DNA from: a virus
DNA: 22,357 nucleotides
Reading direction: 5' to 3' (one strand)
Virus record (IMG/VR): IMGVR_UViG_3300046532_001643
Span: 1 to 22,357 of that record
Part shown: piece by piece, positions 1 to 22,357 of the stretch
Numbering within the stretch: position 1 is the stretch's first letter
Layout of the letters: every line of letters starts with the position of its first letter
The notes under the pieces: generated by a model
The model's input: the letters and a program-made list of their open reading frames with translations, nothing else
The model's database searches: none
Told to the model about the DNA's origin: nothing
Made by a program: the position numbers and the translations under genes

Positions 1-2
1 CA

Positions 3-566
3 ACTGATCCAGTACCTGAAAAGATGCACAGTGCTGGTGCCGACAACGAAGATGATACTGCAAACGTAGCAGTTAGAGGAACAGAAAGTATTCATCGTAC
101 AAGTAAACCACTTAGTGAATCACAAGTGCGTGAGATATTTCATTCAGTTGGGTATCAATTACTTACTGAAAGCGACCTTAACGAAATTAGTATAGGTGCT
201 ATTACTGCAAAAGCTAAACAAGTAGCGGCAAAAGGTATGCAGAAAGCCGCTGATGTTGGCAAGAATATGACAACCCGTGTTACAGCACAAAAATTACAAA
301 AAGCGTGGGAAAAGGCTGGTAAGCCATTAGACTCCGCAGAAGTTATGAAGATATTAAACACTAGCAAGGTATCAACTGATGTTTCTTCAAAAGCATTTAC
401 AGATGCTGGTATTGAAGTTCCGGTCGTTGCTGATGCACCTGAAGAAGATGCAAATATTGATATTAATAAAATTGTTGATTGGTTTAACAAACAGTCTAAG
501 TCAATCAAAGATGAGATTATGGCATTAATTACTAGTAAAGAAAAAGAACTAGGGGCAACCTCATAA
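3..566 (+). CDS. Unknown protein, 5' end outside the window
   Basis: I do not recognise a function. The reading frame is open from the first bases (codons T-D-P-V-P-E-K precede the first Met codon at 24), and that Met has no Shine-Dalgarno sequence, so the gene probably begins before the window. The visible part has a variable acidic stretch, an Ala/Lys-rich helical segment (about 60-105) and a helical tail whose pattern, K-L-Q-K-A-W-E-K-A-G-K-P-L-D-S, resembles small helical C-terminal domains I associate with proteins of marine T4-like phages. No signal peptide or membrane segment is seen. Its stop codon overlaps the next start by one base (TAATG), so it is likely co-translated with the nucleotidyltransferase-like gene. 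A virion or packaged protein is possible but unproven. Confidence 0.7.
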   Translation, partial: TDPVPEKMHSAGADNEDDTANVAVRGTESIHRTSKPLSESQVREIFHSVGYQLLTESDLNEISIGAITAKAKQVAAKGMQKAADVGKNMTTRVTAQKLQKAWEKAGKPLDSAEVMKILNTSKVSTDVSSKAFTDAGIEVPVVADAPEEDANIDINKIVDWFNKQSKSIKDEIMALITSKEKELGATS

Positions 567-1285
567 TGAAGTTAACTGAGGGCGGAAACATCTTTAAAGA
601 TGCAGATAAGAATCCGTTAACACAACGTATTAATCTTGCCGATGTTGAGCCTACTGTTCGTTGGCTTGAAAACCTAACAGGGTTAAGTTTAGTTGACAAC
701 ATGCTAGGTACCACTGGTAAGAAAGAAACGTCTGGTGATTTAGACTTGGCAATTGATTCAAGTAAAATTGATAAGGATACCCTTATTCAAGTGCTTTTAA
801 AGAAAGACGTTGCTAAAACAGACATTAAGAAAAGTGGTGATAGTGTACATCATAAAACACCTATTAATGGAGACCCTGCTAACGGATTTGTACAAACAGA
901 CTTTATGTTTGGTAATCCAAAATGGCAACATTTTAGTATGCAAGGTGGTGGCGAAGTTTACAAAGGTGTCCATAGACAAATACTATTAGCTAGTATTGCT
1001 AAAGCACTAGGCTATAAATGGAGTTATAAGCACGGTCTTACTAATAGAGAAGATAATACGCCAGTTGAGGGTGGACAATCACCGGCTGGCATTGGTAAAG
1101 CCTTGGGTATTCCTGCCAATAAATTAAACAATGTTGAAGACATTATTGATAGTATTAAAGGGCGTCCTGACTTTGAAGCTCTAGTTGCAGATGCACGTGA
1201 TTCGTTTGCACGAGACAACTTAACACTTCCTGAGTCAGCACCAGTTCCGGTAGGAACACAAGCCTGGTTTAGGAAATTTATGTAA
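566..1285 (+). CDS. Polymerase-beta-type nucleotidyltransferase-like protein
   Basis: This 239-residue protein carries a nucleotidyltransferase signature. S-G-D-L-D-L-A-I-D at 56-64 offers the paired metal-binding aspartates D58 and D60, preceded by a G-T-T-G-like turn (48-51), and T-D-F-M-F-G at 111-116 supplies a likely third aspartate, D112. Such enzymes transfer a nucleotide to an RNA, protein or small-molecule hydroxyl; the substrate here cannot be told. The C-terminal half (about 120-239) is unassigned. It begins inside the stop codon of the upstream gene and ends inside the start codon of the ligase-like gene (both TAATG), so the three are probably translated together. The close link to a KxDG protein suggests nucleic-acid end modification or repair, which is inference. 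The N-terminus M-K-L-T-E resembles those of several other genes in the window. Confidence 0.72.
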   Translation: MKLTEGGNIFKDADKNPLTQRINLADVEPTVRWLENLTGLSLVDNMLGTTGKKETSGDLDLAIDSSKIDKDTLIQVLLKKDVAKTDIKKSGDSVHHKTPINGDPANGFVQTDFMFGNPKWQHFSMQGGGEVYKGVHRQILLASIAKALGYKWSYKHGLTNREDNTPVEGGQSPAGIGKALGIPANKLNNVEDIIDSIKGRPDFEALVADARDSFARDNLTLPESAPVPVGTQAWFRKFM

Positions 1286-2331
1286 TGAATTTATTTGAAT
1301 TTTTAAATGAAGACGGTCCACGTATTGCACACCCAGAAGATGCTATATTCCAAGGATCACCTAAAGCGGCCAATTACGTAGAAGCACTTGCTGATGTAAT
1401 TGAAGACCCTGGTAGCGTTAGTATTAAATGGGACGGTGGCGTAGCGTTATACTTTGGAAACAAAGATGGCACATTCATTATGTCTGACAAATACATGCCT
1501 AACAAAGGTGTATTTCCAGCAAGTCCAGCGGAATGGGTAGAGTACGACACAGCACGAGGTGCTGATCGTGGAAACCTTTACAAGTATGTTGAAACAGTAT
1601 GGAACGGTTTAAAGGCCGCATGCGGTACTACAGACGGGTTATTTAAGAGTGATCTAATGTGGGTTGGACCATTAAAGCCAGTTAACGGACAGTATGTATT
1701 TAAACCAACTACAGTAGAATACCGTGTTCCTGCTAATAGTAACATTGGTAAACTAATTGCTGGTAGAAATGGCGGCGTTGCAGTACATAGTTTTAACGAT
1801 GCACCGTGGGATGGCAAAACAGGATTAGATCAAAATGCAAGTGATATAACGATACTAAGCCCAACAGCCGGTATCCAATTTAGTTTAGACAATCCTATAC
1901 GTTTATTACAAGCCGCTAAAAAAGCGGTAAACACAGATGGTGCTAAAGCAGATGCATTCCTTCAAGGTATGGCTAAAGTAGCACAAGCGGCTATAATGAA
2001 GTTTATGAATCATCAGATTACAAAACAAACAACAGATCCATTAGACAAATGGTTAGAAACAAATATCAGTGGCAAACAATTTGAATTATTAACTAATCCT
2101 GAAACAGGATACCTATATACTAATGCAGACGGCTTAAACGCATTGTATAACATTTGGAACTCTGTCTATAAATTAAAAGAACACTTAGCAATGCAGTTAG
2201 AAAAGCAAGTTAAGGGATTTGAGCAATGGACAGGCGGAAAACAAGAAGGTGAAGGATTTGTGTTTAACAGTAAACACGGGTTAGTTAAAATTGTTAATCG
2301 AGCTGGTTTCGGAGCCGCACATTTTAACTAG
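1285..2331 (+). CDS. KxDG-type ligase/nucleotidyltransferase-like protein
   Basis: This 348-residue protein shows motifs of the covalent nucleotidyltransferase superfamily (DNA/RNA ligases and capping enzymes). K48-W-D-G at 48-51 fits motif I, where lysine is adenylylated. E-G-F-V at 323-326 fits motif IV, and L-V-K-I-V at 333-337 fits motif V, with K335 the candidate lysine. Motif III is not clear, and the middle region (about 190-310) has no recognisable domain, so this is a divergent member. Similar proteins of unassigned function occur in marine T4-like phages, as far as I recall. It begins in the stop codon of the nucleotidyltransferase-like gene. The N-terminus M-N-L-F-E-F-L-N-E looks like a T4 capsid-targeting sequence with an L-x-E cleavage site. 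Activity as a true ligase is unproven. Confidence 0.7.
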   Translation: MNLFEFLNEDGPRIAHPEDAIFQGSPKAANYVEALADVIEDPGSVSIKWDGGVALYFGNKDGTFIMSDKYMPNKGVFPASPAEWVEYDTARGADRGNLYKYVETVWNGLKAACGTTDGLFKSDLMWVGPLKPVNGQYVFKPTTVEYRVPANSNIGKLIAGRNGGVAVHSFNDAPWDGKTGLDQNASDITILSPTAGIQFSLDNPIRLLQAAKKAVNTDGAKADAFLQGMAKVAQAAIMKFMNHQITKQTTDPLDKWLETNISGKQFELLTNPETGYLYTNADGLNALYNIWNSVYKLKEHLAMQLEKQVKGFEQWTGGKQEGEGFVFNSKHGLVKIVNRAGFGAAHFN

Positions 2332-2346
2332 AAATAATTTGAAAGT

Positions 2347-2354
2347 GATAAATA
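2347..2354 (+). promoter_or_regulatory. Late-promoter-like box (GATAAATA)
   Basis: The octamer matches the T4-type late promoter TATAAATA at seven of eight positions and the looser form NATAAATA reported for related marine phages. The predicted transcript start is near 2360, giving a leader of about 44 nt before the ATG at 2404. No sigma70 -35 element is seen. In AT-rich DNA a single match can occur by chance. Confidence 0.45.
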
Positions 2355-2362
2355 AAAGTATA

Positions 2363-2381
2363 GTGAACCATACAGGTTTAC
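2363..2381 (+). other. Hairpin in the 5' leader of the gene at 2404
   Basis: GTGAACC (2363-2369) can pair with GGTTTAC (2375-2381) in a 7-bp stem with one G-U pair and a 5-nt loop. It lies at the predicted 5' end of the transcript and upstream of the Shine-Dalgarno, so it could stabilise the mRNA rather than terminate it. There is no T-tract. Confidence 0.4.
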
Positions 2382-2403
2382 AGCATTTTAAAGGAGAACT
2401 CAA

Positions 2404-2739
2404 ATGCCAGCAGTAGTAAGAGCAAATGGCTTAGGACATGCACATGCAACGCTTTATAGCACAGGCAGTCACTCAGCATTCGTAATTGACGCAGGTGCGT
2501 CACTTGCATCACAAGGTGGAATTGGCGGAGCAATCGAAGCTCTAGCACAACACGTAGGACCAGCAACAATCTTGTTTGATTCAGAAGGAACAGGCGGATC
2601 AGTTTCTGTAGTAATGGACGGTCATGCCGTTTCAGCCGCAGACATGCAAGTAGGTATCCGTGCATTAGGAACAATCAACTCATATGATTTTTCTGGAGCA
2701 ACAGTTACCGCAGGCGGAGCAATTACAGTCGCCGCGTAA
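2404..2739 (+). CDS. Small Gly/Ala-rich protein, probably virion-associated
   Basis: I do not recognise this 111-residue protein. It is rich in Gly, Ala, Ser and Val, has few charged residues, and alternates short hydrophobic strands with G-G turns (for example G-G-I-G-G-A and T-A-G-G-A), as expected of a small beta-rich structural protein such as a head decoration or tail component. No signal peptide or membrane helix is evident. It has one of the strongest Shine-Dalgarno sequences in the window (AAAGGAG, 2390-2396), its own late-promoter-like box, a 5' leader hairpin and a strong terminator just after the stop. It is thus a single-gene transcription unit built for high expression, which supports, without proving, a structural role. 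Composition and Shine-Dalgarno resemble those of the gene at 5760. Confidence 0.75.
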   Translation: MPAVVRANGLGHAHATLYSTGSHSAFVIDAGASLASQGGIGGAIEALAQHVGPATILFDSEGTGGSVSVVMDGHAVSAADMQVGIRALGTINSYDFSGATVTAGGAITVAA

Positions 2740-2761
2740 TTAATTTTAAATTAATTTCATT

Positions 2762-2790
2762 AAAAGAGCTACTTTGGTAGCTCTTTTTTT
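2762..2790 (+). terminator. Intrinsic terminator after the gene at 2404
   Basis: AAAAGAGCTAC (2762-2772) and GTAGCTCTTTT (2777-2787) form a perfect 11-bp stem with a 4-nt loop, followed by a T-tract to 2790. This is a textbook Rho-independent terminator. It separates the 2404 gene from the gene at 2808, which therefore needs its own promoter. Confidence 0.9.
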
Positions 2791-2794
2791 GTGG

Positions 2795-2802
2795 CATAAG
2801 TA
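2795..2802 (+). promoter_or_regulatory. Possible late-promoter-like box, leaderless start
   Basis: CATAAGTA differs by one base from the CATAAATA boxes elsewhere in the window. It sits just past the terminator and exactly 5 nt before the ATG at 2808, placing the predicted +1 at the start codon. The match is imperfect, so confidence is low, but the terminator implies that a promoter must lie nearby or that read-through occurs. Confidence 0.35.
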
Positions 2803-2807
2803 TCTAT

Positions 2808-3257
2808 ATGAAAGAATACTTACTACACAGTTTAGTTGATATAACAAAAACTGATCAGTTGCACAATACTGATGGTAATGATATATCTCGAGACCAACAT
2901 AGAAATTACCAAACTCTAATACAAACACTAGGTCTAAGAACACAGCCTACTATTATTAATGAGCCACGTGTAAGTGTTGTTGAGAATCTACGCGGTATTC
3001 ATCATGGCTTTGGTGAGTCATACAAAGGTAGCCATTCGGTATGGACTGTAAAATTTAGTGTTGAATATACAGATGTATTTCGAGACGAGGACGGAAATGA
3101 TATAGGTTACCTTGAAGAAGATTTCAACCAAGTACCTGTTATTAGTATGTTAACTGAAACTGCAAGGTTTATACTCCCTTGTTTCTTTAGTTACGGACCT
3201 CTTAAAAACATTGATTTTAACAAAATACAACAAGTTTATTCTATTAGAGGTCACTAG
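2808..3257 (+). CDS. Unknown protein, 149 residues
   Basis: I recognise no domain. The protein is mildly acidic in its first half (D-I-T-K-T-D, N-D-I-S-R-D), then has a segment with alternating strands (V-W-T-V-K-F-S-V-E-Y-T-D-V-F) followed by an acidic loop (R-D-E-D-G-N-D) and a hydrophobic patch F-I-L-P-C-F-F. No clear membrane segment or catalytic motif is visible. The start codon lacks a Shine-Dalgarno and lies 18 nt downstream of a strong terminator, with a late-like box 5 nt before the ATG, so a leaderless transcript is possible. No in-frame alternative with a better ribosome site was seen nearby. Its place among structural-type genes hints at a virion or assembly role, which is only contextual. 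Confidence 0.7.
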   Translation: MKEYLLHSLVDITKTDQLHNTDGNDISRDQHRNYQTLIQTLGLRTQPTIINEPRVSVVENLRGIHHGFGESYKGSHSVWTVKFSVEYTDVFRDEDGNDIGYLEEDFNQVPVISMLTETARFILPCFFSYGPLKNIDFNKIQQVYSIRGH

Positions 3258-3291
3258 CCAAAAAAGATCTGTTAAAAAATACGTCGCCCAA

Positions 3292-3299
3292 GGTAAATA
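3292..3299 (+). promoter_or_regulatory. Weak late-promoter-like box (GGTAAATA)
   Basis: The TAAATA core lies in the 132-base gap before the GTG at 3390, predicting a start near 3305 and a leader of about 85 nt. Only the core matches the late consensus, so this is tentative. I see nothing else convincing in the gap apart from a short 5-bp hairpin (3368-3381) overlapping the Shine-Dalgarno. Confidence 0.3.
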
Positions 3300-3389
3300 C
3301 TATTTGATTATGGCACACATTGGCTCACTTAGGCTCCTTTTAACACAAGCTACTTACAGCAAGAAATTAACTTAGGAGTTACTAGTCCC

Positions 3390-3650
3390 GTGTCAACAGC
3401 AATTGAAAAGAAGAGTCTCGAAGCACATGTTGAATTATGTGCAGAGCGATATGATGCCTTGGAAGATAAATTAGATAATTTAGATAGGCGTATTGATAAG
3501 ATCGGCACAAATGTCGAAGAAATTAAAACAGCGATAGCAAAAAATTCTATTGGAGCAAGTAGCCAGATTATTAAAATCGGTACTGCTCTTTTTTGCGTTT
3601 TATTAGCAAGTTGCATTGGCCTAGTCGCCAATCTTGTAATGTCTAACTGA
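3390..3650 (+). CDS. Small coiled-coil protein with C-terminal membrane segment
   Basis: This 86-residue protein starts with GTG, supported by AGGAG at 3374-3378. Residues about 5-52 are highly charged with heptad-like Leu/Ile spacing (a coiled coil: Y-D-A-L-E-D-K-L-D-N-L-D-R-R-I-D-K-I). Residues about 60-84 form one hydrophobic membrane helix (I-G-T-A-L-F-C-V-L-L-A-S-C-I-G-L-V). A short coiled coil followed by one C-terminal helix is the plan of XhlA-type phage lysis accessory proteins, and similar small proteins occur in marine T4-like phages. An XhlA-like or holin-accessory role is possible, but there is no endolysin nearby. The gene is followed within 8 bases by another short gene, suggesting an operon running to 5671. 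Confidence 0.72.
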   Translation: MSTAIEKKSLEAHVELCAERYDALEDKLDNLDRRIDKIGTNVEEIKTAIAKNSIGASSQIIKIGTALFCVLLASCIGLVANLVMSN

Positions 3651-3657
3651 TACTACA

Positions 3658-3867
3658 ATGAGAATTGAAGAGTTACTTAACCATATTATAGTCCCCGTAA
3701 CAAACGAGGAATCGGATATACTAGCACAATTTGAAGGTGCTACTACAAAGAGCAAGCAAGACTTTAGCGAGCGAGAACAGGTCCTTGTAGACCAACTAAT
3801 CAACAAAGATATCTTAATGAGGCGTAACACTAATGGAACTATCAAATATTCAAAAAAGCGGAAATAG
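3658..3867 (+). CDS. Small unknown protein, 69 residues
   Basis: I do not recognise a function. The N-terminus M-R-I-E-E-L-L resembles those of other proteins in this window (M-K/R-I/L-x-E). The middle is charged and helical, and the C-terminus is strongly basic (K-Y-S-K-K-R-K), which could bind nucleic acid or an acidic partner. There is no clear Shine-Dalgarno before the ATG, but the start lies 8 bases after the previous stop, so coupled translation is plausible. Its 3' end overlaps the next gene by 35 bases in a different frame. The overlap and conserved order with small virion-type genes argue that it is real, although short and featureless. Confidence 0.6.
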   Translation: MRIEELLNHIIVPVTNEESDILAQFEGATTKSKQDFSEREQVLVDQLINKDILMRRNTNGTIKYSKKRK

Positions 3868-4375
3868 AACTTCTCTTTTAGAACAATTGAATTTATTTGC
3901 TGAGCTAAATGCAACTAAAATTGCTCTATGGCAGAAGAAAGAAACTGATAAGTTACTTAATGATGTAGACAATGTTTATATTGTTCCGGTACAAAATGGG
4001 TTTAAGGTTGGAAAGTCAGCGGTATACAAAAAGCCGTTTAGTTGGATAGTTACATGCAAGTCAGCAAAGCGAGAGGCAATTGACTTTAATACTAAAGAAC
4101 AAGCATTACTGTATGCTCTATTAATAGAGAACGATTTTGATGAAGACGCAAGAGATTTTAGAGATACGTTTTTGGGAGTACAAAAACACCAGAACGATAT
4201 ACAATTTTATAAACACGGTATTAAAGCCGCAAAGAAAAGAGACGATACGTTTAGAGCTGAATCACTTAGTTTTAGGTTAGATGACTCAATCAGCAAGTTA
4301 CAGAATGCACAAAATAAGTTTGAAAAATCAATTAAGTCGGCTAAATACATAAAACTTAGGGATATTAGAAAATGA
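3833..4375 (+). CDS. Unknown protein, 180 residues, helical C-terminus
   Basis: No function is recognised. Residues about 45-100 look like a small mixed alpha/beta domain (N-V-Y-I-V-P-V-Q-N-G-F-K-V-G, then S-W-I-V-T-C-K-S), followed by a helix (T-K-E-Q-A-L-L-Y-A-L-L-I-E-N-D-F). Residues about 110-180 are long, charged, coiled-coil-like helices with a basic C-terminus. The ATG at 3833 is preceded by a modest GAGG about 10 bases upstream and lies inside the preceding gene. Its stop overlaps the next start by four bases (ATGA), so the three genes are probably translationally coupled. A structural or assembly role is suggested by context only. Confidence 0.7.
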   Translation: MELSNIQKSGNRTSLLEQLNLFAELNATKIALWQKKETDKLLNDVDNVYIVPVQNGFKVGKSAVYKKPFSWIVTCKSAKREAIDFNTKEQALLYALLIENDFDEDARDFRDTFLGVQKHQNDIQFYKHGIKAAKKRDDTFRAESLSFRLDDSISKLQNAQNKFEKSIKSAKYIKLRDIRK

Positions 4376-5097
4376 AAATTTCAGAAATAGGGTTAACGCC
4401 CTCTAAAGAAAAGGTTAACAAAGTACTCGAATCTCGTTTTGGTACAAAGATTAACTTTAATCTGCTTAGTGTAGAGAAGGCACAAAAGATTGCCGAAGGT
4501 CTCACATCAAGCCTTGCCAAGTTTAGAAACTCCCATAGTGTTCATTCTGCACAAAAGAATCCTAAGTATATGGAACTCTTTATGGTAAAAGAAGGACTTA
4601 CTAAATGGCTTGCAGATAATTCAACAGAATCTGTTGAAAGCAAAACTATTGTTGAAAGTGAAACAGCTCAGGCAGAAGCAATTTTAGCAAGTAGAGATAT
4701 GGTTGATTCAGTGCAAGACATGATGGAAAAGATTGGTAGAATGCAAAATGAGCAAATGCCAGCATTACTTGATTCAATTCACGACCAGTTGAGTGCAGAA
4801 CAAGCAGAAGCATTTAAAGCCGCTGTTGATCCTGTTTTAACCGGATTAGAAGAGCAACTACGTACATCACGTGAAACACTAGATGGTGCCGCTCGTTCGT
4901 TAGCAGGTGAAGAAGTTGCAGGCGCAATGGATATGCCAGTTGATGCAGAAGCTCCAGTTGATGCAGAAGCTCCAGTTGATGCAGTTGATGCAGAAGTTGA
5001 AGAGCCAGCAGTTGATGCAGAAGCTCCAGTTGATGATCTTGAAGCAACTGACGCCGCCGCAGGCGAAGGTGATGCAGGTAGAGAAGAAAGAGTATAA
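4372..5097 (+). CDS. Acidic helical protein with Pro-Val-Asp-Ala-Glu repeats, scaffold- or virion-like
   Basis: This 241-residue protein has a helical N-terminal region (about 1-85), a long predicted helix with coiled-coil character (about 95-185, including M-V-D-S-V-Q-D-M-M-E-K-I-G-R-M), and a low-complexity acidic tail (about 187-241) built from repeats of P-V-D-A-E-A. Strongly acidic helical proteins near small virion genes in T4-like phages are often prohead core or scaffold proteins, but I see no signature specific to gp22, gp67 or gp68. The repeat tail is encoded by near-perfect 18-base repeats (4936-5033) and may vary in length between relatives. The N-terminus M-K-I-S-E-I matches the shared tag. 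It is linked to its neighbours by ATGA and TAATG overlaps. Scaffold function is inference. Confidence 0.7.
   Translation: MKISEIGLTPSKEKVNKVLESRFGTKINFNLLSVEKAQKIAEGLTSSLAKFRNSHSVHSAQKNPKYMELFMVKEGLTKWLADNSTESVESKTIVESETAQAEAILASRDMVDSVQDMMEKIGRMQNEQMPALLDSIHDQLSAEQAEAFKAAVDPVLTGLEEQLRTSRETLDGAARSLAGEEVAGAMDMPVDAEAPVDAEAPVDAVDAEVEEPAVDAEAPVDDLEATDAAAGEGDAGREERV
4936..5033 (+). repeat. In-gene 18-base tandem repeats
   Basis: Two perfect copies of CCAGTTGATGCAGAAGCT lie at 4936-4953 and 4954-4971, followed by degenerate copies with an internal GTTGATGCA duplication and a further copy at about 5010-5027. The unit is six codons (P-V-D-A-E-A), so expansion or loss keeps the reading frame. The repeat also creates leucine/histidine-rich artefact frames on the other strand. 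Confidence 0.9.
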
Positions 5098-5510
5098 TGC
5101 GTTTAAGTGAATTTATTAATGTTGATGCTCTTGATGCTGAGATAATCGAGGATGATGCAGAAGACCAAGGTCATACCAACCTAGTTACTGCCCTTGAATT
5201 CCTACGTCATAGAAGTAGAGATAAAATGTTACAGCCTAAAGTGCGTGTAGATAGTCTCATTGAGATGGTCCGCAATACCGGTGCAGAAACATTTAATTTA
5301 GATAGCTTAACTAATGCATTTAAAAATAATGAATCCGTTAAGGGTTTGATTAAAGATATCAAAGACGATGAACACGGTGTGAAATATGTGTTTCTCAAAG
5401 AATTTAGCGACCTTGAGGTGGACGATGAACCAGCTATAGCATATGGCGCTAAAGATGATAATCCCGACAAAGTTGTGAAACAAATGGCAAAGAGGGCTAC
5501 AAGTAAATGA
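5097..5510 (+). CDS. Unknown acidic protein, 137 residues
   Basis: I do not recognise this protein. It begins M-R-L-S-E-F-I-N, close to the capsid-targeting-like N-termini of other genes in the window, followed by an acidic stretch (D-A-L-D-A-E-I-I-E-D-D-A-E-D). The centre (about 22-100) is helical, with the pattern L-E-F-L-R-H-R-S-R-D-K, and the C-terminus is basic. No enzyme motif, signal peptide or membrane segment was seen. The start is fixed by the one-base overlap with the upstream stop (TAATG). The stop in turn overlaps the start of a 54-residue membrane protein (ATGA). It belongs to the same short operon and is perhaps a packaged or assembly protein, by context only. Confidence 0.68.
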   Translation: MRLSEFINVDALDAEIIEDDAEDQGHTNLVTALEFLRHRSRDKMLQPKVRVDSLIEMVRNTGAETFNLDSLTNAFKNNESVKGLIKDIKDDEHGVKYVFLKEFSDLEVDDEPAIAYGAKDDNPDKVVKQMAKRATSK

Positions 5511-5671
5511 TTAATTGGATTAAAAACAGAATAGCAGAACGTACTTCATGGGACGGTGGCGCATTAATTGCCGTTGGCCTAGTAATATTGTTCTTAGGAC
5601 CATTCGCAAAATGGGCGGCTTGTGCGGCAATCGTATGGGGTGCTTGGACTATGTGGAAAAAAGAAGACTAA
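5507..5671 (+). CDS. Small hydrophobic membrane protein, 54 residues
   Basis: This short gene starts at the ATG overlapping the previous stop (ATGA) and ends at TAA 5669-5671. The product has an amphipathic, basic N-terminus (M-I-N-W-I-K-N-R-I-A-E-R-T-S-W-D-G), a hydrophobic run from about 18 to 49 (A-L-I-A-V-G-L-V-I-L-F-L-G-P-F, then A-A-C-A-A-I-V-W-G-A-W-T), and a charged tail K-K-E-D. The G-P-F-A-K-W between the two hydrophobic halves suggests either a kinked single helix or a hairpin of two short ones. Small proteins of this plan (W-D-G near the N-terminus, K-K-E-D at the end) occur in marine T4-like phages, as far as I recall. A holin-like or envelope role is possible, but no function is established. 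Confidence 0.75.
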   Translation: MINWIKNRIAERTSWDGGALIAVGLVILFLGPFAKWAACAAIVWGAWTMWKKED

Positions 5672-5691
5672 CTTTTTCGCTCGATGTAGTT

Positions 5692-5716
5692 TATGGGGTC
5701 TTAAACCCACCCCGTA
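5692..5716 (+). other. Hairpin upstream of the gene at 5760
   Basis: TATGGGG (5692-5698) can pair with CCCCGTA (5710-5716), with one G-U pair and an 11-nt loop. It lies between the small membrane-protein gene and the strong Shine-Dalgarno of the 5760 gene. There is no T-tract, so it may be a leader or processing hairpin or a weak terminator. No convincing promoter was seen between 5672 and 5759. Confidence 0.45.
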
Positions 5717-5759
5717 GTCACTAGAACTGACATAGGACTTCTAACTAAGGAGAAAACAA

Positions 5760-6317
5760 ATGGGAAGACCACTAAACAAAAAGTACTTCGGTACACCAAC
5801 AGATGCTGGCAGTCAAATTAAAGTTCAGTATCACAACGGTTCATCTTCAGTTAATGGATGGATTGTTAAACAAAAAGGTGCAAAGAGATTTGAATGCACC
5901 GACGGAACAACTCCACAAATTTGTGTATTAGCTGACAAAGCATCTGCCGCAATTGCCGCAGGTGAGATGACAATTACTATTAATGACGGTGGTGTTGCTC
6001 GCCAGGTGATTAAAATCGCCGGTAAAAAAGTAACACTTGACTCAGGCACAACAATTAACTGGGACTTCACTGGAACTGGTGGTGTCGTGGAAATTGAAGA
6101 TGCAGGTGGAGCAGTTATTAATGCTACAGCCGCAGTTGATGGAACCGCTTATGAGATCATCACAGCTGGTACTACTGACTATACAGGCTTTGGCTCTAGC
6201 GACAGTACAGTTGGCACAGTATTTACAATGGCCAATGCACCAGCAACTGGTACAGGTACAGTACGTGTTACTGCAGAAACAGCAGACGATTTTGAGAACG
6301 ACGACGCCACAACGTAA
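5760..6317 (+). CDS. Probable virion structural protein (M-G-R-P-L-N-K-K-Y-F-G type)
   Basis: This 185-residue protein begins M-G-R-P-L-N-K-K-Y-F-G, an N-terminus I associate with structural proteins of marine T4-like phages. It is beta-rich, with many Thr, Gly, Val and Ala. Residues about 128-170 carry a module of the type Y-x-I-x-x-x-G-T-T-D-(Y/F)-T followed by V-G-T-V-F-T and T-G-T-G-T-V, which recurs in tail and fibre proteins of marine phages. No membrane segment or catalytic motif is present. A very strong Shine-Dalgarno (AAGGAG, about 8 bases upstream of the ATG) and a perfect terminator after the gene suggest a highly expressed structural product. Whether it sits on head, tail or fibre cannot be decided here. 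Confidence 0.78.
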   Translation: MGRPLNKKYFGTPTDAGSQIKVQYHNGSSSVNGWIVKQKGAKRFECTDGTTPQICVLADKASAAIAAGEMTITINDGGVARQVIKIAGKKVTLDSGTTINWDFTGTGGVVEIEDAGGAVINATAAVDGTAYEIITAGTTDYTGFGSSDSTVGTVFTMANAPATGTGTVRVTAETADDFENDDATT

Positions 6318-6347
6318 GACTAATCAAATTGACCAAATTTTTATGGT

Positions 6348-6378
6348 AAAGAAAGGGGGTTTATCCCCCTTTCTTTTT
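6348..6378 (+). terminator. Intrinsic terminator after the structural gene at 5760
   Basis: AAAGAAAGGGGG (6348-6359) and CCCCCTTTCTTT (6365-6376) form a perfect 12-bp stem with a 5-nt loop TTTAT, followed by a short T-run ending at 6378. The -35 element of the next promoter begins two bases later, so the terminator insulates one unit directly against the next. Confidence 0.92.
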
Positions 6379-6379
6379 C

Positions 6380-6408
6380 TTGACAAATAAGTAATAATAA
6401 GGTATAAT
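6380..6408 (+). promoter_or_regulatory. Consensus sigma70-type promoter (TTGACA-17-TATAAT)
   Basis: TTGACA (6380-6385) and TATAAT (6403-6408) both match the consensus perfectly and are separated by the optimal 17 bp. The ATG of the Fe-S carrier lies 5 nt after the -10 box, so the predicted transcript begins at or within a base or two of the start codon. A host-sigma promoter suggests early expression. Confidence 0.92.
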
Positions 6409-6413
6409 AAACT

Positions 6414-6737
6414 ATGATAACAGTAACTGACAGAGCGGCCAAGAAGATTACAGATTTAGGTGTAGAAGCATTACGTGTTTCAGTAAAGAAGACTGGATGT
6501 AATGGCTATGCTTATGTATTTAAAGAACATCAGCTTACAAGTGACGAAGTCTACTATACCGATAAAAATGTTAAAATTTTAATTGCAGAAGGTAGTGAGC
6601 CTTTTATACTAGGCTCAGCAATTGACTACGTTACAGGTGACGATGGCTTTACTTCTAAATTTGATATAGTGAGCACACTTGAATCAGGTCGTTGTGGATG
6701 CGGAGAAAGTTTTAACATTGATAGTACAAAAATTTAA
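6414..6737 (+). CDS. A-type iron-sulphur carrier protein (IscA/ErpA/HesB family)
   Basis: This 107-residue protein has the family's length and its three conserved cysteines: C29 in T-G-C-N-G-Y-A-Y, and C94 and C96 in C-G-C-G-E-S-F. These bind iron or a 2Fe-2S/4Fe-4S cluster for delivery to client apoproteins in the cytoplasm. The N-terminus M-I-T-V-T-D-R-A-A aligns with the usual family start, so the ATG at 6414 is right even though there is no Shine-Dalgarno. It sits immediately after a terminator and under a perfect sigma70-type promoter, probably as a leaderless early transcript. The 3' end overlaps the exonuclease gene. Related genes are known in marine T4-like phages. Clients are unknown; phage iron proteins such as NrdB are an inference. 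Confidence 0.9.
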   Translation: MITVTDRAAKKITDLGVEALRVSVKKTGCNGYAYVFKEHQLTSDEVYYTDKNVKILIAEGSEPFILGSAIDYVTGDDGFTSKFDIVSTLESGRCGCGESFNIDSTKI

Positions 6738-7446
6738 TTATACAGCCGTTGACAGGGAAACCATTAACGGTAAACGACACTATTGTTTGCCCGACGGATC
6801 TAAAGCACCTAGTGTAACAACAATACTCGACATTACTAAATCCGAAGAAAAAAAGGCCGGCCTAGCAAATTGGCGCAAACGGGTTGGAGCTCAACAAGCA
6901 CAAAAGATTACAACAGAGGCCGCAAATCGTGGTACTCGTATGCATACCTACTTAGAACATTATGTTATTAACGGCGTACATAAAGAGAAAGGGACTAATC
7001 CTTTCCATTGGCCAGCTCATGCAATGGCTCAAGTTGTTATTGACGAGGGTATGAATAGAGCTACTGAACTCTGGGGAACAGAAGTTCCTTTATATTTTCC
7101 TGGCGTATATGCTGGCACAACTGATTTAGTTGGCACCTTTGAAGGTGTTCCGGCAATTATGGATTTTAAACAAACTAACAAGCCTAAAAAGGAAGAATGG
7201 GTAGAGGATTATAAATTACAGTTAGCCGCCTACGCATTAGCACATAACGAAGTACACGGAACAAACATTAATCGTGGTGTTATTATGATGTGTGTTAAGC
7301 CTAAGGTTGATAGTAATGGGTTAATGCTTGATCAACCAGTATATCAAGAGTTTATTGTTGAAGGCGATGAGTTTGAGTCATGGAAAAATAAGTGGTGGTC
7401 TCGATGCGAAGAATACTTTACAAAAGTCTCTAACGGTGAAATATAA
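6718..7446 (+). CDS. PD-(D/E)XK exonuclease (Cas4/RecB-nuclease-like)
   Basis: Numbering from a TTG start at 6718, the 242-residue protein shows R-G-T-R-M-H-T-Y-L-E (H76, E80), a metal-binding D136 in T-T-D-L-V-G, D149 and K151 in I-M-D-F-K-Q-T, and Q168-L-A-A-Y172 matching the QxxxY motif of RecB-type nucleases. This order is typical of PD-(D/E)XK exonucleases acting on DNA ends in recombination or repair. It lacks the Cas4-type four-cysteine Fe-S cluster: only three scattered cysteines are seen. The start is uncertain. A TTG at 6679 extends the frame by 13 codons but has no ribosome site, whereas GGAGAAAG (6702-6709) precedes the TTG at 6718. The gene overlaps the Fe-S carrier by 20 bases and probably shares its promoter. 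Confidence 0.85.
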   Translation: MIVQKFNYTAVDRETINGKRHYCLPDGSKAPSVTTILDITKSEEKKAGLANWRKRVGAQQAQKITTEAANRGTRMHTYLEHYVINGVHKEKGTNPFHWPAHAMAQVVIDEGMNRATELWGTEVPLYFPGVYAGTTDLVGTFEGVPAIMDFKQTNKPKKEEWVEDYKLQLAAYALAHNEVHGTNINRGVIMMCVKPKVDSNGLMLDQPVYQEFIVEGDEFESWKNKWWSRCEEYFTKVSNGEI

Positions 7447-7451
7447 ACGAG

Positions 7452-7459
7452 CATAAATA
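7452..7459 (+). promoter_or_regulatory. Late-promoter-like box (CATAAATA)
   Basis: The octamer matches the T4-type late box TATAAATA at seven of eight positions and lies in the 47-base gap before the tail fibre gene. The predicted start near 7465 leaves a leader of about 29 nt with TGAGGA as Shine-Dalgarno. The same octamer appears at 16085 and 20450. Confidence 0.55.
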
Positions 7460-7493
7460 GTTTATATTAAGAAAGAGTCGTTGAGGAACCAAA

Positions 7494-8855
7494 ATGGCAG
7501 TTATACAAATCTCGAGAATTCAGGTCAGGCGTGGTCTGCAAGATAATATTCCTAGTTTAGCTAGTGCTGAGTTAGGATGGAGTCTAGACACACGTAGGCT
7601 TCACATTGGTAATGGGTTAACAACTGAAGGAGCTCCAATCACTGGACGTACAGAAATTTTAACTGAACATAGTGATATCCTTGCATTAGTTAATATCTTT
7701 AGTTTTAAAGCTCTTCCAACAGGCTTCAACGCAAGCACTGGACCAAGCAATACTGTATATACAAGAAGTCTACAAGAAAAACTTGATGATTTTGTAAACG
7801 TTCGTGACTTTGGAGCAAAAGGCGATGGAGTTACAGACGATACAGCGTCTATTACACGAGCATTAGTTAACACATTTGGTTATACTAGCACATATGCTGG
7901 AGTTAGTACTAGGCGTACAGTATATTTTCCAAGTGGAAAGTACCTAGTTAGTTCATTAATAAACGTTCCTCCTTTTGTCACCTTAGTTGGTGATTCTGCT
8001 GATTCTACAAAAATTCTTAATTCTACTAGTAATACCTCAGCAACAATTTTTAAATTTACTGATACAAATGCAAACGTTTCAACTGCCTTTGGAGATGCAT
8101 TAGGTAGTATTACAACACGTGGTAGAGATTATAGTTTCCGCAACATTGGAATTCAAAACCAAGCGCCAGGAATTAATCCTTGTGTGTTAATTGCCGGCGG
8201 TGACAAAATTACTTTTGATAGTTGTAAATTTGAAGGACCTGCCGCTAGTGTAGTTGATCCTGGCACAACACATTCTGCAGTATTTGTAGAGAATAATACA
8301 AGCAATGCATCATTTAAAGCAAATAATATTAAGTTTATTAACTGTGAATTTGAAAATCATGGATATGCTATTGAAACATTAGGCGATGTTAAACATATAT
8401 TAATAAGTGGTTGTACGTTTAGTAATATATATAAGGCAACTGTCTTTAGTGCAACTACTACAAACTATACATTCGATAACAATATATCTGTTGGAGTATC
8501 TGGAGAGACTACATCTCAAACGTTTGTTGAGTCACGAGGAACAAAGAAGAATAGCACAGGTGCTATTAAAACAATAGCCGCAAACACAACTGGTACATTT
8601 ACTGAAGTTGATTTATTAGATGACTATGAACATTTAACAATTGATTATGTTGCAACAGTTGGTACTAATAAACGAATTGGAAAGTTTAGAGCAGTAGGAA
8701 CAGGTTCAGCATATAACTTTGAAGATGATTATGTTGAAACTGCTACCCTAAACTTTAAAATTGAAGCCAACTCTAGCACAGGCGTAATTACATATAGTAC
8801 AACCGGCGCCGGTAGTTCAGCGACAATAAGTTATTCTGTAGAATATCACAGCTAA
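7494..8855 (+). CDS. Tail fibre/tail spike protein with pectate-lyase-type beta-helix
   Basis: The 453-residue protein has an N-terminal segment (about 3-60: I-Q-I-S-R-I-Q-V-R-R-G, then L-G-W-S-L-D-T-R-R-L-H-I-G-N-G) typical of phage fibre attachment regions. The start of a pectate-lyase-3/glycosyl-hydrolase-28-like right-handed beta-helix follows at 103-116 (V-R-D-F-G-A-K-G-D-G-V-T-D-D). Residues about 120-345 show the repeating strands of such a helix, and the last 110 residues form a distinct beta-rich tip. It is likely displayed on the tail or baseplate, binding or degrading host surface polysaccharide. Whether it is enzymatically active cannot be told. It has its own late-promoter-like box and a moderate Shine-Dalgarno (TGAGGA). 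Confidence 0.87.
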   Translation: MAVIQISRIQVRRGLQDNIPSLASAELGWSLDTRRLHIGNGLTTEGAPITGRTEILTEHSDILALVNIFSFKALPTGFNASTGPSNTVYTRSLQEKLDDFVNVRDFGAKGDGVTDDTASITRALVNTFGYTSTYAGVSTRRTVYFPSGKYLVSSLINVPPFVTLVGDSADSTKILNSTSNTSATIFKFTDTNANVSTAFGDALGSITTRGRDYSFRNIGIQNQAPGINPCVLIAGGDKITFDSCKFEGPAASVVDPGTTHSAVFVENNTSNASFKANNIKFINCEFENHGYAIETLGDVKHILISGCTFSNIYKATVFSATTTNYTFDNNISVGVSGETTSQTFVESRGTKKNSTGAIKTIAANTTGTFTEVDLLDDYEHLTIDYVATVGTNKRIGKFRAVGTGSAYNFEDDYVETATLNFKIEANSSTGVITYSTTGAGSSATISYSVEYHS

Positions 8856-8884
8856 CCAGGTGCCCCTATAACAGGGTATAATCA

Positions 8885-9331
8885 ATGTGGAAGCTTCGTG
8901 ATCCAAATCAACGACTCTCAAAGTGGAAAGACTTTAGGCTATCGTTAAATAAATTAGATTTAGAAACAGCTCTCCAAGAGACTGTAGATTTTTGGTGCTC
9001 ACCTCCCTGGGCACCTTTTTATTTAGACGAGACGGATCCAAGCGAATGGCCGGCACCGTGGGATCTTATTGTGGATAACTATTTTTGTGATATAGCTAAA
9101 GCATTAGGTATCGCTTATACAATTTATCTAACTGAACATTCGCCAGAGATAAGTATTGAACTATATAAGGACCCAACAACAGGTAGTGATATAAACATTG
9201 TGTTAGTCAATAAGAAATATGTTCTTAATATGAATTCTGGACAAGTATTAAATAGACAACATACTCAAAGTAGTATACAATTAAAGTATGCTTATACAGC
9301 AGAAGAATTAAAATTAAAGACATACAAGTAG
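8885..9331 (+). CDS. Unknown protein, 148 residues
   Basis: No function is recognised. The N-terminal half is rich in Trp and Pro (W-K-L-R-D-P-N, F-W-C-S-P-P-W-A-P-F-Y, E-W-P-A-P-W-D-L-I), giving a pattern reminiscent of conserved unknown proteins in marine T4-like phages. The centre has I-A-Y-T-I-Y-L and I-S-I-E-L-Y-K strands, and the end is basic. No membrane or signal segment was found. The gene starts 29 bases after the tail fibre stop and ends 8 bases before nrdA, so it is probably in the same transcript. A TATAAT lies 2 nt before its ATG but has no -35 partner and is not called as a promoter. The ribosome site is weak. A regulatory or metabolic role next to nrdA is possible but unsupported. 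Confidence 0.7.
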   Translation: MWKLRDPNQRLSKWKDFRLSLNKLDLETALQETVDFWCSPPWAPFYLDETDPSEWPAPWDLIVDNYFCDIAKALGIAYTIYLTEHSPEISIELYKDPTTGSDINIVLVNKKYVLNMNSGQVLNRQHTQSSIQLKYAYTAEELKLKTYK

Positions 9332-9339
9332 GAGCTTCG

Positions 9340-11664
9340 ATGAACCAATCCGGAATACAGGTAACCAAACGCGATAGACGACGTGAGGGTTTAGATCTCG
9401 AAAAACTACACAAAGTAGTATTTTGGGCAACACAGAATATTAATGGTGTAAGTGCAAGTCAAGTTGAAATTAAAAGTCATATTTCGTTCTACAATGGAAT
9501 TTCAACTTTTGAAATTCAAGAAACTCTTATTAAGAGTGCCGCTGATTTAATTAGCGAAGAGACTCCAAATTATCAATGGGTTGCGGGCCGTTTGCTTGCA
9601 TATCATATTCACAAACAGGTATTTGGTCGTTTTGGCGAGCCAATGCCACTATTAGATCTAGTGAAGAAAAATGTAGAATCAGGATTTTACACCGACGATC
9701 TAACAACTAATTATACAGACGAAGAGTTCAATGAAATGGACTCTTTTTTAAATCATGCTAAAGACGAGAACTTTACATACACTGCTATGGAACAATGGCG
9801 CGGTAAGTATCTTGTTCAAAATCGTGTAACCAATGAGATTTTTGAAACTCCTCAAGTTGCGTACATGATGATTGCCGCAACATTGTTCATGGCATATCCT
9901 AAAGAAACACGTATGACATGGGTACGAGATTATTACGAAGCAATTTCAAACTTTGATGTTTCGTTGCCTACACCTGTTATGGCAGGAGTACGTACTCCAC
10001 AAAAACAATTTAGTTCATGTGTTTTAATTGAAACAGATGATAGTTTAGATAGCATCAATGCAACTACTAGCAGTATAGTTAAGTATGTCAGTCAAAAGGC
10101 TGGTATTGGCGTAGGCGCTGGGCGTATTCGTGCATTAGGTAGTCCTATTCGTAATGGTGATGCATATCATACTGGAGTTGTTCCCTTCTATAAAATGTTT
10201 CAAGCGGCAACACGATCGTGCTCGCAAGGCGGTGTACGCAATGGTGCCGCAACACTTTACTACCCAATTTGGCACTATGAAGTAGAAGACCTACTTGTAT
10301 TAAAGAATAATAAAGGCATTGAGGAGAACAGAGTACGTCATATGGATTACGGGGTCCAGTTCAACAAATTAATGTACGAAAGACTCATCTCCGGAGGCAA
10401 TATCACCTTGTTTTCACCCCACGATGTACCTGAATTATACGAGGCGTTCTATAGTAACCAAGACCGTTTTAAAGAGCTATATGAGAAGGCAGAACGGAAT
10501 ACAAGACTTCGTAAAAAGACTATGAGAGCAGGTGAATTGTTTGGTGCGTTTATGGAAGAGCGTAAAAGTACTGGACGCATTTACTTACAAAACGTAGACC
10601 ATGCTAATACGCATTCTCCGTTCGATGAAGCAATTGCACCTATTAAGATGAGTAACCTATGTTGCGAAATTGATTTGCCAACTGTCCCACTAAAAGATAT
10701 TAATGACGAACTAGGTCGAATTGCTTTATGCACACTATCAGCAATCAACTTTGGTAATGTTAAAGAACCTAAAGACTTTGAAAAGATGTGTACGTTAGCA
10801 GTGCGTGGGTTAGATGCATTGCTGTCATATCAGAATTATCCAATTAGGGCGGCAGAGTTAGCAACTGAAGAGTTTAGACCACTTGGAGTAGGTATTATTA
10901 ACCTGGCATACTTCTTAGCACGTCAAGGTTTATCTTATAGTGATCCAAAATCACTCGCCGTTATTGATGAGTATATGGAAGCATGGAGTTATTATTTACT
11001 TAAAGCAAGTGCGGATCTTGCAGTTGAATTTGGTCCATGTACACGATGGAAAGACTTAAAGAGTGCTAAAGGTAAATTACCTATTGATACTTACAAGAAA
11101 GATATTGATGAGCTAGTACCGCATATAGAACGTATGCCATGGGAAAAACTACGTGAACAAATTAAAGAAACCGGACAACGTAATGCAACACTAATGGCTA
11201 TTATGCCTGCTGAAACTTCAGCTCAAATTAGTAATGCTACCAATGGTATTGAACCTCCACGTGCCCTAGTTAGTATTAAACAAAGTAAGCACGGAGCTCT
11301 ACGTCAAGTTGTTCCTGGCTACTGGAAACTAAAAAACAAATACGAGTTGCTCTGGGATCAAAAGAGCCCACAAGGATATCTTAAGTTATGTGCAGTTATG
11401 CAAAAGTACATTGACCAAGGTATGAGTGTTAATACGTCGTACAACCCACAGTTCTTCGACGATGAAAAGATTCCAATGAGTACTATGTTACAAGATCTAT
11501 TGCTTTGCTATAAATATGGCATTAAGCAGTTATACTATTTTAATACATACGACGGTCAAGGCGAAATAGATATTGGAAGCCTTACTGCCGCTATTAAAGA
11601 CCCCGCAGAAATAAATGAATTAGAGCCAATCGATCAGGAAGACTGTGATAGTTGCGTTATATAG
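9340..11664 (+). CDS. nrdA: Class Ia ribonucleoside-diphosphate reductase, alpha (large) subunit
   Basis: This subunit reduces ribonucleoside diphosphates to deoxyribonucleotides together with NrdB. The N-terminus (about 5-95) matches an ATP-cone regulatory domain. All catalytic residues expected from E. coli NrdA are present with a +2 shift through the barrel: C227 (S-S-C-V-L-I), N439, C441 and E443 (N-L-C-C-E), and C464 (C-T-L-S-A-I-N). The radical-transfer tyrosines are Y732 and Y733 (L-Y-Y-F-N-T), and the C-terminal redox pair is C769-D-S-C772. At 774 residues it is about family size, so it looks complete and active. A good Shine-Dalgarno (TAGGAG, 9329-9334) precedes the ATG. nrdB follows after 13 bases, then glutaredoxin, forming a coherent dNTP-supply operon typical of T4-like phages. 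Confidence 0.97.
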   Translation: MNQSGIQVTKRDRRREGLDLEKLHKVVFWATQNINGVSASQVEIKSHISFYNGISTFEIQETLIKSAADLISEETPNYQWVAGRLLAYHIHKQVFGRFGEPMPLLDLVKKNVESGFYTDDLTTNYTDEEFNEMDSFLNHAKDENFTYTAMEQWRGKYLVQNRVTNEIFETPQVAYMMIAATLFMAYPKETRMTWVRDYYEAISNFDVSLPTPVMAGVRTPQKQFSSCVLIETDDSLDSINATTSSIVKYVSQKAGIGVGAGRIRALGSPIRNGDAYHTGVVPFYKMFQAATRSCSQGGVRNGAATLYYPIWHYEVEDLLVLKNNKGIEENRVRHMDYGVQFNKLMYERLISGGNITLFSPHDVPELYEAFYSNQDRFKELYEKAERNTRLRKKTMRAGELFGAFMEERKSTGRIYLQNVDHANTHSPFDEAIAPIKMSNLCCEIDLPTVPLKDINDELGRIALCTLSAINFGNVKEPKDFEKMCTLAVRGLDALLSYQNYPIRAAELATEEFRPLGVGIINLAYFLARQGLSYSDPKSLAVIDEYMEAWSYYLLKASADLAVEFGPCTRWKDLKSAKGKLPIDTYKKDIDELVPHIERMPWEKLREQIKETGQRNATLMAIMPAETSAQISNATNGIEPPRALVSIKQSKHGALRQVVPGYWKLKNKYELLWDQKSPQGYLKLCAVMQKYIDQGMSVNTSYNPQFFDDEKIPMSTMLQDLLLCYKYGIKQLYYFNTYDGQGEIDIGSLTAAIKDPAEINELEPIDQEDCDSCVI

Positions 11665-11677
11665 AGAAAGAAATTAA

Positions 11678-12802
11678 ATGTCAGTATTTAACCCTAACAA
11701 AACAGACCACACAAAGAGTCTCGCCTTCCTTGATAAATCCGGTGGGCACGGAATTCAACGATACGACCAATTAAAGTATCCACAGTTTGATAAATTAACC
11801 GACAAGCAGTTGGGATTTTTCTGGCGCCCTGAAGAAGTTGACATTGGTCGAGATTCTAAAGATTTTAAAGAACTAACAGATCATGAAAGACATATCTTTA
11901 CAAGTAATCTAAAAAGGCAAATACTACTTGACAGTGTGCAAGGACGATCACCCAACTTAGCTCTACTTCCTATTGTTACTATTCCTGAACTTGAGACATT
12001 TATCGAGACTTGGTCGTTTAACGAAACTATTCATAGTCGTAGTTATACACACATTATTAGAAATGTATATAGCAATCCAAGCGAAGTATTCGACACAATG
12101 TTAGATAATAAAGCAATTGTAGATTGTTCTGTTGATGTAACACGATACTACGATGGACTCATTGAAGATGTATCATATTACAATCTATTAGGTGAAGGCA
12201 CACATACAGTAAATGGCAAGAAAGTTGTTGTTGACTTGTACGAAATTAAGAAGAAGTTGTGGCTTGCTATTACTAGTATTAACGCATTAGAAGGTTTGCG
12301 TTTTTATGTTTCATTTGCATGTAGTTGGGCGTTTGCTGAACTTCGGAAAATGGAAGGCAATGCTAAAATTATTAAGTTTATTGCACGTGACGAAAACGTA
12401 CACTTAGCCGCAACTCAAACACTACTTAAAATACTACCACAAGATGACAAAGATTACATTAGTATCAAGAGTGAAACGGTAGAAGAATGTACAAAGATTT
12501 ACATGGAAGCCGCGGAGCAAGAAAAAGAATGGGCTCATTATTTGTTTAAAGACGGATCAATGATTGGACTAAACGAAGTACTACTCAATCAATATGTTGA
12601 TTGGTTGTTGTGTAAACGTATGACGGCTGTTGGTCTTGATTGTGGATTTAAAACTGGAAGTAATCCATTGCCGTGGACGCAAAAATGGATTGCTGGAGCA
12701 GACGTACAAGTTGCACCACAAGAAACTGAAATTAGTTCATATATTGTTGGTGGAACTAAACAAGATGTAACTGAAGATACTTTTAGTGGGTTTTCGTTAT
12801 AA
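11678..12802 (+). CDS. nrdB: Class Ia ribonucleoside-diphosphate reductase, beta (small) subunit
   Basis: NrdB houses the diiron centre that generates the tyrosyl radical used by NrdA. All expected ligands are present with a +1 shift from E. coli: D85 (L-L-D-S-V-Q), E116 and H119 (N-E-T-I-H), E205 (A-L-E-G-L-R), and E239 and H242 (R-D-E-N-V-H). The radical tyrosine is Y123 (R-S-Y-T-H), so this is a conventional tyrosyl-radical enzyme rather than a variant lacking the tyrosine. The 374-residue length is normal. A GAGAAAG precedes the ATG at a usable distance. It is 13 bases after nrdA and 30 bases before the glutaredoxin gene. The acidic/hydrophobic C-terminus (D-T-F-S-G-F-S-L) fits the peptide that docks onto NrdA. 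Confidence 0.97.
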   Translation: MSVFNPNKTDHTKSLAFLDKSGGHGIQRYDQLKYPQFDKLTDKQLGFFWRPEEVDIGRDSKDFKELTDHERHIFTSNLKRQILLDSVQGRSPNLALLPIVTIPELETFIETWSFNETIHSRSYTHIIRNVYSNPSEVFDTMLDNKAIVDCSVDVTRYYDGLIEDVSYYNLLGEGTHTVNGKKVVVDLYEIKKKLWLAITSINALEGLRFYVSFACSWAFAELRKMEGNAKIIKFIARDENVHLAATQTLLKILPQDDKDYISIKSETVEECTKIYMEAAEQEKEWAHYLFKDGSMIGLNEVLLNQYVDWLLCKRMTAVGLDCGFKTGSNPLPWTQKWIAGADVQVAPQETEISSYIVGGTKQDVTEDTFSGFSL

Positions 12803-12808
12803 TAAATA
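12801..12808 (+). promoter_or_regulatory. Possible late-promoter-like box (AATAAATA)
   Basis: It lies at the nrdB stop codon and 24 bases before the glutaredoxin ATG. Six of the eight late-box positions plus the TAAATA core match; an overlapping TATAAT has no -35 partner. It could give separate late expression of glutaredoxin and the PAAR gene, but AT-richness makes chance a real alternative. Confidence 0.3.
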
Positions 12809-12832
12809 CAAAGAAACAACAGGAAAAATACA

Positions 12833-13078
12833 ATGATTAAAGTATACACTAAACTACAGTGCCCATACTGCGAAATGACTAAAGACTATCTAATGCGCCA
12901 AGCTATTGTATTTGAAGAAATTAATGTGACAGAGGATGCTGATGCACTTGCATTCATAAAAGAACAAGGCCATCGTACAGTTCCGCAGATTTATAACGAT
13001 AATACAATATTAGTTGAAGGCGGTTGGTCAGGACTTCAGGCATTAGGCAGAGATGCCCTTTTAAAGGCCATTGGATAA
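12833..13078 (+). CDS. Glutaredoxin (NrdC-like)
   Basis: This 81-residue protein has the thioredoxin-fold glutaredoxin plan: an early strand I-K-V-Y-T-K, the active site C10-P-Y-C13, the cis-proline loop T-V-P51-Q-I-Y, and a glycine pair followed by a C-terminal helix. It is the likely electron donor that re-reduces the C-terminal cysteines of NrdA, matching the role of T4 NrdC. The length is normal for small glutaredoxins. It follows nrdB directly, with AGGAAA upstream, and its stop overlaps the ATG of the PAAR gene by one base (TAATG). It could also serve other phage or host reductases. Confidence 0.93.
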   Translation: MIKVYTKLQCPYCEMTKDYLMRQAIVFEEINVTEDADALAFIKEQGHRTVPQIYNDNTILVEGGWSGLQALGRDALLKAIG

Positions 13079-13368
13079 TGACGGCTGTTCATAGAGATAC
13101 AGATGCTAGAACTTGTGGTGCCAGCACTATAGTAGCAGGCAACTCTACAGTAAAAATTAATGGCCTTCTAGCTAGTGTCGATAAAGATCCTAATAGTCAC
13201 GGCGGTGGAGCAATTGGTGCAAGTACAAACAAAGTATTTGTTGAAGGATCAATGTTAGTAGAAGTTGGCGACGCCGCCGCACCAGATGGGTTATGCCCAC
13301 CAGTTGGTGGCGCTCATTGTGCTCCAGCCACATCCTCCGGAAGCCCAGATGTTAATGTTGGCTCTTAA
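13078..13368 (+). CDS. PAAR-type tail spike tip protein
   Basis: This 96-residue protein has the glycine/valine-rich turns of a PAAR cone: A-R-T-C-G-A-S-T-I-V-A-G, then V-K-I-N-G-L-L-A-S-V-D-K-D, H-G-G-G-A-I-G-A-S-T, V-F-V-E-G, and a C-terminal P-V-G-G-A-H-C with Cys/His candidates for a metal site at the tip. In T4-like phages such a protein (gp5.4-type) caps the central baseplate spike and pierces the host envelope. The ATG at 13078 is preferred over an upstream in-frame start at 13024 that would lie inside the glutaredoxin gene, because it gives the one-base TAATG overlap and a standard PAAR N-terminus. Co-translation with a glutaredoxin is unusual and notable. Confidence 0.9.
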   Translation: MTAVHRDTDARTCGASTIVAGNSTVKINGLLASVDKDPNSHGGGAIGASTNKVFVEGSMLVEVGDAAAPDGLCPPVGGAHCAPATSSGSPDVNVGS

Positions 13369-13389
13369 TAACCCAACATTTAACTAAGC

Positions 13390-13397
13390 GGTAAATA
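13390..13397 (+). promoter_or_regulatory. Late-promoter-like box (GGTAAATA), leaderless start
   Basis: The TAAATA core ends 5 nt before the ATG at 13403, so the predicted +1 coincides with the start codon. There is no Shine-Dalgarno in the 34-base gap. The spacing equals that at 2795, 6403 and 16040 (minus strand). Confidence 0.4.
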
Positions 13398-13402
13398 GTA
13401 GT

Positions 13403-15373
13403 ATGACTATTACGCCCACAGTATTAATTGCCGCTAACGGCATCTTAAATGATTCAGCATTTGCAGTTAATGCAGATTTTGCTACGGAAGTATTTGATTT
13501 ACAAGATTACGTTGTAAGTAATGTAGCCGGCACAGCAAACACTAGTATACTAAATGCAATTCTCGTACTTAAAGAAAACTGGGATACAAGTGTTGGTACT
13601 GACGTAACTGACCGAGACGCAATATGGGCTCTAATTAAAGATTATAAATTCTTACGTGGCAACCGTACTACAGCAACAGAAGCATTGACAGCAGATAGTA
13701 TTAGAGTAACAGATCCTAAATGGGTATGTGACAAGTACAACGACATACATGTATTGTTTAACGCCAGCGGAAACAAAACTTATAAAGTAAATTACTTACT
13801 ACAACAATTTGAACCTGTAGTATCGTCATCTGAAAAAATACATTTAAGTTTAGCTAAGTTTAAAAATGCAGTATGGGACGATATTAGTTTAGATATTAAA
13901 TCGCATGATGAGATTGCAAATAATGGTTTAATTCGAGTACTACTAACTGGTAGTGACGATCAAATTGATAACATTCAAGCACTTAAAGATAATTTACGTA
14001 CGGCAGAACGTCTCGATGATGTAGCAGGTCGTCGGCTTGCATATTTAAGCGAGTCATTACGAAATCTTGGAACCTTGTTTGATGCTAATGATTTGTCAAA
14101 TATGGGTAAGGCTAAAACGTTAATTGAAAACCTATATAGCCAGGGATTAAGTCAACTTGGTGGATTAAACTCAAAGTTACTAGAACTTGAAATTGATACG
14201 CTTGACGATATTAAAGAACGATACCTATTAGATATACTTAAAGAGGTAACAGGTAAAGCACTGGAAGAAATTATTGTGCGTACTAAAGTTACACTACCAG
14301 ATACAGCAAGAGTTACTTCGTTAGCTGACTTGTTAGATCCTAATAATCTGTTTACTACAGAGGCCTTAGCAAATCTTCCAAGCAATACACTAGCAGGATT
14401 GGCGTCGGTATTAAATAATATTTCCGGCAAATTTGAAACATTAGCACAGGTTGCTGACATGTTAGACTCAATTGAAATACCAGTGTTGTCAAACCTAACA
14501 GTAGAATCACAGCCATTGCCAGTAACAGACTATAATGCTATATTAGCTCAAACTCCTAGAGGAACTGGGCTGTTTAATAATGCATTGATTACCGATTTTA
14601 TTAATCCTCTCACAGGAACTAATCTGTATACAGCAGTCAAAGTCTTTAATAAATTTAACGAAGCAGTTGAAACATTGCTTGGCTCTGCTACTATATATTC
14701 TCTTTCAGCAGTTAACCAAGCTAGCCAAACAACTGACACTTGGCGTAATAACTGGGTATCAGCATTAACTTCGATTATGTCATCAAGTTCTTGTGTATAT
14801 TGGTTAAGAAGATGCGAAGATGAATACGTAGATTTTTATAATCAGACTGAAACTACAGACAAACTTTTCCAATCATTTTTTAGTACTTCAGAAAGTTTAA
14901 TGAGTGCATGGGCTGGATGGACTAACGTAGCAGGTAAGTCAGATGATTCGTATGCAAGCTCAAGCAGACTAGTTAGTGGATTGCATCAATTTGGTGTTGA
15001 TTCAAGTAACTTAGGATACAACGATATGTTTCTTGGATTAGCAAGAGATAACCGATTTGGCGATGCAATAAAATCCGCATTAGCTGAAGGACGAATGGTT
15101 GTTACTGAATCAAGAAAAGGAAATAAGTTAAGCGGTAGTTTTAACGAAATTGAATACCGTCAAGAACTTGCAAAAACAAAACTAACTACAGCAACAAGTA
15201 AACGTAAATTAGCACGTATTGAATTAGATAAAATGATTGAAGATATTGCTAAAGGTGTTAACGTTGATGCTGATCTACAAGTTATTCTTAGATTGCGTGT
15301 AGAACAAACAGTTAGTCAAGAACGTTCACTTGCTAAACTAGTAGGTGTTAAAGTTAATCCATATTTGAAATAA
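13403..15373 (+). CDS. Large probable virion/baseplate protein, 656 residues
   Basis: I do not recognise a named family. The protein is mostly helical, with long Leu/Ile/Asp-rich segments (about 185-340, with repeated L-x-x-L patterns such as L-A-N-L-P-S-N-T-L-A-G-L), a Ser-rich central part (about 440-520) and a charged coiled-coil C-terminus (about 575-656). There is no signal peptide or membrane helix. Size, composition and position directly after the PAAR tip gene fit a tail or baseplate structural protein, and in marine T4-like phages large unassigned structural proteins are common near such genes. The ATG lies 5 nt after a late-like box with no Shine-Dalgarno. Its last 20 bases overlap the convergent metallopeptidase gene. 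Confidence 0.78.
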   Translation: MTITPTVLIAANGILNDSAFAVNADFATEVFDLQDYVVSNVAGTANTSILNAILVLKENWDTSVGTDVTDRDAIWALIKDYKFLRGNRTTATEALTADSIRVTDPKWVCDKYNDIHVLFNASGNKTYKVNYLLQQFEPVVSSSEKIHLSLAKFKNAVWDDISLDIKSHDEIANNGLIRVLLTGSDDQIDNIQALKDNLRTAERLDDVAGRRLAYLSESLRNLGTLFDANDLSNMGKAKTLIENLYSQGLSQLGGLNSKLLELEIDTLDDIKERYLLDILKEVTGKALEEIIVRTKVTLPDTARVTSLADLLDPNNLFTTEALANLPSNTLAGLASVLNNISGKFETLAQVADMLDSIEIPVLSNLTVESQPLPVTDYNAILAQTPRGTGLFNNALITDFINPLTGTNLYTAVKVFNKFNEAVETLLGSATIYSLSAVNQASQTTDTWRNNWVSALTSIMSSSSCVYWLRRCEDEYVDFYNQTETTDKLFQSFFSTSESLMSAWAGWTNVAGKSDDSYASSSRLVSGLHQFGVDSSNLGYNDMFLGLARDNRFGDAIKSALAEGRMVVTESRKGNKLSGSFNEIEYRQELAKTKLTTATSKRKLARIELDKMIEDIAKGVNVDADLQVILRLRVEQTVSQERSLAKLVGVKVNPYLK

Positions 15374-16034
15374 ACGTAAATATCTTTTTAAGTAAACGCT
15401 TTACTACTGGATGTTCTGCTTTCCAGTCATACATACTAAAATATGCCATTAAGTTAGGGCTTAAAAACCTACCAAATTGATCTTTAAAAGATGCAGTTTT
15501 ACCTGCCATACGTAACAGTTGTAATGCATCTTCTTTACCGCCAGCTTTACGAACAAGCTCATCAGCAATATTCATTGCATATGCTTCAATCTCATCTGGT
15601 CGAGTCATGTATTCGTAATTATCATCACGTTTGTCGTATCCGTCTCTACCGTCTGCAAAGTCTCTCCCCGAGTACTGTGATGCATGTAATAGTTCATGTT
15701 TAACTGCATCAGACAATTCGTTTATAAAGTATTCTTTGCCGCCTTCTGACCAGTCAACAGTCTTATCTGTGTTATTAAAGAACACTTCAATTTCAATATA
15801 ATCCTCTTCACCGTCTTCGTGATCTTCTGGATCATAGAATGCCGATATAGCCATGTTGCCAGGATCTACATTTTTAGAAATTTTTGCAGTTACACGGAAT
15901 TTTTCACCAGTTTCGTCCCATAAGACTTTCTTAATTATCTTTATGATCTGAGAACGACTTTGGCCTGGTTGTAACAACGAGTTCAGTTTGGACAAATTAA
16001 ATTGTCGTTGGGGTGTTATTTCATTGACTTTCAT
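15354..16034 (-). CDS. HExxH zinc metallopeptidase-like protein
   Basis: This 226-residue protein is the only minus-strand gene in the window. It has H113-E-L-L-H117 in the helix D-A-V-K-H-E-L-L-H-A-S-Q, followed about 31 residues later by D-E-I-E-A-Y-A-M-N-I-A-D-E-L, where E148 or E150 would be the third zinc ligand as in gluzincins. The N-terminal part has a basic helix (about 25-50) and an acidic loop (D-P-E-D-H-E-D-G-E-E-D). No signal peptide is seen, so it probably acts in the cytoplasm or inside the particle. It begins M-K-V-N-E-I, like the shared N-terminal tag. Its 3' end overlaps the convergent plus-strand gene by 20 bases with no terminator between them. The substrate is unknown; a role in capsid processing or host-protein cleavage is speculative. 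Confidence 0.82.
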   Translation of the reverse strand: MKVNEITPQRQFNLSKLNSLLQPGQSRSQIIKIIKKVLWDETGEKFRVTAKISKNVDPGNMAISAFYDPEDHEDGEEDYIEIEVFFNNTDKTVDWSEGGKEYFINELSDAVKHELLHASQYSGRDFADGRDGYDKRDDNYEYMTRPDEIEAYAMNIADELVRKAGGKEDALQLLRMAGKTASFKDQFGRFLSPNLMAYFSMYDWKAEHPVVKRLLKKIFTFISNMD

Positions 16035-16039
16035 GCTTG

Positions 16040-16072
16040 TATTTAGTATAATAGTATTCTATTGTGAGCCAA
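16040..16072 (-). promoter_or_regulatory. Promoter region of the metallopeptidase gene
   Basis: On the minus strand, ACTAAATA (16047-16040) ends 5 nt before the ATG at 16034. Alternatively, TTGGCT (16072-16067) and TATACT (16050-16045) form a weak sigma70 pair with 16-bp spacing. Either reading predicts a leader of 0-4 nt and no Shine-Dalgarno. An isolated minus-strand gene needs its own promoter, which supports the call. Confidence 0.5.
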
Positions 16073-16084
16073 GAAACTTTGGGC

Positions 16085-16092
16085 CATAAATA
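16085..16092 (+). promoter_or_regulatory. Late-promoter-like box (CATAAATA)
   Basis: It is identical to the octamers at 7452 and 20450 and lies in the divergent region between the minus-strand metallopeptidase and the plus-strand gene at 16177. The predicted start near 16098 coincides with the base of a strong hairpin (16099-16121). Confidence 0.55.
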
Positions 16093-16098
16093 CGTATG

Positions 16099-16121
16099 AC
16101 GAGCTATACAATATAGTTCGT
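16099..16121 (+). other. 5'-terminal hairpin in the leader of the gene at 16177
   Basis: ACGAGCTATA (16099-16108) pairs with TATAGTTCGT (16112-16121) in a 10-bp stem with one G-U pair and a 3-nt loop. It begins at the predicted transcript start and lacks a T-tract, so mRNA stabilisation is likelier than termination. Downstream there are two Shine-Dalgarno-like sequences (16131 and 16163); only the second serves an ATG. Confidence 0.5.
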
Positions 16122-16176
16122 GAGTTACCTAGGAGAAAACGAAGTATAAAATTATATAACAAATAGGAGATTCAAG

Positions 16177-16410
16177 ATGCCATACTTTGAAGATAAATCA
16201 AGTAAAAACACTGGTCACATTGATGATTTAGTGCAAGAAGAAGTGCAATCAGAAGATTTTGTTTTTGTTGTCAATGGAGTTACAGGTGAATTAAAAAGTG
16301 TTTTTTGCCCAGACCTCCAAGACAATGGTCAAGTTAATAATAAGATACTCCAAACCCTAAGGGTATTTGGGATAAACGAAATAGGCGAACAGCCTATCAC
16401 AATACACTAA
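16177..16410 (+). CDS. Small unknown protein, 77 residues
   Basis: I do not recognise it. The first half is acidic (I-D-D-L-V-Q-E-E-V-Q-S-E-D), followed by short strands (F-V-F-V-V-N-G-V-T-G-E-L-K-S-V-F) and a helix-like C-terminus. No membrane segment or catalytic motif is seen. A strong Shine-Dalgarno (TAGGAGA, 16163-16169) lies at good spacing, and the leader carries a late-promoter-like box and a 5'-terminal hairpin, so expression is probably high. The gene is 33 bases before the large membrane protein and probably co-transcribed with it. A small regulatory or structural partner is possible, on position alone. Confidence 0.7.
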   Translation: MPYFEDKSSKNTGHIDDLVQEEVQSEDFVFVVNGVTGELKSVFCPDLQDNGQVNNKILQTLRVFGINEIGEQPITIH

Positions 16411-16443
16411 AACTACTACTCTCTATAGAGGAGAAAAGACTAT

Positions 16444-18534
16444 ATGATATTTGGTTATTTTACATTGTTATCCGCTTTGATTATCAGTGGTATAGCGGCA
16501 TACTATTCTATTATTGGTTTGACTGCTATATTTGCGGCGGCACTGATTCCTATTATAGTCATGGGCGTTGCCCTTGAACTTGGTAAGGTGGTGTCTGCCG
16601 TTTGGTTACATCGAAATTGGCACCATGCTAAAGCGTGGATGCGGGGGTACTTAACTTTCGCAACTATTATATTAATGTTCATTACATCAATGGGCATTTT
16701 TGGTTTTCTAAGTAAAGCACACATTGAACAAACTAGTGCAAGTCAAGAAAGTGTAGCTCAAATTGAACGGCTAACAACTGAAATTAATCGACAAACTAGT
16801 ATCATCACTCGATCTGATGAACAAATTAAGAAACTAGAAACTACAGGCACAGGATCAGACGCAAACATTCAGAGTCAAATTGACAAAGAACAACAACGTA
16901 TTGATAGTGCCTATAATCGTGTTAAGCCTGCAATTGTTGAACAACAAAAAATCATCGATTCGCAGGGAGGTATTTACAAAGACGAACTTACTAAGATTGA
17001 CGATGAACTAGCACAACTACAAAAGTTTATCGCCAATGGTGAAATTAAAAAAGCACAACAAATGGTAGGTGCTAAAGCAGATGGTGCTTTTGGATCAAAA
17101 ACTGCTCTAGCATTTACTACCTTTCAAGAACGTAAGAAAGGAGAACGAACAGCTTTAATATCAAAAATTGAAAACTCAATTAATAATAGTAGAGCTATAG
17201 TTGCTCGTGAAGAGATTCAACGTATACGAAAATCGGTAGAGACAGAAATTGCTAATAGTAATGCACTAATACAAAAATTACGTGAGAAAATTTCAGCCGC
17301 AAACAGTAATACAAATATTGAAACTCGAGTTGACAACTATAGGGATAAGATTTCAGTTGCAAATAAAGAAATCGATACCTTAACACAAGAGAAGTATGCA
17401 CTTGAAGCAGAATATCGTAAGCTCGAAGCCGAAGTGGGTCCTGTTAAATATATTGCAGAATTCATATACGGCGAAGACGCAAACCGTAATATGCTTGAAG
17501 ATGCAGTACGATGGGTTATTATTATACTTGTATTAGTGTTTGATCCATTAGCTATATGTTTAATCTTGGCCGGTACACAACAGATACTGTGGTGTAGGGA
17601 AGAACAAGCACGTATTATTCACCCAACTCCACCTGATCCACCTGTGTCTCCGGACGACGACCCAGATCATCTTAACGATCCAATCAATGAAGATGATCAC
17701 GAAACTAAACGGGACGGAGACCATCAAGCAAAACATCTAGACGCCGATGAAGGTCCCGGCGACAAAAAGGACCTTCAAACTAAGATTGAAAGGGCAGATT
17801 CGGATTTAATACTGGCCGCGGAACTAGCCGCTGAACTTGAAGACCGTAATTCAATTGCAGAAGCTAGGATTGTTGAACTGGAGAGCGCCTTGGCGCATGC
17901 GGCATCAGTTGAGGAAGAATCTTCAATTATAACTGAGGAAGAACCTTCAATTATTGGAACTGAGGAAATAGTTCCACTGGGTACAGGGCACGAAACGTTT
18001 GTTTTCCCCGATGAAATAGTTAATGACACAGTCACACCTACGGTAGAAACAGAACCATCTGACGAGAGTGTAGTGCTAGACGAAACAACAGAACAGTACG
18101 AAGAATCAAATGATTTGGATAGAGACAGTTCAGCAACAACTAGCCCACTTTCAGAAGACGAAATAGAAAAAATTGAACTACAGTTAAAAAATGTAAACTA
18201 CCAAAAAGGTAGTGGTAAAGTTTTAACTGTAAGTCCATTGTTTCATGCAGAAGCAGATAATAAGAGCTTAATTGCTAGTGGATTTGGAAGTGTGTTTCCA
18301 ACAAACCAGTTTAAAGGTGATATGTTTTTAAGAACAGACTATCTACCTAGTAAGTTGTTTAAGTACAATGGAAACAATTGGTTTGAAACATCAAAAAAAT
18401 TAAGTAGCAGTTATATGTATGACACTAAGTACATAGAATACTTAATTGACAAACTTCAAACTGGTGAATACGAGCTTGAAGATTTAGAAGACCAAGAACA
18501 AGAACAGATTAGAGATTACCTACAGGATGTATAG
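16444..18534 (+). CDS. Large membrane protein with coiled coil and peptidoglycan-binding-like motif
   Basis: This 696-residue protein has hydrophobic segments at about 4-25, 27-52 and 68-90, a long coiled coil (about 95-335), a fourth membrane segment at about 356-378, then a Pro/Asp-rich linker, an acidic helical region and a folded C-terminus. Inside the coiled coil, residues about 199-228 read K-K-A-Q-Q-M-V-G followed by D-G-A-F-G-S-K-T-A-L-A-F and T-T-F-Q, matching the core of peptidoglycan-binding domain 1. Residues 624-650 (K-G-D-M-F-L-R-T-D-Y-L-P, then L-F-K-Y-N-G) resemble a module shared by proteins of marine T4-like phages. AGAGGAGA precedes the ATG. With four membrane segments it is probably an envelope protein made in the infected cell. 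Superinfection exclusion or lysis control are possible roles; neither is shown. Confidence 0.82.
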   Translation: MIFGYFTLLSALIISGIAAYYSIIGLTAIFAAALIPIIVMGVALELGKVVSAVWLHRNWHHAKAWMRGYLTFATIILMFITSMGIFGFLSKAHIEQTSASQESVAQIERLTTEINRQTSIITRSDEQIKKLETTGTGSDANIQSQIDKEQQRIDSAYNRVKPAIVEQQKIIDSQGGIYKDELTKIDDELAQLQKFIANGEIKKAQQMVGAKADGAFGSKTALAFTTFQERKKGERTALISKIENSINNSRAIVAREEIQRIRKSVETEIANSNALIQKLREKISAANSNTNIETRVDNYRDKISVANKEIDTLTQEKYALEAEYRKLEAEVGPVKYIAEFIYGEDANRNMLEDAVRWVIIILVLVFDPLAICLILAGTQQILWCREEQARIIHPTPPDPPVSPDDDPDHLNDPINEDDHETKRDGDHQAKHLDADEGPGDKKDLQTKIERADSDLILAAELAAELEDRNSIAEARIVELESALAHAASVEEESSIITEEEPSIIGTEEIVPLGTGHETFVFPDEIVNDTVTPTVETEPSDESVVLDETTEQYEESNDLDRDSSATTSPLSEDEIEKIELQLKNVNYQKGSGKVLTVSPLFHAEADNKSLIASGFGSVFPTNQFKGDMFLRTDYLPSKLFKYNGNNWFETSKKLSSSYMYDTKYIEYLIDKLQTGEYELEDLEDQEQEQIRDYLQDV

Positions 18535-18910
18535 TAACTTCATTACCCCACCAGATTTTATTGAAGATGATAACCACTCTGTATTACTAGTTGATCCGTC
18601 AGAGGCCGATGTAGTTGAAATATCATTGCTTTGTAAGCAGGTAGGAACAGACTTTAACGTTTACATATACTTAGAACAGTATGATGACTTAAAATGGCTA
18701 GAAGAAGGCTTCAATAGGTCAGATGCAGTGTGTATTAATACACAACCCAACGAAATATCTAAGGTTAAAGACCAATTAGTCGAACACTTTAAATCTCACC
18801 ATTACGGTCCGAAGAGATTCTTGGACATTAACCGTCGCATGGATAATCCAATAGAGTACTTTATCAATTATGTCAAAATTAAATCAACCAGCACATTCAC
18901 TGATCTGTAA
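18527..18910 (+). CDS. Unknown protein, 127 residues
   Basis: No family is recognised. The sequence suggests an alpha/beta fold: S-V-L-L-V-D-P-S-E-A-D-V-V-E-I-S-L-L at about 18-35, then F-N-V-Y-I-Y-L, a W-L-E-E-G-F helix, A-V-C-I-N-T-Q, and a basic segment K-S-H-H-Y-G-P-K-R-F. The alternation of strand and helix vaguely resembles a receiver-like or Rossmann-like protein, but no active-site pattern is convincing. It begins within the last 8 bases of the membrane-protein gene and overlaps the ClpX-like gene by 41 bases, so the three are tightly linked and probably co-translated. Position suggests a partner of either neighbour; function is unknown. Confidence 0.72.
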   Translation: MYSNFITPPDFIEDDNHSVLLVDPSEADVVEISLLCKQVGTDFNVYIYLEQYDDLKWLEEGFNRSDAVCINTQPNEISKVKDQLVEHFKSHHYGPKRFLDINRRMDNPIEYFINYVKIKSTSTFTDL

Positions 18911-20117
18911 TTTTTGTGAGAAAACAAAAAAAGAAGTCAGTAAACTTATTGTCTCCAACGGTGCGGCAATATGCAATGAATGTATAGAGACTTGCTCGGG
19001 TATTCTTACTAACGAGAAGTTTGCCTTGCGGCGACATAAGTCCGGCATTTTAAAGACTCTAGACCCTAAAAAAGTTAAAAAACACCTCGACGAGTACATC
19101 ATTGGCCAAGACGGAGCTAAAGAAGCTATCAGTATAGCTATTATTAATCATTATAAACGATTATTCTTTCCAACTACAATTGAAGTAGAAAAAAGTAATA
19201 TAATAATTCATGGTCCAACTGGCAACGGCAAAACTATGTTAGCCAAGACAGTAGCTAAATTCCTTGAAGTTCCATTTGTTGTTTGTGATGCTACTACATT
19301 AACTGAAGCAGGTTATATAGGCGAAGATGCAACTAGTGTTCTTGAACGTTTAATGGCTGTAGCTGGTGGGGACATCGAGCATGCAGAACGTGGAATTATT
19401 TTCATTGATGAAATTGATAAGATTGGGCGGCAAGCAGATGCTCATGGCAGTATTGGGCGTGACGTTGGTGGAGAAGGTGTGCAACAAAGTCTCCTTAAAA
19501 TAATTGAAGGCGGCGAAGTAAAGATATTGTATGGTGACGGTCATAAAGAAGAATTAGAATTTAACACTAAAGATATATTGTTTATATGTGCCGGTGCATT
19601 TCCTGATCTAGATAAAATTGCAATTAGAAACACAACAGAATCATCAATGGGATTTGGTTCACATCTTCATGCACCCACGGATGAAACTGTTATTCCTAAA
19701 GTTAGAGACTTTGTGCAGTATGGCATGATCCCTGAATTCATGGGACGTTTTCCAATTACAATTCCGGTGTTTGAACTAACAAAAGAAGAGATGCGTTTAG
19801 TATTAACTCAGCCTAAAAATAATCTTATTGAACAATATAATTTTTATTTTGGTGTTGATGATATTATATTAGACTTGACATCAACTGGAATTGATGCTAT
19901 AGTTAGTATAACTAATAAAGAGAAGATTGGCGCACGAGGACTTCGTGCTACGTTAGAAACTGTATTGCAATCTTATATGTTTAATATTATTGAATATAAG
20001 AACGCAAATGTAAGTAAAATTACACTTGACGGTGATAGTATTCTAATAGGGGCAACGGCAAAACTTGAATATCATGAAAAGGATGAAAATGAGTTATCAA
20101 ACACAATTGAACTTTGA
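18870..20117 (+). CDS. clpX: ClpX-like AAA+ unfoldase
   Basis: The 415-residue protein is a full-length ClpX relative. An N-terminal zinc-binding domain has C13-x-x-C16 and C35-x-x-C38, the part that in ClpX binds adaptors. The AAA+ module has Walker A G-P-T-G-N-G-K-T (115-122), pore loop G-Y-I-G (148-151), Walker B I-I-F-I-D-E (176-181), arginine finger R293 (F-M-G-R-F-P) and sensor-2 G-A-R-G-L-R (354-359). The ClpP-docking loop reads M-G-F-G (260-263) where bacterial ClpX has I/L-G-F, so docking to host ClpP remains plausible. The R-K-H entry-pore loop is reduced: only Y-G-D-G-H-K is left near 221-226. It would unfold selected proteins, alone or for host ClpP. No Shine-Dalgarno is seen, so translation is probably coupled to the gene it overlaps. 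Confidence 0.93.
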   Translation: MSKLNQPAHSLICNFCEKTKKEVSKLIVSNGAAICNECIETCSGILTNEKFALRRHKSGILKTLDPKKVKKHLDEYIIGQDGAKEAISIAIINHYKRLFFPTTIEVEKSNIIIHGPTGNGKTMLAKTVAKFLEVPFVVCDATTLTEAGYIGEDATSVLERLMAVAGGDIEHAERGIIFIDEIDKIGRQADAHGSIGRDVGGEGVQQSLLKIIEGGEVKILYGDGHKEELEFNTKDILFICAGAFPDLDKIAIRNTTESSMGFGSHLHAPTDETVIPKVRDFVQYGMIPEFMGRFPITIPVFELTKEEMRLVLTQPKNNLIEQYNFYFGVDDIILDLTSTGIDAIVSITNKEKIGARGLRATLETVLQSYMFNIIEYKNANVSKITLDGDSILIGATAKLEYHEKDENELSNTIEL

Positions 20118-20448
20118 GTTTTACAACGACACAGAAGAACAATATACACTTGATCTTAATAATTCTGGTACTATTAATATAACAGGTTCATATGGCTATA
20201 TCAACACTGGTGCAATTACTATGACCTCAACTACTATGTCGCCATCAATAATTACTCTTGGGCCTTCGACTGCTACATACGATGAACTTGATGTACGTGT
20301 TCTTAAAGTTGACGGGCATGATATTAGCGAAACACTTAGTCTTATTTGTGATAGACTCGCAATATTAGTACGTAATGACCATGAAGAATTCAATGCTCTT
20401 AATGATGCTTACCTAAAATATAAACTTTTAGAGAAATTGGTAAAATAA
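20089..20448 (+). CDS. Unknown protein, 119 residues, conserved C-terminal motif
   Basis: I do not know its function. The ATG at 20089 is preferred over an in-frame TTG at 20065 because AAAAGGA lies just upstream; the gene begins inside the clpX-like gene and overlaps it by 29 bases. The N-terminal half is beta-rich with repeated Thr/Gly/Ser (S-G-T-I-N-I-T-G-S-Y-G-Y-I-N-T-G, M-T-S-T-T-M-S-P-S). The C-terminal part (about 75-119) has V-L-K-V-D-G-H-D-I, then D-R-L-A-I-L-V and A-L-N-D-A-Y-L-K-Y-K-L-L-E-K-L, which I recall as a recurring ending of small proteins in marine T4-like phages. The repeat-like N-terminus suggests a fibre- or virion-type protein, unconfirmed. Confidence 0.75.
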   Translation: MSYQTQLNFEFYNDTEEQYTLDLNNSGTINITGSYGYINTGAITMTSTTMSPSIITLGPSTATYDELDVRVLKVDGHDISETLSLICDRLAILVRNDHEEFNALNDAYLKYKLLEKLVK

Positions 20449-20449
20449 T

Positions 20450-20457
20450 CATAAATA
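20450..20457 (+). promoter_or_regulatory. Late-promoter-like box upstream of hsp20 (CATAAATA)
   Basis: This third exact copy of the octamer found at 7452 and 16085 lies 16 bases upstream of a sigma70-type promoter for the same gene. Together they would allow hsp20 expression both early and late, but a late transcript would carry a longer leader. Confidence 0.45.
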
Positions 20458-20472
20458 ATTTTGTAGTTGCTC

Positions 20473-20503
20473 TTGACTTTTACCGTAAGAATAACTATAT
20501 AAT
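20473..20503 (+). promoter_or_regulatory. sigma70-type promoter of hsp20
   Basis: TTGACT (20473-20478) is followed by TATAAT (20498-20503) at 19 bp or by the overlapping TATATA (20496-20501) at the optimal 17 bp. The predicted start is near 20508-20510, giving a leader of about 55 nt that begins at the first hairpin of the putative thermosensor. Confidence 0.75.
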
Positions 20504-20506
20504 ACA

Positions 20507-20563
20507 AGTAGGATGCTGATAATCAGATCTTACTACATATCTTGCTTATTAAAGGAGAACTAA
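20507..20563 (+). promoter_or_regulatory. ROSE-like RNA thermometer candidate in the hsp20 5' leader
   Basis: Two hairpins can form. Hairpin 1 pairs AGTAGGAT (20507-20514) with ATCTTACT (20527-20534), 8 bp with one G-U pair, topped by a CTG/CAG extension. Hairpin 2 pairs TCTTGCT (20540-20546) with the Shine-Dalgarno AGGAGA (20553-20558) across a 6-nt loop, leaving G20544 unpaired and U43-G55 as a wobble pair. The UUGCU-opposite-AGGA arrangement with a bulged G is the hallmark of ROSE elements, which melt on warming and control small heat-shock genes in alpha- and gammaproteobacteria. Here it precedes an hsp20 gene, the expected target. This is a hand-drawn fold; no energy was calculated. Confidence 0.6.
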
Positions 20564-20564
20564 A

Positions 20565-20999
20565 ATGACAAGAATCACAACCCTCGACCTTCACAAACTC
20601 GCCCCGTATGCACTAGGTTTTAATGACCTATTTAAAGGACTTCAACACCATGTTGAACATCCGGCACAACAAGGGTTTCCACCTTACAACATTCGACAAG
20701 AAGACAACAAGTTCCAAATTGAAATGGCACTTGCCGGCGTAGAACTATCTGACCTTGATATTGAAACTGCCGACAGTGTATTGAGTATTACTCATGCACC
20801 TGAAACCGAAGATGAAAACCACGAGAATACAATTCTACACAGAGGAATTGCAATCCGTAAATTTAGACGTAGCTTTACACTTGCAGAAGATGTAATCGTT
20901 AATGGTGCAAGAATGAAGAACGGTATGTTATATATCGAACTTGAGCAAATTGTTCCTGAAGAAAAGAAACCCAAAAAGATTGCAATTTCTTCTAGTTAA
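20565..20999 (+). CDS. Small heat-shock protein Hsp20 (alpha-crystallin family)
   Basis: This 144-residue protein has the family's layout: a short N-terminal arm (1-38), an alpha-crystallin domain (about 39-130) with Y-N-I-R, E-M-A-L-A-G-V-E-L-S-D-L-D-I-E, the loop R-G-I-A-I-R-K-F-R-R-S-F (93-104) and the signature A-R-M-K-N-G-M-L-Y-I-E-L (115-126), and a C-terminal I-A-I (139-141) of the I-x-I type that links dimers. It is an ATP-independent holdase that keeps unfolding proteins soluble. It is expected to form oligomers in the host cytoplasm. Hsp20 genes are a known feature of marine T4-like phages and may aid virion assembly. The gene has its own sigma70-type promoter, a strong Shine-Dalgarno and a ROSE-like leader, and lies between clpX-like and clpS-like genes. 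Confidence 0.95.
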   Translation: MTRITTLDLHKLAPYALGFNDLFKGLQHHVEHPAQQGFPPYNIRQEDNKFQIEMALAGVELSDLDIETADSVLSITHAPETEDENHENTILHRGIAIRKFRRSFTLAEDVIVNGARMKNGMLYIELEQIVPEEKKPKKIAISSS

Positions 21000-21019
21000 T
21001 AGTATACTCATAAAGTAAA

Positions 21020-21061
21020 ATGTGTACGGAACCTCTTTATATTAATTGGTTCCGTACATAT
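21020..21061 (+). terminator. Long perfect inverted repeat between hsp20 and clpS, possible terminator
   Basis: TGTACGGAACC (21023-21033) and GGTTCCGTACA (21048-21058) are an 11-bp perfect inverted repeat, extendable outward by three weaker pairs, with a 14-nt loop. It lies 24 bases after the hsp20 stop. No T-tract follows, so intrinsic termination would be inefficient; it may instead protect the hsp20 mRNA 3' end or bind a regulator. Confidence 0.5.
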
Positions 21062-21066
21062 ACTAT

Positions 21067-21074
21067 GTTAAATA
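21067..21074 (+). promoter_or_regulatory. Weak late-promoter-like box before clpS (GTTAAATA)
   Basis: The TAAATA core lies just after the inverted repeat and would place a transcript start near 21080, with AGGGG (21089-21093) as Shine-Dalgarno for the ATG at 21103. Only the core matches, so this is tentative. Confidence 0.3.
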
Positions 21075-21102
21075 TAACTATTAAGATTAGGGGTTAAAAA
21101 TA

Positions 21103-21429
21103 ATGTCGTCAGAAGCGTCACCAGACCACGTAGAAGTGGTAAAGCAAAAGACAAAAGTAAAACAGAATGTTAGAGAACCTGTTCGATTTAAAGTTATATA
21201 CATTAATGATGAAGTCACTACAACCGAGTTTGTAGTTGAAACACTCAAAACAATATTTGATTATGACGAACAACCTGCACTAGCACTTACACAAAAGATC
21301 CACGCAGACGGTACAGCGGTAGTAGCAGTATTACCGTTTGAAATGGCAGAGCAAAAAGGTGTCGAGGTTACAGTTTTAGCACGTAACCATGGATTTCCTT
21401 TGCAAGTAAAAATTGAACCGGATAATTAA
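21103..21429 (+). CDS. clpS: ClpS-like N-degron adaptor
   Basis: This 108-residue protein matches ClpS from about residue 28: F-K-V-I-Y-I-N-D-E-V-T-T-T-E-F-V aligns with the E. coli stretch containing N34-D35-D36 and T38, then comes the helix V-E-T-L-K-T-I-F, then K-I-H67 (equivalent to H66) and a C-terminal strand. ClpS binds proteins with destabilising N-terminal residues and delivers them to ClpA/ClpC for ClpP. The pocket residues N35, D36, T39 and H67 are kept, but D36 of E. coli is E37 here and the gatekeeper M40 is T41, which may relax specificity. The first 25 residues form a charged extension. Its nearness to the ClpX-like gene suggests joint action on proteolysis, although ClpS normally does not pair with ClpX. 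Confidence 0.88.
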   Translation: MSSEASPDHVEVVKQKTKVKQNVREPVRFKVIYINDEVTTTEFVVETLKTIFDYDEQPALALTQKIHADGTAVVAVLPFEMAEQKGVEVTVLARNHGFPLQVKIEPDN

Positions 21430-21434
21430 TCAAT

Positions 21435-21902
21435 ATGATATTTTCCAAGATTAAAGCATTACAAGACCAAGGCAAAACAGTAGGTATTACGTTTAGCCAA
21501 TTTGATTTGTTGCATGCAGGTCATGTAGCAATGTTAAGCGAAGCAAAGAACCATTGCGATTATCTTATTGCTGGGTTACAAAATAACGCAGGCATTCGAC
21601 CAGGAAAGAATACCCCAATACAAAGTATAGTTGAACGTCAGATCATGTTAAGTAGTCAGCGGTTTGTTGATGAGATTGTAGTTTATAATACCGAAGATGA
21701 CATTGAAGATATACTACTCACACTTCCAATTAATGTTAGAATTATTGGAATTGAGTATAAAGACAAACCATTTACGGGTCAGGCTGTTTGCATGGATCGT
21801 AATATTAAGATTGTATATAATAGTAGAGACCATAGTTTTAGTAGTTCTAACTTACGACAACGGGTAACACTAATGGAATCAAATATTGAAAAAATTATAT
21901 GA
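21435..21902 (+). CDS. Cytidylyltransferase-like nucleotidyltransferase (HxGH family)
   Basis: This 155-residue protein has the nucleotidyltransferase signature T-F-S-Q-F-D-L-L-H27-A-G-H30, a Rossmann-like core (V-G-I-T-F at the first strand; D-Y-L-I-A-G-L at the second), and the C-terminal S-S-S-N-L-R (136-141), comparable with the I-S-T-T-x-L/I-R motif of glycerol-phosphate and sugar-phosphate nucleotidylyltransferases. It should activate a phosphorylated small molecule with CTP or ATP to give a nucleotide-linked product and pyrophosphate. Candidate substrates are glycerol-3-phosphate, a polyol phosphate or a heptose phosphate; the sequence does not decide. It starts 5 bases after clpS and overlaps the next gene by 17 bases. 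A role in surface glycan or lipid modification of the host is possible. Confidence 0.85.
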   Translation: MIFSKIKALQDQGKTVGITFSQFDLLHAGHVAMLSEAKNHCDYLIAGLQNNAGIRPGKNTPIQSIVERQIMLSSQRFVDEIVVYNTEDDIEDILLTLPINVRIIGIEYKDKPFTGQAVCMDRNIKIVYNSRDHSFSSSNLRQRVTLMESNIEKII

Positions 21903-22357
21903 AGACGAAGATGTTCACAAGGATGAGGACAAGTTTCGAGACGTATATATTAAATTACCTGGCAACGAAGAATTTGAAACTATGCTTGCTGAGTCAAATG
22001 GCAAGATAGTAAACGCCCACACTTTATATTTTCCGGCCGACGGAAACACAACAGTAATACTAACCCCAGGCGGTCGCGGCGCCTTAGAGATTTATAAAGA
22101 ACATGAGTACCCGTCTGGGCATTTGGTTCCAAGTAGTTTAATTCCACACTTTCAGGAACAAGGTATTAATGTAATACTAATACACTCTGGTGAGTACCCA
22201 CTTCCGTGGTTGATCAACGTAGTGTTTGCTAAGATACCTGGATTGGTATTAAATGATCGATTCAACTTATCAAAGGATTGGTTAGCTAACCATGCAAGTT
22301 TTAATCTTCAACGTGCCTTACATGCAACTCACACTATTAGCAAAGAAATACGTCGAT
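21886..22357 (+). CDS. Unknown protein, 3' end outside the window
   Basis: An open frame runs from a TTG at 21886 to the window edge without a stop; an in-frame TAA at 21871-21873 lies just upstream, so the start must be between 21874 and about 21990. TTG at 21886 is the best candidate, although the ribosome site is weak (GGA about 8 bases before). The visible part (about 157 codons) begins acidic (L-Y-E-D-E-D-V-H-K-D-E-D-K-F) and continues with mixed strands and helices (T-V-I-L-T-P-G-G-R-G, then G-I-N-V-I-L-I-H-S-G-E-Y-P-L-P-W). No family is recognised. The 17-base overlap suggests coupling to the cytidylyltransferase-like gene, perhaps a partner in the same pathway. Confidence 0.65.
   Translation, partial: MKKLYEDEDVHKDEDKFRDVYIKLPGNEEFETMLAESNGKIVNAHTLYFPADGNTTVILTPGGRGALEIYKEHEYPSGHLVPSSLIPHFQEQGINVILIHSGEYPLPWLINVVFAKIPGLVLNDRFNLSKDWLANHASFNLQRALHATHTISKEIRR

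Follow-up and report, generated by a model that had tools for sequence, protein, structure and literature searches.

A clpX–hsp20–clpS cassette with a ROSE-like leader as the probable core of a phage-borne proteostasis regulon

Bacteria arrange the genes of their Clp systems in clpP–clpX and clpS–clpA pairs. The adaptor ClpS partners with the N-terminal domains of ClpA or ClpC, and we know of no case in which it feeds ClpX. Phages are usually thought to borrow proteolysis and folding from their host. ClpX, ClpA, ClpP, ClpS, and Hsp20 have been recorded within one phage for Atu_ph07 (PMC6102473) and other jumbo phages (PMC7824862), and the available parts of both reports present the Clp-like proteins as separate genes and describe no cassette, chaperone slot, or leader element. 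A ROSE-type thermometer is defined by a U(U/C)GCU motif opposite the Shine-Dalgarno (SD) sequence upstream of a heat-shock gene (PMC3669281). Here we analyze a viral locus in which clpX, hsp20, and clpS probably form the core of a proteostasis (heat-shock/Clp) regulon carried by the phage.

The window, the whole stretch of DNA that was analyzed, comprises 22,357 nucleotides of IMG/VR virus record IMGVR_UViG_3300046532_001643. An earlier note on this DNA had named ClpX, Hsp20, and ClpS genes, and open reading frames, Pfam matches, and alignments confirm that all three are real, intact, and full-length. The features of the locus are as follows:

18870–20117, + strand: clpX, ClpX unfoldase, 415 aa, with zinc domain, Walker A GPTGNGKT, pore loop GYIGED, Walker B, and ClpP-docking loop MGF
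about 20089–20448, + strand: unknown ORF inside the cluster, present in the window subclade only and left out of the module
20473–20503, + strand: promoter-like boxes before hsp20, TTGACT (20473–20478) and TATAAT (20498–20503), with a 19-nt spacer, recognized from sequence
20507–20534, + strand: leader hairpin I, AGTAGGAT/ATCTTACT plus CTGA/TCAG, a predicted fold with covariation in relatives
20542–20557, + strand: ROSE-type motif UUGCU (20542–20546) facing the Shine-Dalgarno sequence AGGAG (20553–20557)
20565–20999, + strand: hsp20, Hsp20/alpha-crystallin small heat-shock protein, 144 aa (PF00011, phrog_432, best solved match 7ck4)
21023–21058, + strand: 11-bp inverted repeat in the hsp20–clpS gap, without a T run (z −6.2)
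21103–21429, + strand: clpS, ClpS N-degron adaptor with an N-terminal extension, 108 aa (Pfam, solved ClpS structures)

ClpX matches zf-C4_ClpX (8e-12) and AAA_2 (4e-31) in Pfam, and its alignment with E. coli ClpX (7e-95) spans the protein. The alpha-crystallin domain of Hsp20 is recognized by Pfam (PF00011, 3e-17) and by comparison with solved structures (7ck4, 4e-19), while ClpS matches the Pfam ClpS family (4e-22) and aligns to solved ClpS structures. The unknown gene previously placed between them does exist in the window; it occurs in only 4 of 60 cassettes and is therefore excluded from the module. Stems of at least 7 bp are found in the hsp20–clpS gap of 35 of 45 relatives. A scan of genome contigs for the host of the window returned one 4.4-kb Bacteroidetes MAG contig, which is insufficient to name a host.

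The order clpX > hsp20 > clpS, on one strand, is found in 115 loci on public viral contigs. Dereplication at 90% leaves 60 cassettes, all with the same order and strand, among which ClpX identity falls as low as 39%. The co-occurrence of the three genes exceeds chance: the full trio is present in 69 of 80 loci picked by ClpX alone, and the other 11 are incomplete because the contig end cuts each off less than 1.1 kb after clpX. Three jumbo phages in culture, PA5oct, Atu_ph07, and Phosso, have this order too. In Atu_ph07 it runs across the origin of the record; in PA5oct (MK797984), clpX, bS21, hsp20, clpS, ftsH, clpP, dnaJ, and clpA lie inside 26 kb. The proposal that the three genes form a conserved module thus holds, with syntenic co-occurrence found in related phages. 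In some lineages hsp20 and clpS occur but clpX is missing (17 loci whose upstream sequence exceeds 4 kb), which counts against a regulon. Two further phages were set aside: in Acinetobacter phage MD-2021a, ClpX sits among bacterial genes and is probably host DNA, and Bacillus phage G is arranged differently, with a clpP–clpX pair and neither hsp20 nor clpS.

The gene order could also have been inherited passively, with little rearrangement in this region and no functional linkage. The distances of the three proteins are correlated with one another (r 0.65–0.78), and such correlated histories make one ancestral arrangement likely. We nevertheless regard passive inheritance as very unlikely, since the neighbors turn over among the 60 loci (an upstream ORF in 14, a cytidylyltransferase in 6, the unknown ORF in 4) and yet the trio persists. 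In addition, dnaK or groESL often occupies a slot in the clpX–hsp20 gap, as seen in several lineages. This repeated entry of chaperones, which bear the same leader and arrive at several points of the tree, argues against a merely passive order.

The C4 zinc domain, the Walker A and B motifs, the pore-1 GYVG-type loop, and the IGF-type ClpP-docking loop are present in the window ClpX and in its 60 homologues, with the pore loop and the [IML]GF docking loop kept in 60/60. The RKH loop is lost in the window subclade (GHK, gapped, in the window), and its H is retained in 50 of 60 relatives; this loop, which serves ssrA-type recognition, is a substrate-choice feature and does not define ClpX. A search for phage tmRNA gave sub-threshold matches only, mostly tRNA-sized. 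In ClpS, the site that binds the alpha-amine is retained (N34 and D35 in 69/69, H66 in 68/69) together with a conserved pocket, and T38 and L99 are likewise kept in 69/69. The contacts to the ClpA N-domain are also preserved: E79 and E82 are found in 69/69, and position 84 is K in 66/69 and R in the other three.

The earlier note had proposed a chain in which ClpS chooses substrates, ClpX unfolds them, and host ClpP cuts them. This chain finds no support, given the conserved ClpA contacts of ClpS and the ClpA and ClpP genes of the related phages, so that the note's interpretation is supported for the module and not for the chain. The window itself contains clpX, clpS, and hsp20 preceded by its leader; a ClpA and a ClpP are presumed for it from the phages most closely related to it. 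ClpP is encoded in 20 of 24 related records and in 13 of 15 further records. The Ser-His-Asp triad of ClpP1 is intact in 38/38 relatives, and its hydrophobic docking pocket is kept; the relatives often carry a second, divergent ClpP in which the triad is kept (13/13) but the docking pocket is not. Full-length ClpA is found in 12 of 24 records, including the window relatives G001 and G003, in nearly all records of at least 228 kb, and in all four cultured phages PA5oct, Atu_ph07, Phosso, and SCTP-2. The ClpA of these relatives is about 760 aa long, with a Clp_N domain, two AAA modules, and an IG[FL] ClpP loop (12/12), and matches E. coli ClpA at 9e-173; catalytic, pore, and docking residues are intact across the relatives' ClpP and ClpA. 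ClpA was not seen in G013, and some records, which may be incomplete, yielded no ClpA or no ClpP.

Since the relatives encode a canonical ClpP and a full-length ClpA, a host protease need not be borrowed. A variant of the host-directed idea, in which phage ClpS redirects the ClpA of the host, phage ClpX works with the host's ClpP, and Hsp20 holds substrates so that host factors are cleared, could draw on the same conserved ClpA contacts and ClpP-docking loop, which would allow host partners to be used, and on the records where ClpA or ClpP went undetected. Iyer et al. 2021 (PMC7824862) suggested that phage ClpS partners with host ClpAP. We consider this variant unlikely in view of the phage ClpP in most records and the distribution of phage ClpA described above; a phage without a ClpA or ClpP of its own could still redirect the host protease.

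Upstream of the trio, 58 of 60 loci have a gene whose C-terminal match is of virion-structural type (16444–18534 in the window), and the ClpP of PA5oct is marked in its record as detected by mass spectrometry. Both observations would fit a role in virion assembly, with ClpX as a remodeling chaperone, Hsp20 as a holdase, and little proteolysis, the genes being used during bulk synthesis of virion proteins. Such a role appears unlikely, because mere assembly would require neither a complete set of proteolytic parts (ClpP triad 38/38, docking loops 60/60) nor a ClpS with an intact degron pocket.

The proposed regulon also involves the leader of hsp20, which comprises two hairpins with a U(U/C)GCU motif opposite the ribosome-binding site in 72 of 76 loci. 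Covariation in hairpin I is strong (94% of cells paired, double changes at 9 of 11 pairs, 0/500 shuffles), and hairpin II is suggested by the motif and by pairing. The start codon of phage leaders is often paired with GUCAU or UCUUG, and in the window UCUUG can also pair with hsp20 codons 2–3 (CAAGA). The same two-hairpin leader precedes phage hsp20, dnaK, groES, and a small phasin-like gene. A model trained on hsp20 leaders (R1, covering 20486–20572 of the window, whose sequence belongs to the training set) finds dnaK, groES, and phasin-like genes and the hsp20 genes of Atu_ph07 and PA5oct when run genome-wide, and its matches are almost only chaperone-type genes. Rfam ROSE_3 selects the same sites, with scores below its gathering score of 43 bits (best 35.2 bits, E 4.6e-4; window weak at 13.4 bits), and the leaders are therefore termed ROSE-like only. 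An Rfam search with a 721-base stretch of the window gave no match at E up to 1.

Boxes like TTGACT/TATAAT also precede hsp20 in relatives; the promoter scan used spacers of 16–18 nt, which places the 19-nt pair of the window outside its list. The sequence TATAAATA is enriched upstream of hsp20 (13 versus 1.6 expected) and may be a T4 late promoter, though it equally fits a sigma-70 −10 box.

Judged by sequence, the chaperone genes appear to follow an RNA switch resembling bacterial heat-sensing switches. The leader might instead be a hairpin that these phages use for translation control in general and that does not sense temperature, a reading we find doubtful. It would agree with the lack of an Rfam match at the gathering score and with the folding model. 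There, the native upstream sequence conceals the start codon more than shuffled sequence does at all temperatures, yet both open similarly on warming, so that the energy models reveal no specific thermal response. In contrast, the near-exclusive association of the genome-wide matches with chaperone-type genes, and the agreement of the U(U/C)GCU variants and hairpin I with tested two-hairpin Pseudomonas ROSE elements (PMC3669281), speak against this reading.

We hypothesize that, in such a regulon, phage ClpX and ClpA would dock onto phage ClpP, or onto host ClpP. ClpS would bind N-terminal Leu/Phe/Tyr/Trp-type degrons and deliver them to the N-domain of ClpA rather than to ClpX, although Aat (Leu/Phe transferase) was absent from the 24 records searched (0/24; records may be incomplete), which counts against a regulon. 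Hsp20 and other chaperones could hold or refold the proteins that are synthesized in large amounts late in infection, with those that fail to refold being degraded, and the leader may keep chaperone translation low until warming or another melting cue exposes the ribosome-binding site. The chances are about even for the wider proposal that jumbo phages of one widespread group carry a self-sufficient heat-shock regulon, with a ClpS–ClpA–ClpP N-degron pathway, ClpXP, and Hsp20/DnaK/GroES–GroEL, its chaperone genes tied together genome-wide by ROSE-like thermometers.

If so, unfoldases, peptidase, adaptor, and chaperones would stand under shared RNA control, making protein quality control part of the viral program, with relevance for infecting heat-stressed or slow-growing hosts. 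The module is testable in cultured relatives: PA5oct carries it, and Paride, Ettore, and others carry its ClpX. Paride reportedly replicates in dormant P. aeruginosa (PMC10761892), a setting in which the module might play a part.

Among described systems, moraphages (PMC12619734) are large aquatic phages with DnaK/DnaJ/Hsp20 and a core ClpA, and the available part of that report describes neither a clpX–hsp20–clpS cassette nor an RNA leader. We found no literature description of a clpX–hsp20–clpS module or of phage ROSE-like leaders. PA5oct shares the gene cluster and the leader on hsp20; it is annotated gene by gene, and we found no literature treating its cluster as a module. ROSE_3 (RF02523) and the Pseudomonas ibpA element (PMC3669281) likewise have two hairpins with U(U/C)GCU facing the SD sequence before a small heat-shock gene, whereas the phage leaders also occur on dnaK, groES, and the phasin-like gene and score below gathering. 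The E. coli ClpAPS and ClpXP systems comprise the same families, and their catalytic, pore, docking, degron-binding, and ClpA-contact residues are kept in the phages. The phage system differs in that no Aat was found, in the T at the position of E. coli ClpS M62 (63/69), and in being encoded by the phage, with clpX linked to hsp20 and clpS.

The genes named in the earlier note proved real: open reading frames and Pfam matches place ClpX, Hsp20 and ClpS on the plus strand of the window.

18870-20117, plus strand, ClpX (open reading frame and Pfam)
20565-20999, plus strand, Hsp20 (open reading frame and Pfam)
21103-21429, plus strand, ClpS (open reading frame and Pfam)

The same 22,357-base record also carries ribonucleotide reductase and structural-type genes. 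Upstream, 16444-18534 encodes a 696-aa protein with N-terminal hydrophobic segments, a coiled-coil-like middle and a virion-structural-type C-terminus. An open reading frame at 18527-18910, with no putative function assigned, overlaps the clpX start by 41 nt, an overlap kept in close relatives. A cytidylyltransferase-like gene (21435-21902) lies 5 nt after clpS and is kept in close relatives only.

Two independent scans of viral contigs, with ClpX and ClpS as queries, gave 80 loci each. hsp20 and then clpS follow in the same order and strand in 69 of the 80 ClpX-scan loci, and in the remaining 11 the contig ends within 1.1 kb of clpX. The cassette clpX > hsp20 > clpS occurs in 115 loci in total; the co-occurrence raised in the earlier note is thereby borne out, with one order and strand in the 60 loci left after 90% dereplication and in cultured phages. 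The median hsp20–clpS gap is 60 nt, ClpX pairwise identity falls as low as 39%, and ClpX, Hsp20 and ClpS distances correlate (r 0.65–0.78). PA5oct has the three genes in cassette order; Atu_ph07 keeps this order across the record's origin, Phosso keeps it spread over 17 kb, and SCTP-2 has only clpX and clpS within the stretch examined.

The neighbours of the cassette are variable, including the upstream open reading frame (14/60) and the cytidylyltransferase (6/60). The unknown gene described earlier as lying between the three is present in the window but is found in only 4 of 60 cassettes. The exception to this variability is the homologue of the window gene with the structural-type C-terminus, located upstream of clpX in 58/60. 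Full-length DnaK lies between clpX and hsp20 in 12/60 cassettes, GroES-GroEL takes this position in 2/60, and DnaK lies between hsp20 and clpS in 2 more; on the ClpX tree, the DnaK loci do not group together but occur at several distinct positions. hsp20 and clpS occur without clpX in 17 ClpS-scan loci having more than 4 kb upstream. Sub-lineages L092-L097, L100-L113 and L151-L152 carry hsp20 and clpS with no clpX within reach; the ClpX zinc domain was absent from all four of their whole records tested, of which two encode ClpP and one ClpA.

By sequence comparison, the window ClpX has the zinc domain, Walker A and B motifs, the pore loop GYIGED and the MGF docking loop, and has lost the RKH loop. 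The window ClpS keeps the alpha-amine site and carries an N-terminal extension. Given a T at the M62 position (E. coli numbering) in 63 of 69 phage homologues, the window ClpS included, and a T at its M40 gate position, a changed N-degron residue preference of phage ClpS would be likely.

ClpS works with ClpA or ClpC, and ClpX is not known to be a partner of ClpS. Because of these known partners, because E79, E82 and K84 (E. coli ClpA-contact positions) are kept in phage ClpS, and because relatives encode ClpA and ClpP, the ClpS-to-ClpX chain proposed earlier is not supported. Clp_N was found in 12 of the 24 whole records searched, among them G001 and G003, the closest relatives of the window, always as part of a 753–768 aa ClpA with an IG[FL] docking loop; PA5oct, Atu_ph07, Phosso and SCTP-2 also encode ClpA. 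ClpP was found in 20/24 whole records and in 13/15 further ones, PA5oct, Atu_ph07 and Phosso among the latter. The host could also supply ClpP or ClpA, especially to phages without a copy of their own. In several contigs the phage ClpP genes lie a few kb 3' of clpS on the same strand. The triad and docking pocket are intact in ClpP1 (38/38), whereas a second, divergent ClpP (L185, L190, L192, L194, L195 and other loci) keeps the triad (13/13) without the unfoldase-docking pocket. This division suggests a mixed two-ring peptidase in which ClpP1 alone would dock. Aat was not found in the 24 whole records. Around clpP and clpA, PA5oct 176000-198000 (L213) encodes FtsH, a GroES-type chaperonin, DnaJ and a 'polyubiquitin-like' open reading frame. 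One locus filed as Acinetobacter phage (L212, CAKLQH020000005), with a bacterial-looking tig, clpP, clpX, leuA stretch, is probably host DNA. At G017:68963-69114 (L202), a tmRNA match reached 38.9 bits, short of the gathering score of 47.

A conserved leader of hsp20 came to light during a promoter check. In 72/76 loci it comprises hairpin I with a GCC/GGG-type core, U(U/C)GCU, 3–8 nt, AGGAG and the start codon. In the other four, hsp20 stands directly behind an upstream gene, which in three is dnaK, with the leader motif 5' of dnaK. Hairpin I has 94% of cells paired and both-side changes in 9 of 11 pairs; its covariation score was matched by none of 500 shuffles, and sliding the partner destroyed the signal. 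A covariance model trained on hsp20 leaders only and run on 23 whole records scored strongly at hsp20 in most of them, with secondary sites at groES (G023, G024), dnaK (G027) and a 73–92 aa phasin-like gene, whose Pfam match to phasin is weak and which, with its leader, lies just upstream of a second clpP in several records. Two weak secondary matches (G010, G028) look like chance. Two hsp20 leaders from outside the training set, in Atu_ph07 (5.9e-5) and PA5oct (0.003), were also recovered by the model. A phasin-like gene of about 90 aa with a UCGCU-type leader was noted at L240, L242, L243, L246, L247 and L249, and in the last three the second clpP follows about 2.2 kb further downstream.

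Searching 61 kb against 4227 Rfam families (E up to 1) gave eight matches, all to ROSE_3, a family of bacterial RNA thermometers, and each at a leader; the top score was 35.2 bits, below the gathering score of 43, and the window leader reached only 13.4 bits. On folding at 20 °C, the start codon was unpaired at 0.25 versus 0.51 with shuffled upstream sequence. Since the predicted heat response was no greater than in shuffled-upstream controls, thermosensing by the phage leader is only something we infer.

A phage proteostasis regulon is the most likely mechanism. Chaperones under ROSE-like control would hold or fold proteins, N-degron substrates would pass through ClpS to ClpA-ClpP, and other substrates would go to ClpX-ClpP.

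Individual Clp proteins and Hsp20 are already known in jumbo phages (PMC6102473, PMC7824862), Hsp20 and two Clp proteases have been noted near bS21 genes (PMC9723584), and moraphages with DnaK/Hsp20 and core ClpA have been described (PMC12619734). A term search found Clp unmentioned in texts on MIJ3, Paride and in a 2026 jumbo phage review. We found no paper on phage ROSE elements in the open-licence literature, which does not in itself prove novelty. Bacillus phage G differs from the present phages in having a clpP-clpX pair in place of clpX > hsp20 > clpS. The hallmark of ROSE is U(U/C)GCU blocking the SD, and Pseudomonas ibpA carries an experimentally tested two-hairpin form (PMC3669281); the phage hsp20 leader, with ROSE_3 scores below gathering, resembles this element in the U(U/C)GCU that faces its SD.

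What the first reader, a model, noticed from the sequence alone, without database searches (positions are those of the whole stretch)
20507..20563. ROSE-like RNA thermometer in front of a phage hsp20 gene
The hsp20 leader can fold into two hairpins; the second pairs UUGCU with the Shine-Dalgarno AGGA and leaves one G bulged, with closing pairs C41-G57 and U40-A58. This is the arrangement that defines ROSE thermometers of bacterial small heat-shock genes. Other strong Shine-Dalgarno leaders in the window (2390, 5750) have no UUGCU opposite. A virus carrying a temperature-sensing switch on its own chaperone would be unusual and would tie phage assembly to temperature.
Basis: partly seen in the sequence, partly recalled or inferred. 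Interest (0 to 1): 0.78.

Follow-up and report, generated by a model that had tools for sequence, protein, structure and literature searches.

The report
ROSE-type RNA thermometer of phage chaperones
The stretch just before this phage's small heat-shock gene folds like a known bacterial RNA temperature switch, and the same fold sits before the chaperone genes (hsp20, dnaK, groES) of hundreds of related phages, so many viruses probably tie chaperone production to heat or protein stress.

Summary
Window 20507-20558 holds two hairpins. In the second, U(40)CUU[G44]CUU pairs with AAGGAGA, leaving one G bulged. Comparative evidence is strong. Of 216 non-redundant phage leaders collected by protein similarity only (161 hsp20, 55 dnaK), 213 have the bulged-G anchor and 208 have exact U(U/C)GCU opposite the Shine-Dalgarno. 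Other Shine-Dalgarno genes in the same loci: 2 of 243, one of them groES. Pairing is 93% with compensatory changes in all 8 pairs of hairpin I and 4 of 7 in hairpin II. A covariance model built without the window finds only this site in the window (36.6 bits, E 2e-6). Scans of phage contigs and genomes place nearly all hits before hsp20, dnaK or groES. Isolates carry it too (S-PM2, Syn9, P-SSM4, HTVC008M, Paride). Closest known: the short two-hairpin ROSE of Pseudomonas ibpA (Rfam ROSE_3), whose hairpin I shares GAUGCC..GGGUC. Some phage leaders match ROSE_3 below its cut-off; the window does not. Temperature response is inferred, not shown. Hsp20 autorepression is a live rival or partner: the arginine needed for it in E. 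coli IbpA is conserved here. I found no earlier report of phage ROSE elements in the literature held.

The parts
20473..20504 (+). probable promoter: TTGACT (20473-20478) and TATATAATA (20496-20504); start expected near 20508-20511, i.e. at the foot of hairpin I
   Evidence: sequence; in relatives a TATAAATA box with at most 1 mismatch ends 2-9 nt before hairpin I in 38/87 leaders, against 9% in shuffles. The promoter itself is inferred
20507..20534 (+). hairpin I, stable stem with bulged G20515 (UGC/GA motif)
   Evidence: fold; G bulge in 156/212 relatives' folds vs 1.3% of shuffles; all 8 modelled pairs show changes on both sides; arm covariation without a pairing filter
20540..20558 (+). 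hairpin II, the SD-sequestering ROSE hairpin; anti-SD UCUUGCUU, loop AUUA, AAGGAGA; bulged G20544
   Evidence: found by model R1, which was trained without the window, at 20508-20567
20552..20558 (+). Shine-Dalgarno AAGGAGA
   Evidence: sequence
20565..20999 (+). hsp20 (IbpA-type small heat-shock protein, 144 aa), regulated gene; keeps an Arg at the position of E. coli IbpA R93
   Evidence: Pfam HSP20 3.3e-17; alignment

Best explanation
The hsp20 leader is a two-hairpin ROSE-like RNA thermometer. Transcription probably starts at the foot of hairpin I. In the cool cell, hairpin II pairs UCUUGCUU with the Shine-Dalgarno AAGGAGA, and the conserved bulged G keeps this stem weak. As temperature rises, hairpin II opens, ribosomes bind and Hsp20 is made. 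Hairpin I stays folded and acts as a 5' cap or folding guide. Shown here: the fold is conserved with compensatory changes, and it sits specifically before phage hsp20, dnaK and groES. Inferred: temperature-dependent opening, the transcription start, and the benefit (chaperone supply for virion assembly or host survival when warm).
For: U(U/C)GCU opposite the SD in 208 of 216 protein-ascertained leaders. At the outer pair of hairpin II, 8/8 changes to G on the 3' side are matched by C, and 7/7 changes to U by A. Whole-structure covariation score 0.518 vs 0.166 shuffled and at most 0.149 when slid. Chaperone-specific: 202/207 hsp20, 55/57 dnaK, 2/243 other genes, one of those groES. Model hits in 454 kb: 77 hsp20, 20 dnaK, 2 groES, 4 other. 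A motif scan made without reference to any gene finds 90 hsp20 among 123 matches, plus dnaK and groES. ROSE_3 matches sister leaders at up to 33.6 bits. The same two-hairpin layout in Pseudomonas ibpA is proven thermoresponsive: hairpin II melts, and loss of the bulged G abolishes induction (PMC3669281). Hairpin II is predicted to be marginally stable (dG37 -1.7 kcal/mol here, median -2.8).
Against: No experiment. All Rfam ROSE scores of phage leaders stay below the gathering cut-offs, and the window itself is not hit. Predicted melting is broad and, with coding sequence included, a different helix is favoured for this one sequence. The same structure could serve a protein regulator instead of sensing heat.
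Confidence: 0.8

Rival explanations
1. The leader is mainly the target of autorepression: Hsp20 binds its own 5' leader (and those of dnaK and groES) and blocks translation until unfolded proteins titrate it away. The switch then senses protein damage during infection rather than temperature. It may act together with the thermometer.
For: E. coli IbpA represses its own translation through the ROSE-bearing 5' UTR, and this needs R93 (PMC10474464). The R93 position is Arg in the window and most phage Hsp20s aligned, Lys in two, while the non-repressing IbpB has Gln. Hairpin I is conserved although hairpin II alone suffices for thermosensing in Pseudomonas, which leaves room for another role.
Against: R93 may be conserved for other reasons. 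No binding data exist for phage proteins. Strict conservation of U(U/C)GCU and the bulged G is what thermosensing predicts.
Confidence: 0.3
2. The leader is a temperature-independent attenuator or 5' stabiliser: it sets a low constant level or protects late mRNA, and resembles ROSE only because it was inherited with a bacterial hsp20 gene.
For: A strong hairpin lies directly after a late-promoter-like box in many relatives. Many marine hosts see little temperature change. Bacterial alpha- and beta-proteobacterial hsp20 leaders carry the same motif (66/79 by a rough pattern; beta leaders score 20-40 bits with the phage model).
Against: Mere inheritance would not keep the Shine-Dalgarno pairing and bulge across highly diverged phages, nor spread them to dnaK and groES.
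Confidence: 0.15
3. Chance pairing: any A/T-rich leader with a Shine-Dalgarno can be folded this way.
For: The isolated hairpin is weak, and this sequence has a competing fold.
Against: Covariation, conservation and gene specificity.
Confidence: 0.02

Closest known systems
Short two-hairpin ROSE-like thermometer of Pseudomonas ibpA (Rfam RF02523, ROSE_3)
   Same: Two hairpins in a leader of about 60 nt; hairpin I with GAUGCC..GGGUC and a bulged G; hairpin II with U(U/C)GCU opposite AGGA; small heat-shock gene downstream.
   Different: Phage genomes and phage-type promoters; also before dnaK and groES; shorter, A/U-richer hairpin II; at most 33.6 bits against a cut-off of 43, and no hit for the window itself.
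E. coli ibpA ROSE (RF01832, ROSE_2) and Bradyrhizobium ROSE1 (RF00435)
   Same: U(U/C)GCU/SD hairpin with bulged G, small heat-shock gene; the phage model gives a weak match exactly on the ibpA leader (11.8 bits).
   Different: Three to four hairpins; RF00435 gives no hit in 16 phage records; ROSE_2 hits E. coli ibpA at 100 bits but no phage leader.
fourU thermometer of blyA in Bacillus prophage SPbeta (PMC10586365), and the thermometer before a sigma-70 gene shared with a Caudoviricetes record (cited in PMC11342760)
   Same: RNA thermometers in phage genomes.
   Different: Different motif, different genes (lysis, sigma factor), not a conserved chaperone set.
Synechocystis hsp17 thermometer (PMC4477652)
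   Same: Small heat-shock gene of a relative of cyanophage hosts.
   Different: One hairpin with a 1x3 internal bulge that separates the start codon stem from the ribosome-binding-site stem, according to the abstract; a single hairpin instead of two. Its sequence was not compared here.

Membership tests
ROSE-like RNA thermometers | U(U/C)GCU opposite the Shine-Dalgarno in the 3'-most hairpin | tested here: met
   Window 20542-20546 UUGCU with 20553-20556 AGGA; 208/216 relatives
ROSE-like RNA thermometers | single bulged G in that stem | tested here: met
   G20544; the anchor is present in 213/216 leaders; one of the three exceptions is a truncated contig and one has A in its place
ROSE-like RNA thermometers | one or more further 5' hairpins | tested here: met
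   hairpin I, strongly covarying
ROSE-like RNA thermometers | 5' UTR of a small heat-shock gene | tested here: met
   Pfam HSP20
ROSE-like RNA thermometers | translation rises with temperature through melting of that hairpin | not testable with these tools
   only predicted: in the leader-only context the SD is 5% open at 15 C and 32% at 45 C; different when coding sequence is added
Rfam ROSE_3 (RF02523) | score at or above the gathering cut-off of 43 bits | tested here: not met
   Window no hit; best relative 33.6 bits, others 17-26 bits on the same kind of leader
Rfam ROSE (RF00435) | covariance model match | tested here: not met
   0 of 16 phage records at E up to 10
Rfam ROSE_2 (RF01832) | covariance model match | tested here: not met
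   no phage leader; the positive control E. coli ibpA scores 100.4 bits
Rfam freshwater-2 (RF02980) | covariance model match | tested here: not met
   14.5 vs 49.9 bits; the match rests on the generic Shine-Dalgarno tail

The most novel reading that the evidence does not exclude
Many large tailed phages share a chaperone regulon (hsp20, dnaK, groES and a small helical protein of unknown function) in which each gene carries its own ROSE-type switch. The switch may answer both to temperature and to Hsp20 freed or consumed by unfolded protein, so the virus sets its chaperones by the folding state of the infected cell.
Probability: 0.35. Interest if true: 0.88.

Novelty: new variant of a known kind. 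Interest (0 to 1): 0.78.

Why it matters
RNA thermometers are known mainly from bacteria; the phage examples found are isolated cases. Here a ROSE-type element is a standing feature of the hsp20 gene, a core gene of T4-like cyanophages, and of phage dnaK and groES. It gives a concrete, testable mechanism by which warming could change phage chaperone output in abundant marine and freshwater phages. It is present in cultured phages of laboratory hosts (Paride and PA5oct on P. aeruginosa; S-PM2 and Syn9 on Synechococcus), so it can be tested now. It also offers a natural set of several hundred variants for studying how ROSE stems are tuned.

Tried and rejected
Rfam at curated cut-offs gives only an unrelated freshwater-2 RNA at 5673-5762. 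RF00435 on phage records: nothing. The first MAFFT alignment of 30 leaders (A2) misaligned hairpin I, so a more uniform seed (A3) was used. The start-codon helix predicted for this window was considered as the true structure and set aside because relatives do not conserve it. A sharp melting temperature could not be predicted: nearest-neighbour folding gives broad curves and does not model ROSE non-canonical pairs. Literature searches, including thermometer with phage, cyanophage, T4-like or ROSE, found no earlier phage ROSE report; papers outside the open-licence library were not searched. No TSS data for hsp20 were found for Syn9 or PA5oct. One isolate, S-TIM61, lacks the element.

Full report
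What is there. The window is a 22,357-base fragment of a tailed phage (virus record). [quoted passage not shown] The 57 bases before it fold into two hairpins. Hairpin I is 20507-20534 with a bulged G20515. Hairpin II is 20540-20558, UCUU[G]CUU-AUUA-AAGGAGA, with the Shine-Dalgarno as its 3' strand and G20544 bulged.

Is it more than chance? I collected relatives by protein similarity alone, so that the leader was not the criterion: hsp20 of three clades, phage DnaK and six cultured phages. Of 216 non-redundant leaders, 213 have a YYGC element 5-12 bases before GGAG. The five-base core is UUGCU in 187, UCGCU in 21, UUGCA in 4 and UUGCG in 1. That is the published ROSE consensus U(U/C)GCU (PMC3669281; PMC11342760). 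Other Shine-Dalgarno genes in the same loci have it in 2 of 243 cases, one of which is groES; hsp20 has it in 202/207 and dnaK in 55/57. Inside the window only the hsp20 leader has it (1 of 7).

Compensatory change. Because the Shine-Dalgarno is constrained, only the outer and upper pairs of hairpin II can vary, and they vary together. The outer pair is U-A in 149 leaders, C-G in all 8 leaders with G on the 3' side, and A-U in all 7 with U. Examples are CCUUGCAU..AUGGAGG (L042) and ACUUGCUA..UAGGAGU (L043). Hairpin I varies freely in sequence while keeping its stem and its bulged G. The bulge is predicted in 156/212 leaders against 1.3% of shuffles, and its arms pair far above shuffled values without any pairing filter. 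On a model-based alignment of 99 distinct sequences, 92.8% of cells pair, 287 cells are changed on both sides (80 in shuffles), and the covariation score is 0.518 against 0.166 shuffled and at most 0.149 slid. All 8 pairs of hairpin I and 4 of 7 of hairpin II have double changes. That alignment was fitted to the structure, so these counts lean towards it; the anchor-based counts do not.

Independent detection. Covariance model R1, built from 24 relatives without the window, finds window 20508-20567 at 36.6 bits (E 2e-6) and nothing else in the window. Over 454 kb of phage loci it gives 103 hits: 77 precede hsp20, 20 dnaK, 2 groES, two a small helical protein, one a partial match before an unknown gene and one is noise. 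Broader model R2 over 22 complete phage records or large phage contigs hits every one. Almost all hits with E below 0.005 whose downstream gene could be read precede hsp20 or dnaK; one precedes the small helical protein again. A scan of IMG/VR for CTTGCTTN{2,6}AAGGAGA, made without reference to any gene, gives 90 hsp20 among 123 matches, plus dnaK, groES and the small protein. dnaK and hsp20 often lie in tandem, each with its own element (L100, L156). Fifteen of 16 isolates examined have it, S-TIM61 being the exception.

What it most likely is. The closest known element is the short two-hairpin ROSE of Pseudomonas ibpA (Rfam ROSE_3). There hairpin II melts on warming while hairpin I stays closed, and removing the bulged G blocks induction (PMC3669281). 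ROSE_3 matches several sister leaders over its full length but below its cut-off of 43 bits: L158 33.6 bits, a dnaK leader 25.8, others 17-25. The alignment shows the same GAUGCC..GGGUC hairpin I. The window itself is not matched, and ROSE and ROSE_2 match no phage leader although ROSE_2 scores E. coli ibpA at 100 bits. So this works like, and is built like, a ROSE element, but it is a branch the current Rfam models do not recognise. Bacterial hsp20 leaders of alpha- and beta-proteobacteria carry the motif as well (66/79 by a rough pattern), and some beta-proteobacterial leaders score 20-40 bits with the phage model. The phages probably acquired gene and leader together; this is inference.

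Mechanism, step by step. A transcript starting at the foot of hairpin I is inferred from the TTGACT/TATATAATA sequence here and from TATAAATA-like boxes 2-9 bases before hairpin I in 38/87 relatives, against 9% of shuffles. Sequestration of the Shine-Dalgarno is supported by covariation. Opening on warming is inferred from ROSE biology and from the marginal predicted stability of hairpin II (dG37 -1.7 kcal/mol here, median -2.8, E. coli ibpA hairpin -4.6). The folding programme cannot settle it: leader-only predictions give 5% open SD at 15 C and 32% at 45 C, but with 12 or more coding bases this one sequence prefers a helix with the start codon. CAAG in codons 2-6 occurs in 29/160 hsp20 and 0/53 dnaK leaders, so that helix is not the conserved structure.

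Rival or partner: autorepression. E. coli IbpA binds its ROSE-bearing 5' UTR and represses itself until aggregates titrate it, and this needs R93 (PMC10474464). The alignment puts Arg at that position in the window and most phage Hsp20s, Lys in two, Gln in IbpB. The phage element could therefore report on unfolded protein as well as temperature. This is compatible with the thermometer and untested.

Novelty. I found no report of ROSE elements in phages in the open-licence library, and the paper on cyanophage small heat-shock proteins does not mention thermometers. Known phage thermometers found are single cases with other motifs. The element is a new variant of a known kind: ROSE-like, phage-borne, and extended to dnaK and groES.

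Noticed in passing
window 5673-5762 (+): Rfam freshwater-2 RNA (RF02980), 59.2 bits, ends at the start codon of ORF 5760-6317, a 185-aa protein without PHROG match; a second structured leader in the same phage.
   Followed up: partly
window 18870-21429; L448; L570: clpX, hsp20 and clpS lie in one cluster; Pseudomonas jumbo phage Callisto has the same order, and Paride has hsp20 followed by a gene annotated as ATP-dependent protease. ClpX and ClpS without a ClpP in view suggest redirection of the host protease.
   Followed up: no
L090:2534-2803 (-); L140:4207-4401; L556: Small, helical, phasin-like proteins of 65-92 aa without a convincing Pfam or PHROG match carry the same two-hairpin leader; a possible further chaperone-like gene.
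   Followed up: partly
window 20540-20550 with 20564-20573: UCUUG.UUAUU can pair with AAUGACAAGA across the start codon; the helix depends on codons ACA AGA and is possible only in some hsp20 genes.
   Followed up: partly
L202:2897-2975 (-): The phage model gives 19.9 bits on the leader of E. coli ibpB, in line with a short ROSE-like element before the second gene of the operon.
   Followed up: no
L281 (dnaK leader): One dnaK leader reads UCUUACU: the bulged G is replaced by A, so the bulge is kept although the base changed.
   Followed up: no
window 13403-15373: 656-aa ORF without any match in 50,697 phage records or PHROGs.
   Followed up: no
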